Source: an uncultured delta proteobacterium (GTDB lineage: Bacteria; Myxococcota_A; UBA9160; JAFDET01). Taken from it: a DNA stretch of 64,000 bases. The position numbers and the translations under genes are program-made. Under the pieces are notes generated by a model. It did no database searches. It worked only from the letters and a program-made list of their open reading frames with translations, and had not been told where the DNA came from. Below, piece by piece: positions 1 through 64,000 of this stretch. Each line of letters begins with the position of its first letter. The first letter of the stretch is position 1. The stretch lies in contig CAMYLJ010000001.1 in assembly GCA_947259215.1 (NCBI GenBank), positions 20,505 to 84,504 of the forward strand. Direction: 5' to 3'.

Positions 1-34
1 CAGGACTCGCAGGCGCTCCACAGAGGGCCTCCAG

Positions 35-937
35 CTACAAGTGCTCTACCGGCAGGCCGCTTTCCTCGGCCACGCGGTTCGCGAGCCGCCCACGGTGGCA
101 GCACCGCACGTCCTTTTCCATGCACAGCAGCGCCAAGGGTTGAGAGCTGAGAAGCTCCGTCGCGTGTTCGACATACACCTTTCGCTTCGGCAGCATTTTC
201 TTCTCGTACTGGTCGAGAAGACGCTGGTACGAATCGAAATCGGAGAGGTCGGCCCTATGGTTGCCAGTGATCCCCAGTTCCGGCATGTGGTGGTAGGCAA
301 GGCCAAGATGTTCCGCGATCCGGCTCATGGACCGCTTCGCGAACCCGTACTTTCGCGAGACCGGGTTGGCGCGAACGTCCAGAATCCCTTCCAGGCCCGA
401 GGCGAGCAGTCCATTGAAGAACCCGTCCACGGACTTCCCCTCGTACCCGATCGTGTAAGCCGCGCGCTCGCGCTTCGGGGGTTCGGGAACATCTCTGGGC
501 ACGTACTGGACAAGTTCGCTCTTGCTGGCGTACCACGGGTACCGGCTGTACACACTGCGCAGCAGGCTGGTGCGTCGCTTGCTGCCGTACTCCTTGACCA
601 CGGTGGCCACAGCCTCGGACTGTGCGCGGGATAGACGTTCGACTTGATCGCGGCTGAGCTTCCTCGTGCGTGCGGCGAGGCCAATAGACCGATCCCCGCG
701 CTCCACGTAGCCGTCGCGCTCAAGCGTCTCCAGCTCCCGGTACAGGCCGAATGAGAAAGGCCCCTGCTTGTAGGGCACGAAGCCGTAGAACGTGCGGTCC
801 CGGCCTACCGCCGTCTCCTCGCGCAGAAGGAACGCGAGCTTAACCAGCATCGTGTTGAGTACCGGAGCCCCGGCACGGTCGAGCAGGGCCAGGATCATCC
901 TTTGGCGGTTGAGCACACGACCTCCCCAGGGCGGCAT
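35..937 (-). CDS. DUF488 protein with N-terminal winged-helix-like domain; probable cargo of an integrative element
   Basis: A 300-residue soluble protein. The C-terminal half (about residues 160-300) looks like DUF488: it opens with YTIGYEGKS and ends with the signature LLCMEKD...CCHR (about 270-282). The biochemical role of DUF488 is not established. The first ~130 residues contain KLAFLLREE and FYGFVPYKQGPFSFGLY, followed by LETLERDGYV. This resembles the helical/winged-helix N-termini of YwgA- or SocA-like proteins, which is a weak family guess. The start is ATG at 937; Met14 (898) is an alternative. The gene lies on the island side of the integrase that ends next to ssrA, so it is probably mobile cargo. 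Its base composition looks less GC-rich than the genes to the right. It could be a defence or regulatory factor, but nothing in the sequence proves a function. Confidence 0.75.
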   Translation of the reverse strand: MPPWGGRVLNRQRMILALLDRAGAPVLNTMLVKLAFLLREETAVGRDRTFYGFVPYKQGPFSFGLYRELETLERDGYVERGDRSIGLAARTRKLSRDQVERLSRAQSEAVATVVKEYGSKRRTSLLRSVYSRYPWYASKSELVQYVPRDVPEPPKRERAAYTIGYEGKSVDGFFNGLLASGLEGILDVRANPVSRKYGFAKRSMSRIAEHLGLAYHHMPELGITGNHRADLSDFDSYQRLLDQYEKKMLPKRKVYVEHATELLSSQPLALLCMEKDVRCCHRGRLANRVAEESGLPVEHL

Positions 938-1383
938 CGTTCGGCTGGGGGTCCGACCGCCTCGTTATCTATTACCCCGCGATGATAGCGCGACGGGTAT
1001 GTCAGCACCGGTCACGAACGTCCGAGACCCAAGGCGAGCTCGAGCTGCGGCCAAGGATGGAGGGGGCCTGGAGCTACGCCGAGCGCCGCTTGGCGGAGGG
1101 GACGCGGTCTTAGGGCCCCTTCCCACCGCCCTTCCGGCGCTTGAGATTCTTCGAACCTGGGGAGCGCGGCGGTGCTGAGATCCGCTTGGGTCAGTGGCCG
1201 CCGAGTTTCGTCTGACCGGGCCGCTGTGCTAGAAGGAGTTGTTCCTCCCTGGATGACCTGTCTTCCCGCCCGCGAGATCAGGTCATCGAATCCCAAGATA
1301 GGCTCCCCACCCGCCTGCAGGCCTGGGCGGTTGTCCGGGCATCGACGCCGGAAGTCGAGATCGAGACTTCCCCGCGCCGACCC
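938..1383. other. Non-coding stretch between cargo gene and integrase
   Basis: 446 bases with no convincing gene. Overlapping frames here lack homologous motifs. It contains a perfect 9-bp inverted repeat (1252-1287) and one copy of GTTCCTCC (1241-1248), which recurs twice immediately downstream of the integrase. It may hold the integrase promoter and regulatory or arm-type sites. Confidence 0.5.
1252..1287. repeat. 9-bp perfect inverted repeat upstream of the integrase
   Basis: GATGACCTG (1252-1260) and CAGGTCATC (1279-1287) are exact inverted copies separated by 18 nt. There is no T-tract, so a terminator is unlikely. An operator or recombination-accessory site about 100 nt before the integrase start is possible. 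Confidence 0.5.
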
Positions 1384-2553
1384 TTGCGTGCTAGATGGGA
1401 GGACGTGGCGGATTGGGGCGTAGTCTGGGAAAGAGAAGGTGGCGACGGCGAAAAGCGCCGCTTCGTCCTCGACTTCGGGCGCTACGGGAAGATCTACTCC
1501 CACAAGGGCGTGCGCCTCGAATCGCGCGAGCAGGCCCAGGCGCTGCTCGACACCATCCGCATCCTCGGCCAGGAGATCGGGAAGCAACACGCGGTCGATC
1601 GTTTCGCGCCGACGGCCTCGAAGCGCCACCGCATCGGCCCCTGGCTCGAGCGCTGGCTCTCGGACTTCGAGCAGCAGGTGAAGGCGGGCGAGCGGGCACC
1701 GCGCACGCTTCGCGAGTACAAGCGCTGGGCGAAGGCCGGCGGCCACTTCGACTTCTGGCGCAACCGCAGCGTCCATATGGTGGGTCCGCTCGCGAGCCGC
1801 GAGTACTTGAAGTGGCTGCGCCTGCGGAACGTGACCGGCAAGACCGCGTGGAACGTCGTCGCCGGCTTCCGTGCGTTTCTCGGCTGGCTGGTGGAGGTGG
1901 AGCAGATCCGGGCGGTTCCGAAGGTCACCTGGCCGAAGAAGCTGCGCAGCAACCCGGCGACGATCGGCCCAGCGACACAGCGGGCGATCCTGGACGCGAT
2001 TCCGGAGGAGAAGCGCGGCGTCTTCCTGGCGATGGCGCTGCTCTGCATCCGGCCGAGCGAGGCCGTGGAGATGACGTCGCGCCAGCTCCGAGGCGACGGC
2101 TGGATCACGATCGACGTGAGCCGCGCCGATCGGGGCCTCTACTCCGGGACGAAGTCCGTCAAGAACGACGAGCCGAAGACCCTTCCCCTCCCGGACGAGC
2201 TGGCGGAGTGGCTCGAGCGCTGGGTCCCGCGCGAGCGGCGGGTCGCCGGCGGGCGCCTCTTCGTGAACCCGAACACCGGCGGAGCCTGGGCGGAGACGTC
2301 GCTCAAGCGGGCCTGGTACAAGGCCTGCAAGCAGGTGGGTGTGCGCGTCTCGCTCTACACGGGGACGAAGCACTCGACGGCCACCGAGCTCCGCCGCCAG
2401 GGGGTGCCCCTCGACGTGATCCAGAAGCTCTGCGGCCACCGCGATCCGCGGAGCACCGAGGTCTACGCGAAGCTCGCCGACCAGGCCCTGGTGGAGGCCA
2501 TCAGGCGCCCGAGAATGCGCTCAGCCGGGCGATCTCCCGGCGCCAGGTCTTGA
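1384..2553 (+). CDS. int: Tyrosine recombinase (phage-type integrase) targeting ssrA
   Basis: A 389-residue site-specific recombinase that would integrate and excise the element on the left of the window. The N-terminal region (about 1-90) is a probable arm-binding/SAM-like part and the catalytic domain covers about 190-370. Catalytic positions seen: R223 (CIRPSEA), a lysine in KSVKNDEPKTLPL (about 257-260), H352 (LCGHRD) and the nucleophile Y361 (STEVYAKL). The usual HxxR box is TGTK (326-329) followed by H330, so the second catalytic arginine is lysine. I recall this in a GTKHS subgroup of integrases. The start used is TTG at 1384 in the open frame; GTG at 1405 is an alternative. The gene reads toward the tmRNA 3' end, 72 nt away, the classic position for an ssrA-integrating element. 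Confidence 0.92.
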   Translation: MRARWEDVADWGVVWEREGGDGEKRRFVLDFGRYGKIYSHKGVRLESREQAQALLDTIRILGQEIGKQHAVDRFAPTASKRHRIGPWLERWLSDFEQQVKAGERAPRTLREYKRWAKAGGHFDFWRNRSVHMVGPLASREYLKWLRLRNVTGKTAWNVVAGFRAFLGWLVEVEQIRAVPKVTWPKKLRSNPATIGPATQRAILDAIPEEKRGVFLAMALLCIRPSEAVEMTSRQLRGDGWITIDVSRADRGLYSGTKSVKNDEPKTLPLPDELAEWLERWVPRERRVAGGRLFVNPNTGGAWAETSLKRAWYKACKQVGVRVSLYTGTKHSTATELRRQGVPLDVIQKLCGHRDPRSTEVYAKLADQALVEAIRRPRMRSAGRSPGARS

Positions 2554-2560
2554 GGGTCGA

Positions 2561-2588
2561 TGTTCCTCCAGTGTTCCTCCAGGAGGAA
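2561..2588. repeat. Tandem 11-bp repeat plus palindrome between int and ssrA (candidate integrase arm sites)
   Basis: TGTTCCTCCAG occurs twice back to back (2561-2571 and 2572-2582), exactly one helical turn apart. It is followed by GGAGGAA (2582-2588), an inverted copy of TTCCTCC. A third GTTCCTCC sits upstream of int at 1241-1248. Such repeats beside attachment cores usually bind the integrase arm domain or an excisionase. The assignment is inferred. Confidence 0.45.
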
Positions 2589-2624
2589 ATCGCCCTCGTA
2601 AGTATCTGATTTTGTTGGATAAAA

Positions 2625-2660
2625 TGGTGGAGGCGGCGGGAATCGAACCCGCGTCCGCAT
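2625..2660. other. Probable attachment-site core (att) at the ssrA 3' end
   Basis: The acceptor/T-arm end of tmRNA directly abuts the integrase side of the element. Integrases of this arrangement recombine within the 3' terminal tens of bases and restore the RNA. The second att copy should lie to the left of position 1. I saw no second copy of this tmRNA end within positions 1-2553, so the element extends beyond the window. Confidence 0.6.
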
Positions 2661-2992
2661 GGCATCCAGCCAGCGCGTCTACGTGCGTAGCTTCAGCTCA
2701 ATCTCGGCGGAGCCAGTCACCGAAGCCGGAGCAGCAACCGCCCAGGCAGACGTGATTCTCGCCCCCGGATGCGGCCTGCCAGCGGCCGGGGGCCAGTCTC
2801 CTGATGACGCCCGCGACCCGCTAGGAGACGTCACGGACGGGCGTCGCTAGTCCTAGTTTCGGCTAGGCAGCGAGTGCGTAGTTATCGTCGGCAGCTATCG
2901 ACTACCAACATGCCACCGGTTTCACGAGGAGAGGTGACGACCTCGGCACGCAGCGCTCGCCTTCGACCATCCGTCGAAGCCAAGTCGCCCCC
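2625..2992 (-). ncRNA. ssrA: tmRNA (trans-translation RNA)
   Basis: A one-piece tmRNA that rescues stalled ribosomes with SmpB. The 5' end, GGGGGCGACTTGGCTTCGAC, starts at 2992. The 3' end is a T-arm and acceptor ending CCGCCTCC plus encoded ACCA at 2625. The 7-bp acceptor stem GGGGGCG/CGCCUCC forms with one G-U pair. The tag reading frame lies at 2892-2863 and encodes ADDNYALAA then TAG, preceded by UAGCU as expected before a resume codon. Length is 368 nt. Its 3' end is the likely attachment site of the element on the left, leaving the RNA intact. smpB is 11 kb away. Confidence 0.97.
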
Positions 2993-3001
2993 ACGGCTTC
3001 C

Positions 3002-3030
3002 AACGTAGGCACCACGGCCGCTTGGGGCAA
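3002..3030 (-). promoter_or_regulatory. Candidate sigma-70 promoter of ssrA
   Basis: On the minus strand TTGCCC (-35, 3030-3025) and TACGTT (-10, 3007-3002) are separated by exactly 17 nt. The -10 ends 9 nt before the mature tmRNA 5' base at 2992. A short GC hairpin (GGGGC/GCCCC, 3024-3038) overlaps the -35. Confidence 0.5.
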
Positions 3031-3086
3031 ATCGCCCCGCGGGGACACATTGTGCCCCGGCGCGCCAGCGTCGGGGCCAGGCCCGC

Positions 3087-4286
3087 TCACCTCTGGGGTC
3101 CGAGGATCTCGTCCACCACGTAATCCGCGATCAGGGCGTGCGCCTCCGGTGCCGGATGCCGATCGCGTCGGTGGAGTCTCGGGGCACCTCGCTCGAGCCC
3201 GGCCGACTCGAAGATGCCATCCACCCGGTGCACCGACACGCCCGCGTGCTCCAGCTTCATCACGACGCCAGGATGGCCTCGCCAGAGCAGCACGTGGAAT
3301 CGGAGTCCGGGGTACGTCTGCTTCAGGAGCCGCGAGGCCTTCGCCACGACGGCGACGAACAGATCCTCGTCCGGCTCTCCGACGTGCCGGGTGTAGTCGA
3401 GCACCAGCCTGCCCGCGGCGGATTTCCGGAGCTGAGCGAGCGCGAAGGTACAGATCGCGTGATTGCAGTCCTGATCGGAGAAGGCTCCCGAGCGCACGAC
3501 GTCGCCGTCGGGTGTCAGGACGTACCGGGGACCCATTCTGACCCAGGGGCGAAGCCCCGCTACCCGATACACGTGCTCTGGAACCATCGCCTGGTAGATC
3601 GCCCAGGCCGGGGCGGGATCGACCGTCGCAGCCACCTTGCCGAATTCGATGAGGGCGAGCATGTGCTGCGGGCCGTAGCCGTGGACCCCGAAGTTGTACA
3701 CGTCGTACCGGCCACGAGCCTTCAGTCCCACCTGATAGGGCATCGTCTCGTGATCGTTCACCCCTTCTCCGTAGCTGTACGAACCTCCGAAGAAGAGAAT
3801 CGATGCCCTGCCTTGCTCCGAGGGAGGCGGTGAAACGCGCAGTCCCTGCGGGTCGACGGTGTACACGACCTCGTAGATCACCTCATCGTCGAAGAGCTTG
3901 CGGGCCGTGCGCGTGGAGGCGGGTCTCAGGACGTAGCCGAGATCGGGATCCTCCAGAGGATCGTACACCTGGTACGAGTGAATCCGACTCGCCTCCACGT
4001 CGCGCCGGCGGTACTCCCGCACCGCCAGAAAGGACTCCGTCGCCGCGAAGATCAGCAGCACGACTCCGAGATTCCACCAGATGGCTTTCGCACGAATCGT
4101 TCTCGACCTGGCGAACCGGGCCAGGGAGACCGCGGCGGCGATGGCGAGGATCCACACGTACGGAAGGGGAAGCCATCGAAGCGAGATGGCGACGAGGCCG
4201 GCGACAACGGCGATCACCAGGGCTGTCGTCACGATGGTCCTCCGCTGCCGATCGAACGGTCGAGTCGTGCCGGGATAGTCTGCCAT
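3087..4286 (-). CDS. Membrane-anchored SGNH/GDSL-like hydrolase
   Basis: About 399 residues from ATG 4286; an upstream GTG at 4343 would add 19 residues. Three hydrophobic N-terminal segments (about 17-36, 41-58, 70-88) precede a soluble domain. The domain carries FFGGSYSYGEG, which matches the block I (GDS) nucleophile region of SGNH esterases, and a late DRHPAPEAH that fits the DxxH block V. Such proteins often act as esterases or acyltransferases on polysaccharides, but the substrate is not visible here. It is divergent from the membrane glycosyltransferase at 4361, 74 nt away, which suggests a shared cell-envelope glycan role. The 3' end lies 57 nt from the ssrA promoter. Confidence 0.7.
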   Translation of the reverse strand: MADYPGTTRPFDRQRRTIVTTALVIAVVAGLVAISLRWLPLPYVWILAIAAAVSLARFARSRTIRAKAIWWNLGVVLLIFAATESFLAVREYRRRDVEASRIHSYQVYDPLEDPDLGYVLRPASTRTARKLFDDEVIYEVVYTVDPQGLRVSPPPSEQGRASILFFGGSYSYGEGVNDHETMPYQVGLKARGRYDVYNFGVHGYGPQHMLALIEFGKVAATVDPAPAWAIYQAMVPEHVYRVAGLRPWVRMGPRYVLTPDGDVVRSGAFSDQDCNHAICTFALAQLRKSAAGRLVLDYTRHVGEPDEDLFVAVVAKASRLLKQTYPGLRFHVLLWRGHPGVVMKLEHAGVSVHRVDGIFESAGLERGAPRLHRRDRHPAPEAHALIADYVVDEILGPQR

Positions 4287-4360
4287 CCTCGCAGCGGGAC
4301 CGCCGGGCCCCACGTGATAGCATCGGGCGCGATGCGCACGCACCGCCCCAGCTTGCTCGC

Positions 4361-5968
4361 ATGACGGTCGGTACGAGCCCTCGCATCCTCGACGGCACGC
4401 TCCGCATCCGGGGGCGGAGCGTCGCGACGCTGGCGCTGGCCGCGGCGGGGCTGGTCTTGCTCACGACCGTCCTGCGCTCCGCCTGGATCTGCGACGACGC
4501 CTACATCACGTTGCGCACGATCGACAACGTCGCGAACGGGTTCGGCCTCACGTGGAACACGGTGGAGCGGGTCCAGACCTACACGCACCCCCTGTGGATG
4601 ATGCTGTTGCTGCCTGCCTACGCGGTCACGGGAGAGGCGTACTACACCGTGCTTGCCGTCTCGCTGCTCACGACGGCCACGGCGGCGTTTCTGCTCGCGT
4701 CCCGCGTGGCGGGGTCGTGGGTCGGCGCGCTCCTCGCGCTCGCGATCCTCAGCTGCTCGAAGGCGTTCGTGGACTACTCCACCTCGGGGCTGGAGAACCC
4801 GCTGACCCATCTGCTCCTCGCCGCCCTCCTGGCCGCCTACTACGGCTGGGCGCCGGGCCCGCGGCGTACCGTGACGCTGGCGCTGGTCACGTCGCTGGCC
4901 GCCGTAAACCGCATGGACAGCGTGCTGCTCTTCGCGCCGCCGCTCGTGGCCGCGGTCTTCGAGCGTCCGGGCGCCCGTTCGTTCCGGATGCTCGCCCTGG
5001 GCCTGGCACCGTTCGCGGCCTGGGAGCTGTTCTCGCTCTTCTACTACGGCTTCCCATTCCCCAACACCGCCTACGCCAAGCTGGCCACGGGCATTCCGCG
5101 ACTCACCCTCGTCACCCAGGGCCTCCACTACTACGAGGCCTCCCTGCGGATGGACCCGCTGACGCCGCTCGTCCTCCTGACTGCGCTGGGGGGCTCCGTC
5201 CTGGCACGGGATCCGCGCGACCGCCCCGTGGCCGCGGGCCTCCTCCTGTACGCGCTCTACGTGTTGTGGATCGGTGGCGATTTCATGAGCGGGCGCTTCC
5301 TGGCCGCGCCCGTCTTCATCGCCGCGGCGCTCGTGTCGCGCTGGTGCCCCGGGCGCTTCGGCTGGTGGGCGGCTGCGCCCCTCGGCGCGCTGCTGCTCCT
5401 CGGCATCGCCGTCCCGCGCTCCCCGCTGCGCGCCGGGCCCCGATACGGGCCGCCCGTGGCCATGATCCACGGCGTCGCCGACGAGCGGGCCTCCTACTAC
5501 AAGCGCACGGGGCTGCTGCGCTGGCGGCCGGACGTAGCGCTGCCCAACGACCCCATGAAGCCCCGGGGGCTTCGCGCCCGCGCCGAGGCGCCCTCTGTGG
5601 TGATCAAGGGCGGCACGGGCATCTTCGGGTTCTACGCCGGTCCCCACGTCCACATCATCGAGAAGTGGGCCATCACCGACCCGCTGCTCGCGCGACTCCC
5701 CGCGGCGCCGGGCATGTGGCGAATCGGTCACTTCACGCGTGCGCTGCCGGAGGGCTACGTGGACAGCCGCAAGCAGGGCCGCAACCTGGTTCACGATCCC
5801 CGGATCGCGGAGCTCTACGACGCCCTCGTGGTGGTCACCCAGGGGCCGCTGCTGAGCCGCCGGCGCTTCCTCGAGATCTGGAAGCTGAATACGGGAGCCT
5901 ACGACGTTTCGGCGCCCGACCCGGCGGAGGCCCCTCGCCCGCCGACCTCGTCCACGGCGCCGCTGTAG
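4361..5968 (+). CDS. Polytopic membrane glycosyltransferase (AftB/PMT-like, GT-C fold)
   Basis: 535 residues from ATG 4361 with about ten transmembrane helices in the first 370 residues. CDDAYITLR (44-52) near the end of the first helix matches the first-loop acidic motif of GT-C enzymes that use lipid-linked sugars. QTYTHPLWM and the later GGDFMSGRF are typical of AftB-like arabinofuranosyltransferase relatives in bacteria. The last ~170 residues are soluble and probably periplasmic. It likely transfers a sugar onto a surface glycan; donor and acceptor are unknown. A much longer open frame begins at 3803, but the transmembrane N-terminus and the divergent SGNH gene argue for 4361. Confidence 0.75.
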   Translation: MTVGTSPRILDGTLRIRGRSVATLALAAAGLVLLTTVLRSAWICDDAYITLRTIDNVANGFGLTWNTVERVQTYTHPLWMMLLLPAYAVTGEAYYTVLAVSLLTTATAAFLLASRVAGSWVGALLALAILSCSKAFVDYSTSGLENPLTHLLLAALLAAYYGWAPGPRRTVTLALVTSLAAVNRMDSVLLFAPPLVAAVFERPGARSFRMLALGLAPFAAWELFSLFYYGFPFPNTAYAKLATGIPRLTLVTQGLHYYEASLRMDPLTPLVLLTALGGSVLARDPRDRPVAAGLLLYALYVLWIGGDFMSGRFLAAPVFIAAALVSRWCPGRFGWWAAAPLGALLLLGIAVPRSPLRAGPRYGPPVAMIHGVADERASYYKRTGLLRWRPDVALPNDPMKPRGLRARAEAPSVVIKGGTGIFGFYAGPHVHIIEKWAITDPLLARLPAAPGMWRIGHFTRALPEGYVDSRKQGRNLVHDPRIAELYDALVVVTQGPLLSRRRFLEIWKLNTGAYDVSAPDPAEAPRPPTSSTAPL

Positions 5969-6024
5969 GCGGACCCGCTCGCACCCACGAGAGGGCCGTC
6001 GCGGGAGCGCTAGCATGGCCGGCG

Positions 6025-6918
6025 ATGCGCATCGCCCGCCGCCTCGTCTCCCACTTCGCCTTTCCGCTGGTGCTGGGCGGAACCTGCCTGGGCGCCGCGC
6101 TGGCCATGCGGGGCGGCACGCGGCCGGAGGCGGCGCTGGCCGTGGGGACGGTGCTGCCCGCCTTGCTGATCCTGGGCCTCGAGCGGGTCTTCCCCGCGCA
6201 CCGCGCCTGGCTGCACTCCCACGGAGACATGCGGGTGGACCTGGCGCACCTGGTCTCCGTCTCGCTCACCGCAGGGCTGGTGCGGACCGGCGTCTTCGTG
6301 GCCTTCGCACCGGCCGCGGTCTGGCTCGCCGCCCGCACCGGCGGCGGGGTCTGGCCCCACGCCTGGCCGTGGGCGCCCCAGGTGGTGCTGGCCCTGGTGG
6401 TGGCGGAGCTCCCGAAGTACTGGCTGCACCGCGCGATGCACGAGCGCGACTTCCTCTGGCGCTTCCACGCCACCCACCACAGCGTCCCGCGGCTCTACTG
6501 GCTGAACGCGGTGCGCTTCCATCCGATCGACATCGGCCTCGACACGGCGATCGGGCTGGTGCCGTTGGCGCTGCTCGGCTGCGGGCCGGAGGTGCTGGCG
6601 CTTTTCCTGCTGCTGTCCGCCGTGCACGGCTACTTCCAGCACGCCAACCTGCCCGTCCGCCTCGGCCCGCTGAACTACTTCTTCAGCATGGCCGAGCTGC
6701 ACCGCTGGCATCACTCGCGCACGGTCTGGGAGGCCAACCACAACTACGGCCAGAACGTGATCGTGTGGGACCTGGTCTTCCGGACCTTCTTCTGGCCCCG
6801 CGACCGGGAGCCGCCCGAGGACACCGGGCTGGCCGACCTCCCGGCCTTCCCGACGACCTACTGGGCGCAGCTGGGGTCGCCCCTGCGCTGGGCGCGCATC
6901 AAGGCGGGCGGCTCCTAG
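6025..6918 (+). CDS. Sterol desaturase / fatty-acid hydroxylase family membrane protein
   Basis: 297 residues. This family uses a diiron centre held by clustered histidines to hydroxylate or desaturate lipids in the membrane. Histidine boxes seen: HRAMH (135-139), HATHH (148-152), HGYFQH (201-206) and HRWHH (226-230). Four to five hydrophobic segments surround them. The start ATG 6025 gives a hydrophobic N-terminus; it follows the glycosyltransferase stop by 56 nt, so co-transcription is possible. The substrate (fatty acid, sterol or carotenoid) cannot be told from sequence. Confidence 0.88.
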   Translation: MRIARRLVSHFAFPLVLGGTCLGAALAMRGGTRPEAALAVGTVLPALLILGLERVFPAHRAWLHSHGDMRVDLAHLVSVSLTAGLVRTGVFVAFAPAAVWLAARTGGGVWPHAWPWAPQVVLALVVAELPKYWLHRAMHERDFLWRFHATHHSVPRLYWLNAVRFHPIDIGLDTAIGLVPLALLGCGPEVLALFLLLSAVHGYFQHANLPVRLGPLNYFFSMAELHRWHHSRTVWEANHNYGQNVIVWDLVFRTFFWPRDREPPEDTGLADLPAFPTTYWAQLGSPLRWARIKAGGS

Positions 6919-7069
6919 CCGCGCTCCCGACCCCACCTCGCGCACCAGCCGGAAAAGCTCCTCTGCGACGCAGGCTTGCATCGGAAGCCGCAGCCGGCTC
7001 GCGAGCCCGCGCCATTTCGCGCGGCGAGACACCACCTACGCACGATCGTCTCTCGAGAGGAATCGACCC

Positions 7070-7654
7070 ATGCTGCGCTCTTCGCTGCGCGGGGCCGGGA
7101 TCGCCTGGCCTGCCCTGGTCCTGGCCGCCCTGCTGGCCGCCCCCGATGCCCGGGCCGTGGGCTTCGACCTCACCCTGGACCCGGCGCTCTCGGAGCTCGA
7201 CCCGGCCGACGGGTCGCCTGCCCCGCTCTCGGGGACGCTCCGGGTCGACCTCGGCAGCCTGCCGCCGCTGGTCGGCAACACGACCTTCGACCTGGTGGAC
7301 GTGGCCGTGACGGGCGGCGGGTTCAGCATCACGCTCGACCCCGATCTCTCGGCGCCCGGGCTCGGCGTGCTGCGCCCGGACGGAAGCTTCCTGATCCCGA
7401 ACCTCTTCCTGCGTCTGGACGACGGCCTGATGGAGTTCGACCAGACCCTCAGCGACGTGCAGGGCGCGTTCGTTCCGTGCGGGGGCGTCACCTGCCTGGA
7501 GACCAGCTTCCAGGTGGACAGCCTCGGCCCCGCCGGCCTGATCGACGTGCGCGTGGTGGCGATCGGGGAGGTGCCCGAGCCCTCGCCGTGGCTGCTGCTG
7601 CCCCTTGCCGGCGCGGCGGCGCTCCGCCGCCGCCGCGCGGAGATTGCCCGATGA
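7070..7654 (+). CDS. PEP-CTERM-type secreted protein
   Basis: 194 residues. It has an N-terminal signal peptide (hydrophobic about 12-30, cleavage near DARA) and a beta-rich body. The C-terminus reads VPEPSPWLLLPL, a hydrophobic run, then ARRRR-type basic residues (about 170-190): the three-part PEP-CTERM signal handled by exosortase. It would be anchored or processed at the cell surface. The stop overlaps the next start in ATGA, so it is translationally coupled to the hydrolase. No exosortase gene is in the window. Confidence 0.75.
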   Translation: MLRSSLRGAGIAWPALVLAALLAAPDARAVGFDLTLDPALSELDPADGSPAPLSGTLRVDLGSLPPLVGNTTFDLVDVAVTGGGFSITLDPDLSAPGLGVLRPDGSFLIPNLFLRLDDGLMEFDQTLSDVQGAFVPCGGVTCLETSFQVDSLGPAGLIDVRVVAIGEVPEPSPWLLLPLAGAAALRRRRAEIAR

Positions 7655-9483
7655 CGCGCCTGCGCCTTGCCCTCGCCGGCCTCGCGGCCGCCTCGCTCGC
7701 CCTGGGCGGCGCCTCCACCTGCCAGACGGGAATCGTGGTGCTGCAGGAGGCCGAGCAGATCACCGGCTACCTCGAGGTGCACACACCGGGCTCCGGCGCG
7801 CCCGAGGAGTTCCCGATCCCGCCGGGCGGGAAGATCGAGCAGATCCTCGGCACCGGCGTCGATCTCAACCACGTGGACTACGTGCGCACGCGCGTGTCCG
7901 GCGCCGCGGGCAATCCGCGCGTCATCCTGGTGCTGGTCCCCGGCTTCCTCGGCGGCGCCGGCACCTTCGACCCGATCGCCCGCGACCTGGCGCGCGCCTT
8001 CGGCGGGAACCTCGAGGTATGGGCGATCAACCGCCGCTCGAACCAGCTCGAGGACCGCCGCGGCGGGCTCCACGCGCGCAGCATGGCCGAGGCGGCCGGG
8101 GGCGACGCGGCCGCGATCGACCAGGCGCTGGCGGAGGGCGTGCGCTTCTACTTCCCGACGTCGGACGTGGACGGCGACGGCATGCCGGACGGTCCCTTCA
8201 CGCTTCCGGATGCGTTCGGCAACGACTCCGACTTCATCAAGCTCGTCCAGGACGACGTCCGCTTCGGCGCCTACTGGGGCGCCGATACCTACGCCCGCGA
8301 CTGGCGCGCGCTGGTGCTGGCGGCACGCCAGGTGGTGGGGCCCGAGGGGCTCGTGATCTTCGGCGGCCACTCCCTCGGCACCACCTGGACCGGCATCTTC
8401 GCCGCCTACGACTTCGATCCCGGCCCTGGTGTGGAGGCAGGCTACCAGCTCGTGGACGGGCTGCTGCTCCTCGAGGGCGGCGGGACCCGCGGGCCGAGCG
8501 CCAGCGCCCCCGATGAGGCCACGTATCTGGCGGGCATCGACGACCTGGTGAACGGCACCACCAACGTGCTCTCGGACTCGGACATCTTCCTGGAGGATCT
8601 CTTCGGCTTCGTGAACGCCGTCGACATCGGCGCGGCGGGCGAGCTGAACGGCGTGGCCGGCACCTTCGCACCGACGGAGCCGTCGGTGGTGCAGACCACG
8701 CCGCTCTTCGGCAACGTCCCGGTGAGCATCCTGCTCCAGGCGCCCATGACGAACCGCTCCATCGTCGGCTTCTTTCTCGACGACGAGTTCAGCACCAACG
8801 CCGCCTTCAGCGCCTCGTTCGGCTTCAGCGCCAACGGCAGCAACGTCGTCAACCCGATCGACTTCCTCGTGCCGGGCGACTTCTACCTGGCGCTCGACGA
8901 GGGCATCCGGCGCACCTGGATCCCCTTCGACAGCCCCCGCTTCGACCCCGCCCACCCGAACCCGCTGACCTGTCCGCCGATCCCGCCCCCGCCCTTCCCG
9001 GTGGCCAACGTCGACGTGGGCGAGACCGGCTGCGCGATCATCGACAACGGGCCGAGGCCGGCCCCGACGGACCCGCCGGCCCGCTGGGGCGTCGAGCGCG
9101 AGGTCACGGACATCAACGACTTCACACGCGCGCTCTACGAGACCGGCAACCAGTCCGAGTGGTACTTCATCGACGGGCGCCCGGGGCTGGACTTCCAGTT
9201 CGGCCGCGACTCGAGCGCCCTCGGCCGGCCCGACCTGCTGAACGTGACCCAGAACGCCAACGTGGACGTCCCGGTGCTCGCCATCGGCGGCTCCAACGGC
9301 CTCACGCCCAGCGAGGCGTCGTTCGCGAACTACCTGGGCTCGATCGCCAGCACGGACACCACGGTGGTGATCCTCGAAGGCTACGCCCACGTGGACGTGG
9401 TCACGGCCAGCGACAACGAGGCGGTCCCGCCGGTGACGGACTTCATCAACCGGCTGCTCCAGCAGAAGCTCCTCGGCCCCTAG
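7651..9483 (+). CDS. Secreted alpha/beta-hydrolase fold protein
   Basis: 610 residues from ATG 7651, overlapping the PEP-CTERM stop by 4 nt. An N-terminal signal sequence (about 1-24) is followed by LVLVPGFLGGAGTF, an oxyanion-hole-like strand. The nucleophile elbow is GGHSLG with Ser241. A late histidine in EGYAHVDV (about residue 580) could complete a triad. A calcium-like DVDGDGMPDG stretch lies at about 173-182. It probably hydrolyses an ester or amide outside the cytoplasm; the substrate is unknown. The long insert between Ser and His is larger than in minimal lipases. It has no PEP-CTERM tail of its own. Confidence 0.7.
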   Translation: MTRLRLALAGLAAASLALGGASTCQTGIVVLQEAEQITGYLEVHTPGSGAPEEFPIPPGGKIEQILGTGVDLNHVDYVRTRVSGAAGNPRVILVLVPGFLGGAGTFDPIARDLARAFGGNLEVWAINRRSNQLEDRRGGLHARSMAEAAGGDAAAIDQALAEGVRFYFPTSDVDGDGMPDGPFTLPDAFGNDSDFIKLVQDDVRFGAYWGADTYARDWRALVLAARQVVGPEGLVIFGGHSLGTTWTGIFAAYDFDPGPGVEAGYQLVDGLLLLEGGGTRGPSASAPDEATYLAGIDDLVNGTTNVLSDSDIFLEDLFGFVNAVDIGAAGELNGVAGTFAPTEPSVVQTTPLFGNVPVSILLQAPMTNRSIVGFFLDDEFSTNAAFSASFGFSANGSNVVNPIDFLVPGDFYLALDEGIRRTWIPFDSPRFDPAHPNPLTCPPIPPPPFPVANVDVGETGCAIIDNGPRPAPTDPPARWGVEREVTDINDFTRALYETGNQSEWYFIDGRPGLDFQFGRDSSALGRPDLLNVTQNANVDVPVLAIGGSNGLTPSEASFANYLGSIASTDTTVVILEGYAHVDVVTASDNEAVPPVTDFINRLLQQKLLGP

Positions 9484-9544
9484 CCCCGGCCGCGTCGGCG
9501 CGGGCCCGGCCCGTCGGATACCGTCTGCCCGGGAGGACGGCGTT

Positions 9545-10414
9545 CTGCACGGACGCAGGAGAGAGACGGGTGCGAGCGCGGCCGCCGTCGCGGCGGCGCT
9601 GCTCGGGGTCGGGCTGGCCGTCCTGGTCGTGGTGGCGCGAACGGTCGGAAGCCCGTCGTCCGAGACGCCGCCCGAACCGGCGGTCCGCAGCGAGCTGGAG
9701 ACGCTCCGCGCGGAGCTCGAAGCGGAACGGCGCGCGCGCCGTGCGCTGGCCGAAGAGGTGGCTGCGCTGCGCGGCGATCTCCTGCGCGCCACGGCGCCCC
9801 CGGCGCGGGCGCCCGAACCGCCTCCCCCGGCTCGTCAGCCCGAGGCGGATCCGGAGCCGGCCCCTCCGGTGTCCGGGGCGGCCGGCGGCCCCGACGCTCC
9901 CGACGAGTCCAAGGCCCGCTTCGACCCCGACGCGCTGCGCGCCGCGGGGGTCGCCAACTTCGAGATCGAGGACCTGCGCGAGCGCTGGGAGCAGTACGAG
10001 CTGGCGAAGCTCGAGATCGACGACCGCGCCCTGCGGGGCGGCTGGTCCGGGCGCCCGCGCCATCGCAAGCAGCTGCGCGCGCTGGACTTCCGGCTGCGAT
10101 CCGAGCTGGGCGAAGACGGCTACGACGCCTTCCTCTTCGCCACCGGGCGCGAGAACCGCCTGGTGGTCGGGAAGCTGCTGCCCGCCTCGTCGGCGAGCGC
10201 CGGGGGGCTCCAGCCCGGAGACGTGGTCTGGAGCTACGACGGAGCCCGCATCTTCCACGCCCACGAGCTCGCCGGCATCGCGGCCGCGGGCCGGCCCGGT
10301 GAATACGTGCGCATGCAGGTGCTGCGCGACGGGCAGCGCATCAGCCTGGGCATGGAGCGGGGGCCCGTCGGAGCGCTCTTCGACCCGGCGAGCCGGCCTC
10401 CGGCTGGGCGCTGA
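9545..10414 (+). CDS. Membrane-anchored coiled-coil PDZ-domain protein (probable CTG start)
   Basis: 289 residues if started at CTG 9545. The frame upstream of GTG 9629 encodes a basic patch (HGRRRE) and then a ~22-residue hydrophobic helix, a textbook signal anchor that the GTG start would cut away. GGAGG at 9532-9536 lies 8 nt before the CTG, and there is no ATG, GTG or TTG in frame between 9484 and 9628. After the anchor come a coiled coil rich in E, R and A, a proline-rich linker, and a C-terminal PDZ-like module (LPASSASAGGLQPGDVVWSY). PDZ domains bind peptide tails; no protease domain is present, so a scaffold or adaptor is likely. Confidence 0.65.
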   Translation: MHGRRRETGASAAAVAAALLGVGLAVLVVVARTVGSPSSETPPEPAVRSELETLRAELEAERRARRALAEEVAALRGDLLRATAPPARAPEPPPPARQPEADPEPAPPVSGAAGGPDAPDESKARFDPDALRAAGVANFEIEDLRERWEQYELAKLEIDDRALRGGWSGRPRHRKQLRALDFRLRSELGEDGYDAFLFATGRENRLVVGKLLPASSASAGGLQPGDVVWSYDGARIFHAHELAGIAAAGRPGEYVRMQVLRDGQRISLGMERGPVGALFDPASRPPAGR

Positions 10415-10432
10415 CCGCGCGGCCGCCGGGCC

Positions 10433-11923
10433 TCACCCCATGCGCAGGAGCCTGCGAAGCCCGGCCCAGGCGACGACCGCCAGACACACGCAGAGGATCG
10501 GGAGCAGGGGAACGGCGAAGCGGACCCACATGTGGCTCACCATCACGTAGACCACGTAGCCGTAGAGGGCGGGAAGCAGGAAGACGAGGGCCTCCCAGCG
10601 CGCGCGCCGCAGCCAGTGCACGGCGCAGGCCGCGAAGGCGCCGAAGAGCAGAAGCGAGCTCGCGAGGCGGGAGTCACCGCCACCGGGGGGCAGGCGCAGC
10701 CCGGGCAGGCGCAGGCCGAAGGCGCGCTCGGCCAGGCCCTGGCCGGGCTCCGGCGCTTCGACGCCCCAGCCCGACTCGACGAAGAGTCCGCGCCAGGCCA
10801 GGGGCCCGCTCATGCCGAGGTAGCCCACGGGATCGGCGCGGATCGTGGCCAGCGCCTCGGCCCGGGCGCGCGCGTCCCAGTCGCCGCCGGGCTCGCGCTT
10901 GAGGGCACGCAGCCGGTCGTGCCCGCGCTGGTAGGCGCCCTCCGGGTCGTCGTCGTCGAGGAGCCGCACGCGGCCGCTCTCGCGCAACGCGCTGCGCGCG
11001 TCGCGCAGGAAGGAGGCGTTCGGCGCGAACCAGACCAGCGCGGCGGCGTAGTCGCGGAACGGCAGCGCGCCGAGATCCGCGCGGAAGAGCAGGTTGTGCT
11101 CCCGCGCCGAGATGGAGACGCTGCCGAAGCGCAGCTGGTTGCGCAGCATCCAGGGACCCGCCACCAGCAGCGCCCCGAGCAGCAGAGCCGCGCAGGCGGC
11201 GGCGGCGCCCGGCCGGGCGCCGCGCCGCCACCAGGTCCAGGCCAGCGCCGCCGCCAGCACGACCGGGAAGGGCTGGTAGATGGCCTTGGCGAGCATCGCC
11301 AGGCCCGCCAGCGCCCCGACGCCGAGGCCGCGCCCGAACGAGGGCCGCGCCTGCGCGGCGACCAGCGCGCCGAGCGCCAGCGCGCCGACGGCCGCCGCCC
11401 CAACCACCTCCGAGTAGAAGCGGTCCGCTTCGCGACCGAGCGTCACGCTGAAGGCCACGAGCGCGAAGGCCAGCAGGCCCGGCAGCACGCGCCGCGTGAG
11501 TCGGAAGGCCGCCGCCGCCGCCAGCCAGGCCGCGGCCAGCAGCGCGATCACGTTCAGCAGCTTCAGCTGCGCCACCCGCTCGACGCAGCGAGGCTCGCCG
11601 GCCCACAGACACGGACCCGTGTCGTCCCCCGCCTCGAGACCCGGGTGCACCGCGATCCCGAGGGCGAGCAGCGCCGGCCACAGGGGTTCGCGGTAGTTGG
11701 AGGGCTGCGGGTCGTCCGAACGACTGCGGCTGAAGCTGCCGTGGGCGGCCAGGTGATGGGCGAAGGTGATGTTGTGGAGGCCGTCCTTGGCGGGAGGTGC
11801 GGCGGAGAGGGTCAGGACCTGCCCCGCGAAGGCCAGCAGCGCCAGCGGCGCCAGCAGTGCGTGCAGCACCCGGCTCCGATCCTCCCGGAGGAGACTCGTG
11901 GCGATCGCGGCGCGGCCGGGCAC
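10433..11923 (-). CDS. Polytopic membrane protein, ArnT/PMT-like glycosyltransferase
   Basis: 496 residues with roughly ten hydrophobic helices. A first loop with KDGLHNITFAHHL and SNYREPLWPALL resembles dolichyl- or undecaprenyl-phosphate-sugar mannosyltransferases in layout. The canonical acidic pair of the first loop is less clear than in the 4361 gene. It probably modifies a surface lipid or protein with a sugar. It is convergent with the PDZ gene (18 nt between stops). Function is inferred from topology. Confidence 0.6.
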   Translation of the reverse strand: MPGRAAIATSLLREDRSRVLHALLAPLALLAFAGQVLTLSAAPPAKDGLHNITFAHHLAAHGSFSRSRSDDPQPSNYREPLWPALLALGIAVHPGLEAGDDTGPCLWAGEPRCVERVAQLKLLNVIALLAAAWLAAAAAFRLTRRVLPGLLAFALVAFSVTLGREADRFYSEVVGAAAVGALALGALVAAQARPSFGRGLGVGALAGLAMLAKAIYQPFPVVLAAALAWTWWRRGARPGAAAACAALLLGALLVAGPWMLRNQLRFGSVSISAREHNLLFRADLGALPFRDYAAALVWFAPNASFLRDARSALRESGRVRLLDDDDPEGAYQRGHDRLRALKREPGGDWDARARAEALATIRADPVGYLGMSGPLAWRGLFVESGWGVEAPEPGQGLAERAFGLRLPGLRLPPGGGDSRLASSLLLFGAFAACAVHWLRRARWEALVFLLPALYGYVVYVMVSHMWVRFAVPLLPILCVCLAVVAWAGLRRLLRMG

Positions 11924-11959
11924 CCCGCGAGGCTAGGACATCCGCCGGACTTCCAGCAG

Positions 11960-12358
11960 CTAGTCGAGCCGATTCAGACGGATCGCAACACTTCGGCTCT
12001 CGTCGCGCGCGATGCTGATCAGGCGGTCCGCGAAGCCGTAGTCCCGCGCCATCAAGGCGTTGATGCGCGCCGTCTGGTCGGGGTGCGGCTGCGCCAGGTA
12101 GCGACGAAGCTCACCGTTGCGCTCCAGCTTGATCTCCGGGCGTGCCCTCAGCCGCTGGTACCAGCCGCTGTCGATGCTGCCGGCCCGCAGCCACTGGCTG
12201 CCCGCGTCCTCCACCACCCAGAGCGACGTGCTGTACTCGATGCCGCGCTCGTCGGTGGTCCAGAGCGTCACGACCTCGCCCCCGTACTCGCTGGCGAGCA
12301 TGAAGGCACCCCCCACCACCGCGACCAGGAACGCCACCAACAGGATGAATCCGCGCAC
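11960..12358 (-). CDS. Small membrane-anchored protein resembling the F420/FMN split-barrel (DUF385) family
   Basis: 132 residues with one N-terminal helix (about 3-22). The body VVTLWTTDERG...LWVVEDAG...GWYQRLRARPEIKLE follows the pattern of deazaflavin-dependent nitroreductase-like split barrels (GR-type loop, WYxNLxAxPxVxV). The tail is charged. Key cofactor residues cannot be checked by eye. It sits 37 nt after the glycosyltransferase start on the same strand. Confidence 0.5.
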   Translation of the reverse strand: MRGFILLVAFLVAVVGGAFMLASEYGGEVVTLWTTDERGIEYSTSLWVVEDAGSQWLRAGSIDSGWYQRLRARPEIKLERNGELRRYLAQPHPDQTARINALMARDYGFADRLISIARDESRSVAIRLNRLD

Positions 12359-12404
12359 GCAGAACCCCCTCTTCCCGCTATGTGCCCGAACCCGGGCTCG
12401 CCCG

Positions 12405-13709
12405 TCAAGGGGTTCCGGAAGACCCCCGCGGCGCCAGGCTGCGCACCTCCAGGGTGGCCAGGACCGCCCGGAACCAGGGCTGGTAGCCCGCGTAGACCTC
12501 TTCCGGGCAGTCGGCCACGATGGCCAGGATCCGGCCGTCGCCCACCTCCACGAAGGTGAGCTCCTCCACGACCGGCCCCTCCCGGCCCGACACCACCATC
12601 CGCAGGGCGGGCCGGCCCGCGACGTCCACCCGGCGCTGCTCCCGGACCCGCCCGCTGCCCACGTAGTGGGAAGCGTAGCGGTCGAGGTATTCGGCGACGG
12701 TCGGGTAGCCCCGGACGATCACCTGGAAGGTGGCGTCGTAGTCCCAGGTGGGTCCGTCCGTTGCGATGACCCCCGCCGCCGTCTCCACCCGCTGCCAGCC
12801 GGCCGGCAGGCGGAGCTCGTAGCCGAAACGCGCGTCCACGTGGGGCGCCGGCGCCAGCCGCGGCGGGCCCGGAGGCGGACCCGGAGCCGGCGGCGGAGCC
12901 GCGTCCCCCTCCGCGTCGAGGAGCCGGAAGACGCTGCCGTTGGGCAGGCGGTAGAGGCTCAGGAACGAGTTCACGTCCTGCTCCGACGGCCCGCGCACGA
13001 GCGGGCTGTCCCGCGCCACCGGAAACATCAGGTCGGCTGGCACCGGACTGTGTCGGCGCATGCCGAGGGCGTGGCCTAGCTCGTGGACCGCCACGCGTTC
13101 CACCTGGTCGGGGTTCAGGAGGCCGTAGTCGTCCGCCAGATAGAGCCGCAGCTCCGGCACATCGAAGGACACGGGCACGCGGTCGCCGACCCGCGGGCCC
13201 GTGACGGTACAGGCCGCGCCGAGCTGGATGCGGCCCAGCACCGAGATCGTGGACTCGGGCGCCGGCGCCACCTGCGCGACCAGCTCGACCCGCAAGGCGG
13301 CGTCCCGGGCGTCGCTCACCCGGCGGAAGCGGACCAGCCCCTCGAGATCCCGTTCCCAGGCCACCAGCGCCGCCTCCACCGCGGCCACGAAGGCCTCGGC
13401 GGGAATCGGCGCGAACTCGTCCTGGAGCGCCTCCGGAATCTCCGCGGGCGCCACGTACACGGGCAGCGGGAAACGGTCGGCCTCCCAGCGACAGAAGACG
13501 AGTGCGTCGCCGCCATCGGGGAGGGAGACCGCGTGCGCCAGAAACGGCAGGTAGTTGGGATCCAGCACCTCGGGGTGACGCTCGCGGAAGGCGCGGTAGT
13601 CGTGGCGGTCCGGCCGATAGGCGACGGCGACGGGAGGTGCCGGCGAGGCGGCGAGGCCGCAGCCCCAGGCGGCGGCCGCCGCGGCCGCGACTGCGCGCCG
13701 GCCCCTCAC
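12405..13709 (-). CDS. Secreted matrixin-like zinc metalloprotease
   Basis: 434 residues from GTG 13709, which overlaps the smpB stop as GTGA. A signal peptide covers about 1-28. The zinc motif is HELGHALG (209-216) followed by MRRH, so the third histidine is at +11 rather than the matrixin +10. DLMFPV just after fits a Met-turn. After a proline-rich linker the last ~150 residues form a separate domain (GWQRVET...TLEV) like the DUF1795/PsbP-type beta domain. The enzyme likely degrades or processes extracytoplasmic proteins. Coupling to smpB is probably positional only. Confidence 0.75.
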   Translation of the reverse strand: MRGRRAVAAAAAAAWGCGLAASPAPPVAVAYRPDRHDYRAFRERHPEVLDPNYLPFLAHAVSLPDGGDALVFCRWEADRFPLPVYVAPAEIPEALQDEFAPIPAEAFVAAVEAALVAWERDLEGLVRFRRVSDARDAALRVELVAQVAPAPESTISVLGRIQLGAACTVTGPRVGDRVPVSFDVPELRLYLADDYGLLNPDQVERVAVHELGHALGMRRHSPVPADLMFPVARDSPLVRGPSEQDVNSFLSLYRLPNGSVFRLLDAEGDAAPPPAPGPPPGPPRLAPAPHVDARFGYELRLPAGWQRVETAAGVIATDGPTWDYDATFQVIVRGYPTVAEYLDRYASHYVGSGRVREQRRVDVAGRPALRMVVSGREGPVVEELTFVEVGDGRILAIVADCPEEVYAGYQPWFRAVLATLEVRSLAPRGSSGTP

Positions 13710-14179
13710 CCGCGCCCGCTCCGCCGCACGGCGCGCCGCAGGCTGCGCTCCTCCTCCCGGCGGCGGATCGTCTCGCGCTTGTCCACCTGACGCTTGCCCT
13801 TCACCAGCGCCAGCTCGACCTTGGCGCGCCCCTGCTTGAAGTACAGGCGCAGCGGCACGAGCGTAAAGCCGCGCTCGTTGAGCTTGCCCTGGAGGCGCCG
13901 GATCTCCGGCTTGTGGAGCAGGAGCTTGCGCTCGCGGCGCGGGTCGGGATTCTCGCGGCCCGCCTGGTCGTAGGGGCTGATGTGCGCGTTCACCAGGATG
14001 CACTCGCCCCGCCGGATGCGGGCGTAGGCGTCCACCAGGTTGGCCCGGCCGGCGCGCAGGGACTTCACCTCCGGCCCCAGGAGCACCAGGCCCGCCTCGT
14101 GCGTCTCCAGCACGTGATAGAGGTGGCGGGCCTTCCGGTTGGTGGCCACCACCTTGTCCTCACCCCGCTCGTCAGCCAT
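13706..14179 (-). CDS. smpB: SsrA-binding protein SmpB
   Basis: 157 residues. SmpB binds the tRNA-like end of tmRNA and delivers it to stalled ribosomes. Family motifs: ATNRKARHLYHVLETHEAG near the N-terminus, GPEVKSLRAG and NLVDAYARI, then the basic C-terminal tail that folds into the decoding site. Length matches the family (150-160). The start is ATG 14179. The partner RNA ssrA is at 2625-2992. Confidence 0.98.
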   Translation of the reverse strand: MADERGEDKVVATNRKARHLYHVLETHEAGLVLLGPEVKSLRAGRANLVDAYARIRRGECILVNAHISPYDQAGRENPDPRRERKLLLHKPEIRRLQGKLNERGFTLVPLRLYFKQGRAKVELALVKGKRQVDKRETIRRREEERSLRRAVRRSGRG

Positions 14180-14378
14180 GGCCGCGCAATCCTAATGCAC
14201 CTGTCGCGCGCGGGGCAGGCAGGGCCCGGAGGCGGGCGTCACCTCCGCGTGTGCGGCGCCCATCCTCGGACGGGCCTCGACCGACCCGCCGCCGAACGCC
14301 GTGGATGCCCGGAAGCGATGGATGCGGCCGCCGCGCGGATGCCGCGATTCGGACGGGCGGTCGAGGGTTCTGCCCTTC

Positions 14379-14729
14379 TCAGTCGCGGATCCGGTTCCGG
14401 GAGTCCACGAAGACCCGGGCGGCCTCCCAGGACCGCGCCTCCGCCTCGTCCAGCTGCACCCAGCTCGCGATGATGACCGTGTCACCCGGCTTCACCAGGT
14501 GCGCCGCGGCCCCGTTCACGCAGATCTCGCGCGAGCCCGGCTCGCCCTCGATCGCGTAGGTGCTCAACCGCGAGCCGTTGCTGCAGTTCCAGATGTCGAC
14601 CTCCTCGTACGGGAGGATGTCGGCGGCACGCAGCAGCTCCGAGTCGATGCTGACCGAGCCTTCGTACTCGACGTTCGCCTCGGTCACGGTGGCACGGTGG
14701 ATCTTGGACTTCAGCATCTTGCGCGTCAC
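14379..14729 (-). CDS. panD: Aspartate 1-decarboxylase
   Basis: 116 residues. PanD makes beta-alanine for pantothenate and coenzyme A. It is made as a proenzyme that self-cleaves; the cleavage site YEGSVSID (Gly-Ser at about 24-25) is present, so a pyruvoyl group can form on the Ser. [12 protein letters not shown] is also conserved. The start is GTG 14729 overlapping the panC stop (GTGA); Met5 is an alternative. Last gene of panB-panC-panD. Confidence 0.98.
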
Positions 14730-15622
14730 GAGGGGTCCTCCGGGTGGAGATGGGGGTGCAGCACGCGGTTGTCGATCAGGCGCACGCGGGCTCCCGGGTC
14801 GCCTGAGGCAGCGGGGAAGTGCACGGCCAGCGCCAGCAGGGTCGGCCCCTGCAGGCGTGTCGGGGCGGGCTCGAGGCGTTGCGGGTCACGAAGCTCCGCG
14901 TACTCGACGAAGGCCAGGGGAGCGCGCGCCAGCTCGGCCCGCACCCGGGCCAGGATCTCGTCGGCGCGAGCCTCGCCGTCCGCGACGGCGCGCTCGGCCA
15001 CGTCGAGGGCGCGCGCCAAAGCGCGCGCCTCGCGCCGGGCCGCGGGCGCCAGCAGCCGGTTGCGGCTCGAACGGGCGACGCCGTCCGGCTCCCGCGCGAT
15101 GGGCGCGCCCAGCACCTCGACGTCGAATCCGAGGTCGCGCACGAGCCGCCGGATCACCGCAAGCTGCTGGAAGTCCTTCTCGCCGAAGACGGCGACATGG
15201 GGCTTGGCGGCCAGCAGAAGCCGCGTCACCACGGTGGTGACGCCGCGGAAGTGGCCCGGGCGGCCGGCGCCGCAGAGCGGTCGCGTGAGCGCGTCCACCT
15301 CGACCCAGGTCTGGTGCCCGTCGGGGTAGAGCTCCCCGGCCTCGGGCGCGAAGACCACGTCCACGCCCCGCGCGCGGCAGGCGGCCGCGTCGGCCTCGAA
15401 GGGCCGCGGGTAGCGTTCGAAGTCCTCCTCGGGCCCAAACTGGCTCGGGTTCACGAAGATCGAGACCCACACCTCGTCGGCCTTGGCCCGGGCGGCGTCC
15501 ACCAGCGTGAGGTGCCCTTCGTGCAGCGCCCCCATGGTGGGCACCAGGGCGATGCGGCCACCCTCCGCACGCACGGCGTCGGCACGGGCCTGGAGCTCGG
15601 CGGTCGATTCCATGATGCGCAT
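14726..15622 (-). CDS. panC: Pantoate-beta-alanine ligase
   Basis: 298 residues from ATG 15622; Met4 is also possible. It condenses pantoate and beta-alanine using ATP. HIGH-like [11 protein letters not shown], the FGEKDFQQ motif and SSRNRLL (nucleotide loop) are all present. It lies 2 nt after the panB stop and overlaps panD by 4 nt, so the three pantothenate enzymes are made from one message. Confidence 0.98.
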
Positions 15623-15624
15623 GG

Positions 15625-16452
15625 CTAGCGGTAGCTGTGCTCGGTGTCGGGGAACTTGGCGTCCGCCACCTCTTCCGCGAAGGCGCGGGCGGCCCGGTGC
15701 GCCGCCGCGCCGAGATCCGCGTACTGCTTCACGAAGCTCGGCGTCCAGTCGTTCAGGCCGAGCATGTCGTGCATCACCAGCACCTGGCCGTCGCACTCGA
15801 CGCCGGCGCCGATGCCGATCGTCGGGATCGTGAGCGTGGCCGTGATCTCCGCGGCCAGCGCCGCCGGCATGCCCTCGAGCACCACGGAGAAGGCGCCCGC
15901 CTCCTGCACGGCGCGCGCGTCGGCGATCACCCGCCGCCGGTCGGCGTCTCCACGCCCCTGCACGCGGAAGCCGCCCATGGCGTGCACCGACTGGGGCGTG
16001 AGACCGACGTGCCCCATCACGGGGATCCCGGCGGCGACGATCCGCCGGATGGTCTCGCGCACCGCGGTCCCGCCCTCGAGCTTCACGGCGTGGGCGTCGC
16101 CCTCCTTCATCAGCCGGATCGCGGCGCGCACGGCGTCGTCGGCGCAGACCTGGTAGGAGCCGAAGGGCATGTCGGCCACCACCAGAGCGCGGGCCGCGCC
16201 GCGCGCCACCATGCGCGTGTGGTAGAGGGTCTCGTCGAGGGTGACCGGCAGGGTCGTGTCACGGCCCTGCACCACGTTGCCGAGCGAGTCCCCCACCAGC
16301 AGCACGTCGATCCCCGCCGCGTCGAAGATGCGGGCGAAGGCGAAGTCGTAGGCGGTGAGCATCGCGAAGCGCTCTCCCCGGCGCTTGCGGGCGGCCAGGG
16401 AGCGGACGGTGGTGCGGTGTTCGGTGGTCGCGGCGGCGCGGACGGTGGACAT
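15625..16452 (-). CDS. panB: 3-methyl-2-oxobutanoate hydroxymethyltransferase
   Basis: 275 residues. It makes ketopantoate from alpha-ketoisovalerate and methylene-tetrahydrofolate, the first step of pantothenate synthesis. Motifs MLTAYD, LLVGDSLGNVVQG, GHVGLTPQ and IGIGAG are present. The start is ATG 16452 with GGAGGA 6 nt upstream. It is preceded by a ~286-nt leader with its own promoter, hairpins and terminator (separate entries), so the operon is probably regulated by transcription attenuation. No ketopantoate reductase (panE) lies nearby. Confidence 0.98.
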   Translation of the reverse strand: MSTVRAAATTEHRTTVRSLAARKRRGERFAMLTAYDFAFARIFDAAGIDVLLVGDSLGNVVQGRDTTLPVTLDETLYHTRMVARGAARALVVADMPFGSYQVCADDAVRAAIRLMKEGDAHAVKLEGGTAVRETIRRIVAAGIPVMGHVGLTPQSVHAMGGFRVQGRGDADRRRVIADARAVQEAGAFSVVLEGMPAALAAEITATLTIPTIGIGAGVECDGQVLVMHDMLGLNDWTPSFVKQYADLGAAAHRAARAFAEEVADAKFPDTEHSYR

Positions 16453-16489
16453 GACCGATCCTCCGGGCCCGGGCGGGCTCGGGTCGGTC

Positions 16490-16535
16490 TCCTGAAACGA
16501 AAACGCGCCTCACGGGCTCTGTGGCCGGAGGCGCG
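16490..16535 (-). terminator. Intrinsic terminator-like hairpin in the panB leader
   Basis: On the minus strand CGCGCCTC (16535-16528) pairs perfectly with GAGGCGCG (16511-16504) around a 16-nt loop. It is followed immediately by TTTTCGTTT. It lies 38 nt before the panB start, inside the leader, where premature termination would control panBCD. Confidence 0.65.
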
Positions 16536-16610
16536 GTGCATCGACGTTCGAAGCCGGATCCCCGTGGACCGCGCTTCGTGACTGGTCGACTTCCCGGTGC
16601 CCGCCCCCGT

Positions 16611-16734
16611 CTCGGTCCGCAGCGCGGATCCGAGCGTGCTCTGGGCGATCGGTGAGGCGACATCCTCGTCATCGGACCGACCTGGCGTCGGCCGGGCGTT
16701 TGCTGCGTAGGGGATCGCCCTGTGCGATTCCCCT
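16611..16734 (-). promoter_or_regulatory. Structured panB leader: two matching hairpins with a bulged A (pan-motif-like)
   Basis: Hairpin 1 (16734-16709) is AGGGG, bulged A, AUCGC, loop ACAGG, GCGAU, CCCCU. Hairpin 2 (16634-16611) is CUCGG, bulged A, UCCGC, loop GCU, GCGGA, CCGAG. Both are 5 bp, one bulged A on the 5' side, then 5 bp. A further weaker hairpin lies between them. The known pan RNA motif, as I recall it, sits before pantothenate genes (including in deltaproteobacteria) and often has paired hairpins with bulged adenines. The match is by eye, so the family assignment is tentative. Confidence 0.5.
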
Positions 16735-16744
16735 CGACCCCCGG

Positions 16745-16773
16745 AGGCTAAGCGCGCCTGCCGCCCCGGTCAA
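16745..16773 (-). promoter_or_regulatory. Candidate promoter of panBCD
   Basis: TTGACC (-35, 16773-16768) and TAGCCT (-10, 16750-16745) on the minus strand are 17 nt apart. Transcription would start near 16738, immediately before the first leader hairpin, giving a leader of about 286 nt. The -35 matches consensus at 5 of 6 positions. Confidence 0.55.
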
Positions 16774-16802
16774 CCGGGCAAGACCCCAAGGGGAGTCGGC
16801 CC

Positions 16803-17090
16803 TCACTCCGTCTCGCCGCCCTCCAGCCGGGACCGCACGGCGGGCGGCAGGAAGCGCTCTTCGAGCAGCTCGGGGGCGTGCCCACGGATGGCGCTCGCCA
16901 GCACCTCCAGGTGCTCCTCGACGGGATCGCGCGCGTTCAGGATCACCCACACGCGGCCCCGCAGCCGGCAGACACCGCTCGCCAGCGGCAGGCCGGGCTC
17001 GACCTCCCCGGCCCCGGTGTGCACGCGCACGTCCATCCCCGCCTCGCGCGCCAGCTCAGCCAGGGCGTCGCGCAGCTCCTCGGGACTCAT
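16803..17090 (-). CDS. Conserved-looking 95-residue protein of unknown function
   Basis: I do not recognise the family. It is a compact mixed helix/strand protein with SGVCRLRGRVWVILNARD and an acidic C-terminus. Its ATG at 17090 overlaps the rsmA stop (ATGA), so it is coupled to rsmA at the end of the tol operon. There is no signal peptide or membrane segment. A single cysteine is present and no metal motif. Confidence 0.65.
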   Translation of the reverse strand: MSPEELRDALAELAREAGMDVRVHTGAGEVEPGLPLASGVCRLRGRVWVILNARDPVEEHLEVLASAIRGHAPELLEERFLPPAVRSRLEGGETE

Positions 17091-17947
17091 GCGCCGGGCC
17101 TCTCGAGCGCCCGGGCCAGCGCGAGGAAGCGCTCGGGCGCCAGGCTCTCGGCCCGGGCCCGGGGGTCGATCCCGAGCTCGGCCAGCAGCTCTGCGAGCTT
17201 CGCGTCCGGCGGCACCACGTCGCTGGCGCGCAGGCAGTTCAGCAGCAGCTTCCGGCGCGTGGCGAAGGCCGCGCGGGCCACCCGCTCCACGCTCAGCAGC
17301 TCGTCGCGGTTGGAGCTGCACACCAGCGGCGAATCGGGGCGCGGCGTGAGGCGCAGCGCCGTGGAGACCACCTTGGGCGCGGGATGGAAGCACCCGGGCC
17401 GCAGCTGCCCGACGCGCTGGCTGCGCACGCAGAGCGCGTGGAGGACGGCCAGCGAGCCGTAGTCGCGGCCTCCCGGCGCCGCCGCGATGCGCGCCGCCAC
17501 CTCGCGCTGGACGAGCACCGTCCAATCGGTGAGCGCATGGCGCGCCGCCAGGAGCGAGCGCAACAGGGGCGACGACACCGCGTAGGGCAGGTTCGCGACG
17601 ACGCGCACCGGCGGGCGGAGCCCGGCCGCCAGCGCCGCCAGGTCCACGTCCAGGGCATCTGCGTGCACGAGCTCGACGTGCGCGGGCAACGCGCCCTCGG
17701 CCCGGAGCGCGCGCACCAGGCCGGCGTCCACCTCGAACGCCACCACCTGGCGGGCGCGGGCCGCGAGCGCCCGGGTCAGGACCCCGAGGCCAGCGCCGAT
17801 CTCGATCACCGCATCCCCGGGCCCGACGCCGGCCCGCTCGGCCATGCGCGCGGCCAGGCTGTCGCTCACCAGGAAGTTCTGACCCAGATCGCGCCGCGGG
17901 CGCAGGCCATGGCGGGCGAGGAGCGCGCGCACCTCGCCGGCGTTCAC
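17087..17947 (-). CDS. rsmA: 16S rRNA dimethyladenosine transferase
   Basis: 286 residues (KsgA family). It dimethylates two adjacent adenines in helix 45 of 16S rRNA during 30S maturation, using SAM. GQNFLVS, the SAM loop IEIGAGLGVLTRAL and the catalytic NLPYAVSSP are present, with the helical C-terminal domain intact. The start ATG 17947 overlaps the tsaD stop by 4 nt, and its own stop overlaps the next start. Confidence 0.98.
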   Translation of the reverse strand: MNAGEVRALLARHGLRPRRDLGQNFLVSDSLAARMAERAGVGPGDAVIEIGAGLGVLTRALAARARQVVAFEVDAGLVRALRAEGALPAHVELVHADALDVDLAALAAGLRPPVRVVANLPYAVSSPLLRSLLAARHALTDWTVLVQREVAARIAAAPGGRDYGSLAVLHALCVRSQRVGQLRPGCFHPAPKVVSTALRLTPRPDSPLVCSSNRDELLSVERVARAAFATRRKLLLNCLRASDVVPPDAKLAELLAELGIDPRARAESLAPERFLALARALERPGA

Positions 17948-18972
17948 GGAGCGGACGGGCCCAGCGGGCCGCGCGAGAAGGCCTCCCGGTCGAACGGATC
18001 GCGCGCGCCGCGCGCCAGCCGCCGTGCGCCGGCGGCCGCGATCATGACGGCGTTGTCGGTGCAGAGCTCGGGAGGCGGGAACACGACGCGGAAGCCGTCG
18101 CGGCGTCCCGCCGCGGCCAGCTCTTCGCGCAGCCGGCGGTTGGCCGCCACGCCACCCACCACCGCCAGCCGGGCCATCCCCTCGTCGCGCAGGGCCCGGC
18201 GCGCGCGGGTCACCAGGTGATCCGTGGCGGCGGCCTCGAAGGAGGCCGCCACGTCGGCCACGTCGCGCGGGCCGAGCTCGCCGCGCCGCTCCACCTCGAG
18301 GGCCACGGCGGTCTTGAGGCCGCTGTAGGAGAAGTCCAGGCCCGGGGCGCCCGCCAGGGGCCGCGGGAAGGCCACGGCCGCGGGATCGCCGTCGCGGGCC
18401 GCGGCCGAGAGCGCCGGACCGCCCGGGTACGGCAGGCCCAGCAGCTTGGCCACCTTGTCGAACGCCTCACCCACGGCGTCGTCCCGGGTCTGCCCCAGCA
18501 GCACCGGCGGCGTGTCCGCCGCTTCCAGCCGGTAGAGCGCGGTGTGACCGCCGGAGACCACGAGGCCGATGAAGGGCGGCGCGAGCGAGGCGTCCGCCAG
18601 CTCCGCCGACACGAGATGCCCTTCCAGGTGGTGGACGCCCACGAACGGCACCCCCAGCCGGAAGGCCAGGGCCTTGCCGAAGGAGAGGCCCACGAGGAGC
18701 GACCCCACGAGCCCGGGCCCCGCGGTGGCGGCCACGGCGTCCAGATCCTCCGGCGCGACGCCCGCCTGCGCCAGCGCGGCCTCTACCACCCCCGAGACGG
18801 CGCGCAGGTGATCCCGCGAGGCCAGCTCGGGCACGACGCCGCCGTACGGGGCGTGGGTCGCGTCCTGGCCGTGGACGCGGCTTCCCAGCACTTCGCGACC
18901 GTCCCGCAGCACGGCCGCGGCCATCTCGTCGCACGAGCTCTCGATGCCGAGGACGAGGCCGGGGGGCCGCAT
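17944..18972 (-). CDS. tsaD: tRNA threonylcarbamoyladenosine synthase subunit TsaD
   Basis: 342 residues, ASKHA fold. It transfers the threonylcarbamoyl group to A37 of ANN-decoding tRNAs with TsaB, TsaE and TsaC. It carries GIESSCDEM at the N-terminus, metal-binding HHLEGH, VSGGHT, the DDAVGEAFDKVAKLLGLPYP block and late CTDNAVMIA. It lies 9 nt after the dksA-like gene and overlaps rsmA. Partners tsaB/tsaE are not in this window. Confidence 0.98.
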   Translation of the reverse strand: MRPPGLVLGIESSCDEMAAAVLRDGREVLGSRVHGQDATHAPYGGVVPELASRDHLRAVSGVVEAALAQAGVAPEDLDAVAATAGPGLVGSLLVGLSFGKALAFRLGVPFVGVHHLEGHLVSAELADASLAPPFIGLVVSGGHTALYRLEAADTPPVLLGQTRDDAVGEAFDKVAKLLGLPYPGGPALSAAARDGDPAAVAFPRPLAGAPGLDFSYSGLKTAVALEVERRGELGPRDVADVAASFEAAATDHLVTRARRALRDEGMARLAVVGGVAANRRLREELAAAGRRDGFRVVFPPPELCTDNAVMIAAAGARRLARGARDPFDREAFSRGPLGPSAP

Positions 18973-18981
18973 GGCATGGGG

Positions 18982-19344
18982 CTAGCCCATGCCCCGCTCG
19001 AGCTTCTCCTGCTGGGACTTGCAGTCGATGCACAGCTCGGCCACCGGCCGCGCCTCCAGGCGCTTCACGCCGATGTCCTCACCGCAGGATTCGCAGGCGC
19101 CGTACTCGCCGCCATCGATCTTCTCGAGCGCCGCCGTGATCTTGTTCATCAAGCCCCGCTCGCGCTCGCGCAGGCGGCCGATGAACGCCAGACCGACCTC
19201 CGAGGAGGCGGTGTCGATCTCATCCGGAAAGTCGTCCGGGTCGAGATTCATGTCTCCGCCGAGCGCGCGCTGCGCGTTGCGCAAGATCGACTCGCGCTGC
19301 TGGGTCAAGATCTTCCGGAACTTCTCCTGGTCGCGCTTCCTCAA
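18982..19344 (-). CDS. dksA: DksA/TraR-family zinc-finger transcription factor
   Basis: 120 residues. DksA binds the RNA polymerase secondary channel and works with ppGpp. The coiled coil carries acidic tip residues (DEIDTAS) and the zinc finger is CESC...CIDC (about 84-109). The start chosen is TTG 19344: the preceding GAGG is well placed, and there is no ATG or GTG before the coiled coil. The gene lies between cpoB (29 nt) and tsaD (9 nt), inside the tol operon. It could be a DksA paralog rather than the sole DksA. Confidence 0.9.
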   Translation of the reverse strand: MRKRDQEKFRKILTQQRESILRNAQRALGGDMNLDPDDFPDEIDTASSEVGLAFIGRLRERERGLMNKITAALEKIDGGEYGACESCGEDIGVKRLEARPVAELCIDCKSQQEKLERGMG

Positions 19345-19373
19345 CGTCCACCTCGACGCCGGCCCCGCCGGCT

Positions 19374-20144
19374 CTATCCCGCGCTCAGCAGATCCAGCTG
19401 GCGCTTGGCTTCTGCGGCCCTCGGCGAGTCCGGGTACTCGCTCACGACCCGTTCGAACACGTCTCGTGCGGCCTTCTGGTATCCCGGGCCCAGCTTCAGC
19501 AGCACCTCGCCTTGACGGAAAAGCGCGTCGGGCGCCTTGTTTCCGTCCGGATAGCGTTCCACCACGTTGGCGAAGCGGAGGATCGCCTTCTCGTTGTCTC
19601 CCTGCGTCTCGTAGCAGTCCGCCATCCAATACAGCGCGTCGTCCGCGTACGGCGAAGACCCGAAAGTTTGCAGAAATTCCCGGAAGCCTTCAATACACGC
19701 CTGGACCTCGTTGCGGCGCCAGGCGCCGTACGCCGCCCGATACGCCGCGACCTCCTCAGCGGATCCGGCTGGAGCTGCGCCGGGGCTGCCGTCGATCTGC
19801 GCGTCGGAGGAAGGCGTCCCGGCGTCGGGTGGCAGCTCGTCCGGCGGCGGAGGCGGGGCGCCGGGCACGGCGGCGTCCCGGCGCGCAGCTTCCGCCTCGG
19901 ACAAGGCGCGCTGCGACTGGTGGCTCGCCACCTCCAGCTGCCCGCGCAGGCCGGCCACCTCCTGGGTGAGCGCGTCCACCTGGGCCGACAGGTCCGCCAG
20001 CTGCTCCCGCGTCTGCTGCCCTACGTCGCCGCCCTCGAGCTGGTAGACCTGGTTCTCCAGCTTGCGGAACTCCGCGACCGAGACGCAGCCCGACGCCAGC
20101 GCCAGCACCGCGACGACACAGAGCAGCCTCCCCGCTTCCCTCAT
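19374..20144 (-). CDS. cpoB: Tol-Pal system protein CpoB (YbgF)
   Basis: 256 residues from ATG 20144, overlapping the pal stop. An N-terminal signal ending LASGC makes it a candidate lipoprotein. A coiled-coil region (about 25-85) is followed by a proline-rich linker and TPR-type repeats (about 125-250), the CpoB layout. In other bacteria it couples outer-membrane constriction to peptidoglycan synthesis at division. Confidence 0.93.
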   Translation of the reverse strand: MREAGRLLCVVAVLALASGCVSVAEFRKLENQVYQLEGGDVGQQTREQLADLSAQVDALTQEVAGLRGQLEVASHQSQRALSEAEAARRDAAVPGAPPPPPDELPPDAGTPSSDAQIDGSPGAAPAGSAEEVAAYRAAYGAWRRNEVQACIEGFREFLQTFGSSPYADDALYWMADCYETQGDNEKAILRFANVVERYPDGNKAPDALFRQGEVLLKLGPGYQKAARDVFERVVSEYPDSPRAAEAKRQLDLLSAG

Positions 20145-20680
20145 CGGAGGACGGAGAATTCCGCGCGCCGGTTCTTGGCCCAGACCGCCTCGCCGCTGCC
20201 CGGCGCCGCCGGGCTCTCCTCGCCGAAGGACACCATCTCGATGCGGTTGTCGGGAATGCCCAGGCGCACGAGGTAGTCGCGGGTGGCCTTGGCCCGGCGC
20301 TCGCCGAGCGCGAAGTTGTACTCGTTGCTGCCGCGCTCGTCGCAGTGGCCCTGGATCTCCACCCGCACGTCCGGTCGCTGGCGCAGCACATCGAAGTTGT
20401 GCTTCAGGTCCGCCTGGGCGTCCGAGCGCAGGGCGCTCTGGTCGTAGTCGAAGTACACGGTGCGCAGGCCCATGCGCCGCGCGGCCGCGATCCCCTCGGC
20501 GTCCCGACTGGGCGGCGCGCCGCCGTACGGGTCCTCGCCGATCTGGCCGCGGGAGCCCTGGCTGCCGTCTCCGCCGGCACCCTCCGGCGGCTCGTCGCTC
20601 TTGCACCCTCCGGTGACGAGCGTGAGCGCGACAGCTGCAGCCACCATCAATCGGATGCCTGTCGATGCGGTTCGAACCAT
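20141..20680 (-). CDS. pal: Peptidoglycan-associated lipoprotein Pal
   Basis: 179 residues. Signal sequence with lipobox LVTGGC at about 21-26. The C-terminal OmpA-like domain (about 70-179) has VYFDYDQSALR, GHCDERGSNEYN and ERRAKATRDYL, which bind peptidoglycan. It anchors the outer membrane to the wall with TolB. It lies 33 nt after tolB. Confidence 0.97.
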   Translation of the reverse strand: MVRTASTGIRLMVAAAVALTLVTGGCKSDEPPEGAGGDGSQGSRGQIGEDPYGGAPPSRDAEGIAAARRMGLRTVYFDYDQSALRSDAQADLKHNFDVLRQRPDVRVEIQGHCDERGSNEYNFALGERRAKATRDYLVRLGIPDNRIEMVSFGEESPAAPGSGEAVWAKNRRAEFSVLR

Positions 20681-20713
20681 GCGTCTGGACCCTCCTGTCC
20701 GTCGGTTTCCGCC

Positions 20714-22045
20714 CTAGCGCTTCCCGGGAAAGGGACCCCACGCCGGGCTTGTGTTGTTCCCGGAACTCGCGGTCAACCGCCGCAGGTTCCGGCCGTCGAG
20801 GCCGATGGTGTAGATGTCGGCGGTCCCCCGCCGATTGGACGAGAACGCGAGGGACCGCCCGTCGGGAGCCCAGCTCGGACTCTCGTCGCTGCGGGGATGG
20901 GTGACGATCGGCTCGTTCACCTGTCCCTCGGGGTCGATGATCCAGACGTCGAACTGCGCTCCCACCCGCGACTCGTAGGCGATCCATCGCCCGTCGGGCG
21001 ACCACGCCGGCCCCGTATTGTACGCCCCCTGGAACGTGAGTCGACGGGGATTGTTCCCATCGGCGTCCATCAGGTAGAGCTGGGGCGAGCCCGAGCGATC
21101 CGAGACGAAGGCCATCCGACTGCCGTCCGGCGAGTAGCTGGGAGAGATGTCGATGGCGCTGTGCTCCGTCAGGCGCCGCCGGGAGCGCCCGTCCGGCCGG
21201 GACGTGAAGATCTCCGGCGCCCCGTCCACGGACATCACGAAGGCCAGGCGCTTGCCGTCGGGCGTGAAGACGCCCCGGTAGATGGGCGACTTGCCGTTGA
21301 TGCGGGTCAGGAGCCGGCCCGGCTTGCGGCGGCCGCCGCGGCTGATGGTGAAGAGCGTCGGCTGGCCCCCGTGCCGGTACGACGTGTAGACCACCTCGTC
21401 CCCGTTCGGCGCCCAGCCCGGGAAGGCGTTGATCGAGCGGTTGCGGGTGGCCGCGCGCACTCCGGTCCCGTCGGAGTTCATCACGTACACCTCCTTGCGA
21501 CCGCTGCGGTCGGAGATGAACGCGATCTCGGTGCTGGACACGCCCGATGCGCCCGTGAACTCCCGCACCACGTCGTCAGCGATGCGGCGCGCGATGATCG
21601 GCAGGTCGGCCTGGGCGCCGAAGTAGCGCTTGCGCAGCAGGCCCCGGCAGCGGGCCACGTCCCAGATCCGGAACTCGACCACGACGCCCTGGCTCCCGGA
21701 GCGGATCTCGCCCTCCACCAGGGCGTCGGCGCCGATGTCCGACCACTGGCTGCAGACCGGCGGCTGCGGGGCATCCAGCGCCTGGCTCTCGTCGGGGCCG
21801 AGGAAGGCCTTGGGATCGAGGCTCTCGAAGAGCGGGGAAAAGTCGACGGACTCGCGGATGTCGCCGCGCAGCGAGGTGCCGTCCGCCAGCTGCGGCACGG
21901 CGCGGCGGTCGCTGAAGCGCTGGATCGCGGCCTTGTACTCGCGCTCCCCCGGGTCCGTGACCCAGATCGGGGGCCGCTCCTCGGCCCGCGCAAAGGCAGC
22001 CGCGAGCACCAGCGCGGCCAGCGCGAGGGAGCAGACGCTGCGCAC
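20714..22045 (-). CDS. tolB: Tol-Pal translocation protein TolB
   Basis: 443 residues from GTG 22045, whose first base is the last base of the upstream stop (TAGTG). Signal peptide about 1-21. The N-terminal alpha/beta domain (to about 170) is followed by a six-bladed WD40-like propeller with repeated SPDG, APDG and DPEG turns and FVSDRSG-type strands. The periplasmic protein links Pal to the TolQRA motor. Confidence 0.97.
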   Translation of the reverse strand: MRSVCSLALAALVLAAAFARAEERPPIWVTDPGEREYKAAIQRFSDRRAVPQLADGTSLRGDIRESVDFSPLFESLDPKAFLGPDESQALDAPQPPVCSQWSDIGADALVEGEIRSGSQGVVVEFRIWDVARCRGLLRKRYFGAQADLPIIARRIADDVVREFTGASGVSSTEIAFISDRSGRKEVYVMNSDGTGVRAATRNRSINAFPGWAPNGDEVVYTSYRHGGQPTLFTISRGGRRKPGRLLTRINGKSPIYRGVFTPDGKRLAFVMSVDGAPEIFTSRPDGRSRRRLTEHSAIDISPSYSPDGSRMAFVSDRSGSPQLYLMDADGNNPRRLTFQGAYNTGPAWSPDGRWIAYESRVGAQFDVWIIDPEGQVNEPIVTHPRSDESPSWAPDGRSLAFSSNRRGTADIYTIGLDGRNLRRLTASSGNNTSPAWGPFPGKR

Positions 22046-22800
22046 TAGAACACGTCCTCGGGACTGAAGCCGAACTCCCAGTCGCCCGCCTCCGGCGGAG
22101 GCGGCAAGGGGCTCGCCTTGGCCAGGGCACGCAGCACGCTGTCGTCGTACCACGGGTTGCCGGAGCGGCGTGTGATCTTTGGCACGCCCACGACGTTTCC
22201 GGAGGCATCCAGCTCGACGCGCACGTGGGCCTGGAGATTCTGGTGCCGGAACCCGGGCGCCAGCACCCAGGCGTTGCGCACCCGGATGCGCACCGTGCGC
22301 CGCCAGGCCATCTCCTCCGGGCTGACCCGCACGCCCCGCACCGCGCCGGTCGCGCCGGCGACCCCGGCCACCTGCGTGGGCTTCGCGGCCGGCTTCTCCG
22401 GCTTCTCGCCCGCCCGTTCGCGCATCTCCTTCAGCAGGTCCTCGTAGCTCTTCTGCGGCTCCGCCTTCGGCTTCGGGTCGGCCTTCGGCGTGGGAGCGGG
22501 CTTGGGCTTCGCCTGGGGCGCGGCGGGCTCCTTCGGCAGCACGACCTTCTTCGGCTTGGGCGCCGCCTTGGGGCTGGGCGGGGCGGGCGCCGCCCCCGGC
22601 AGCGCCGCCACCAGGTCCACCGAGACCACCGCCGGCAGCGCAAAGCTCCGGCCCGGCGGGGTCGGCGACACCGAGAGCACCACCACCACCGCCAGGTGCA
22701 GCAGCCCCGACGCGATCAGGACCCGGCGAAGCTCCTGCCGCCGCAGCGAGTCGAGCCCGGCGCTCCACTGAATCTCCCGTACCGCCGCCTCGCGGACCAC
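22045..22800 (-). CDS. tolA: TolA/TonB-family energy-transducing protein
   Basis: 251 residues from GTG 22800. One N-terminal transmembrane helix (about 27-45) leads into a long Pro/Lys/Ala periplasmic spacer (about 60-140). The C-terminal TonB-like domain starts near RVRNAWVLAPGF and contains VRVELDASGNVVG. Position between tolR and tolB makes it the TolA of this system; the C-terminus reads more like TonB, as in many non-enteric TolAs. Confidence 0.9.
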   Translation of the reverse strand: MVREAAVREIQWSAGLDSLRRQELRRVLIASGLLHLAVVVVLSVSPTPPGRSFALPAVVSVDLVAALPGAAPAPPSPKAAPKPKKVVLPKEPAAPQAKPKPAPTPKADPKPKAEPQKSYEDLLKEMRERAGEKPEKPAAKPTQVAGVAGATGAVRGVRVSPEEMAWRRTVRIRVRNAWVLAPGFRHQNLQAHVRVELDASGNVVGVPKITRRSGNPWYDDSVLRALAKASPLPPPPEAGDWEFGFSPEDVF

Positions 22801-22803
22801 CGC

Positions 22804-23211
22804 TCATCGCTCCGGCTCGGTCACCATGCCGAGCTTGCTGGCACCGGCCTCCCGCGCGGCCGCCATGGCCTTGGCCACGTTGCCGTAGGGGGCCGCCTCG
22901 TCCGCGCGCAGGTAGAGATCCTTGGAGTCCCGGCCCTCGAAGATCGCCTTGAGCTTCTCCGCCAGCTCTCCCACGGCCACCTCCGTGCCCTGGACGAAGA
23001 CGCTGCCGTCCTTCTTGACCGTCAGCACCAGGGGGTCGTCGCGGGTGCGCAGGGGCTGGGTCGAGGTCTCGGGCAGGTTGACGTCGACCCCGGACATCAT
23101 GAGGGGCGCCGTGACCATGAAGATCACGAGCAGCACCAGCATCACGTCCACGAACGGGGTGACGTTGATCTCGGACAGGGGCCGGTCGTTCGAGTGGCGT
23201 ACCGCGGGCAC
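22804..23211 (-). CDS. tolR: TolR/ExbD-type proton channel protein
   Basis: 135 residues from GTG 23211. The N-terminal INVTPFVDVMLVLLVIFMVT carries the conserved membrane Asp used in proton translocation. The periplasmic domain (about 60-130) has LYLRADEAAPYGNV. It forms the motor with TolQ and TolA, 6 nt after tolQ and 3 nt before tolA. Confidence 0.96.
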   Translation of the reverse strand: MPAVRHSNDRPLSEINVTPFVDVMLVLLVIFMVTAPLMMSGVDVNLPETSTQPLRTRDDPLVLTVKKDGSVFVQGTEVAVGELAEKLKAIFEGRDSKDLYLRADEAAPYGNVAKAMAAAREAGASKLGMVTEPER

Positions 23212-23217
23212 GTGGGC

Positions 23218-23964
23218 TCAGCCGTTCGCAGCGCGCGCCGGCGGATTGTCGGCGTCCGCCAGGCGCTGGAAGTCGGACTCCAGGTCGTCGACGAACAGAT
23301 CCAGCGCTGCCAGCACCTGCCGCACCTCACCGACGAAGTGGTTGTAGAAGATCGTGGCCGGGATCGCGGCCAGCAGGCCCACCGCCGTGGCGATGAGCGC
23401 CTCCGCGATGCCCGGCGCCACCACCGCCAGGGTCGCCGTCCCGGCCCGGCCGATGCCCTGGAAGGCGTTGATGATGCCCACCACGGTGCCGAAGAGCCCG
23501 ATGAAGGGCGCGGCGCTGCCCGTCGTCGCCAGGAAGGAAAGCCCCCGCTCCAGGCGCAGGGCCTCGCGCGACGCCGCCCAGCGCACGTGCTGCGACAGCG
23601 TCCGCAGCTGGCGCTCGGACAGGTCGCGTCCCGCGCGCTTGCCGGCGAGCTTCGCCATGCGGTGGATCTCGGCGTAGCCCGCGAGGAACACGTTCGCGAG
23701 CGGACTCGCGTCGCAGCTACGCCCGGCGTCGTAGGCGGCGTCGAGGGAGCCGTCGTGATAGACCTCGAGAAACGCCTCGCTATCCTCGCCGGCGCTCCGC
23801 AGCTCGCGCCACTTGGTGTAGATGAGCGCCCAGGATACGATCGAAAATACGAACAGGATGAGGAGGACGAGCTGGACGATCCACCCGGCCTGAAGCATCA
23901 GGTCGAGGGCATCGATCCCCGCGAGACGTCCCCCCATGGCCGTCCCTGCGACGAGCAAGCGCAT
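23218..23964 (-). CDS. tolQ: TolQ/MotA/ExbB-type proton channel protein
   Basis: 248 residues. Three membrane helices (about 25-45, 140-165, 180-205), with conserved GLFGTVVGIINAF and GIAEALIATAVGLLAAIPA. It is the proton-motive stator of Tol-Pal. AGGAGG is only 1 nt before ATG 23964, so TTG 23958 or ATG 23937 (Met10) may be the true start. It is the first gene of the ten-gene operon and has a promoter just upstream. Confidence 0.96.
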   Translation of the reverse strand: MRLLVAGTAMGGRLAGIDALDLMLQAGWIVQLVLLILFVFSIVSWALIYTKWRELRSAGEDSEAFLEVYHDGSLDAAYDAGRSCDASPLANVFLAGYAEIHRMAKLAGKRAGRDLSERQLRTLSQHVRWAASREALRLERGLSFLATTGSAAPFIGLFGTVVGIINAFQGIGRAGTATLAVVAPGIAEALIATAVGLLAAIPATIFYNHFVGEVRQVLAALDLFVDDLESDFQRLADADNPPARAANG

Positions 23965-23986
23965 CCCTCCTGTTGGGGGCCACGGC

Positions 23987-24015
23987 AGTCTAGGGAAGCC
24001 CCTCCGTCAGTTCAA
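23987..24015 (-). promoter_or_regulatory. Candidate promoter of the tol operon
   Basis: Minus-strand TTGAAC (-35, 24015-24010) and TAGACT (-10, 23992-23987) are 17 nt apart, 23 nt before the tolQ ATG. It lies in the 80-nt divergent space shared with pepA. Confidence 0.5.
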
Positions 24016-24044
24016 CAAAACGCCCCGGAACAGAAGGAGAATCG

Positions 24045-25562
24045 ATGCAGGTCCGAGTCGCCGCCTCCGATCCCGCACGCGCGGCCGTCGACGTGCTGGT
24101 GCTGCCCAGCTTCGAGCTGGACCCGAAGAAGTGGCAGCTGCCCGCGCGGGTCGCGCGGCTCGACCGCGCCCTGGGCGGGGCCCTGGCCGCCGCCGTGCGC
24201 AGCGGCGACTTCCGCGGCCGCGAGGGGGACGCGCTGACGGTCTACCCGGACGGCGCCATCGCGGCCAGGCGCGTGGTGCTGCTGGGCCTGGGCGCCAACT
24301 CCGAAGCCCACCCCGACACCCTGCGGCGCGCCGCCGGCCGGGCCGTGGGAGCCGCCCGCGCGCGCCGGGCCACGAGCCTGGCCATCGCGGCGCCGACCCT
24401 GCGCCGGGTGCGGCTGGCGCCCGGGGCGCGCGCCCTGGCGGAGGGCGCCGTGCTCGGCGACTACCGCTTCGACGCCTACCAGGAGAAGCCGAAGGAGCCC
24501 TCGCCGCCGCTCGCTACGACCACCCTGCTCTACGAGCGCCAGGCGGACGCCCGCAGCGCCCGCGCGCCAGCCGACCGGGGCGTCGCGGTGGCCGAGTCGC
24601 AGAACTTCGCGCGCGAGCTCTCCAACCAGCCCGGCAACGCCCTGCCGCCGGCCGCGCTGGCGCGGGCCGCCCAGCGCATGGCCCGCGAGACTGGCCTGCG
24701 CTGCCGGGTGCTCGGCGTGGCCGAGCTCGAGAAGCGCAAGATGGGCGGGATCCTGGCCGTGGGGGGCGGCAGCGCCAACACGCCCCGCCTGGTGGTGCTG
24801 GAGCACGGCCGCCCGCCGAAGGGCGCGCGCAAGCGTCCCACCATCGCCCTGGTGGGCAAGGGCGTCACCTTCGACTCCGGCGGCGTCTCCATCAAGCCCT
24901 CCGCCGGCATGGACAAGATGAAGCACGACATGTCCGGGGCGGCCGCGGTGGTGGGGACCCTGCGGGCCTGCGCCCTGCTGAAGCTGCCCCTCCACGTGGT
25001 GGGCGTCGTCGGCGCGGCCGAGAACCTGCCCTCGGGCACCGCCTACCGGCCCGGCGACCTGGTGCGCACGGCGGCGGGCAAGACCATCGAGGTGCTGAAT
25101 ACCGATGCCGAAGGACGCGTCGTACTGGCCGACGCGCTCCACTTCGCCAGGAGCGAGTTCGAGCCGGCGGCGATGATCGATCTGGCCACCCTCACGGGCG
25201 CCTGCATCATCGCGCTCGGCGGCTGGTGCTCCGGCGTGATGGGGGACGAGGACCTGGTGGAGCGCATCCGCAAGGCCGGCGAGGCCACGGCCGAGCGGGC
25301 GTGGCCGCTGCCCTTGTGGGAGGAGCACCGGAAGCACGTGAAGAGCAAGGTGGGCGACCTCAAGAACACCGGCGGCCGCGACGCCGGCGCCATCACGGCG
25401 GGCGCCTTCCTGTCGTACTTCAGCGAGGGCACGCCCTGGGCGCACATCGATATCGCGGGCACCGCGGACACGGACAAACCCGGTCCGTACCAGCCGGCGG
25501 GCGCCACGGGCGTCGGCGTCCGGCTGCTGGTGGACCTGCTCGAGAACTGGCGAAAGGCCTAG
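24045..25562 (+). CDS. pepA: Leucyl aminopeptidase (M17)
   Basis: 505 residues. The cytosolic two-metal exopeptidase is hexameric in the family. The N-terminal macro-like domain (about 1-170) is followed by the catalytic domain with VGKGVTFDSGG, the catalytic Lys in KMKHDMSGA, ENLPSGTAYRPGD and the metal motif NTDAEGRVVL. The start is ATG 24045 with an AGAAGGAGA ribosome site. Some PepA homologues also bind DNA. It is divergent from tolQ. Confidence 0.97.
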   Translation: MQVRVAASDPARAAVDVLVLPSFELDPKKWQLPARVARLDRALGGALAAAVRSGDFRGREGDALTVYPDGAIAARRVVLLGLGANSEAHPDTLRRAAGRAVGAARARRATSLAIAAPTLRRVRLAPGARALAEGAVLGDYRFDAYQEKPKEPSPPLATTTLLYERQADARSARAPADRGVAVAESQNFARELSNQPGNALPPAALARAAQRMARETGLRCRVLGVAELEKRKMGGILAVGGGSANTPRLVVLEHGRPPKGARKRPTIALVGKGVTFDSGGVSIKPSAGMDKMKHDMSGAAAVVGTLRACALLKLPLHVVGVVGAAENLPSGTAYRPGDLVRTAAGKTIEVLNTDAEGRVVLADALHFARSEFEPAAMIDLATLTGACIIALGGWCSGVMGDEDLVERIRKAGEATAERAWPLPLWEEHRKHVKSKVGDLKNTGGRDAGAITAGAFLSYFSEGTPWAHIDIAGTADTDKPGPYQPAGATGVGVRLLVDLLENWRKA

Positions 25563-25602
25563 GGGCCGGTACCTTCCGGCCCCCACAGGAGGAGCTTCGA
25601 CG

Positions 25603-26004
25603 ATGACCCGCGCTGCAACCCCTTCGACCCTCTCGACCGCACTCGCCGCCGTGGCGGCCCTGGCCGTCGGCCTGGCGTTCGCACCGACCGACGCCTCCGC
25701 AGGCGACGCCGCCGCCGGCAAGACCCTCTACACCACCAACTGCCTCTCGTGCCACGGCGCCACCGGCAAGGGCGACGGCCCGGTGGGCGCGGCGCTGAAT
25801 CCGAAGCCCCGCGACTTCTCCACCGGCGACTTCAAGTTCGACGCCGACAAGAACGGCACGCCCGGCGAGGACGCGGACCTCACACTGGTCATCAAGACCG
25901 GCGCTGCGGCCTACGGCGGCTCGCCCCTGATGGCCCCGTGGCCGACCCTGTCGGACGCCGACGTGGCCAACGTGATCGCGTACGTCCGCTCGCTGAAGCA
26001 GTAG
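25603..26004 (+). CDS. Periplasmic mono-heme cytochrome c
   Basis: 133 residues. Signal peptide (about 1-33, cleavage after DASA), then a single heme-binding CLSCH at about 47-51. The likely distal ligand is Met in SPLMAPW (about 109). The fold is class I (NVIAYVRSL at the end). It is an electron carrier with unknown partners. GGAGGAG lies 8 nt before the ATG. A lone cytochrome beside pepA suggests its own transcription unit. Confidence 0.93.
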   Translation: MTRAATPSTLSTALAAVAALAVGLAFAPTDASAGDAAAGKTLYTTNCLSCHGATGKGDGPVGAALNPKPRDFSTGDFKFDADKNGTPGEDADLTLVIKTGAAAYGGSPLMAPWPTLSDADVANVIAYVRSLKQ

Positions 26005-26099
26005 CGGCCGCTTCCCTTCCGCGGAGCCGGGGGCGCCTCGCGTCCCCGGCTTCGCGTCCTCTGCTACGCTCGCTCCCTCGTCTCCCGTAGGAGCCGAGT

Positions 26100-27065
26100 G
26101 TGCCCCCCGATCCCGATCCGGACACCGAGCGCGAAGAAGCCCCCCTCCCCGCCCCCACGCCGCCCGGGGCCGCGGCGACGCCGCCCGCGCCCGCCGAGAG
26201 CGGCGTCGGCCTTCCGGACGCCCTCACCCGCTACATGGCGCAGCTGCGCCACCACGCGCCCATCTCGCGTGAGGAGGAGCACGCCCTGGCGGTGCGCTGG
26301 GTGGAGGACGGCGACGTGGAGGCGGCCCGGGAGCTGGTGTTGGCCAACCTGCGCCTGGTGGTGAAGATCGCCATGGAGTACCGGCGCGCCTGGACGAACG
26401 TCCTGGACCTGATCCAGGAGGGCAACGTGGGCCTGATGCAGGCGGTCCAGCGCTTCGACCCCTACCAGGGCGTGAAGCTCTCCTCCTACGCCGTCTACTG
26501 GATCCGCGCCTACATCCTGAAGCACCTGATCGACAACATCCGCATGGTGCGCATGGGCTCGAGCCGCGCCGAGCGCAAGCTCTTCTTCCGGCTGAACAAG
26601 GAGAAGCGTGCCCTCGAGGCCCAGGGCTACAAGGTGGAGCCCGCCCTGCTGGCGGAGCGCCTGGACGTGTCCGAGGAGGACGTGGTCTCCATGGAGCAGC
26701 GCCTGGCCCAGGGCGAGCTCTCGACGGACGCGCCCTACGGCCGCGACGACGACCGCTCGACCACCCTCGGCGACATGCTCTCCGGCGGCGACCGCGACGC
26801 CGAGGGCGCCGTGGGCGACGCCGAGCTGCGGCGGGTCTTCCTGGAGAAGGTGCAGGACTTCGCGGCGACCCTGGACGAGCGCGAGCAGCGCATCGTGGCC
26901 GAACGCATCCTGGCCGAGGAGCCGAAGACCCTGCAGCAGCTGGGCGACGCCTTCGGGCTCACCCGCGAGCGCGTGCGCCAGCTCGAGAAGGGGGTCGTGA
27001 CGCGGCTGCGCGAGTACCTGAAGGAGAATCTGGTCGACTTCGAGTACTACGCGCCGGGGACCTAG
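26100..27065 (+). CDS. rpoH: RpoH-type (sigma-32-like) RNA polymerase sigma factor
   Basis: 321 residues from GTG 26100 with AGGAG 6 nt upstream. After a proline-rich N-terminus of ~40 residues come region 2 (NLRLVVKIA, IQEGNVGLMQAV, YAVYWIRAYIL) and the RpoH-box-like ERKLFFRLNKEK. Region 4 has the helix-turn-helix TLQQLGDAFGLTRERVRQLE. It lacks region 1.1. In proteobacteria RpoH drives heat-shock genes; an alternative group-2 role is possible. Its TAG stop lies within the first bases of the 75-bp repeat that follows. Confidence 0.93.
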   Translation: MPPDPDPDTEREEAPLPAPTPPGAAATPPAPAESGVGLPDALTRYMAQLRHHAPISREEEHALAVRWVEDGDVEAARELVLANLRLVVKIAMEYRRAWTNVLDLIQEGNVGLMQAVQRFDPYQGVKLSSYAVYWIRAYILKHLIDNIRMVRMGSSRAERKLFFRLNKEKRALEAQGYKVEPALLAERLDVSEEDVVSMEQRLAQGELSTDAPYGRDDDRSTTLGDMLSGGDRDAEGAVGDAELRRVFLEKVQDFAATLDEREQRIVAERILAEEPKTLQQLGDAFGLTRERVRQLEKGVVTRLREYLKENLVDFEYYAPGT

Positions 27066-27136
27066 CAGACGGAGCCCGAGGGGCTCCGTTTGCGGCGCGA
27101 GCCGACCCAAGACTCCGTCTTGGGTCGGCCTGCTAG
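27062..27136. repeat. 75-bp two-hairpin repeat, copy 1
   Basis: It begins and ends with CTAG and is 92% identical (69/75) to copy 2 at 27480-27554. Hairpin a is ACGGAGCC/GGCTCCGT; hairpin b is a perfect 13-bp stem GCCGACCCAAGAC/GTCTTGGGTCGGC with a 3-nt loop. The left CTAG supplies the stop of the sigma factor and the right CTAG supplies the stop of the minus-strand 109-aa gene. It could act as a bidirectional terminator. Confidence 0.85.
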
Positions 27137-27462
27137 GGCTCCGCGCAGCACTCCTCCACCAGGGCGCGCAGGCGTGCCGCGGCCTCGCGCCGCGGCGGCA
27201 CCCGGCTGCGTTCCCAGCGCCCGAGGCAGCGGGCCCGCTCCTCCCGGGGCAGCCACGAGAAGCTGCGCCGTCCGCGCAGGCGCGGCTGCCACTCGAGCAG
27301 CGCCAGCCCGGCCGCCAGGCCCGCCCGCCGCAAGCGGCTCCAGGCCCGCAGGCGCGCATCCAGGGCGGGGGCCAGGTCGCAGTCCTCCGCGCCCGGCGGG
27401 AGCCAGGCGTCCGCCACGTTGTAGAAGGTGCGGTAGCGCGCGGGCGAGAGCGGTCGCGACAT
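27133..27462 (-). CDS. Small protein bracketed by repeats, weakly like gluconate 2-dehydrogenase subunit 3
   Basis: 109 residues from ATG 27462. The opening YRTFYNVADAWLPPG recalls the gluconate/FAD oxidoreductase small subunit family (helical, partner of GMC oxidoreductases). No GMC enzyme lies nearby, so this is tentative. The rest is Arg/Leu/Ala-rich and helical, with ECC near the end. The gene and the 75-bp repeats on both sides form one unit. It is convergent with the sigma factor gene. Confidence 0.5.
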   Translation of the reverse strand: MSRPLSPARYRTFYNVADAWLPPGAEDCDLAPALDARLRAWSRLRRAGLAAGLALLEWQPRLRGRRSFSWLPREERARCLGRWERSRVPPRREAAARLRALVEECCAEP

Positions 27463-27479
27463 CGGCCGAGGGCGCGATG

Positions 27480-27554
27480 CTAGCTGACGGAGCCCGAAGG
27501 GCTCCGTTTGCGGCGCAAGCCGACCCAAGACTTCGTCTTGCGTCGGCTTGCTAG
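27480..27554. repeat. 75-bp two-hairpin repeat, copy 2
   Basis: Same orientation and length as copy 1, with six differences. One difference breaks a pair in the 13-bp stem (GCGTCGGC instead of GGGTCGGC). It lies 17 nt upstream of the 109-aa gene and 27 nt before the enoyl-CoA hydratase start. Confidence 0.85.
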
Positions 27555-27581
27555 CCTCCCGAGAGTCGAGGAGGAGCCCCC

Positions 27582-28367
27582 ATGTCCGATCTGCTCGTCG
27601 AGCGCGACGGCCCCGTCGCGGTCGTCACCCTGAACCGACCCGAACGCCTGAACGCCATCAGCGGCCCGATGCTGGAGCAGTTCTCGGAAGCCCTGGCGGA
27701 GGCGGACGGCGACCGCGACGTGCGCGCGATCGTCATCACCGGCGCGGGCCGCGGCTTCTGCTCCGGCCTCGACCTGAAGGACGCCACCTCCACCGGGATC
27801 GGCTCCGGAGGCGGCGCGGGCCTCGGCCGTTTCGACCTGCGCAACGCGCCGCCCATGGTGCTGCACCGCACCGACAAGCCGACCCTCTGCGCCCTGAACG
27901 GCCCGGCCGCCGGCTACGGCATGGACCTGGCGCTGGGCTGCGACATCCGGCTGGCCAGCGAGACGGCCAAGCTCGCGGCCATCTTCACCAAGCGCTCCCT
28001 CCTGCCGGAGTCCGGTGGCACCTGGCTCCTGCCTCGCCTGGTGGGCTGGGAGAAGGCCTGCGACATCGCCCTGCGCGGCCGCACCCTGACGGCGCAGGAG
28101 TCCCTGGAGCTCGGCCTGGTGTCGCGCGTCGTGCCCAGTGACCGCTGCCTGCCGGAGACCCTGGCCCTGGCCGCCGAGATCGCCGCCAACGCGCCCCTGG
28201 CCGTGCAGGCCACCAAGCGCATGATGCGCCTGGGCCTGGACGAGACCTTCGAGGCCAACGTCCATCACGTATTCCTTCAACTCCTGCCCCTCATGGGCTC
28301 GAAAGACTTCCGGGAAGGCCTCGCCGCCTTCCTCGAGAAACGCGAGCCCAAGTTCACCGGGAGCTAG
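27582..28367 (+). CDS. Enoyl-CoA hydratase/isomerase family protein
   Basis: 261 residues, crotonase fold. TGAGRGFCSGLDLKD and LNGPAAGYGMDLALGCD form the oxyanion hole and CoA site. One acidic catalytic residue is present (Glu in LLPESGG), whereas the first Glu of classical hydratases is replaced in the GYGMD segment. An isomerase or a hydratase with altered chemistry is therefore possible. GAGGAGG precedes the ATG. It likely acts in fatty-acid or branched-chain degradation; no beta-oxidation partners are adjacent. Confidence 0.9.
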   Translation: MSDLLVERDGPVAVVTLNRPERLNAISGPMLEQFSEALAEADGDRDVRAIVITGAGRGFCSGLDLKDATSTGIGSGGGAGLGRFDLRNAPPMVLHRTDKPTLCALNGPAAGYGMDLALGCDIRLASETAKLAAIFTKRSLLPESGGTWLLPRLVGWEKACDIALRGRTLTAQESLELGLVSRVVPSDRCLPETLALAAEIAANAPLAVQATKRMMRLGLDETFEANVHHVFLQLLPLMGSKDFREGLAAFLEKREPKFTGS

Positions 28368-28370
28368 AAG

Positions 28371-28505
28371 GAGCCTCCCCGCCCGCGAGCCCGCACGAGC
28401 CTGCGGCCCCGCAAGCCCGGCGCCCCGCACCCGGCGCACCCTCCGAACGCCGCCGCCGGGCGCGCAGCTCGCCGAAGGCGAGCGGAGTCACGCTAAATGA
28501 GAGCC
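28371..28505. repeat. 135-bp dispersed repeat, copy A
   Basis: Inverted relative to copy B (31854-31988), which has the same length and roughly 75-80% identity by eye. The best-kept part is CGCCGAAGGCGAGCGGAGTC with GAGAGCC at the end. It lies between the convergent ends of the enoyl-CoA hydratase and the M20 hydrolase. Confidence 0.75.
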
Positions 28506-28542
28506 TCCGCGCCCCGCGAACGCCCCCAGAGCCTGTGGCCCC

Positions 28543-29739
28543 CTAGGTACCCGGCGCCAGGAACCGCAGCGCCATGGCCGCATGCAGCGCGGCGCCGGTC
28601 GCCATGGCGCGCTCGTTCACGCGCATGCGGTTCGAGTGGATCGGGGCCGCGGGGCCCTCGTCGGGGCGCACGCCGAGAAAGACCATGGCGCCCGGAACGC
28701 GGTCCAGGATGTAGGAGAAGTCCTCGGCGCCCATGATCGGGGCCGCCATCTCCACCACCTGGGCGTCACCCACCAGCTCGCGCGCCACGCCGAAGGTGAA
28801 CTCGGCGAAGCCCGCGTCGTTCACCGTGACCGGATAGCCGGGCAGGATGTGGAGCTGGAACTCGCAGTCGTGGGCGGCGCACAGGCCCGAGACCACGCGG
28901 CGAATCCCCTCGTGGAGCCGCGCGCGCGCCTTCTCGGACACCGTCCGCGTCGTGCCCAGCACGTTCGCCTTCTCGGGAATCACGTTGTGGGTCGTGCCCG
29001 CCTCGATGCGCGTCACCGACAGCACCACCGGATCGAAGGCGTCCATGCGCCGGGTCACCAGGGCCTGGAGGGCCCCCACCAGCTCGCACGCCAGCGGGAT
29101 GGGATCCACGGCGTGGTGGGGCATGGACGCGTGGCCGCCCTTGCCCACGAGATCGATGGAGAAGACGTCGGTGGCCGCCAGGATCGGTCCCGGCCGCGTC
29201 GCCACGGCGTCCGCCGCCAGGGTCGGGTCCACGTGGATCGCGAAGGCGGCGTCCACGCGGGGCTCGGCCTCCAGCAGGCCCTCCTCGATCAGGATGCGAG
29301 CCCCGCCGAAGCCCTCCTCGCCAGGCTGGAAAAGAAACTTCACGGTTCCTGCCAGATCCTCCCGTCGTTGCGAGAGAATTCGGGCTGCCCCCGTGAGCAT
29401 CGCCACGTGCGCGTCGTGGCCGCAGGCGTGCATGCGACCCGCGTGGCGCGAGGCGAACTCGAGACCCGTGTCCTCGTGCATGGGAAGCGCGTCCATGTCG
29501 GCCCGCAGCAGCAGGGTCGGCCCCGGCGCCCCGCCCTCCAGGGTGGCCACCACCGCGCTGGTGGAGCCCCCGGTGGCCAGATCGAGGCCCAGGCCGTCCA
29601 GAGCCTCGAGCACCGCCTTCTGGGTCGCGGGGAGCTCCAGGCCGAGCTCCGGCTCGGCGTGGATGCGACGGCGCAGCGCCACGACCTCGGGCAGCACGGC
29701 CTCGGCCTGGCCGCGCAGGGAATCGACAGCACTCGCCAT
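28543..29739 (-). CDS. M20-family amidohydrolase (hippurate/IAA-amino-acid hydrolase type)
   Basis: 398 residues from ATG 29739. Metal ligands are in [35 protein letters not shown] and GAEDFSY, with a late IHSNRMRV histidine. The middle dimerisation domain (about 185-295) contains [10 protein letters not shown]. The family removes acyl groups from amino acids or opens N-acyl amides in the cytoplasm; the specific substrate is unknown. It is divergent from acylphosphatase. Confidence 0.93.
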
Positions 29740-29768
29740 GGAACCTCCGCTCGGGTATCGAGACGCGC

Positions 29769-30059
29769 GTGGGACCGAGTGTAGACGCGGGGCCGATCCG
29801 CTGCCGGGTGGTGGTGCGAGGCCGGGTGCAGGGGGTCTTCTTCCGGGCGTCCGTGCGCGAGCGGGCGCGAGCGGCGGGCGTCGCCGGCTGGGTTCGCAAC
29901 CGGCCCGACGGCAGCGTGGAAGCGGCGTTCGAGGGCTCGCCGGAGGCCGTGGCGGGACTGGTGGCGTTCTGCCGCCACGGGCCCGAGTACGCCCGGGTGG
30001 AGGCGCTGGAAGAGCACCCGGAGGAGCCCGAGGGCCTGGCGGGCTTCGGCGTGCGATGA
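29769..30059 (+). CDS. acyP: Acylphosphatase
   Basis: 96 residues from GTG 29769; no ATG lies before the conserved core. It hydrolyses acyl phosphates. The phosphate-binding loop [14 protein letters not shown] with the catalytic Arg, and [13 protein letters not shown] with the catalytic Asn, are both present. The stop overlaps the next gene start (ATGA). Confidence 0.96.
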
Positions 30060-30517
30060 GGCCGGAGCGGATCGTGTCGGGTGGGCAGACCGGCGTCGAT
30101 CGCGCCGCCCTCGAGGTGGCCCGCGACCTCGGCCTGGCGCGCGGCGGCTGGTGCCCGGCGGGCCGCGCCGCCGAGGACGGCCCGATCCCCGTGGAGCATC
30201 CGCTGCGCGAGACGCCATCGGCAGACCCGGCCGAACGCACGACGTGGAACGTGCGCGACTCCGACGCCACCCTGATCCTGGCGCGCGGCGAGCTCGCCGG
30301 TGGCAGCGCGCTCAGCGCGCGCGAGGCGCAGGCGCGAGGACGCCCGCTGCGCGTGGCGCGCCTCGACGCCGCCGACCCCGGCGTGCTGGACGAGACGCGC
30401 GCCTGGCTCGCCCGCCACACGCCCCGGGTGCTGAACGTGGCGGGCCCGCGCGAGAGCGAGGACCCCGGTATCGCCGCCGCGGCGGCTCGCTTCCTGCGCG
30501 GACTACTGGCCGGCTGA
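30056..30517 (+). CDS. Putative molybdenum-carrier-like protein (Rossmann/LOG-like)
   Basis: 153 residues from ATG 30056, coupled to acylphosphatase. [17 protein letters not shown] N-terminus (here [16 protein letters not shown]), [27 protein letters not shown] and [10 protein letters not shown] match the family named putative molybdenum carrier. In that family the fold binds a small ligand, and the molybdenum role is not well proven. moaB and moaDE lie 1.5 kb further on, which is suggestive only. Its last 15 nt overlap the end of the convergent peptidase gene. Confidence 0.8.
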
Positions 30518-31777
30518 CGCGGGCGCCACGGACGGGAACTCCGCCTCGAGGGCCCGCCGCAGGCCGCGCTCGAGCCCGGCCACGTCGGCGCCGGTCACCG
30601 CCGCCAGGGCGGCGTCGGCGCTGCGCCCGGCGGCGAGGAGCGCCAGCAGGCGCGCACGACCCGCGCGGTCGGTGCGGGCCTCGACCCAGGCCGCAGCGGC
30701 CGTGGCCTCCAGATACGCGATGCGTGCGTCGTCGTCCTCGAGACCGCCGAACCCGGGGCCGAGCCGCGCCAGCGAGATCCAGCCGCCCGAGACGCTGCGC
30801 TCCTTCAGTGCGAAGCGCTCACCCCGCGACAGGGCCGGCTGGCCCCGCGACGCGCGCTCCGACAGCTCCGCCAGCCCCTCGTTGAGCCACATGGGCCGGT
30901 CGCTCCCCACCACCTGGCGGTAGAGCGCATGGGTGTACTCGTGGTGCAGCAGCGAGCGCAGCTCGCCGCCCGGGTGGGCCGCGGAGACCACGTGGATGCG
31001 CCCGTCGAAGAAGCCGACGGTGCGGAAGGAGAAGCGGTGGGCGTGGGCGCGCAGGTACGAGGCCTTGCCGTAGAAGAGCACCCGGGTCGGCTCGTCGGGA
31101 AACACCCCGAGCCGGTTCCCCACCTGGCTGCGGGCTTCTTCCAGGTAGCCCGTCACCGTGCCCAGGTAGCCGGGGCGGCTGGCGTCGAGCTCGGCGTCGT
31201 AGCGGATCTCGAAGTGGCGGGAGCGCGTCTGGCGCATGTCCAGCGGGCCGCGCTCGCGGGTCTCGTCGGCCAGGCGGCGCTCGTCCTGCAGCTCGGCCAG
31301 CCGCCGCTGCGCGGATGCGCGCCACGGAGCCAGGTCCTCGCCCGCGCTGGCCAGGAAGGCACGCAGGTGGGACTCGGCGGAGTCGAAGCGGCCGCGCTGG
31401 CGGTCGAGCAGCGCCAGGTACCAGTGCGCCTCGGCGCGCCCGGGCTCGAGCTCGAGCACGTTCTCCAGCACCGTGATGGCGCGGGCCGTCTCGCCGCGGC
31501 GCAGATCGTCGACGGCGCCGCGCAGGAGCCGCACCACCCGGTCGGAGGGATCGCTGGTGGCCCCGGGGGCCGGGCGCACCGGCGGCCCCAGCAGGCCGTC
31601 GTCCCAGAGCGCAGAGAGCCCGGCGCCCTCGGACACCACCCGCTGGCGCACGGCGGGCGGCACCTCGGCCAGGTCGTCGGTCACGTGGGTGCGGCCCGCG
31701 TCGTCGACCCAGGTGTAGAGCTCGGCGGGGGCGGCAGTGGCGAGGAGCAGGACCGGGAGGGCGGCGAGGCGGCGCAT
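30503..31777 (-). CDS. Secreted DUF4124 / TPR / gluzincin-type peptidase
   Basis: 424 residues from ATG 31777. Signal peptide about 1-18, then a DUF4124-like segment (ELYTWVDDAGRTHVTD). Next come TPR-type helices (about 90-170) and a C-terminal MA-clan metallopeptidase domain with HEYTH (279-283) and a downstream Glu in WLNEGLAELSE. This is the peptidase MA-like arrangement found in deltaproteobacterial proteins. It probably acts in the periplasm; the substrate is unknown. Confidence 0.78.
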   Translation of the reverse strand: MRRLAALPVLLLATAAPAELYTWVDDAGRTHVTDDLAEVPPAVRQRVVSEGAGLSALWDDGLLGPPVRPAPGATSDPSDRVVRLLRGAVDDLRRGETARAITVLENVLELEPGRAEAHWYLALLDRQRGRFDSAESHLRAFLASAGEDLAPWRASAQRRLAELQDERRLADETRERGPLDMRQTRSRHFEIRYDAELDASRPGYLGTVTGYLEEARSQVGNRLGVFPDEPTRVLFYGKASYLRAHAHRFSFRTVGFFDGRIHVVSAAHPGGELRSLLHHEYTHALYRQVVGSDRPMWLNEGLAELSERASRGQPALSRGERFALKERSVSGGWISLARLGPGFGGLEDDDARIAYLEATAAAAWVEARTDRAGRARLLALLAAGRSADAALAAVTGADVAGLERGLRRALEAEFPSVAPASAGQ

Positions 31778-31853
31778 CGTTCGGGGCTCTTCGGCAGCGC
31801 GGGGGGCATGGCTGAGGCCGGCCGCGGGGCTCCGGGGCACCGCGTGGCGCGGT

Positions 31854-31988
31854 GGCTCTCACTTATCGTGACTCCGCTCGCCTTCGGCTCGCTGCGCGCC
31901 CGGCGGCGCGATGCGGAGGGTACGCCGCGTTCGGGACGCCGGGCTTGCGGGCGTCGAAGTTCGGGCAACCCCGCGGGCTCGGAGGCTC
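31854..31988. repeat. 135-bp dispersed repeat, copy B
   Basis: Inverted match of copy A, running from GGCTCTC to GGAGGCTC. It sits in the 228-nt gap between moaB and the peptidase, both on the minus strand. A shorter relative, with a deletion of about 25 nt, is at 34409-34463. Confidence 0.75.
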
Positions 31989-32005
31989 TCCCTCGCGGCG
32001 AGGCC

Positions 32006-32527
32006 TCAGCGGGTCTTCGTGGCCTCCGCGGCCAGGTGGCCGAGCTCCGGCAAGACGAGCTTCTCCAGGGCGAGACGGACGGCTCCGCGCGAGCCTGGGA
32101 CCACGAAGACCACCCGTCCGCGGGCGATCCCGGCCAATGCCCGCGAGAGCAGCGCCGCCGATCCGATCTCCTCGTAGGAGAGCGCCCGGAAGAGCTCGCC
32201 GAAGCCGGGGATCGTGCGCTCGAGCAGGGGCTCCACGCTCTCGGGCGTGACGTCCCGCGGCGCCACGCCGGTGCCGCCGGTGACGAGCACCGCGCGCACG
32301 TCCGCGTCCGCCAGCGCGCGGCCGACCGCCTCGGCGATGGCCGCGGGCTCGTCGGGCACGATCTCGCGGCCCGCCAGGGGATGGCCCGCACCGGCCAGCA
32401 GCTCGGCGGCCAGCGCGCCCCCCGTGTCGGTCTCCAGGCTGCGCGTGTCGCTCACGCTGACGACCCGGGTCGCCACCGCGACGGGCGCGCTCGAGCGATG
32501 CTGGTGCAGGCCGGGGGAGTCGCTCAC
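32006..32527 (-). CDS. moaB: Molybdenum cofactor biosynthesis protein MoaB (MogA-like)
   Basis: 173 residues. It adenylates molybdopterin before metal insertion. VVSVSDTRSLETDTGG, VLVTGGTGVAPRDVTPE and the PGSRGAVRLALE loop are typical of MoaB/MogA. The start ATG 32527 overlaps the stop of the MoaD-MoaE gene by 4 nt, forming a small Moco operon. Confidence 0.94.
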   Translation of the reverse strand: MSDSPGLHQHRSSAPVAVATRVVSVSDTRSLETDTGGALAAELLAGAGHPLAGREIVPDEPAAIAEAVGRALADADVRAVLVTGGTGVAPRDVTPESVEPLLERTIPGFGELFRALSYEEIGSAALLSRALAGIARGRVVFVVPGSRGAVRLALEKLVLPELGHLAAEATKTR

Positions 32528-33186
32528 GCGTGGTCGTCCACCCAGTACGCGCCGTCGCTGGCGACCTCCTTCTTCCAGATCGGCACCGTCTGCTTCAGGG
32601 TGTCGATCGCGAAGCGGCAGGCGTCGAAGGCCTCGGCTCGATGGGGAGCGGCGGCGACCACCACCACCGCCAGGTCGCCCACCTCCAGGTGCCCGGCCCG
32701 GTGCGCGATCGCCACCCGCGCGCCCGGCCAGCGGCGGGTGGCCTCGTCGCAGATCCGGTCCATCTCGCGCTCGGCCATGCCGGCGTAGGCCTCGTACTCC
32801 AGGTGCCGGATCGCGTGGCCACGGGACTGGTCGCGCACGGCGCCCACGAAGGTGACCAGGCCGCCGCAGTCCGGGCCCGCGACCCGCCGCACGACCTCCT
32901 GCACGTCCAGCGGCCGCTCGGACAGGCTGGAGCGGCCGCCGGAGCCTCCCGAGACCGGCGGCAGCAGCGCGACCTCGTCGCCGTCGGCCAGCGGCGTCTC
33001 GGAGCCCACCAGCTCCTGGTTCACCGACACGGCCAGCCGATCGCCGTAGCGGCCCACCACGGGCAGCTCCCGGCCCAGCAGGGCCCGCAAGTCCGCCACG
33101 GTGGCGCCGTCGGCCAGGGCCAGCGAGAGCTCCTTCTCGCCGGCGTTCTCGCGCACCGCACCGAACAGCAACACCCGGACCCGCAT
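32524..33186 (-). CDS. MoaD-MoaE fusion (molybdopterin synthase in one chain)
   Basis: 220 residues. Residues 1-84 are a MoaD ubiquitin-like domain ending PPVSGG (GG at 80-81), followed by SGG. Residues ~90-220 are MoaE, with FVGAVRD, HLEYEAYAGMAE, VAIAHRAGHLEVGD and the active-site LKQTVPIWKKE. The normal MoaD must expose a C-terminal GG for thiocarboxylation; here it is internal, as in mycobacterial MoaX, which is cleaved after the GG. A similar cleavage is expected. The start is ATG 33186. Confidence 0.92.
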   Translation of the reverse strand: MRVRVLLFGAVRENAGEKELSLALADGATVADLRALLGRELPVVGRYGDRLAVSVNQELVGSETPLADGDEVALLPPVSGGSGGRSSLSERPLDVQEVVRRVAGPDCGGLVTFVGAVRDQSRGHAIRHLEYEAYAGMAEREMDRICDEATRRWPGARVAIAHRAGHLEVGDLAVVVVAAAPHRAEAFDACRFAIDTLKQTVPIWKKEVASDGAYWVDDHA

Positions 33187-33253
33187 GCTCGGCAGGCTAC
33201 CCCTCCCCCAGCGGAACCTCAACGAAGCCGGCCGGTTGGCCGATGACTCCGAG

Positions 33254-33499
33254 ATGGCCACGGAGCTCAGCCGACCGCTCTTCCGCCGGGTCGAATCGGC
33301 CCTCGACCGGCTCCGGCCCGCGCTCGTCGCCGACGGCGGCAACGTGGAGCTGGTGGACGTGGACGAGGACGGCGTGGTGAGCGTCCAGCTGCAGGGCGCC
33401 TGCGCCACCTGCCCCGCCCAGAGCGCCACCCTGCGCTACGGGCTCGAGGCCAGCCTGCGCTCCGAGCTGCCGGACGTGACCTCGGTCGTCGCGGTGTGA
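33254..33499 (+). CDS. NifU C-terminal-domain Fe-S scaffold protein
   Basis: 81 residues from ATG 33254. LRPALVADGGNVELVDVDEDG and the CATCPAQSATL motif (CxxC) match the Nfu domain that holds or transfers an Fe-S cluster. It is a stand-alone small Nfu, divergent from moaDE, so Fe-S supply to MoaA-type enzymes is conceivable. The isc-type genes lie far away at 57.8-59.4 kb. Confidence 0.93.
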   Translation: MATELSRPLFRRVESALDRLRPALVADGGNVELVDVDEDGVVSVQLQGACATCPAQSATLRYGLEASLRSELPDVTSVVAV

Positions 33500-33585
33500 C
33501 GAGCGTCACTCCTCCTCTTCCGCGTTGACCCGATTTCCGGCACCCGCCTAGAATCCGCGGGACCAGACCGCGCAAGGAGGGGGCC

Positions 33586-34368
33586 ATGGCACCGCGCAAG
33601 AAGACCACCCGACGCACCGGCGCAGCCCGCACCCGGGCCACCCGGAGGAAGACCTCCGGAAAAGCGTCGCGCCCCGGACCCAGGAAGGCACGCCGCAAGG
33701 CGACGGCCTCGCGCAAGAAGAAGACCGCACGCAAGAAGAAGACCGCCGCCCGCAAGAAGACCGTGCGCAAGAAGGCCGTGCGCAAGAAGGCCGCGAGCAA
33801 GAAGGCCGGCGCTCGCCGCAAGACGGCGGCGAAGAAGAAGACCGGCGGCAGGAAGAAGAAGGCCGTCCGGCGGGCGAAGACGGCCCGGGCCAAGGCCGGG
33901 GCCCGCAAGAAGACGCAGGCCCGCAAGCCGACCCGCCGGAAGTCCGGCGCGCGCAAGAAGCCCGCGAGCCGCAAGCGCCCGGCTCGCAAGCCGCCGGCCG
34001 CGAAGCAGGCCACGGGCAAGCCGTCCCCGCGCCAGCAGCCGGCACCGGCACCGGCGCCGGCGCCGGACGCCGCGCCGCGGATCGAGCCCGGCCGCACCTC
34101 GGTTGCGGCGGCCATCCCCGAGCGGGTCGGACGCGTCAGCCACTACTTCCCGCGCGTCTCGGCCGGCGTGCTGGTGATCGAGGAGGGCGAGATCCGCGTG
34201 GGCGACACGCTGCACTTCCGCGGCCACACGACGGACTTCTACCAGCGCGTGGACCGGCTCGAACGGGACCACGAGGCCATCGATCGCGCCGGCCCCGACG
34301 ACGAGGTCGCGCTGCACGTCTCCCAACGTGTGCGCGAGAACGACGTCGTCTTCCGCGTGAGCCGTTAG
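33586..34368 (+). CDS. Histone-H1-like lysine-rich tail fused to an EF-Tu domain-2-like barrel
   Basis: 260 residues, with AGGAGG before ATG 33586. Residues 1 to ~145 are almost only K, R, A, T and S, with AlgP/H1-type repeats such as ARKKKTAARKK and VRKKAVRKKA, expected to bind DNA or RNA. A Pro/Ala linker follows. Residues 181-260 resemble the translation-factor-like domain: VGRVSHYFPRV, IRVGDTLHFRGHTTDFYQ and RVRENDVVFRV. I know the barrel as a free-standing small protein; this fusion is unfamiliar to me. It may link the barrel to the nucleoid or to ribosomal RNA. No enzyme motif is present. Confidence 0.8.
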   Translation: MAPRKKTTRRTGAARTRATRRKTSGKASRPGPRKARRKATASRKKKTARKKKTAARKKTVRKKAVRKKAASKKAGARRKTAAKKKTGGRKKKAVRRAKTARAKAGARKKTQARKPTRRKSGARKKPASRKRPARKPPAAKQATGKPSPRQQPAPAPAPAPDAAPRIEPGRTSVAAAIPERVGRVSHYFPRVSAGVLVIEEGEIRVGDTLHFRGHTTDFYQRVDRLERDHEAIDRAGPDDEVALHVSQRVRENDVVFRVSR

Positions 34369-34494
34369 CCTTCGCCTTCGCCGGGCTACGCCCGGTGGCT
34401 CGGCCTTCGCTCGCCTGCGGCTCGGTGCGCGCGCCGCCCCGAGCGGCGGCGCTTGCGGGCGTCCACCTCGGTGGCTCGCGCGGGCGCGAAGGCC
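34369..34494. repeat. Terminator-like hairpin and partial copy C of the dispersed repeat
   Basis: CCGGGC/GCCCGG (34381-34395, loop TAC) is a short GC hairpin just after the H1/EF-Tu fusion gene. Positions 34409-34463 match the core of repeat B (GCTCGCC-GCGGCTCG and CTTGCGGGCGTC) with an internal gap. The stretch lies between two convergent genes. Confidence 0.55.
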
Positions 34495-34959
34495 CTAGTG
34501 AGCCGGCGGCGTGGACTCGGGCGGGTCGGCAGCCTTGAGACTTGCCTTGGCCTTGGCCTCGCCCGCGCGCATGCTGACGCTGCCGTTCAGGACGGCGCCG
34601 CTCTCCACCACCAGCGAGGCGGTCTCGACGTCGCCGTTCACGACTGCGGTCTTGTGCAGGACGAGCTGGCGCGTGGCCTGCACGTTGCCCTCGACCGTGC
34701 CGCTGATCACCACCGTCTTCGACACGATCGTGGCCTCGATCTCGCCGCTCTCGCCGACGATGAGCGTGTTCTCGCTCGCGATCTCGCCGCGGAAGTGGCC
34801 GTCGATGCGCACCGTGTCCTTGAAGGACAGCTTGCCCTCGAAGGTCGAGCCCTGATCGATGAAGGCCGTCAGACCGCCCCCTCCCGTGGGGGGAGCCGCC
34901 GCCGGAGCCGGGGGAACCGTCCGCTCTTCGTTGCCGCGCACCTTGCCGCCGAAGGCCAT
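34495..34959 (-). CDS. Bactofilin
   Basis: 154 residues from ATG 34959. The central beta-helix (about 29-125) carries the periodic hydrophobic/Gly pattern (GSTFEGKLSFKDTVRIDG, FRGEIASEN, VVISGTVEGNV), with disordered Pro-rich ends. Bactofilins polymerise into cytoskeletal filaments that place envelope enzymes or chromosome machinery. It lies next to the H1-like fusion gene, tail to tail. Confidence 0.95.
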   Translation of the reverse strand: MAFGGKVRGNEERTVPPAPAAAPPTGGGGLTAFIDQGSTFEGKLSFKDTVRIDGHFRGEIASENTLIVGESGEIEATIVSKTVVISGTVEGNVQATRQLVLHKTAVVNGDVETASLVVESGAVLNGSVSMRAGEAKAKASLKAADPPESTPPAH

Positions 34960-35058
34960 GGAGATCTCCTGTGTCGGGAGGGGAACGAGTCCCGAATCGG
35001 CCGGGGCGGCGCTCGACTTGAGGAGACGTTGCGGGCCGCTGCTAGACTCCGCGCCGCA

Positions 35059-35940
35059 ATGCCCGCTGCCCCCGCCGACGCCCTGCGCCGGAGCCTCGAG
35101 AGCGGGCGGATCCACTCCGCCTACCTGCTCGCCGGTCCCGGGCCCGAGCCGCGCGACGCGGCGCTCTCCTTCGCCCGGGGCCTGGTCTGCCAGGGCACGC
35201 CCCCGGGGCCCTGCGGAGACTGCCCGGCCTGCCAGCGCTCGACGGAGCGCGAGGAGCCGCTGGCCCTGGACGGCGCCGGACGCCGCGGCCCCCTCTACCG
35301 CCACGTGGGCGACCACCCGGACCTCTTCTGGCTGGAGCGCGGCAGCGGCGACACGCGGGTCCGCATCGGCCAGGTGCGCGCCCTCCAGGCGGCGCTGCGG
35401 CTGCGAAGCCACGAGGGCGGCCGGCGCGCCGTGGTGCTGGCGGACGCCGAGTGGCTGAACCAGGAGGCCCAGAACGCGCTGCTGCGGCTGCTGGAGGAGC
35501 CGCCGCCCGACACGACCCTGGTCCTGGTGGCCACCACGGCCTCGGGGCTGCTGGCCACGGTGCGCTCGCGCTGCCAGCGGCTGGCGTTCGCGCCGCCGAC
35601 CTCGGACGCGTCGGACGACGACCCCGAGGCCCGCGCGCTGCGCGCGCGCATCGACGGCGCCGCCGACCTCGCCATCCCGGAGCTGCTCGACTGGGCCGAG
35701 GAGTACCGCGGCGTGCGGGCGGAGGCCGCCGCCGCCGTCGAGGAGCTGCTGGCCAGCGGTAGCGCCTGGCTCCACGCCCGGGCCCGGACGTCGGCCCTCG
35801 CCGGCACGGGAGAGGCAGCCGTGGCGCTCGACGCCTTCGCCACCCTGGCCCGCTGCCGCAAGGCGCTGGCCCAGCGCAACGCCAACCCGCAGATGGTGGC
35901 GGAGCGGGCACTCCTGGCCCTGCGCGGGGCCGGCCAGTGA
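35059..35940 (+). CDS. holB: DNA polymerase III subunit delta'
   Basis: 293 residues from ATG 35059. It is a clamp-loader subunit. SAYLLAGPG replaces a working P-loop, as usual for delta'. Zinc-binding cysteines are in LVCQ...CGDCPAC. It has EWLNQEAQNALLRLLEEPP and the SRCQRL arginine region. The stop overlaps tatD (GTGA). Confidence 0.94.
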   Translation: MPAAPADALRRSLESGRIHSAYLLAGPGPEPRDAALSFARGLVCQGTPPGPCGDCPACQRSTEREEPLALDGAGRRGPLYRHVGDHPDLFWLERGSGDTRVRIGQVRALQAALRLRSHEGGRRAVVLADAEWLNQEAQNALLRLLEEPPPDTTLVLVATTASGLLATVRSRCQRLAFAPPTSDASDDDPEARALRARIDGAADLAIPELLDWAEEYRGVRAEAAAAVEELLASGSAWLHARARTSALAGTGEAAVALDAFATLARCRKALAQRNANPQMVAERALLALRGAGQ

Positions 35941-36743
35941 CCGCAGAGCCGCTCCGCTGGCTCGACAGTCACTGCCACGTCACGGCCAGCGCGTTCGACG
36001 AGGATCGGGACGCCGTCCTGGCCCGCGCGAGCGAGGCGGGCGTGGAGACGCTGCTGGCCATCGGGTCGGGCTACGGCGTGGAGGACTGCGAGCGCGCGGC
36101 GGCTCTGGCGGAGACGAGTTCGCGCATCTTCGCGACCGCGGGCGTGCATCCCCACGACGCCGAGGCGTGGAACGACGCGGCGCGTGCGCGGGTGGCCGCG
36201 TGCCTGGAGGCAGAGCGGGTGGTGGCCGTGGGCGAGTGCGGCCTCGACTACTGGTACGAGCACTCGCCGCGCGACGCGCAGCGACGCGCCTTCGCCGAGC
36301 AGGTGGCGCTGGCGCGCGAGCGCCGGCTCCCGGTGTCGATCCACGTGCGCGGTCGCGACGAGCAGGCCTACGAGGAGCTGCTGGAGCTCTGGCGCGGCGA
36401 GGGCGGAGGCGACGTGGAGGGCGTCCTCCATTGCTACACCCATAGCGAGGCGTTCGCGCGGCGCGCGCTGGACGCGGGCCTCTGCATCAGCTTCTCGGGC
36501 ATCCTCACCTTCAAGCGTGACCGCGGCCTGCGCGCCGTGGCCGCAGCGCTGCCCCTGGACCGGCTGCTGGTGGAGACCGACGCGCCCCTGCTGGCGCCCG
36601 AAGGCTTCCGGGGCCTGCGCAACGAGCCCGCGCACGTGGTGCGCGTGGGCGAGGCCCTGGCGGCCGTGCACGAACGGCCCCTCGGCGAGGTGGCCGAGGC
36701 GACGCGCGCCAACGCGCGGCGCCTCTTTCGCCTGCCGGACTGA
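35937..36743 (+). CDS. tatD: TatD-family metal-dependent DNase
   Basis: 268 residues from GTG 35937. TIM-barrel hydrolase with metal ligands in DSHCHV, VGECGLDYW, VSIHVRG, HCYTHS and ETDAPLLAPEG. Members show 3'-5' exonuclease or deoxyribonuclease activity. It follows holB in a common holB-tatD order and precedes suhB by 10 nt. Confidence 0.96.
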   Translation: MTAEPLRWLDSHCHVTASAFDEDRDAVLARASEAGVETLLAIGSGYGVEDCERAAALAETSSRIFATAGVHPHDAEAWNDAARARVAACLEAERVVAVGECGLDYWYEHSPRDAQRRAFAEQVALARERRLPVSIHVRGRDEQAYEELLELWRGEGGGDVEGVLHCYTHSEAFARRALDAGLCISFSGILTFKRDRGLRAVAAALPLDRLLVETDAPLLAPEGFRGLRNEPAHVVRVGEALAAVHERPLGEVAEATRANARRLFRLPD

Positions 36744-36753
36744 CGGAGCGCCC

Positions 36754-37542
36754 GTGGAAGACGTCCAGGAGCGGCTGGCGCTGGCGATCCGCCTGGCCCG
36801 CGAGGCCGGAGCGATCCAGCGCGAGCGCTACGAATCGGAGCTGGTGGTGGAAACCAAGCGCACGGACGTCGACCTGGTGACGGACGTCGACCGCGCCTGT
36901 GAAGAGGCCGTGGTTCGCGGCATCCGCGCCGCGCGGCCGGGCGACGGAATCCTGGCCGAGGAAGGCGGCGGGGACGACGCCGCGGGCACCGGCTGGCGCT
37001 GGGTGATCGACCCGCTGGACGGCACCACCAACTACGCCCACGGCTACCCGTGCTTCTGTGTCTCGATCGGCGTGGAGCGGGACGGCCGGCCCGAGCTGGG
37101 CGTGATCTACAACCCGATCCTCGACGAGCTCTACCACGCGCTGCGCGGCGGCGGCGCCTTTCGCAACGCCCGCCCGATCCGAGTCTCGCAGCAGCGCGAC
37201 CTGACCCGCTGCCTCTTCGCCACCGGCTTCGCCTACGACCGCCACGCCAACCCGGGCGCCAACCTGCGCCACTTCGAAGGCTTCCTGCGCCGCGGCCGCG
37301 GCGTGCGCCGCGACGGCAGCGCCGCCCTCGACCTGGCTGCCATCGCCTGCGGCCGCTTCGACGGCTACTGGGAGCTCGACCTCAAGCCCTGGGACGTGAC
37401 GGCGGGCACGCTGCTCGTCGAAGAGGCCGGCGGCCGCGTGACCGACCTCTCGGGCACCCCGGGGCGCACCGACGGCGCCGCCGTCGTCGCGAGCAACGGC
37501 CTGATCCACGACGACATGCTGGCCGTGCTGCGCGGGGAGTAG
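36754..37542 (+). CDS. suhB: Inositol monophosphatase family protein
   Basis: 262 residues from GTG 36754. Metal motifs: LAEEGG, DPLDGTTNYAHGYP and WDVTAG. The family dephosphorylates inositol-1-phosphate or related sugar phosphates; SuhB also takes part in rRNA antitermination in enterics. The exact substrate is uncertain. Confidence 0.95.
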   Translation: MEDVQERLALAIRLAREAGAIQRERYESELVVETKRTDVDLVTDVDRACEEAVVRGIRAARPGDGILAEEGGGDDAAGTGWRWVIDPLDGTTNYAHGYPCFCVSIGVERDGRPELGVIYNPILDELYHALRGGGAFRNARPIRVSQQRDLTRCLFATGFAYDRHANPGANLRHFEGFLRRGRGVRRDGSAALDLAAIACGRFDGYWELDLKPWDVTAGTLLVEEAGGRVTDLSGTPGRTDGAAVVASNGLIHDDMLAVLRGE

Positions 37543-37593
37543 TGCGCCGGGGGCGTCGGGGGTCGCCTCGGAGGACGATCCGGCCTTCTCGGC

Positions 37594-38373
37594 CTACAGA
37601 GGCGGCGCCGTCTCCGGACCCTGGCGCCGCCTGCGGCGCGCGACCGCGAGGCCCGCCAGGCCGGAGCCCAAGAGCATCAGGGTACCCGGCTCGGGCGTGG
37701 GGACCGTGAGCGTGATCTCCAGGGTCGTGAAGATCGGTAGCAGGTTGCCCAGTGCCGAGACGAAGGTCGGAGTCACCAGGGTGAGCCGCGACAAGGTGGC
37801 GTTGGTCGTGCCGCTCAGCGTGAAGGTGCCGTTCGGGGTGTTGACCTGCCCCCGGCCGACGGTCCACGGAGCCGCATCGAAGGTGAAGGGCACGGTGGTG
37901 GAGCCGCCCTGACCGATCCGCGCCGCGTTCAGGTTCACCGGGATCACCACGACGTCCGGGATGACGGCCACCTTGACGGTGCCGGTCAACCCCATGATGC
38001 CGCCGATGTAGGTCGCGTTCACGCAGGCCTCGTTCGCACCCGGCGGGCAGACTTCTCCGGGGACCGCGCCGCCGAATGGCTCGAAGAGTCCGAACTGGTT
38101 CGAGATCGAGCTGGCGCTGATCTGCGCGATCGCCGTGGTGGTCGTCACCGGGATGACGGTCGGGGTCGCCAGCGCGATTGCGCCGGGCGCCAAGCTCACG
38201 GAACGGGCCGCCGGGTCGACCGTGACGATCGTGGGCCCACCGATCCGCACGCTGCCCACGTTCTGGATCGTGATCCCGAGGAATACTTCCGCCGGGCGGG
38301 AGACGGGGACCGCATCGGCGGTCGTGGGAACCAACAGGGCAGCCGCTGCTGCCACACCGAACAACTTGCGCAT
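37594..38373 (-). CDS. PEP-CTERM sorting domain protein
   Basis: 259 residues. Signal peptide about 1-21. The body is Thr/Val/Ile-rich and beta-structured. The C-terminus is TPEPGTLMLLGSGLAGLAVA followed by RRRRR, a textbook PEP-CTERM signal for exosortase-dependent sorting. Function beyond surface location is unknown. Convergent with suhB (51 nt). Confidence 0.93.
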   Translation of the reverse strand: MRKLFGVAAAAALLVPTTADAVPVSRPAEVFLGITIQNVGSVRIGGPTIVTVDPAARSVSLAPGAIALATPTVIPVTTTTAIAQISASSISNQFGLFEPFGGAVPGEVCPPGANEACVNATYIGGIMGLTGTVKVAVIPDVVVIPVNLNAARIGQGGSTTVPFTFDAAPWTVGRGQVNTPNGTFTLSGTTNATLSRLTLVTPTFVSALGNLLPIFTTLEITLTVPTPEPGTLMLLGSGLAGLAVARRRRRQGPETAPPL

Positions 38374-38742
38374 CCCTGCGTAGGTGGCGGGAGCGGCGCA
38401 CTTGTGTCATCGGGTCCACGCGCGTCTGAGCCCGGGGCAGCATCGCGGCTGCGCACGTCGTCTAGTGGTTCGCGAGGCTGTTTGGGGGCGCTGCCAGGGC
38501 ACGCCGCGGCCTGCGGACGCTACTCCGCCGTCCGTTCCTCGTTCTCTTCCTCGAGCCCCTGTCCGGGCGGGGCGATGTAGCCCAGGGGGAAAGCTGCCTG
38601 AGCGCCCGATTTCCTGGTGGGCCACCTGGGACGCGAATCGAGGACCAGGGGGTTACGAGCAACGTCGCTTTCCAGCCCCCTTGAACCACGGGCGGTTCGC
38701 GCCCCTGCGCGAGGCGAGCGCGTGGCATCGAGCCACCCCGAC
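38374..38742. other. Intergenic stretch without recognisable gene
   Basis: Several short frames cross it on both strands, but none has a ribosome site plus a protein-like composition, and I see no tRNA arms. It probably holds the promoter of the PEP-CTERM gene near its left edge. Confidence 0.5.
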
Positions 38743-38859
38743 CCGGGGATGTCGGGGGTTCCCGGAGGCGTAATCCGCAGCGCGCTGACGGACTTTGCGC
38801 TTGGCTCGACGATGGCTGCGCGCGAGGACATCGCCGGAGGGAACCCCCGACATCCCCGG
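38743..38859. repeat. Large perfect inverted repeat (21-bp arms, 75-nt loop)
   Basis: Left arm 38743-38763 starts CCGGGGATGTCGGGGG; right arm 38839-38859 is its exact reverse complement. The element ends 4 nt from the stop of the DUF4340 gene. It has no T-tract, so it is either a terminator of an unusual kind or a small MITE-like insertion. Confidence 0.8.
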
Positions 38860-38863
38860 CGCG

Positions 38864-40309
38864 TTACTCGACGACGACGCCCGGCGTCTCGGCGGCCTCG
38901 GGTGCGGCCGCCTCGGGCTCTGCCTGGCTGAGGAAGCGGTTGCGGAAGGCGTCGAGGGACACCGGGAGGTGCTCGGCCAGCTCGTAGTCGAGCCGGTAGA
39001 TGACGTCCGAGTCCGGCGACTCGGCCACGATGCCGTCGGCGTCGAAGTTGCCCAGCGCCACCTCGCCCAGCAGGGGCGCGTCGTCCGCGCCCTCGCCGAA
39101 GGCCCGCAGCACCACCCGCGGCGGGCTCAGGCCGACGCCGGCCAGCTCCTCCGGGCCCAGGGATTCAGCCAGGATGTCGCTGGCGCGCAGCCGCGCCAGC
39201 TCGGCCACGACGCGAGCAGCCTTGCCCGAGGCGATCGGCTCGGGCTCCGAGGTCCAGCCCGCGTCGCTGCGCGAAGCCTCGATCCGGACCGGCTCGCCCT
39301 CCTCCGCATGGAAGATCAGCTCCAGGCGCTGCGCGTCACTCGCCACGAAGTCCGCCAGGGTGCGGTAGCGGTAGAGCGCGAGCTTGCGGGGCAGGTCGTC
39401 GAGACGCTCGGTCGGAATCGTGTAGAGGGCCCCTCCCGCACCGCGCACCGCGCGCTGCGCGCCCGCCAGCGGACCGCCGATCGACAGCTCCCAGACGGGC
39501 GCCTCGCCGCCCTCCTCGGGCGGCGCGCCGCGCAGACGCACCTCGAAGGCCGGCTCGGCGAAGGCGGCGGCAACCGCGGGATCGGGCTCGTCGAGGAAGC
39601 TCTCGGCGCGCAGGAAGGAGAGGTCCGCCAGCAGGTCGTCGACCGTGCGCTCGTCGGCGGGCGCCTCCAGTGGAGCCGTGAGCTGCCAGGCGTCGTCGAT
39701 CTTCTCCAGCGCCACCGAGCCGCCGGGCCAAGACGCCTTCAGGGATTGCACCGCGGCGCGGTCGAAGCGCAGGACGCGCTTCTCGCGCAGCTCGTCCAGT
39801 GACTTCTCGAAGGAGGTCACCCGGTGGGTCGCCACCGTGTAGACGTCGGGACGCTCGTCGACGCGCACGTAGGTGTTGGAGCCGACGGGCGTGTTCTTCC
39901 CCACCTGCAGCACGTGCTCGAGCTCGGCGCCGCCGAAGCGCACCGCGCGGGCGCCCTCGGCGAGGCCGTAGACCTCCGGCGCCTGGGCGTCCTCGCCCGG
40001 GATCCGGCCTTCGCTGGCCAGCTGGGCCAGGGCGGACGCCATGCCCGTCACGGCCGTCTCGTCCGCGGCGAAGTCCAGCGGCTCCACCAGCCGCCAGCCC
40101 CGATCGCCGAAGGCGAGCCGCACCTCGCGGCCGTCCGTGGTCGTGAACGCGATCGCCTGCACGTCCTCGGAGACGAGCTCGGGGAAGAGGCGCTTCTGCT
40201 GCTCCTCCGCCTCCTGCCGCCGCGACGCGCCTTCCACCTGGTAGAACCATACGAAGGCCCCGAGCGCGGCAGTCGCCAGGAAGAGCCACAGGGTGGTGCG
40301 CGGGTTCAC
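38864..40309 (-). CDS. DUF4340 membrane-anchored protein
   Basis: 481 residues with one N-terminal helix (about 5-24) and a large beta-rich periplasmic region. It contains FTTTDGREVRLAFGDRGWRL and DFAADETAVTGMASAL, as in DUF4340. DUF4340 genes commonly follow GldG-type ABC auxiliary genes, as here (10 nt after). It is probably a subunit or partner of the exporter upstream. The exact job is unknown. Confidence 0.85.
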   Translation of the reverse strand: MNPRTTLWLFLATAALGAFVWFYQVEGASRRQEAEEQQKRLFPELVSEDVQAIAFTTTDGREVRLAFGDRGWRLVEPLDFAADETAVTGMASALAQLASEGRIPGEDAQAPEVYGLAEGARAVRFGGAELEHVLQVGKNTPVGSNTYVRVDERPDVYTVATHRVTSFEKSLDELREKRVLRFDRAAVQSLKASWPGGSVALEKIDDAWQLTAPLEAPADERTVDDLLADLSFLRAESFLDEPDPAVAAAFAEPAFEVRLRGAPPEEGGEAPVWELSIGGPLAGAQRAVRGAGGALYTIPTERLDDLPRKLALYRYRTLADFVASDAQRLELIFHAEEGEPVRIEASRSDAGWTSEPEPIASGKAARVVAELARLRASDILAESLGPEELAGVGLSPPRVVLRAFGEGADDAPLLGEVALGNFDADGIVAESPDSDVIYRLDYELAEHLPVSLDAFRNRFLSQAEPEAAAPEAAETPGVVVE

Positions 40310-40319
40310 GACGCCTCCG

Positions 40320-41936
40320 CTAGCGGCCGGGCGCCCGCCGGCGCAGCCACCAGGACACGGCCCCCAGCATGGCCAGGAGCTGGGGCAGCACGAAGAGGGA
40401 CAGCGTGCGGATGCGCCCGAACTGGTCGCTCGTCAGCTGGAAGCGCGAGGCGCGGGCCTGGTTGGGACGGATCGAGATCGCCTCGACGTCGCCGACGAGC
40501 CAGTTCACGCTGTTCAGGAAGAGATCGCGGTTGCGGTAGGCGTCGATCAGCTCGTTGGAGGCGAAGTCGGAGTCGCCGAAGACCACGAGGCGCGCCTCGC
40601 CGCCTGCGGGCTCCGGCGTCGCGCCCTCGGCGGCGGCAGCGTCGTCGGTCGCGTCGCCTCCCGCGGCGACGCGCAGCGTTCCGGCCACCGCGATCGGCAC
40701 CGGGCCAGGCCGGTCGTCGGGACCGAGCTCCGGCTGATCTTCGATGTTGCTCTCAGCCCAGGAGTTCTCGCCGGTGAAGACGATCGCCTGGAGGCCTGCG
40801 ACGCCTTCGGCGGGCTCCACGCTCCGCGCCAAGTGGAACATGGTCACCTCGCGCAGATCCTCGACGATCGGGTGCGGGGCGTACTGGGCGGCCAGCGGCG
40901 TGGCGGCCCGGCCGAAGAGCCCCTGTACCTGGTCGATCACGAAGCCCTCGCCCACCCGCACGCCCCAGCCGGCCAGGTCCTCGAAGAGATCCGTCTGCGC
41001 CATCGGGTCGACCATCACCAGCAGCGAGCCGCCGCGCTCGAGATAGCGCTGCAGGGCCTGGTGCTCCTCGGCCAGGAAGGGCCGGGTCGGGCCGGCCACG
41101 ATCACCACGTCGGCGTCCTCGGGAACGTCGCCGCGGGTGGCCAGGACCAGGCTCTCCACCAGGTAGTTCTCATTGCGCAGGGAGTCCGCCGCGCGGCCGA
41201 AGCCGCCCTCCCCTGCCGCGGCCTCGTCGCTGGCGGGACGCTCGTTGTGGCCGCTCAGGAAGTAGACGCGCTTCTCGCCGGTGCGGGTGAGCTTCACCAG
41301 GGCGTTGGTGAGGCGCTCCTCGTCGACGTTGTCCACCACGGTCGACTCGTCGCCCAGGGTCACGTGCAGGAGTCCCGCGGCCAGCTGCTCCCGGGTGAGA
41401 TTGAACTTCTCCGCCAGGTCGGGCCGGGCGGTGGGGTCCGCGTAGCTCACGCGGAAGCGCTCGCTCGCGTACTCGAAGCGCTCCAGCAGGGGCCGGACCT
41501 CGGGCTGCGCCACCTTGGCGTAGAAGGCCAGGACCTCCACGTCCCGGTCGAGCCCCCCCAGCACCTTCACGGTCTGGTCCGAGAGCGAGTGCACCCCGGC
41601 CTCGGTCCAGTCCCAGCGCACGTTGTTCTGGGCGCCCAGGTACGCCAGCAGCGACAGGATCGCGATGGCGAGCAGCGTCGAGACGACGGAGCTGGTGCCG
41701 TACTTGCCGACCCGGCGGGCCTCGCCGGACTGCATGCGCTCGCGCAGCGTGTCGAGGCTCGAGAAGAGCGCCACCCCGAGCAGCACGAGCCCGACGGCCA
41801 GGTTGCCCCAGACCCAGGCGAAGTCCGTGCTCGCCACCCCGCCGCCGCCGCCGAAGAGCAGGATCAGCAGCGAGAGCAGCGAGAACACCAGGGCCACGAG
41901 CCCCAGGGCACCGGCCAATGCCGCCCAGCCGCTCAC
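40320..41936 (-). CDS. GldG-family ABC transporter auxiliary protein
   Basis: 538 residues from GTG 41936. Two helices in the first ~110 residues, a DUF-type periplasmic part with VRWDWTEAGVHSLSDQT, YFLSGHNERP, VIVAGPTRPFL and VVFGDSDFASNE, and a last C-terminal helix before RRRAPGR. GldG was named from gliding motility in Bacteroidetes, but homologues occur widely with ABC-2 permeases. It works with the permease 10 nt upstream. Confidence 0.88.
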   Translation of the reverse strand: MSGWAALAGALGLVALVFSLLSLLILLFGGGGGVASTDFAWVWGNLAVGLVLLGVALFSSLDTLRERMQSGEARRVGKYGTSSVVSTLLAIAILSLLAYLGAQNNVRWDWTEAGVHSLSDQTVKVLGGLDRDVEVLAFYAKVAQPEVRPLLERFEYASERFRVSYADPTARPDLAEKFNLTREQLAAGLLHVTLGDESTVVDNVDEERLTNALVKLTRTGEKRVYFLSGHNERPASDEAAAGEGGFGRAADSLRNENYLVESLVLATRGDVPEDADVVIVAGPTRPFLAEEHQALQRYLERGGSLLVMVDPMAQTDLFEDLAGWGVRVGEGFVIDQVQGLFGRAATPLAAQYAPHPIVEDLREVTMFHLARSVEPAEGVAGLQAIVFTGENSWAESNIEDQPELGPDDRPGPVPIAVAGTLRVAAGGDATDDAAAAEGATPEPAGGEARLVVFGDSDFASNELIDAYRNRDLFLNSVNWLVGDVEAISIRPNQARASRFQLTSDQFGRIRTLSLFVLPQLLAMLGAVSWWLRRRAPGR

Positions 41937-41946
41937 CGCACGCCCC

Positions 41947-42740
41947 CTAGCGCCACCGCACCGACTCCACCGACGCCTTGGTCAGCAGCAGGAAGACGCC
42001 GATGATGAACGCGAAGTAGACCAGGTCCCGGGTCTCCACGAGCCCCTGGGTCAGGCGCGAGAAGTGCTCGGCCGTCGCCAGCCAGCGCATCACGCCGGCC
42101 ACGCTCTCTCCCATGCCGAAGAAGCCCGAGGCGGCGCCCAGGTCGCCGATCAGGGACAGCAGCAGGAAGAGCACGATCAGCATCAGCGCCAGGAAGAAAG
42201 CGATGATCTGGTTGCTGGTGACGGAGGAGGCGAAGAGCCCGATGGCGGCGTAGGCCAGGGCCACCAGCACCATGCCCAGCAGTCCGGCCCAGGTCTTGCC
42301 AACCTCGGGATCGCCGAACGCGAAGAGCAGGCCCGGGAAGAAACCCAGCAGCGCCACCATCAACACCATGAAGCCCGCGGCCGCCAGGTACTTCCCGACG
42401 ACGATGTCCCAGATCGTGGCGGGGCTCGTCAGCAGCAGCTCTTCGGTGCGGTTGGCCTTGTCCGCCGTGAACAGGTGCATGGTCACCGCCGGCACGCCGA
42501 TCAGGAAGAAGACCCACATGGTCTGGAAGAACGGCTCGATCAGGGCGTCGTTCAGGTTCATCTGGCGCAGCTGGTCGAACATCTGGAACTGCTGCATGCG
42601 CAGCAGGATCTCCTGGAACTGCACCAGGGTGGAGAGGAAGAAGAAGGCCCCGAGCAGCGCCCACAGGGTCAGCACCGCGTAGGCCACGGGCGAGACGAAG
42701 AGCGAACGCAGCTCGCGTCCGGCGATCGTTCCCGCGTGCC

Positions 42741-42744
<4 letters not shown>
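41947..42744 (-). CDS. ABC-2 type permease (GldF-like)
   Basis: 265 residues from GTG 42744, overlapping the ATPase stop (GTGA). Six hydrophobic helices. EELLLTSPATIWDIVVGKYLAA is the conserved coupling segment of this permease group. It exports an unknown substrate with the ATPase upstream. Confidence 0.92.
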
Positions 42745-43489
<745 letters not shown>

Positions 43490-43493
<4 letters not shown>

Positions 43494-44161
43494 GCGCGAG
43501 CCCCTTCGGCCGCGAGGCCGTGCAGGAAGATGTCCACCACGGTCCGCGCCAGGTTCTCGTAGTACTCGCCGCCCCCGGAGCCGGCGTCGTCCACCTCGAC
43601 CAGCCGCAGGACCAGGCTGGTGATGGAGAGCTCCAGCGCTCCCACGAAGGCCGTGCAGGCGATGCGCGGGTCCAGGTCGCCACGCAGCTCGCCGCGCTCC
43701 TGGCCGCGCCGGATGATGCGACCCACCACGTCGAAGAACTGCCCGAAGGCGCGCAGCTGCCCCGGCTCGGCGAAACGGGCCGAGCGCTGGATCTCGATCA
43801 CCAGCACCTTGACCCAGTCCGGCCGCAGCCGGTAGGCGTTGAGGATGAGGGCGGCCACCGAGAACAGCTGCTGCTCGGCGGGAGTCTCCTCGCTCGCGAT
43901 GCCCTCGAGCGCCTCCAGGAAGACCCCCCAGCGCTGCTCGAAGATCGACGCGAGGATCTCCTCCTTGTTCTTGAAGTAGTGGTAGACGAGCCCGTAGGCG
44001 ATGCCGGCCTCGCGGGCGATGTCGGAGATGCGCGAGCCGTGATAGCCGTGGCGCGCGAACACCTTGATGGCCGCGTCCAGGATGCGCTCGCGCTTGTCCG
44101 CGCGCGGGGAGCGTGTCGGATCGGATGATTCGGGAAGACTCACCAACGGAACCGCGGTCAT
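43490..44161 (-). CDS. TetR-family transcriptional regulator
   Basis: 223 residues. The N-terminal helix-turn-helix (about 22-68) includes KRERILDAAIKVFARHGY, SDIAREAGIAYGLVYHYF and KNKEEIL. The C-terminal helical ligand domain is like FadR/TetR_C members. It is the first gene of the ABC/GldG/DUF4340 operon and overlaps the next gene, so it probably represses its own operon in response to a small molecule, perhaps an acyl-CoA. Confidence 0.94.
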
Positions 44162-44263
44162 GGGTGCAATCGGACGCGGACTATAGACGCGTGCGAGGTC
44201 ACGTCAACGGGTCGCCGCCCCGCGCCCCTTGGGCCCGCGGGGCGCGCGGGATACCCTCCGCAC

Positions 44264-44476
44264 ATGCGGCCCGCTGTCCTTCTCGCTGCCGGGGCCCTGG
44301 CGCTCGCCGCCCCCGCAGCGGCGGGAGCCGATGCCGCCGCGGCCCCGCCCCCCCGGCCCTGCGCGGGCCCGGCCTGCCCGCCGGCCTCGGCGGCCTCGCT
44401 GCTCGGCTGGGCGCTCGCGGCCGCTGTGGCGTTCGGGCGGCGGCGCCCTGGGGCGGTGCCCTCGCAAGCCCCTTGA
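44264..44476 (+). CDS. Tiny secreted protein with CTERM-like tail, coupled to the glycosyltransferase
   Basis: 70 residues: signal peptide (about 1-22), a short Pro/Ala linker with CAGPAC, then a hydrophobic stretch (SLLGWALAAAVAF) and a basic GRRRPG end. The layout is that of a minimal C-terminal sorting signal with almost no mature part. Its stop overlaps the TTG of the next gene (TTGA), matching the NTGA coupling used throughout the window, which supports it being translated. Function is unknown. Confidence 0.45.
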   Translation: MRPAVLLAAGALALAAPAAAGADAAAAPPPRPCAGPACPPASAASLLGWALAAAVAFGRRRPGAVPSQAP

Positions 44477-45576
44477 AGGTCGGACTCGTCATCGAACGCT
44501 TCGAGCCCGGGGGCGGTGGCGTCGAGGCCATCGCCTGGACGGTGGCCCACGCCCTGGAGGCCGCCGGCGACGAGGTGCACGTGGTGGCCCGCCAGGCCAG
44601 CGATTCGTCCCGGCTGGCGGTCCATCGCGTGCGGGTCTCCGCCGCCTGGCAGCCCCTGCGCGTCCTCCGCTTCTCCCGGGCGGCAGCCGCCCACATGCGG
44701 CTGCTCGGCTGCGACGTGGTCCACAGCTTCTCGCGCACCCGACACCAGGACGTGTTCCGCGCGGGAGGCGGAAGCCACGCCGACTACTTGCTGCGCAGCT
44801 ACGGTCCCTGGGCCCGGCGCTGGCGGCGAATCTCGCCTCGCCACGCGGTGCTGCTGGGCATCGAGCGGCGGGTGTTCGCCGACCCGCGCCAGGTGATCCA
44901 GTGCAACTCGGCGATGGTGGAGCGCGAGCTGGCCGCGCGCTACCGGATCCCCCCGGAGCGCCGGGTCGTGATCCCGAACGGGGTCGACCTGGAGCGCTTT
45001 CAGCCCGGCCGCGACGCCGCGGGCGCGCGCATGCGGGCGGATCTCGGCGTCGGGCACCGCGGCGTGTGGCTGTTGGCGGGCTCGGGCCTGCGTCGCAAGG
45101 GGCTCGACACGGCGCTGCGCGCCCTGGCGCAGGGGGGCCCGCCCGATGCCGAGCTGTGGGTCGCGGGCCGCGACGACCCGCGCCCCTGGCAGCGCCTGGC
45201 CGAGGACCTGGGCGTGGGCGGACGCGTGCGTTTCCTGGGACCGCGGGGCGACATGCAGATCGTGTACGCCGCCGCCGACGCGCTCATCCTGCCCACGCGC
45301 TACGACGCCTTCGCGAACGTCTGCCTGGAGGCGGCCGCCTGCGGGGTGCCGGTGCTCACGACGTCCCGAAACGGGGCGGCCGAGGCGCTGGGCGACGGCG
45401 CCCGCGTGATCGAGAACCCGTCCGACGCCGACGGCTTCGCGGCGGCGCTGGACCAGCTGTCCGACCCGGCGACGCGGGACGCCATGGGCCGCGCCGCGCG
45501 GCGACGGGCCGAGGCCTTCAGCTGGGATGCCCACGTGGCGGCACTGCGGGCGCTCTACGCACGGGTCGCCGCGTGA
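44473..45576 (+). CDS. GT4-family glycosyltransferase (WaaG-like LPS core enzyme)
   Basis: 367 residues from TTG 44473. GT-B fold: the N-terminal domain has EPGGGGVEAIAWTVA and HQDVFRAGGGSHADYL, and the C-terminal domain has VIPNGVDLERF, GSGLRRKGLD and LPTRYDAFANVCLEA with the EX7E pair. It probably adds a hexose to the LPS inner core in the cytoplasm. It is followed by a kinase in GTGA overlap, so the two likely act on the same core. Confidence 0.88.
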   Translation: MKVGLVIERFEPGGGGVEAIAWTVAHALEAAGDEVHVVARQASDSSRLAVHRVRVSAAWQPLRVLRFSRAAAAHMRLLGCDVVHSFSRTRHQDVFRAGGGSHADYLLRSYGPWARRWRRISPRHAVLLGIERRVFADPRQVIQCNSAMVERELAARYRIPPERRVVIPNGVDLERFQPGRDAAGARMRADLGVGHRGVWLLAGSGLRRKGLDTALRALAQGGPPDAELWVAGRDDPRPWQRLAEDLGVGGRVRFLGPRGDMQIVYAAADALILPTRYDAFANVCLEAAACGVPVLTTSRNGAAEALGDGARVIENPSDADGFAAALDQLSDPATRDAMGRAARRRAEAFSWDAHVAALRALYARVAA

Positions 45577-47159
45577 GCGAGGAGCTCCGCTTCCGCGCCG
45601 GCGATCCGGCCGTGCGCCAGGCGCTCGTGGACTGGCTCGCCGGCCGCGCGACCGGTCGGGTGGTCGCCGACAATCGCCGGCGACGCCTGGTGCGGCTCGA
45701 GGCGCCGGGCGTCGGCCCGGTGCTCGTAAAGCAGTTCCGCCCGCCGCGCCGACACCGGGTCCGGGAGGCCGCCAAGGCGCTGCTCGGCCGCAGCCCTGCC
45801 GACCGCGAGTGGGCGGCCCTGGGCGCGCTCCACCAGGCGGGGGTCGCGGTGCCCGCGCCGCTGGCGCGCGCCGACCTGTCCGGCGGAGACGACCTCGTGG
45901 TGGTGGGATGGCTGGAGGGCCTTCCCCTGCGCGAAGCCCTGCGCGCCCCCAGGCCCGAGCGCCGGGCCGTGCTGGCCGCCCTGGCCCGGAGCCTGGCGGG
46001 ATTTCACGCCGCGGGCTTCGCCCACGGCGACCTCCACGGCGGGAACGTCCTGTGGGCGGACGGGCGAGCCGTGCTGCTGGACCTGCAGCGAGCCCGGCCG
46101 AGCGCCGGCGCAGAGGACCAGACCGCCGACCTGGGCTGGCTCGACTACTCCCTCTGGCGCGATCTCTCGACGACCGACCGCCTGCGCCTGCGGGCCGACG
46201 CCCTGGGCCTGGCGCGCCCCTTCCACGCCGCCGACCGGCGCGCGCTGCGCGCGGTGGGTGCGGCCGCCACCCGGCGTGCCGACGCCCACGCCCGCAGCCG
46301 CACCCGACGCTGCCTGCGGCCCGGTCGTCGCTTCGCCCGGGCGGAGGTCGCGGGCTGGGGTGGCCTGCGCCTGGGGGAGATCGCGCCGGAGGCCCTGGCC
46401 GCAGCCGTGGCCGACCACCGCGAGGCGCTCGCCCGGCGCGACGAGCGCGTGCTGAAGGACGACGGGCGGGCCCGGGTGTCCCGCGTGAACGCCGCCGAGG
46501 TGCGGGTGGTGGTGAAGGAGTCGCCGCCGCGCGGCGCGGCGCGGGCCCTGGCGGACGCCTGGCGCGGGAGCGCCGGGCGCCGCGCCTGGCTCGGGGGACA
46601 CGGGCTCGCCGCCCGGGGCGTGGGCGCCGCGATCCCGCTCGCCTTCCTGGAGCGACGGCGCTTCGGGCTGTCCCTGGCGTCGTTGGTGGTCTTGGAGGAC
46701 CTGTCGCCCGCCGAGCCGGCCGATCGCAGCGAGACGCTCCCGGCGCTCGAGGTGGTGGCCGCCCTGGGGCGGCTCGCCGTGGCACTCCACCGTCGGGAGA
46801 TCGATCACGGCGACCTGAAGGCCAGCCACGTGTACCTGCGCGACTCCGCCGACGGGATCGAGACCGTGCTCCTCGACCTGGACGGCGTGCGCTTCCGGCA
46901 CCGCCTCCAGCCGGCCCGGCGCATCCGGAACCTGGCCCAGCTGAACGCATCCCTGCCGGACCGCTTTCCCGCGGAGGCGCGCTGCGAGGCCTTCGCGCGC
47001 TACGCATCCGCCCTGCCCTTCCCCTACGCGGCGACGCGCGCGCTGGCGCAGGTCGTGGCGGCGAGCCTGGCGCGCCGCCACCGCTGGAGCGGCGCGGACT
47101 GCGCGCTCGCGGCGGGAGCCGGCGTCGCAGGGCCCGACGTCAGTCGCTCCGCAGGGTGA
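45573..47159 (+). CDS. Two-domain LPS-core kinase (tandem APH-like and WaaP-like domains)
   Basis: 528 residues from GTG 45573. Domain 1 (about 30-250) has the ATP lysine in VLVKQF (K53), HGDLHGGN (151-158) and LLDLQ (D170). Domain 2 (about 290-510) has VVVKES (K315), HGDLKASH (412-419) and LLDLDG (D435). Both kinase cores look complete. Related single-domain proteins (WaaP/InaA, Kdo kinase) phosphorylate LPS heptose or Kdo. This chain may place two phosphates, or one domain may be regulatory. No signal peptide; cytoplasmic. The last 20 nt overlap the next, convergent gene. Confidence 0.85.
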   Translation: MSEELRFRAGDPAVRQALVDWLAGRATGRVVADNRRRRLVRLEAPGVGPVLVKQFRPPRRHRVREAAKALLGRSPADREWAALGALHQAGVAVPAPLARADLSGGDDLVVVGWLEGLPLREALRAPRPERRAVLAALARSLAGFHAAGFAHGDLHGGNVLWADGRAVLLDLQRARPSAGAEDQTADLGWLDYSLWRDLSTTDRLRLRADALGLARPFHAADRRALRAVGAAATRRADAHARSRTRRCLRPGRRFARAEVAGWGGLRLGEIAPEALAAAVADHREALARRDERVLKDDGRARVSRVNAAEVRVVVKESPPRGAARALADAWRGSAGRRAWLGGHGLAARGVGAAIPLAFLERRRFGLSLASLVVLEDLSPAEPADRSETLPALEVVAALGRLAVALHRREIDHGDLKASHVYLRDSADGIETVLLDLDGVRFRHRLQPARRIRNLAQLNASLPDRFPAEARCEAFARYASALPFPYAATRALAQVVAASLARRHRWSGADCALAAGAGVAGPDVSRSAG

Positions 47160-47448
47160 GCCACTGGAAGTAGCTCGACGAGCCGGGCACCTGCCCGCCG
47201 CGCCCCGGCTCGAAGTTCACGTCCGGCGCGTGGCCCGACGAGCTGAGGATCTCGTGGAAGGCGCGGATCTTGCGCTCCGGATCGTCGGGATTCAGCCCGT
47301 GGAAGACGAGCTCCACCCGCGGCTTCGTCTCCAGGACGTTCATCACCAGGGTGGCCAGGGTGAAGAGCTTCCCGATGCCCTCCACCGCCTCGACGGAGAA
47401 GCGGGGCACCTCGACCTCGTCGAGCGAGAAGCGGTACTCGAGCCGCAT
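47140..47448 (-). CDS. Hypothetical 102-residue protein
   Basis: I do not recognise the family. It has LEYRFSLDEVEVPRF at the start and a helix (about 23-40), then VELVFHGLNPDDPERKIRAF. Soluble, no cysteines. ATG 47448 is 51 nt after the MshEN gene stop, so it may share that transcript. It overlaps the kinase 3' end by 20 nt in the opposite direction. Confidence 0.55.
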   Translation of the reverse strand: MRLEYRFSLDEVEVPRFSVEAVEGIGKLFTLATLVMNVLETKPRVELVFHGLNPDDPERKIRAFHEILSSSGHAPDVNFEPGRGGQVPGSSSYFQWLTLRSD

Positions 47449-47499
47449 GGCTCGCGCAGCGTCGCGCGCCGTGCCGGCGGTGTCAACGGCTCGGTGGGC

Positions 47500-48495
47500 T
47501 CAGCCCTCCAACTCGCTGGCCCGCACCTGCTCCATCAGCTCCTCGCGGGTGATGATCCCCTTCTCGATCAGGAGATGGGTCACCGCGCGCAGGATCACAC
47601 GGGTGGGAACGTCCCGGGGCTTCGCGCCGGGCGACGCCGGGGCGGTCTCGCTGCCCGTGGCGGGTGCGGGACGCGGACTCTCCGAGGGCGCCGCGCTGGG
47701 GGCCGGGGGCGGGCCCGAGGCCGCCGGCTCGGCGCTCTCGAAGTTGAACTCCAGGCGCTCCTCGTCCGCGCGCGGCGCCGGGGCGGGAGCCGGCTCGGTC
47801 TCCGCTGCGGGCGCCGCAGGCGCGTCGCCCTCCAGGGGCCTCGCGAAGTCGAACGCGCTGTCCGACGGATCCGCACTCGGCGGCATCAGCGGCTCCGCCT
47901 CACCCTCCCGAAGCTCGGGGCCGACGACGCGGGGCTCCGCGCGCTCGGCGCTCTGTGTGCCCGGCCGGAAGACCAGGGGCGCGGTGTCGCCCGCCTCGAT
48001 CGGCGTCTCGAAGGTCGCCGTGGGGAGGCCTTCATCGTCGTCGTCCCACTCCAACTTGTGGTAGTGGCGCTCGATCGTCTCGGTCAGCTGGGTCGGACCC
48101 ACCAGCACGGGCTTCACCTTCAGGCCCGTGCGGAACGCCAGCTCGTCGAGCACGGCCAGATCGGTCGGATCCTCCATGCCCAGGTAGAGCACGTCCGCCC
48201 CGCCCTCGCGCTTCTTGAAGAGCGGAACGCAGCGGTGCTTCTCCGCCACCTCGACCGGCAGCAGCGCGAGCGCCTCCGGCGCGATCCGCTTTCCCTTGAG
48301 ATCGACGATGGCGACGTCGAGCTGCCGCGAGAGCATGCGCAGCAGCTCCTCCTCGTCCACGAAGCCGAGCTTCACCAGAGTGACGCCCAGGGGACGACCC
48401 CAGCGCTTCTGGTCGGCGAGGGCCGAGCGCAGCTGGAACCCGTCGATCATGCCCGATTCGACGAGGATCTCGCCGAGCTTGCGCTTGGACGCCAT
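47500..48495 (-). CDS. MshEN-domain protein (PilB/GspE N-terminal-like)
   Basis: 331 residues. The first ~150 residues match the GspE/PilB N-terminal domain: LGEILVESGMI with a following LRSALADQ, then PLGVTLVKLGFV with LLRMLSRQ. That twofold pattern is the cyclic-di-GMP-binding MshEN signature. The rest is an acidic Pro/Ala-rich linker and a short C-terminal helix (LIEKGIITREELMEQV). No ATPase domain follows, so it is probably an adaptor or sensor for surface machinery. It lies 54 nt after oppF. Confidence 0.82.
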   Translation of the reverse strand: MASKRKLGEILVESGMIDGFQLRSALADQKRWGRPLGVTLVKLGFVDEEELLRMLSRQLDVAIVDLKGKRIAPEALALLPVEVAEKHRCVPLFKKREGGADVLYLGMEDPTDLAVLDELAFRTGLKVKPVLVGPTQLTETIERHYHKLEWDDDDEGLPTATFETPIEAGDTAPLVFRPGTQSAERAEPRVVGPELREGEAEPLMPPSADPSDSAFDFARPLEGDAPAAPAAETEPAPAPAPRADEERLEFNFESAEPAASGPPPAPSAAPSESPRPAPATGSETAPASPGAKPRDVPTRVILRAVTHLLIEKGIITREELMEQVRASELEG

Positions 48496-48549
48496 GTCCG
48501 CCTCCCCGCGGTCTCTTCGGCCGGTCCGGGGCGCTACCTGATGCTGCGG

Positions 48550-49575
48550 TTACGGGCCTGCGCGTCCCTGCGGGGACCCGGCCTCGGGATCGGCCAGGAA
48601 GCAGCGGGCGGCGCCCTCGGAGACCCGGAAGAGCGGGGGCGCCTCGGCGCGGCAGCGCGCGAAGACCTCGGGGCAGCGGGTGTGGAAGCGGCAGCCCGGG
48701 GGCGGGTCCGCGGGCGAGGGCACGTCGCCCAGCACCTGGGGCGGCGGGCTGCGGCGTTCCGGGTCCACCGACGGAACCGCGGCCAGGAGTCCCCGGGTGT
48801 AGGGGTGCGCCGGGCGCTGGAAGACCGCCTCCGTCTCGCCCCGCTCGACGATCTGGCCCAGGTACATCACCGCCACCTCGTCGGCGAGGTAGCGGACCAC
48901 GCCCAGGTCGTGGGTGATGAAGAGGTAGGCCAGGCCCAGCTCGCGCTGGAGGTCGCGCAGCAGGTTCAGGATTTGCGCCTGGATGGAGACGTCGAGCGCG
49001 GACACCGCCTCGTCGCAGATCACGAGCCGCGGCTCCACCGCCAGCGCGCGCGCGATCCCGATCCGCTGGCGCTGGCCACCCGAGAACTCGTGCGGGTAGC
49101 GCCAGATCTGGTCCGGGTCGAGCTGCACGCGCTCGAACAGCTCCCCCACGCGGCGGGTCCGGTCCGCGGTCCCCGTCCCGATCCCGAACGACTGCATGCC
49201 CTCGGCGACGATGTCCCGCACCCGCATGCGCGGGTCGAGGGACGCCATCGGGTCCTGGAACACCACCTGGATCTGCTGGCGGTAGGCGCGCATCGCGGCG
49301 GGCGAGAGCGACATCAGGTCGACGCCGTCGAAGACGACCGCGCCCTCCTGCGGCTCCACCAGACGCAGGATGGAGTGCCCGACGGTGGTCTTGCCGCAGC
49401 CCGACTCCCCCACCAGGGCCAGGGTGCCCCCGGCCGGAACCGCCAGGTCCACGCCGTCCACGGCCCGCACCCAGCCGACCACGCGCTGGAGGAGCCCCGC
49501 GTGGATCGGGAACCAGGTGCGCAGCGCCTCGACGCGGAGCAGCGGCTCGGCGCTCGCCTGGGGCGCAGCGCTCAC
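48550..49575 (-). CDS. oppF: Oligopeptide ABC transporter ATPase OppF
   Basis: 341 residues from GTG 49575, overlapping oppD by 4 nt. Walker A GESGCGKTT, signature FSGGQRQR, Walker B RLVICDEAVSALD, H-loop FITHDLG. The C-terminal Opp region with CRFHTRCPEVFARC carries the cysteines typical of the family. Confidence 0.95.
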   Translation of the reverse strand: MSAAPQASAEPLLRVEALRTWFPIHAGLLQRVVGWVRAVDGVDLAVPAGGTLALVGESGCGKTTVGHSILRLVEPQEGAVVFDGVDLMSLSPAAMRAYRQQIQVVFQDPMASLDPRMRVRDIVAEGMQSFGIGTGTADRTRRVGELFERVQLDPDQIWRYPHEFSGGQRQRIGIARALAVEPRLVICDEAVSALDVSIQAQILNLLRDLQRELGLAYLFITHDLGVVRYLADEVAVMYLGQIVERGETEAVFQRPAHPYTRGLLAAVPSVDPERRSPPPQVLGDVPSPADPPPGCRFHTRCPEVFARCRAEAPPLFRVSEGAARCFLADPEAGSPQGRAGP

Positions 49576-50555
49576 GAGCCGCCTTCCGGATCGCGCGCGG
49601 CGTCGTGACACCATGCGGTGTGCCCCGGATTCAGGGCCGTGGCGTCCGGCAGCTGGTCCCGGCAGGGCTCGAAGCGCACGGGACAGCGAGTGGCGAAGCG
49701 GCAGCCTGCGGGCCACTCGGAAGGCGGCGGAACCACGCCGGGGATCTCGGCCAGGGGCGCGCCCGGCTCGGCCCGCGCCGGGATCGAGCGCAGCAGGCCC
49801 CGGGTGTAGGGGTGGCGCGGCGCCCCGAGTACGTCGCGGCGGCTGCCCTGCTCGACGATCTTCCCGGCGTACATCACGGCCACGCGGTCGGAGAGCTCGT
49901 TCACGACGCCGAGATCGTGGGTGATCAGCAGGATGGCGCTGCCCGACTGCCGCTGAAGCTCCCGCAAGAGCTCCAGGATCTGGGCCTGGATCGTGACGTC
50001 GAGGGCGGTGGTGGGCTCGTCGGCGATCAGTAGCCGCGGCCGGGTGGAGAGCGCCATGGCGATCATCACGCGCTGCTTGAGCCCGCCCGAGAGCTGGTGC
50101 GGGTAGGCGTCGAGCCGCGCCTCCGGGTCGGGAATCCGGACCTGGCCGAAGAGCTCCAGGGTGCGCGCGCGGGCCGCGGCCTGCGAGACGTCCTCGTGCA
50201 GCCGGATCGCCTCGACCACCTGATCCCCCACCCGCACCACGGGGTTCAGGCTCGTCATGGGCTCCTGGAAGATCATCGAGACTTCGTGGCCTCGTACGCG
50301 CCGCATCTCCAGCACGTCCAGCTCCCGCAGGTCCCGGCCCGCCAGGACGATCCGTCCTGCCTCGATGCGCCCGGGCTTCGGCACGAGTCGCATCACGGAC
50401 AGCGCCGTCATGGACTTGCCGCAGCCGGACTCGCCCACCAGCGCCAGCACCTCGCCGGCGTCGATGCCGAGGCTCACATCGTCCACCACGGGCACCCGTC
50501 CGTCCGCCGACGGGAACCCCGTCACCAGGCCCTCGACCTCGAGCACCGCGCTCAC
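49572..50555 (-). CDS. oppD: Oligopeptide ABC transporter ATPase OppD
   Basis: 327 residues from GTG 50555. Walker [10 protein letters not shown], signature LSGGLKQRV, Walker [14 protein letters not shown] and LLITHDLG. C-terminal [14 protein letters not shown]. It pairs with OppF. The start overlaps the oppC stop by 4 nt (GTGA). Confidence 0.95.
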
Positions 50556-51574
50556 GGCTGGTCCCGCAAGGTGCGCGGGTCGAGGATGTCGCGCAGCGCG
50601 TCGCCGACGAAGTTGACCGCCAGCAGCAGTCCGAAGAGCGCCGTCCCCGACGCGAGGATGTTCCACCAGATGATGGGGCTGCGGGTCAGCTCGTCGCGCG
50701 CCTGGTCGATCATCTGGCCCCAGCTGCCGTCCACGCCGATCCCGAGCCAGGAGAGGATCGCCTCCGAGAGCACGAGGCCCGAGAACATCAGCACGAAGGT
50801 GATGATCACCAGGTGCATCAGGTTGGGCAGGATGTGACGCACCAGGATGCGCAGCTGGGAGACGCCCAGGGCCCGGGCCGCCTTCACGTAGTCGAGCTCC
50901 CGCAGCTTCAGGGTCTCGCCCCGGGTCACGCGGCTCAGGCCCACCCAGCTCGTTACCCCGAGCGCGATGCAGACCGAGAAGGTGCTCTGTCCCATCACCA
51001 TGATCAGGGCGATCAGCAGCAGCAGCCCGGGAATCGACGCCAGGGTGGAGATCAGGAAGAACACCGCGTCGTCCAGCCGGCCCCCGAAGTATCCGGCCGA
51101 CACCCCGAGCAGCAACGCCAGCGGAATCGCGATCAGGCTGGTGAGCCCGCCGATCAGCAGCGCCACGCGCGCGCCCTTCAAGGTCAGGTAGAGCACGTCG
51201 CGCCCCAGGATGTCGGTGCCGAACGGGTGGGACCCGGGATGCGCCAGGTCCGCGCCGCCGTAGAACTCCGCATCGGCGAAGGGAGCCGAGTAGCTCTTCT
51301 CCTGGGTGCCCAGGAAGAGCCGGTCGAGGACGCTCTTGGCCTCGTGGGCGGCCACCACGTCCTCGCCCGACTCCACGCCGCCCATCCAGGCGGCCGAGTC
51401 GAGCAGCGCCACCCCCGCGTAGATCGCCACCACCACGATGGCCACGGGCCGGCGGCGCCACAGCTCGCGCAGGGCGTCGTTCCACATGCGGTTGCGCCGC
51501 ACGAACGCCGCGATCCCGAACCCGGCCAGCAGCACGAGCACGACCACGACGTTGGAGATCACGTGGGGCTCCAT
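50552..51574 (-). CDS. oppC: Oligopeptide ABC transporter permease OppC
   Basis: 340 residues. Two N-terminal helices, then a cytoplasmic/periplasmic insert (about 65-110) and five core helices with the EAA-type loop VKAARALGVSQLRILVRHIL. It has HPFGTDILGRDV, typical of OppC/DppC. It begins 3 nt after oppB. Confidence 0.94.
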   Translation of the reverse strand: MEPHVISNVVVVLVLLAGFGIAAFVRRNRMWNDALRELWRRRPVAIVVVAIYAGVALLDSAAWMGGVESGEDVVAAHEAKSVLDRLFLGTQEKSYSAPFADAEFYGGADLAHPGSHPFGTDILGRDVLYLTLKGARVALLIGGLTSLIAIPLALLLGVSAGYFGGRLDDAVFFLISTLASIPGLLLLIALIMVMGQSTFSVCIALGVTSWVGLSRVTRGETLKLRELDYVKAARALGVSQLRILVRHILPNLMHLVIITFVLMFSGLVLSEAILSWLGIGVDGSWGQMIDQARDELTRSPIIWWNILASGTALFGLLLAVNFVGDALRDILDPRTLRDQP

Positions 51575-51577
51575 GGC

Positions 51578-52540
51578 CTAGCTGAACCTCACGCGGGGAT
51601 CGACGAGCGCGTAGCTCACGTCGGTGGCGATCTGGCCGACGATGAAGAGCAGCGCCCCGATGAACACCATGGTCCTCAAGGTCGAGAAGTCGTTGCCGTT
51701 GATCGCGTCCACGGTGATCGAGCCGAGGCCCGGGATCCCGAAGAAGGACTCGAGCAGCAGGGAGCCCATGAAGAGGAAGGGAATCGCCACCACCACCCGG
51801 GTCAGGATCGGGATCAGGGCGTTGCGCAGCACGTGCCGGGCCATGATCCGGATCTCGCCGGCGCCCTTGGCCCGGGCCGTGCGCACGTAGTCCCGGTTCG
51901 TCTCCTCGAGGAAGACGGTGCGGTAGAAGCGCACATCACCGCCGACCCCGCTCAACACCGCGATCACCAGGGGAAGCGCCAGGAAGCGGCCGACCACGCT
52001 GGGATCCGGGTCGAAGCCGGAGATCGGGAACCAGCGCAACCACTGCGCGATCACCAGCTGGCCGCCCATGATGTAGAGCAGGATCGAAACGCTCATGCCC
52101 AGCACGCACAGCCAGACCCCCACGCGATCGATGTACGTCTCGCGGAAGAAGGCCACGAACAGCGACAGCACGATGCCGACGCTGATGCCGGCGACGAACA
52201 GCGGCAGGGTCAGCGCCAGGCTCGGCCCCACCCCCTGGCGCAGGCGTTCGGTGATCACGACATCGTCGGCATCGCTGCGCCCGAAGTCGAACGTGAGCAT
52301 GCTGCGGTAGTGCTCGAAGAGCATGTTGTTCGAGAAGTCCTGCCAGGGCCACAGCGGGCGGTCGTAGCCGTGGTTCGCCTTCCACTGCTCGATCACCTCC
52401 GGCAGGGCCTTCTCGCCCAGGGCGCGCCGCGCCACGTCGTCGGGACTCGCGATCTGGAAGAACAGCACGAAGAGCAGCAGCAGCACGCCGAGAACCACGA
52501 GCACTCCGTAGGCGGCACGCCGCAGCACGTAGGCCAGCAT
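51578..52540 (-). CDS. oppB: Oligopeptide ABC transporter permease OppB
   Basis: 320 residues from ATG 52540; the start shares one base with the oppA stop (TGATG). Six helices, with the EAA loop VRTARAKGAGEIRIMARHVL and GSLLLESFFGIPGLG. It forms the pore with OppC. Confidence 0.94.
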   Translation of the reverse strand: MLAYVLRRAAYGVLVVLGVLLLLFVLFFQIASPDDVARRALGEKALPEVIEQWKANHGYDRPLWPWQDFSNNMLFEHYRSMLTFDFGRSDADDVVITERLRQGVGPSLALTLPLFVAGISVGIVLSLFVAFFRETYIDRVGVWLCVLGMSVSILLYIMGGQLVIAQWLRWFPISGFDPDPSVVGRFLALPLVIAVLSGVGGDVRFYRTVFLEETNRDYVRTARAKGAGEIRIMARHVLRNALIPILTRVVVAIPFLFMGSLLLESFFGIPGLGSITVDAINGNDFSTLRTMVFIGALLFIVGQIATDVSYALVDPRVRFS

Positions 52541-54558
52541 CACTGCCGCTCCCGAAAGAAGGTGACCACGCCGGGCAACGCCACCGCCACCGCCAGGAAC
52601 GCCAGGGCGAAGGCGGGCCAGATCACGGGCTGGTTCCAGGCCGCGCGCTCCTCGGCCCGGAGCGCGGGGGCGAGGTCGCGGTACTTGCTCGTCGGGTTCG
52701 AGATGCCCGCCGGCTTGACCCCGCGCAGCCAGCCGTGGAAGAGCGCGTAGTCCTCCGGGTGGAAGAGCTCGATCCAGGGCCGCTCCTCCTCGAGGATCGC
52801 GCGCATCTCCTGGATCAGGCGCAGGCGCTCCGGGTCGTTCTCGCGCGCCTTCATGGCCAGGAAGCGCTCGTCGAAGCCGGGATCGGAGAAGTTCGCCGTG
52901 TTGGGCCCCTGGTTGCGAGTGCGCGCCATTTCGGACCAGAGCAGGAAGTAGAAGTTCTCCGGATCCGGGTAGTCCGCCACCCAACCCCACGGAAAGATCT
53001 GGTAGGCGCCGTTGCGGACCTTCTCCTGGAACTGGTTGTAGTTGGTCGCCTCCAGGCGCACGTCGATGCCGAGCTTGCGCCAGGCGTTGACGTAGAACGA
53101 GTAGCGGAGCTTGCCCTGGGCGCTGGTGTCCGGGGTGTCGAAGGTGAGCTGGAGGGGCTTGCCGGTCTGCGGGTCGATGCCGTCCGGGAAGCCGGCCTCG
53201 GCCAGCAGCGCGCGCGCCCGCTCGAGGTCCACCCGGCGGTAGGGGTTCTCGTAGTCGGCGTCATAGCCGTAGAGGCCCGGCGGCAGCAGCGACTGGGCCG
53301 GCACGCCGCGCCCGTTGGTGAAGAGCCGCAGCCATTCCTCGGCGTCGATGGCCAGGCTCATGGCCTGGCGCAGCTTGCGCGCCCGCTCGCCGCCGGCGCG
53401 ACCCACCACCGGATCGTCCATGTTGAAGCCGAGGTAGTAGACGGCGGGGATCACCGACTTCTCGAGCCGGACCCCGAGCTCCTCCATCTCCGGCGACAGG
53501 CGGTCCTCCCGGATCACCGTGTCGAAGCTCTCGCGGATGATCCCCGAGGCGTCGTAGTAGCCCTGGAGGAACTTCTGGAAGGCGGGGATGGACTCCTTCT
53601 CGCGCCGGAACTCGATGCGCTCGAGGAACGGCAGCGGCCGGCCCATCAGCGCCGGGTCGAGCAGCCCCGCCTCGGCGTCCCCCTCCGCGCCTTCCGACGG
53701 ATAGGTCGCCCCGGGCGCCTGCCATTCGGGATGGCGCACCCCGTACCAGTTCGGGTTCGCCTCGAGCACCATGCGGGCCTGCTTGTGGTACTCCTCCAGC
53801 ACGAAGGGACCGCTGGCCACGGGTCGGTCCGAGAAGTGGGGCCGGCCCTCCTCCCCGTCGTAGTACGCCACGGCCTCCCACGGCACGGGCGTCGTGAACG
53901 GCATGGCGAACCAGTAGAGGATCTGCGGGTACGGATTGGCCAGCACGATCTCGAGCTCGCGCTCGCCGCGGACGCGCACGCCCTCGATTCCGCCGACCCC
54001 GGCGTACTGCTCGACCGGCGGCTTCGCCGCGAAGGCCGGGTCCGCCTCGCGCCGCTCCGCCAGCGACTGGGAGAAGGCGCGGAAGCCGACGATGTTGGAG
54101 AAGGGCTCGATCACGGGGCTGTTCACGGCGGGGTCGCCGATGCGCATCAGCTCGTGGGCCACGTCGGCGGCGACGATCTGCCGCGTGGACCGGCCCTCCC
54201 CGCCGAGCGCGAAGGCCGGATCGTCCTGGTAGAGCAGATCCGGCCGCAGCCGGAAGCGGTAGACCACGCTGCCGTCGGGCTGGGGCTCCGCTCGGGGCAC
54301 CTCCTCCGCCAGCCCGGGGATCAGCTCGTAGGGGCGCTTCAGGTAGTGGTACTCGAGCAGGGTGTCGTAGACGTTGCCGGTGATGGCGTGGGCGCTGGTG
54401 GTGTAGGCCGTCGCCGGATCGAGGGTGCGCGGCGCCTCGTTGTAGTTGGTGTAGAGGATCTTGCGGCTGGTGTCGGCGTCCGGGTAGGGGTTGTTGCTGC
54501 AGGCGGCGACGGCCAGCCCCAGCGCCGCCGCCCACCCCCGCACCCATGCGTCCATCAA
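52540..54558 (-). CDS. oppA: Oligopeptide-binding lipoprotein OppA with C-terminal membrane helix
   Basis: 672 residues. Signal with lipobox LAVAAC (Cys about 20). SBP_bac_5 fold: RTLDPATAYTTSAH, RFRLRPDLLYQ, SGPFVLEEYH, MSLAIDAEEWLR and WGWVADYPDPENF. The last ~30 residues form a hydrophobic helix followed by RERQ, unusual for a solute-binding protein that is already lipid-anchored. It captures peptides for the OppBCDF importer. The start overlaps the upstream lipoprotein stop by 4 nt. Confidence 0.93.
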   Translation of the reverse strand: MMDAWVRGWAAALGLAVAACSNNPYPDADTSRKILYTNYNEAPRTLDPATAYTTSAHAITGNVYDTLLEYHYLKRPYELIPGLAEEVPRAEPQPDGSVVYRFRLRPDLLYQDDPAFALGGEGRSTRQIVAADVAHELMRIGDPAVNSPVIEPFSNIVGFRAFSQSLAERREADPAFAAKPPVEQYAGVGGIEGVRVRGERELEIVLANPYPQILYWFAMPFTTPVPWEAVAYYDGEEGRPHFSDRPVASGPFVLEEYHKQARMVLEANPNWYGVRHPEWQAPGATYPSEGAEGDAEAGLLDPALMGRPLPFLERIEFRREKESIPAFQKFLQGYYDASGIIRESFDTVIREDRLSPEMEELGVRLEKSVIPAVYYLGFNMDDPVVGRAGGERARKLRQAMSLAIDAEEWLRLFTNGRGVPAQSLLPPGLYGYDADYENPYRRVDLERARALLAEAGFPDGIDPQTGKPLQLTFDTPDTSAQGKLRYSFYVNAWRKLGIDVRLEATNYNQFQEKVRNGAYQIFPWGWVADYPDPENFYFLLWSEMARTRNQGPNTANFSDPGFDERFLAMKARENDPERLRLIQEMRAILEEERPWIELFHPEDYALFHGWLRGVKPAGISNPTSKYRDLAPALRAEERAAWNQPVIWPAFALAFLAVAVALPGVVTFFRERQ

Positions 54559-55352
54559 CCGTGTCCCCCCGACCCCTCGTTATAGGACACACCGGGCAGG
54601 TCGTTCAGCCGGAAGAGCGTGGGGGCGAGGGGTGGATTCAGCACCACCCGGGAGAGGGATAGCCGCGCCTCCACGCCGCTGGCCGGAAACTGCAGCTCGA
54701 TCGTGTGCGCGAAGGACGTGTCGCCGAGGCTGCGGCGATCGTCGTAGCGGGCGTCCCAGGCGGCGGCGCCGTCGGCGTCCCGGGTGGAGATGCGTCGCAG
54801 GGATCCGTCGGGCAGGAACTCCAGCACCCGGCGGGGACGCCCACCGGCATCGACGAGAGCCACCGCGACCGAGCCGTCGCCCAGCAGCAGCGCCCCGGTC
54901 GGGCGCAGGCCCTGGAGGTCCGGCGCGCCGAGCAGCACGCGCACGGCCTCGTCGGGCTCCAGGTCGATGGCGGCCACGTCCCACAGCAGGCCCGGCCGCA
55001 CCTGGTCGCTCTCGAGGCTCCGCTCGCGCACCTGGAACAGGTCGTAGTGGCTGCCGTCGGTCGCGAGCAACGCGACGGTCTGCGACAGAAAGCCCTGGAT
55101 CTCGATCCGCAGCCGGGCGGGACGCGCGGCCACCAGCACCTGCTTCGAACGCAAGGAGCCGCCAGGACCGTCCACCGCGAGCTTGGCTACCCCGCTCAGG
55201 GCCTCCAGCTCGCCCGTGCGGGCAGCGAGGGCCGCCAGGAAGGCGGCGGGCCGCGGGTCGGCGCCGTCGAGGGGAACCGCGGGCGGCAGGGTCGTGCGGC
55301 AGCCCGCAGCCGCGACCCACAGCACGGCCGCGACCCGAAGGGCCCGACTCAC
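54555..55352 (-). CDS. LolB/DUF4292-like outer-membrane lipoprotein
   Basis: 265 residues. Lipobox VAAAGC (Cys about 18). GVAKLAVDGPGG, LRIEIQGFLSQTVALLATDG and HYDLFQV follow the DUF4292/LolB-like pattern of an open beta-barrel that binds lipid acyl chains. It may help place lipoproteins in the outer membrane. Coupled (ATGA) to both the TPR gene before it and oppA after it. Confidence 0.78.
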   Translation of the reverse strand: MSRALRVAAVLWVAAAGCRTTLPPAVPLDGADPRPAAFLAALAARTGELEALSGVAKLAVDGPGGSLRSKQVLVAARPARLRIEIQGFLSQTVALLATDGSHYDLFQVRERSLESDQVRPGLLWDVAAIDLEPDEAVRVLLGAPDLQGLRPTGALLLGDGSVAVALVDAGGRPRRVLEFLPDGSLRRISTRDADGAAAWDARYDDRRSLGDTSFAHTIELQFPASGVEARLSLSRVVLNPPLAPTLFRLNDLPGVSYNEGSGGHG

Positions 55353-57112
55353 TTCACCCCGAGCTCCTGGCGCAGCCGGTCGTACTTGCGCTGCAGCTCG
55401 GGCTGCTCACGCGCGCGCGGCCCCTGGCCCATGGCGTCCTCGTAGAGCTCCAGGGCGCGCTGCTTCTCGTCGAGCGCCAGGTACACGTCCCCCATGTGCT
55501 CGGCGATCACCGGATCGCCGCCGGTCAGCTGCGAGGCGCGCTCCAGCTCGTCCAGGGCCTTGCGCGCCAACGCGCGGCCCTGCGCCTTCTCCGACGCGCT
55601 CCCGCTCCGCAGCAACGGACGCGCGCGCATGTAGTAGACCCAGCCCAGGCTGTCGGTGATGTAGCCGTCGTCGGGGCGCAGCTCGAGCGCGCGGGTGATG
55701 TAGGCTTCCGCCTGCTCGAGGTTCTCGCCGCGCTCGGCCCAGCTGTACCCGACGTAGTTCAGCGCCGAGGGGTTGTCGGGATTCTGCTCCAGTGCGCGCT
55801 GCACGTACTGGAGGGCCTCGGGGTAGCGCCCCGCATCTCCGTGCAGGACGCCCAGGTTGTACAGGATCTCGTCGTCGTCGGGCGATTCCGCGAGCAGCAG
55901 CTCGAGGAAGGCCACCGCGTCGTCGAAGTCGCCCGCCTTGGCCCGCAGGCTGGCGGAGTAGAGGTCCAGCGGCCGCGTGGCACGCACGTCACGCGCCATC
56001 TCCACCTGCGCCAGCGCTTCGCGGTACTGCTCGCGGTCCTCGAGGATCACCGCCATCTGGGTGCGGGCGTCCACGTAGTAGCGGTGCTCGCGATCGACGC
56101 GCGCGAAGGACGCGAAGGCCTCGTCGTCGAGCCCCTGGCGCTGGCGCACCAGGCCCAGCAGGTAGGCGACCTCGTGCTCGTCCGGGTTGGCGGCCAGGGC
56201 CTCCTGCAACCGCTCGCCGGCCGCGTCGTACTGGCCGGCGTCGTACTCCAGCAACGCCAGGCGCACGGAGGAGCGCACGTCCTCGGGGTGGTAGCGGCCC
56301 ACCTCCGCCAGCGCGGCGATCGCCTCGTCCGAGCGACCCAGGGCGATCAGCGCGTCCGCTTTGGCGGTCAGGGTGGCGTGGTGATGCGGGTAGCGCGCCA
56401 GCACCTGCTCGTAGACCTCGATCTCGCCCTCGCGGTCGCCGCGGGAGCGGCGGGTGCGCGCCAGGGCGCCGTACACGGCCAGGTTGCCGGGCTCGCGGTC
56501 CAGCGCGCCCTGGAGCGCGCGCTCCACCTCCAGAGGCTGGTTCATGCGCTCGTAGACGCCGGCCAGGGCGAACCAGCCGCGCAGGGAGTCCGGATCACGG
56601 TCGACGATCCAGCGCGCGGCATCCAGGGCCTCCGGGTAGCGCTCGGCCTCCATGTAGATCGTGTAGAGCAGGAAGGCCGCATCCTCGCGCAGCGGCTCGC
56701 CGTCGGCGCCCCGCAGCACCGCCTCCGCGGCGGCGGGGTCCCTGCGCACCCGGTAGAGCGTCCCCAGCAGCATGCGGGTGTCGATGTCGTCCGGGGCGAG
56801 CGCGTGTGCCCGCTCGCCGTGCTCGATGGCGCCGGTCAGGTCTCCCTGACGCGCGGCCAGCTGCGCGATCTTGCGCTGGAGATAGGCCGCATCCGGATCC
56901 TTGGCCGCCGCTCGCTGGTAGGCGCGCAGCGCCTCCTCGGAGCGGCCATCGATCTCGAGCTGGTAGCCCACCAGGAAGTCGTACTCGGGCGAGGCAGTCG
57001 CGCGCACCGGCGTGGGCGCCGGTCGCTCCTCGGGCGGGCCCGAGACCCCGGCGCAACCCCCGACGCCGAGCCAGAGGGCCGCCGTGAGCGCCGCGCTGCT
57101 TCGTGCCTTCAT
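55349..57112 (-). CDS. Tetratricopeptide-repeat lipoprotein
   Basis: 587 residues. Signal with lipobox GVGGC (Cys about 20). Ten or more TPR units follow from about residue 45, with repeated A...Y..A and D.. NP or DPDS turns. It is a protein-interaction scaffold, probably on the periplasmic side. First gene of the seven-gene run to oppF. Confidence 0.9.
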   Translation of the reverse strand: MKARSSAALTAALWLGVGGCAGVSGPPEERPAPTPVRATASPEYDFLVGYQLEIDGRSEEALRAYQRAAAKDPDAAYLQRKIAQLAARQGDLTGAIEHGERAHALAPDDIDTRMLLGTLYRVRRDPAAAEAVLRGADGEPLREDAAFLLYTIYMEAERYPEALDAARWIVDRDPDSLRGWFALAGVYERMNQPLEVERALQGALDREPGNLAVYGALARTRRSRGDREGEIEVYEQVLARYPHHHATLTAKADALIALGRSDEAIAALAEVGRYHPEDVRSSVRLALLEYDAGQYDAAGERLQEALAANPDEHEVAYLLGLVRQRQGLDDEAFASFARVDREHRYYVDARTQMAVILEDREQYREALAQVEMARDVRATRPLDLYSASLRAKAGDFDDAVAFLELLLAESPDDDEILYNLGVLHGDAGRYPEALQYVQRALEQNPDNPSALNYVGYSWAERGENLEQAEAYITRALELRPDDGYITDSLGWVYYMRARPLLRSGSASEKAQGRALARKALDELERASQLTGGDPVIAEHMGDVYLALDEKQRALELYEDAMGQGPRAREQPELQRKYDRLRQELGVK

Positions 57113-57194
57113 GCCCGCCAGGACCCTCGCCGGTGACCTCGCCGCCGCCTCGCCTCTTCGGTCCGATCGGGCCCCGAGGTGAGCCCGGCACCCG

Positions 57195-57806
57195 TCATGC
57201 CGACAGGTAGCCCTTCCCCTTCAGGTAGCCCACCAGCTCCGTCACGCTCTCCCCGATCGATTGCGTGTTGGTGTCGAGCACGATCTCGGGGTGCTCGGGC
57301 GCTTCGTAGGGCGCGGAGACACCCGTGAACTCGGGGATCTCACCGGCCCGGGCCTTCTTGTAGAGACCCTTCACGTCGCGCGACTCACAGGTCTCCACGC
57401 TGGCATCCACGTGCACCTCGATGAAGTCGCCGTCGCCCAGGTTCTTGCGCACCGCGTCGCGATCGGCGCGGTAGGGCGAGATGAACGAGGTCAGCACGAT
57501 GATTCCGGCGTCCGTGAAGAGCTTCGCCACCTCGCCGATGCGCCGGATGTTCTCCGTGCGGTCCTCCGGCGAGAACCCGAGGTTGGAGTTCAGCCCGTGG
57601 CGCACGTTGTCGCCGTCGAGGACGTAGGCGTGGTTGCCCTGCTGGAGCAGCACCTGTTCGACCGCCACCGCGATGGTCGACTTGCCGGACCCCGAGAGGC
57701 CCGTCAGCCAGACCGTGACGCCACGCTGGTTCAGGCGGGCCTCCCGCTCGTCTCGCGTGACGTGGCCCTCGTGCCACGTGAGGTTGCTCGACTTCGGCTC
57801 CGTCAC
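57195..57806 (-). CDS. cysC: Adenylyl-sulfate kinase
   Basis: 203 residues from GTG 57806, overlapping the cysteine desulfurase stop. P-loop [24 protein letters not shown], and the APS kinase block [18 protein letters not shown] then FTGVSAPYE. It makes PAPS from APS. The sulfation or assimilation partners (CysD/CysN) are not in the window. Confidence 0.96.
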
Positions 57807-59035
57807 GATCCGACCTCCTCCGCTTCCGGCTGCTGCGAGTCGGAGAAGGGTAGCCGTCCGCCGCCGGCCTTTCGAGCAGCCGTGCTGCGCAGGAGCTGCA
57901 CGTTCTCGCGGATCCGCTCCGCGGCGTAGTCGATCTCGTCGGCCGTGTTGAAGCGGCCGATCCCGATGCGCAGGGACGCCCGCACCAGCGCCTCCGGTCG
58001 CCCGAGGGCCGTGAGCACGTGGCTCGGCTCCGGCGTGGCCGAGGTGCAGGCCGAGCCCGAGGAGACGGCCACGTCTCGCAGGGACGCCAGCAGCGCCTCT
58101 CCGTCCACGTCCGCGAACGACAGGTTCAGGTTGCCCGGAAGCCGCCGCTCCGGGTGGCCGTTCAGGACCAGGCCCTCCAGGCTGCCGCGCAGGCGTTCGA
58201 ACAGGCGATCCCGCAGCCCGCCGAGCCGCGCGGCCTCCGACTCGCGCTCCTCCGCAGCCAGGGCCACGGCCCGTCCGAAGCCCACCACCAGGGGCACCGG
58301 GACCGTGCCGGAGCGCAGCCCGCGCTCGTGGCCGCCGCCGTACTGCCGCGGCTCGAGCCGGACCCGCGGCCGGCGAGCCCGCACGAAGAGGGCCCCGACC
58401 CCGGGCGGGCCGTAGAGCTTGTGGGCGCTGAGCGAAACCAGGTCCGCGCACGCGTCCTGGACGTCGAGCGGCACCTTGCCCAGCGCCTGGGCCGCGTCGG
58501 TATGGAAGAGTACGCCGCGCTCGCGGCAGCGGGCGCCGATCTCGGCCAGCGGCTGGAGCACGCCGATCTCGTTGTTCGCCGCCATCACCGAGACCAGCAG
58601 GGTGCGCTCCTCGATCGCCGCCGCGACGGCGTCGGGATCGACCAGGCCCTCCCCGTCCACGGGCAGGACGCTGACGCGCCAGCCGCGTCGCTCGAGCACC
58701 CGGCACGGGTCGAGCACCGCCTTGTGCTCGGTGGCGACGGTGACGACGTGGTCCCGGCGCCCGGCCTGGGCCTCGGCGGCGCCGAGCAGCGCCAGGTTGT
58801 TGCTCTCGGTGGCGCCGCTCGTGAAGACGACCTCGCGCGGCTCCGCGCCGAGCGCGGCCGCGATGCACTCGCGCGCCAGCTCCACGGCCTCCTCGGCGCG
58901 CCAGCCGAAGACGTGACCGTGGCTGGCCGCGTTGCCGAAGTCGCGGCTCCAGTACGGCTCCATCGCCTCCACCACGCGCGGATCCGTGGGCGTGGTGGCG
59001 TGATGGTCGAGGTAGATGGGGAGATCGACGGCCAT
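57803..59035 (-). CDS. iscS: Cysteine desulfurase (IscS/NifS type)
   Basis: 410 residues. PLP-dependent: [12 protein letters not shown] carries the PLP lysine, [10 protein letters not shown] and [10 protein letters not shown] the cofactor pocket, and [14 protein letters not shown] the active-site cysteine. It supplies sulfur for Fe-S clusters with ErpA (31 nt upstream) and possibly for thiolation or the Moco system. The C-terminal extension after about 380 is low complexity. Confidence 0.96.
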
Positions 59036-59066
59036 GGGCTCCGCCCACTCCGCCCGCCGGCGGAGG

Positions 59067-59399
59067 TCAGGCCCCGAACGACTGGCCGCAGCCGCAGGTG
59101 TCCTTGGCGTTCGGGTTGCTGATCTTGAAGCCGGACTCCATCAGGGTGTCCACGTAGTCCAGGGTGCACCCGACCAGGTAGATCGCGCTCTTGGCATCCA
59201 CCAGCACCCGCACGCTTCCGGCCTCGATCTCGTGGTCGTCCTCGTCCGTGCGGTCGTCGAAGGCCAGCTCGTACTGGAGGCCGGAGCAGCCCCCCCCGAC
59301 CACCTTCATGCGCAGCCCGTGGGTCGTGAGCTTGCCTTCCTTGTCCAGGAGGTCCTTCAGGCGCTCGGCGGCGGTTTCGGTGACGCTGATGACGGACAT
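59067..59399 (-). CDS. erpA: A-type Fe-S carrier protein (ErpA/IscA)
   Basis: 110 residues. The three cluster cysteines are present: GGGCSGLQY and DTCGCGQSF. It also has [10 protein letters not shown], as in the HesB family. It delivers Fe-S clusters. It precedes the desulfurase in a short operon. Confidence 0.96.
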
Positions 59400-59490
59400 G
59401 CGGGCGTTCTCCAGGGCGCTCGAAGACCCGGCGGCCTCAAATCGGACCGATCCGGGCCGATATGGGAGGATACGCCCGTCCCCGGGGGAG

Positions 59491-60237
59491 TCAAGCCGGC
59501 GCGAGCCACAGGAAGACCTCCCGGTTGCCTCGGGGCCCGGGGAGCCGGCTCTCCGCCTCGCCGCGCACCGCCAGCCCCAGGGAGACGGCGCAGGTCCGCA
59601 CGCGGGCCACCGCGTCGGCCCTCAGGTCCGGGTCCCGGACGACGCCGCCCTTCCCCACCTGCTCCCGTCCGACCTCGAACTGGGGCTTCACCAGCACCAG
59701 GAACTCCGCGCTGGAACACAGCTCGCGCAGACGCGGCAGGAGCAGGGTGGCGGAGATGAAGGAGGCATCCAGCACCACCAGTTCGATCGGCTCCTCCGGG
59801 AGGTCCTGCGCCTCGAGATGCCGGGCGTTCGTCCGCTCGCGCACGCTCACCCGGGGATCGCCGCGCAGGCGCCAGTCGAGCTGGCCGTAGCCCACGTCCA
59901 CCGCCACCACGGCCCGCGCTCCCGCCTGGAGCAGGCAGTCGCTGAAGCCGCCCGTGGAGGCGCCCACGTCCAGGCACAGGCACCCGCCGGGATCGACGCC
60001 GAGATCCGCCAGCGCCCCCGCCAGCTTCTCGCCGCCCCGGGACACGAAGCGCCGGGCCTCGCCGCGAATCCGGAGCGCCGCGTCGGCGCGCACGCGGGTT
60101 CCCGGCTTGTCCACCGGCGCGTCGTCCACCAGCACCTGGCCGGCGCGGATCAACGCCTGGGCGCGGGTGCGGCTCTCCGCCAGGCCCTCGGCGACCAGGC
60201 GCTCGTCGAGACGCGGCCCGCGCGCCGCGGCGTTCAG
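59491..60237 (-). CDS. tlyA: TlyA-family rRNA (cytidine) methyltransferase
   Basis: 248 residues from CTG 60237. S4 domain (RLDERLVAEGLAESRTRAQ, then IRAGQVLVDD), then an FtsJ-like SAM domain with VSRGGEKLAGAL, LDVGASTGGFSDCLLQ, VVAVDVGYGQL and VLVKPQFE. TlyA methylates rRNA (C1409/C1920 type). There is no ATG, GTG or TTG between the dxs stop overlap and the S4 core; the CTG overlaps the dxs TGA as CTGA, the same pattern as other junctions here. Confidence 0.9.
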   Translation of the reverse strand: MNAAARGPRLDERLVAEGLAESRTRAQALIRAGQVLVDDAPVDKPGTRVRADAALRIRGEARRFVSRGGEKLAGALADLGVDPGGCLCLDVGASTGGFSDCLLQAGARAVVAVDVGYGQLDWRLRGDPRVSVRERTNARHLEAQDLPEEPIELVVLDASFISATLLLPRLRELCSSAEFLVLVKPQFEVGREQVGKGGVVRDPDLRADAVARVRTCAVSLGLAVRGEAESRLPGPRGNREVFLWLAPA

Positions 60238-62144
60238 CTCCCGCCGCGCGCGGCGCGCAGCTCGCGCACGGCGCCCGCGATCCCGGCCCGATCCAGCTGG
60301 AAGCGGGCCTGCTGCGCCGCCGGGTTCCCGTGCTCGACGATGCCGTCGGGGATCGCCAGACAGCGGGTGCGCGCCTCCACGCCGGCTTCGGACAGGGCCT
60401 CGAGCACCGCTGCGCCAAAGCCGCCCTGCCCGGCGTGCTCCTCGACGGTCACGACCACGCCGCAGCGCCGGGCGCGCTCGCTGATGCGCGTGGCGTCGAG
60501 CGGCTTGACGAAGCGCGCATTCACGACGGCCACCGAGATCCCGTCCGCGGCCAGGTCGCCCGCGGCCTCGACCGCCGGGTGCACCGTGTTGCCGATGGCG
60601 ATCACCAGCGCGTCGTCGCCCTCGCGCAGCAGCTCGGACTCGCCGATGGGCAGGGTCTTCACGTCCGGGTCCAGCGGCACGCCCACGCCGTTTCCGCGCG
60701 GGTAGCGAATCGCCGCGGGCCCCGGATGATCGATCGCCGTGCGCAGCATGTGGCGGAGCTCGTTCTCGTCCTTCGGCGCCATCACGACCATGTTGGGGAG
60801 CGCCCGCAGGTAGGCGATGTCGTAGAACCCCTGGTGGGTGGCGCCGTCGGCGCCGACCAGTCCGGCGCGGTCGATGGCGAAGGTCACGTCGAGATTCTGG
60901 ACGCAGACGTCGTGCACCACCTGGTCGTAGGCGCGCTGCAGGAAGGTCGAGTAGATGGCGGCCACGGGCTTCATGCCCTCGCTCGCCAGGCCGGCCGCGA
61001 AGGTCACGGCGTGCTGCTCGGCGATCCCCACGTCGTAGAAGCGCTCGGGGTAGCGGCGCTGGAAGCGGTCGAGACCCGTGCCCCCGGGCATGGCGGCCGT
61101 GATGCCGACGATCCGCTCGTCCTCCTGGGCCAGACCGATCAGGGCGTCGGCGAAGACCCGGGTGTACGAGGGCGGGCCCGGCTTCGAGGGGGCCATCTTG
61201 CCCGTCTCCACCTCGAAGGCGGAGACGCCGTGGTACTTCAGGGGATCGTGCTCGGCCGGCTCGTAGCCGCGGCCCTTGGCCGTCATGGCGTGCACCAGGA
61301 TCGGGCCGTCCCCGGCCGCCAGCATGGCCTTGACGTTCTCGAAGGTCTCGAGCAGCACGTCGATGCGGTGACCCTGCACCGGACCGACGTACTTGAAGTT
61401 CAGGGCCTCGAACAGCAGCCCGGGCGAGAAGAAGACCTTGAGCGACTCCTCGGCCTTCTGGGCCCAGTGCACCATGTCGCCGGGCATGGTGCCGAGGAAC
61501 TCCTTCGCCCACGTCTTCATGCGCCGCACCATCGGCGACGAGAGCCGCCGCGAGAGGTACGACGACATGGCGCCGACGTTGGGAGAGATCGACATCTCGT
61601 TGTCGTTCAGGACCACCAGCAGGTTCCGTTGGTGCAGGTCGCCGGCGTGGTTCAGGGCCTCGAAGGCCATCCCGGCGGTCATGCCGCCGTAGCCGATCAT
61701 GGCGATGGCGATGCCGGGCTCCCCCAGGTGCTGCTTGGCGCGGGCGATCCCGAGGGCCGCGGAGATCGACGTCCCCGCGTGACCGGCACCGAAGTGATCG
61801 TAGGGGGACTCGGAACGGCGCAGGAACTTCCCGATCCCGCCTTCCTTGCCGATCGAGGCCTCCGGAACGTCGAAGGCCCGCCGGCGGCCGGTCAGCATCT
61901 TGTGCGGGTAGCCCTGGTGGCCCACGTCGAGCACCAGCCGGTCCGTCGGCGTGTCGAAGACGTAGTGGATCGCGGTCAGCAGCTCGACCGCACCCAGGCT
62001 CGACGCCAGGTGGCCGCCCGTGCGCGACACCCGGTCCACGACCTCGCTGCGCAGCTCCGCCGCCACCTGCGCCACCTGCTCGCGCGGCAGGCGTCGCAGG
62101 TCTTCGGGCGACTCGATCTGGTCGAGCAGCAGGCTCTCGCTCAT
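60234..62144 (-). CDS. dxs: 1-deoxy-D-xylulose-5-phosphate synthase with altered GDG motif
   Basis: 636 residues. It makes DXP from pyruvate and glyceraldehyde-3-phosphate with TPP, the first step of MEP isoprenoid synthesis. TPP residues: LDVGHQGYPHKMLTG, GHAGTSISAALG, FYDVGIAEQHAVTFAAG and DRAGLVGADGATHQG. The Mg-TPP motif reads IGYGGMTAGMA: Tyr152 stands where GDG has Asp. The second ligand region LNDNEMSIS is intact. Start ATG 62144 overlaps ispA. With ispA, xseA, xseB and tlyA it forms the classic cluster. Confidence 0.95.
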   Translation of the reverse strand: MSESLLLDQIESPEDLRRLPREQVAQVAAELRSEVVDRVSRTGGHLASSLGAVELLTAIHYVFDTPTDRLVLDVGHQGYPHKMLTGRRRAFDVPEASIGKEGGIGKFLRRSESPYDHFGAGHAGTSISAALGIARAKQHLGEPGIAIAMIGYGGMTAGMAFEALNHAGDLHQRNLLVVLNDNEMSISPNVGAMSSYLSRRLSSPMVRRMKTWAKEFLGTMPGDMVHWAQKAEESLKVFFSPGLLFEALNFKYVGPVQGHRIDVLLETFENVKAMLAAGDGPILVHAMTAKGRGYEPAEHDPLKYHGVSAFEVETGKMAPSKPGPPSYTRVFADALIGLAQEDERIVGITAAMPGGTGLDRFQRRYPERFYDVGIAEQHAVTFAAGLASEGMKPVAAIYSTFLQRAYDQVVHDVCVQNLDVTFAIDRAGLVGADGATHQGFYDIAYLRALPNMVVMAPKDENELRHMLRTAIDHPGPAAIRYPRGNGVGVPLDPDVKTLPIGESELLREGDDALVIAIGNTVHPAVEAAGDLAADGISVAVVNARFVKPLDATRISERARRCGVVVTVEEHAGQGGFGAAVLEALSEAGVEARTRCLAIPDGIVEHGNPAAQQARFQLDRAGIAGAVRELRAARGGS

Positions 62145-62965
62145 CGCTCCCTCCGCACCGCGAATCGCGCCAGCTCCCGCAGCGGCTCCGCGCGCTCCCC
62201 CCAAGCCTCGATCTCTCGCAGCGATTCCGCCAGCAAGGCCTCGGCACGCTCCCGGGCGGCCTCCGCGCCGAGCGCCGCCACCAGCGAGCAGGCGTCCGCG
62301 TCGTCCGCGTCGAGCAGGTCGTCCGCGATCTGGAATGCCAGGCCCACGTCGCGACCGAAGCGCCCCAGCGCTTCCAGGCCGGACGCGTCCGCCCCTCCGA
62401 GGCGCGCACCGCTGGTGATCGACGCCGCCAGCAGAGCCGCGCTCTTGCGCCGGTGGATCGACTCGATCGTTCCGGACCGACCGCCCTGGAAGTGCAGGTC
62501 GTCGTACTGGCCGCCCACCAGCTGGAGCGACCCTGCCGCCTCGGCGAGGTCTGCCAGCGCGCCGGCCACGTGCTCCGAGGGCGCCTGGAGGAGCGCGGCG
62601 AACGCCGCCGCCTGGAGCGCGTCGCCCGCGAGCACCGCCGTCGCCTCGTCGAAGGCGACGTGCACCGTGGGACGCCCGCGCCGCTCGTCGTCGTCGTCCA
62701 TGCACGGCAGGTCGTCGTGCACGAGCGAGTAGCTGTGGATCAGCTCCACCGCGACGGCGGCGGCCAGCGCGCGATCGGGGTGCGCGCCCACCGCCTCCGC
62801 GCCGGCAAAGGCCAGCGCCGGACGCAGCCGCTTGCCACCGGGGAAGAGCAGGTGGCGCATCGCGGTGTGCAGGCTCGCCGGCGGCGTGTCGGCGGGCGGA
62901 AGCGCGTCGTCGAGCGCCGGCTCGATCCGGGCCGCCGCCTCGCGCAGATAGCCTTCTACGTCCAC
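62141..62965 (-). CDS. ispA: Farnesyl/geranyl diphosphate synthase
   Basis: 274 residues from GTG 62965, overlapping the xseB end by 10 nt. First Asp-rich motif in VHDDLPCMDDDDERRG, second QIADDLLDADD. FPGGKRLRP binds IPP. It makes C15 (or C10/C20) prenyl diphosphates downstream of Dxs. Confidence 0.95.
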   Translation of the reverse strand: MDVEGYLREAAARIEPALDDALPPADTPPASLHTAMRHLLFPGGKRLRPALAFAGAEAVGAHPDRALAAAVAVELIHSYSLVHDDLPCMDDDDERRGRPTVHVAFDEATAVLAGDALQAAAFAALLQAPSEHVAGALADLAEAAGSLQLVGGQYDDLHFQGGRSGTIESIHRRKSAALLAASITSGARLGGADASGLEALGRFGRDVGLAFQIADDLLDADDADACSLVAALGAEAARERAEALLAESLREIEAWGERAEPLRELARFAVRRER

Positions 62966-63222
62966 TCGTCGTCGTCCCCGGGGCCTTCGAAGGAGCGTTT
63001 GAACCACTCGCCCCCGCGCTCCACCAGCTCCTCGATGCGTCGCTCGGCGTCTTCGAGGCGGGTGGCGCACTGACGGGTCAGACGCACCCCCTCCTCGAAC
63101 GCGGCCAGGGCTTCCTCGAGCTCGAGGTCGCCGCCCTCGAGCCGCCCCACCAGGGCCTCGAGCCGCTCCAGCGCCGCTTCGAACGGCAGCTCGTCGGAGG
63201 CGCCGCGCGCCGAATCGGTCAT
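62956..63222 (-). CDS. xseB: Exodeoxyribonuclease VII small subunit
   Basis: 88 residues. ALERLEALVGRLEGGDLELEE, then ALAAFEEGVRLTRQC, is the conserved coiled-coil pair. It works with XseA. An acidic tail DDDEWT ends the chain. Confidence 0.95.
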   Translation of the reverse strand: MTDSARGASDELPFEAALERLEALVGRLEGGDLELEEALAAFEEGVRLTRQCATRLEDAERRIEELVERGGEWFKRSFEGPGDDDEWT

Positions 63223-63297
63223 GCCCGGCGAATCTACCCCCGGGCCCCGAGAGCGTCAAACCAGGGGCGTGCAGAAGATGCTGAAACCAAAAGGATT

Positions 63298-64000
63298 TCA
63301 GCCGTTCCGCGGCGGGCGCACGGCGCGCACGTCCGCCTCGATCTCGCCCTCGGAGACGCGGATCGCGAGGGCGTCCCCGGGCGCCACCTCGCCCGCCCGG
63401 CGCACGATCGCGCCGTCGCGCGCGCGCCGCGCGATGGCGTACCCGCGGCCGAGGACGGCCAACGGCGAGAGGCTCTCGAGCCGCCCCGCGGCAGCGCCGA
63501 GCTGCGCCCGCCCCCGCTCGGACCGGGCGCGCGCCTCGCGGGCCAACGCGCGCGCCAGGCGGACCAGCCGCTCGCGCTGCGCCGCGAGCCGGGCCGTCGG
63601 AGCCTGGACCTGGAGGGCGCCCTGCTCGGTCCGGAGATCCGCTCGGGCGCGCTCGAGCACGCGCTCGATCCCGGCCCGCAGCCGCGCGGCGTCGCGCGCC
63701 AGGGTCTGCGCCAGCGCCTCGCGGTCGGGCAGGACCTCGGCCGCCGCCGCCGACGGGGTCGGCGCCCGCACGTCGGCCACCAGGTCGGCGATGGTCACGT
63801 CTACCTCGTGCCCCACGCCGCAGACCACCGGTGTCTCGCAGGCCGCCACGGCGCGCGCCACGACCTCGCTGTTGAAGGCCTGGAGATCCTCCAGCGAGCC
63901 TCCGCCGCGCACCAGCAGGACGACGTCCACCTCCTCCCGCGCGTCCAGCAGGGCCAGGGCGGCCGCCAGCTCCTCGGCGGCACCGGCGCCCTGCACCCGG
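63298..64000 (-). CDS. xseA: Exodeoxyribonuclease VII large subunit, C-terminal part (cut by window edge)
   Basis: The visible part has about 234 residues and continues beyond 64000. It includes [25 protein letters not shown] and [27 protein letters not shown], the catalytic region of XseA, then a long coiled coil and the C-terminal [14 protein letters not shown] beta segment. The OB-fold N-terminus is outside the window. Confidence 0.95.

What the first reader, a model, noticed from the sequence alone, without database searches (positions are those of the whole stretch)
16453..16773. panBCD leader with promoter, two identical-architecture bulged-A hairpins and a terminator
A 17-nt-spaced promoter starts transcription right before hairpin 1. 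Hairpins 1 and 2 share a 5 bp, bulged A, 5 bp plan. A perfect 8-bp hairpin with TTTTCGTTT sits 38 nt before panB. This fits attenuation control and resembles the orphan pan RNA motif.
Basis: partly seen in the sequence, partly recalled or inferred. Interest (0 to 1): 0.75.

Follow-up and report, generated by a model that had tools for sequence, protein, structure and literature searches.

The report
Hidden pan-type RNA switch before panBCD
In front of the vitamin B5 genes of an uncultured bacterium lies a divergent relative of the "pan" RNA motif that the standard Rfam model misses; a strand of its last hairpin is also complementary to the first half of a terminator-like hairpin, so it likely switches the genes off and on, and what it senses is not known.

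Summary
On the minus strand before panB lie a -35/-10 pair 17 nt apart, hairpins H1 and H2 (each with two bulged As) and an 8-bp terminator. Rfam's pan model scores 16.5 bits (cut-off 36.2) and passes its cut-off in 0 of 79 genomes of the order, though H2 closely matches pan hairpin 2. A model built on 40 leaders also finds 12 of 14 others. H1, H2 and a stem under H2 covary. New: the strand after H2's bulged A (CGGGGGCG) can close H2's base or pair with the terminator's 5' arm (CGCCTCCG). In 105 loci outside the order this pairing is species-matched: -10.26 against -8.90 kcal/mol swapped, z -6.5 against -1.9 and -2.2 in reversed controls. It is marginal inside the order and inconclusive in Rfam-positive loci. 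Signal and direction are inferred. In passing: in five genomes without detectable PanB the same kind of hairpin precedes hxlB-hxlA/RraA genes; 15 of 15 comparison genomes have PanB.

The parts
16768..16773 (-). -35 box TTGACC
   Evidence: sequence; TTGAnn-N16-19-TAnnnT within 55 nt of H1 in 24 of 40 leaders, 0.1 expected
16745..16750 (-). -10 box TAGCCT, 17 nt from the -35
   Evidence: sequence; same count as above
16706..16736 (-). H1, first pan-type hairpin; bulged A 16728 and 16708
   Evidence: 12 pairs checked; 41 leaders aligned, 95.9% of cells paired
16643..16647 (-). 5' strand of the stem under H2 (pairs with 16602-16606)
   Evidence: pairs checked; helix covaries, 82.5% paired, 3 of 4 pairs with double changes
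16608..16636 (-). H2, second pan-type hairpin; bulged A 16629 and 16610
   Evidence: Rfam pan alignment, 16.5 bits, below cut-off; 99.3% paired in 40 leaders, 4 of 10 pairs with double changes; 97.9% across several phyla
16602..16609 (-). S, strand CGGGGGCG: closes H2's base and the stem under it, or pairs with 16526-16533 (predicted antiterminator strand)
   Evidence: complementarity in the window; species-matched outside the order; marginal inside the order; inconclusive in Rfam-positive loci
16526..16533 (-). CGCCTCCG in the terminator's 5' arm, complementary to S
   Evidence: 8 pairs checked; same tests as S
16504..16535 (-). terminator hairpin, 8 bp
   Evidence: pairs checked; terminator-like hairpin found by script in 45 of 51 relatives' leaders, two of these weak
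16495..16503 (-). T-run TTTTCGTTT after the terminator
   Evidence: sequence
16460..16464 (-). GGAGG, likely panB Shine-Dalgarno
   Evidence: sequence
15625..16452 (-). panB
   Evidence: Pfam PF02548, E 6.2e-115
14726..15679 (-). panC (start chosen by eye)
   Evidence: Pfam PF02569, E 1e-94
14379..14729 (-). panD
   Evidence: Pfam PF02261, E 1.6e-49

Best explanation
This is a divergent pan-type leader RNA with two bulged-A hairpins and a terminator-like hairpin, in which the strand that closes the base of the last hairpin is also complementary to the terminator's 5' arm and so likely acts as an antiterminator that lets the RNA switch panBCD. Likely working: transcription starts just before H1. 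When the signal (a metabolite of the pantothenate/CoA pathway, or a protein that reports on it) binds the bulged-A hairpins, the base of H2 and the stem under it stay closed, S is hidden, the terminator forms and transcription stops before panB. Without the signal S opens, captures the terminator's 5' arm, and RNA polymerase reads on. In a few relatives without a detected terminator the same strand carries the panB Shine-Dalgarno sequence, so the same closure would block translation instead. Shown: the helices, their covariation, the mutually exclusive complementarity, promoter-like boxes, gene context. Inferred: the signal, the sign of regulation, the start site, and the switching itself.
For: H1, H2 and the stem under H2 covary. 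R1 finds the unit in 52 of 54 panB leaders, 40 of which built the model, so 12 of 14 independent ones. S and the terminator's 5' arm are complementary over 8 pairs in the window and overlap both H2's base and the terminator stem. In-order exceptions keep pairing through changed letters: L036, L049 and, with mismatches, L053. Outside the order, with terminators found by script in 105 of 144 loci, native duplex energy -10.26 against -8.90 swapped, 0 of 20,000 permutations as low; near-duplicates removed, 77 loci, -10.09 against -8.63; z -6.5 against -1.9 (reversed S), -2.2 (reversed arm), -1.6 (next 14 nt), 0.1 (14 nt upstream). Forced OFF and ON folds of the window are equal in energy, -113.0 and -113.2 kcal/mol. 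No terminator and a GGAGG directly after H2 before the start codon in L030, L045 and L172, L175. The first pan gene downstream is panB, panC or panD in 142 of 158 R2 hits.
Against: Inside the order S hardly varies and the swap test is marginal (48 leaders, p 0.048). In Rfam-positive loci (38 of 43) S with arm gives z -3.9 but reversed S -3.4 and reversed arm -3.7, so composition or kinship explains it as well. Weak signal also in the terminator 3'-arm control (p 0.07; p 0.026) and in the reversed controls outside the order (p 0.03 and 0.015). No test accounts for the tree. The unconstrained fold of the window (-115.4) keeps H1, H2 and the stem but pairs the terminator's 3' arm with the linker. 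The window's own H1 has its 3' bulged A shifted by one base against its relatives. No signal, start site or expression data.
Confidence: 0.6

Rival explanations
1. The hairpins are a protein-binding site: a regulator, perhaps a dimer gripping both hairpins, steers the same terminator or ribosome site.
For: Weinberg et al. 2010 proposed a dimeric protein-binding motif because most pan RNAs are tandem (passage read). The hairpins are small with few invariant unpaired bases.
Against: Many loci outside the order show one hairpin only in the stretch printed, so a pair is not needed; no candidate protein was sought here.
Confidence: 0.3
2. The hairpins and terminator are conserved but do not exchange strands: the terminator is a plain attenuator and S with the arm match by composition.
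For: The swap test is marginal inside the order, and reversed controls are as strong in Rfam-positive loci.
Against: Outside the order the match is far beyond the same controls (z -6.5 against -1.9 and -2.2).
Confidence: 0.15
3. Leader-peptide or T-box attenuation.
For: A terminator follows a structured leader before a biosynthetic operon.
Against: No ATG position before H2 is shared by more than 2 of 51 leaders, and 12 of 51 have any RBS-preceded ORF of 8-60 codons starting between H1 and H2. Rfam finds only tmRNA in the window at its cut-offs.
Confidence: 0.03

Closest known systems
pan RNA motif (Rfam RF01749; Weinberg et al. 2010, PMC2864571, passage read)
   Same: Stems with two bulged As each, in tandem, upstream of panB/panC/panD operons; the H2 core (CGCTYGGATCC...GGACCGAGACGG) is the same as in many Rfam-positive loci.
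   Different: Scores below Rfam's cut-off; H1 of other sequence, sometimes with a C in place of the 5' bulged A; linker about 72 nt here (31 positions in the model); an extra covarying stem under H2; a predicted antiterminator strand.
transcription-attenuating riboswitches in general (recalled)
   Same: A sensor stem, an antiterminator and a terminator that share strands.
   Different: No ligand known; the sensor is a roughly 30-nt hairpin that occurs alone in other phyla.

Membership tests
pan motif RF01749 | score at or above Rfam's gathering cut-off (36.2 bits) | tested here: not met
   16.5 bits in the window; 0 of 79 genomes of the order over the cut-off
pan motif RF01749 | stem interrupted by two bulged As | tested here: met
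   H2: both bulges invariant in A2 and A4. H1: 3' bulged A in nearly all aligned leaders, 5' bulge A or C; in the window the 3' bulge of H1 is shifted by one
pan motif RF01749 | tandem arrangement (most, not all, pan RNAs) | tested here: met
   H1 by pattern in 41 of 54 leaders, a lower bound; present in the window
pan motif RF01749 | upstream of panB, panC or panD | tested here: met
   window panBCD; 142 of 158 further hits have a pan gene downstream
transcription attenuator | intrinsic terminator with a mutually exclusive, evolutionarily maintained antiterminator | tested here: inconclusive
   met outside the order, marginal inside it, not separable from controls in Rfam-positive loci
riboswitch | direct binding of a metabolite | not testable with these tools
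   needs binding assays

The most novel reading that the evidence does not exclude
The bulged-A pan hairpin is itself a minimal metabolite sensor for the pantothenate/CoA pathway whose closing strand serves as antiterminator or ribosome-site mask across several phyla, and its regulon reveals a PanB-free route: in genomes without PanB it controls hxlB plus an HPS-RraA fusion that would make ketopantoate from formaldehyde and ketoisovalerate.
Probability: 0.25. Interest if true: 0.85.

Novelty: new variant of a known kind. Interest (0 to 1): 0.6.

Why it matters
The pan motif was described in 2010 without a known signal (passage read), and a 2022 review lists CoA among cofactors without a known riboswitch (passages read, PMC9971707). 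A predicted pair of mutually exclusive strands makes the mechanism testable with one set of compensatory mutations. The Rfam model passes in none of 79 genomes of this order, while a hairpin of this kind is found in 113 of 297 sampled genomes of the phylum of a Geobacter MAG, so the regulon is likely wider than listed and can point to missing pantothenate enzymes.

Tried and rejected
Rejected: T-box and leader peptide. Little use: free folding of the whole leader, whose minimum mixes the linker with the terminator. The outer helix below H2 (GCC/GGC) is only 70.9% paired on A2 because its 3' side slides; I do not claim it for the window. My first antiterminator test used seven outside leaders and three in-order leaders whose terminator arms I picked by eye; the automatic test replaced it for the main claim. 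The idea that the pairing is general in Rfam-positive loci did not survive its reversed-sequence controls. A formaldehyde signal was considered because of the hxl and AOR contexts and dropped once the hxl genomes showed no PanB and the AOR genes were seen to stand before panB on the same strand.

Rows left out before counts: of 56 genomes with PanB 54 leaders were used; G018 (match at a contig start) and G026 (partial match) were not. For A2, 40 of 51 leaders with H2: five long-looped ones and six others (L021, L023, L030, L045, L048, L052) left out. For A4, 33 of 34 prepared rows (L024 left out). In one search, four duplicate loci (L212, L213, L256, L258) dropped. In one search, hits up to E 0.01 were all fetched outside the order (24), I fetched or received all but a few of the listed hits, not the 184 genomes without a hit.

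Of 158 R2 hits, 16 showed no pan gene: five hxl, two AOR, one contig end in the order, and eight others (seven Myxococcota hits with weak scores, and L254), probably false or with too little sequence held.

Papers: passages read in PMC2864571, PMC9971707, PMC5670726; PMC10043782 and PMC7266159 searched for terms, no pan motif named; the rest seen as search listings only. That no paper describes a pan antiterminator or an hxl link rests on the searches in the held open-access library.

Full report
What is there. panB, panC and panD lie on the minus strand (Pfam PF02548, PF02569, PF02261), after a 350-nt gap behind a 94-aa ORF without a Pfam match (16803-17087, start chosen by eye). Reading that gap 5' to 3' on the minus strand: -35 TTGACC, 17 nt, -10 TAGCCT; H1 (16736-16706); a linker of about 70 nt; a stem (16643-16647 with 16602-16606) under H2 (16636-16608); about 70 nt; a perfect 8-bp terminator-like hairpin with TTTTCGTTT; GGAGG; the panB ATG at 16452.

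Is it more than chance. Of 60 related genomes searched, the window's own included, 56 encode PanB. I took 54 leaders, the window's and 53 relatives'. H2 was found in 51 of 54: 49 by pattern, L010 and L030 added by hand because a base after the core differs. An alignment of 40 of them (A2) gives, for H2 plus the two stems below, 89.3% of cells paired against 83.9% in 500 shuffles (none as high), nine pairs with double changes against 5.6, and 36-47% when partners are slid. H2 alone is 99.3% paired; one pair occurs as GC 27, UG 8, CG 5. H1 was aligned from 41 leaders (the pattern misses some) and is 95.9% paired with 33 double-change cells against 11.5 shuffled; two coarser measures are not clearly above shuffles (pairs with a double change 4 against 3.5; further types 13 against 11.1). 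A model from A2 (R1) recovers 52 of 54 leaders, 40 of them its own training rows, so 12 of 14 independent ones; the misses are L047 and L054, and L054 shows a lone H1-type hairpin just before its start codon (seen by eye). In whole genomes R1 hits 62 of 90 of the class, 61 of 79 of the order, many being training genomes, and once in the window's own genome, here.

Relation to the pan motif. Rfam's pan model reaches only 16.5 bits in the window and aligns H2 to its second hairpin. It passes its cut-off in 0 of 79 genomes of the order, in 138 of 398 genomes of the phylum of a MAG labelled Bacillota, and in 10 of 301 of the phylum of one labelled Chloroflexi. The H2 core in many of those Rfam-positive loci (CCGCTTGGATCC...GGACCGAGACGG) is the same as here, and H1 in relatives follows the same plan: five pairs between a 5' bulge followed by UC and a 3' bulged A. 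In a subset of the order the 5' bulge of H1 is C with the neighbouring pair turned from A-U to U-A. I read the leader as a variant of pan that the model misses, probably because of its H1 sequence, long linker and extra stem; by Rfam's rule it is not a member.

Wider distribution. A model of the H2 hairpin from several phyla (R2; 97.9% paired, 7 of 10 pairs with double changes) hits 87 of 377 genomes of the phylum (63 of 79 in the order, 7 of 11 in the rest of the class) and 113 of 297 genomes of the phylum of a Geobacter MAG. Of 158 non-redundant hits examined beyond the first 54 leaders, the first pan gene downstream is panB in 105, panC in 31, panD in 2, panB after one other gene in 4, and none in 16. 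In several of 13 loci printed a single hairpin follows directly on a promoter-like sequence.

The switch. In the window S (CGGGGGCG, 16609-16602) forms the 3' side of H2's base and of the stem below it, and is complementary over 8 pairs to CGCCTCCG (16533-16526) in the terminator's 5' arm. The two states exclude each other. Where relatives change, the pairing tends to persist: L036, L049 and, with mismatches, L053 in the order; L073, L099 and L298 outside it. Tested without hand-picking outside the order, a terminator was found in 105 of 144 loci; S with its own arm averages -10.26 kcal/mol against -8.90 when arms are swapped, 0 of 20,000 permutations as low; with near-duplicates removed (77 loci) -10.09 against -8.63. 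83 of 105 reach -8 kcal/mol. Controls: z -1.9 for reversed S, -2.2 for reversed arm, -1.6 for the next 14 nt, 0.1 for the 14 nt upstream, against -6.5; the terminator's 3' arm gives p 0.07 and 0.026 without near-duplicates. So part of the effect is composition or kinship, but most is not. Inside the order S hardly varies and the test is marginal (48 leaders, p 0.048), although S binds its arm much better than shuffled S (-16.19 against -12.40). In Rfam-positive loci (38 of 43 with a terminator) the reversed controls are nearly as strong as the signal: inconclusive. Where no terminator was found, the strand after H2 can carry the ribosome site: L030 and L045 in the order, L172 and L175 among other Myxococcota, with L173, L174 and L176 similar. 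One mechanism with two outputs is the simplest reading; the sign of regulation is inferred.

Energies. With constraints, the OFF fold (H1, H2, stem, terminator) is -113.0 and the ON fold (antiterminator) -113.2 kcal/mol; the unconstrained minimum is -115.4 and pairs the terminator's 3' arm with the linker. These numbers ignore co-transcriptional folding and any signal.

What it senses. Not shown. Downstream genes are those of pantothenate synthesis; also a DUF2520/Rossmann protein with a weak PanE/ApbA match before panB or panD (three scanned; others recognised by eye), a peptidase S58 protein in three loci of the Chloroflexi-labelled phylum (one scanned) and a biotin ligase gene in one Bacillota-phylum locus. 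End-product repression by a pantothenate/CoA-pathway signal is the simplest reading. Weinberg et al. proposed a dimeric protein; single-hairpin loci make a dimer unnecessary, though not a protein.

Side finding. In five genomes (G421, G515, G457, G424, G637) the hairpin precedes hxlB and an HPS-RraA fusion (one protein of each kind scanned, the others recognised by eye). A PanB profile finds no PanB in any of the five and finds it in all 15 comparison genomes, five of which were known beforehand to have panB near the hairpin. G421 still has panC and panD, and G515 panD, behind another copy of the hairpin. The five look like about three lineages and are drafts, so absence may be incompleteness. 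If real, the RNA points to a PanB replacement; that is inference.

Organism. Contigs of the same length in a named collection (for example L060, L061) are labelled Myxococcales, Myxococcota or Deltaproteobacteria MAGs, so the window likely comes from an uncultured Myxococcota-type order.

Noticed in passing
L235, L248, L312, L316, L323 (genomes G421, G515, G457, G424, G637): A pan-type hairpin precedes hxlB and an HPS-RraA fusion; a PanB profile finds no PanB in these five genomes but finds it in 15 of 15 comparison genomes. Possible PanB replacement.
   Followed up: partly
L281, L282 (genomes G592, G569): The hairpin precedes an aldehyde ferredoxin oxidoreductase gene (L281 scanned), with panB further downstream on the same strand of the contig.
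   Followed up: partly
L246, L249, L251, L257; L329, L333, L335, L345, L355, L364, L367: A DUF2520/Rossmann protein with a weak PanE/ApbA match (L246, L251, L355 scanned) is the first gene behind the hairpin, before pan genes: candidate ketopantoate reductase.
   Followed up: partly
L358, L360, L363: Rfam-positive or near-positive pan RNA before a peptidase S58 gene (L358 scanned; others by eye); relatives of that family can release beta-alanine (recalled).
   Followed up: no
L067, L072, L073, L099: The hairpin's 5' strand lies where an upstream reading frame ends (...HYIPLGS in L067, read by eye), so hairpin and protein end seem to share sequence.
   Followed up: no
L054 (upstream of panB): A lone H1-type hairpin with a promoter-like sequence stands just before the start codon; no H2.
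   Followed up: no
window 2625-2992 (-) and 13706-14179 (-): tmRNA and, shortly downstream of panD, an SmpB-like ORF (recognised by eye) about 11 kb apart.
   Followed up: no
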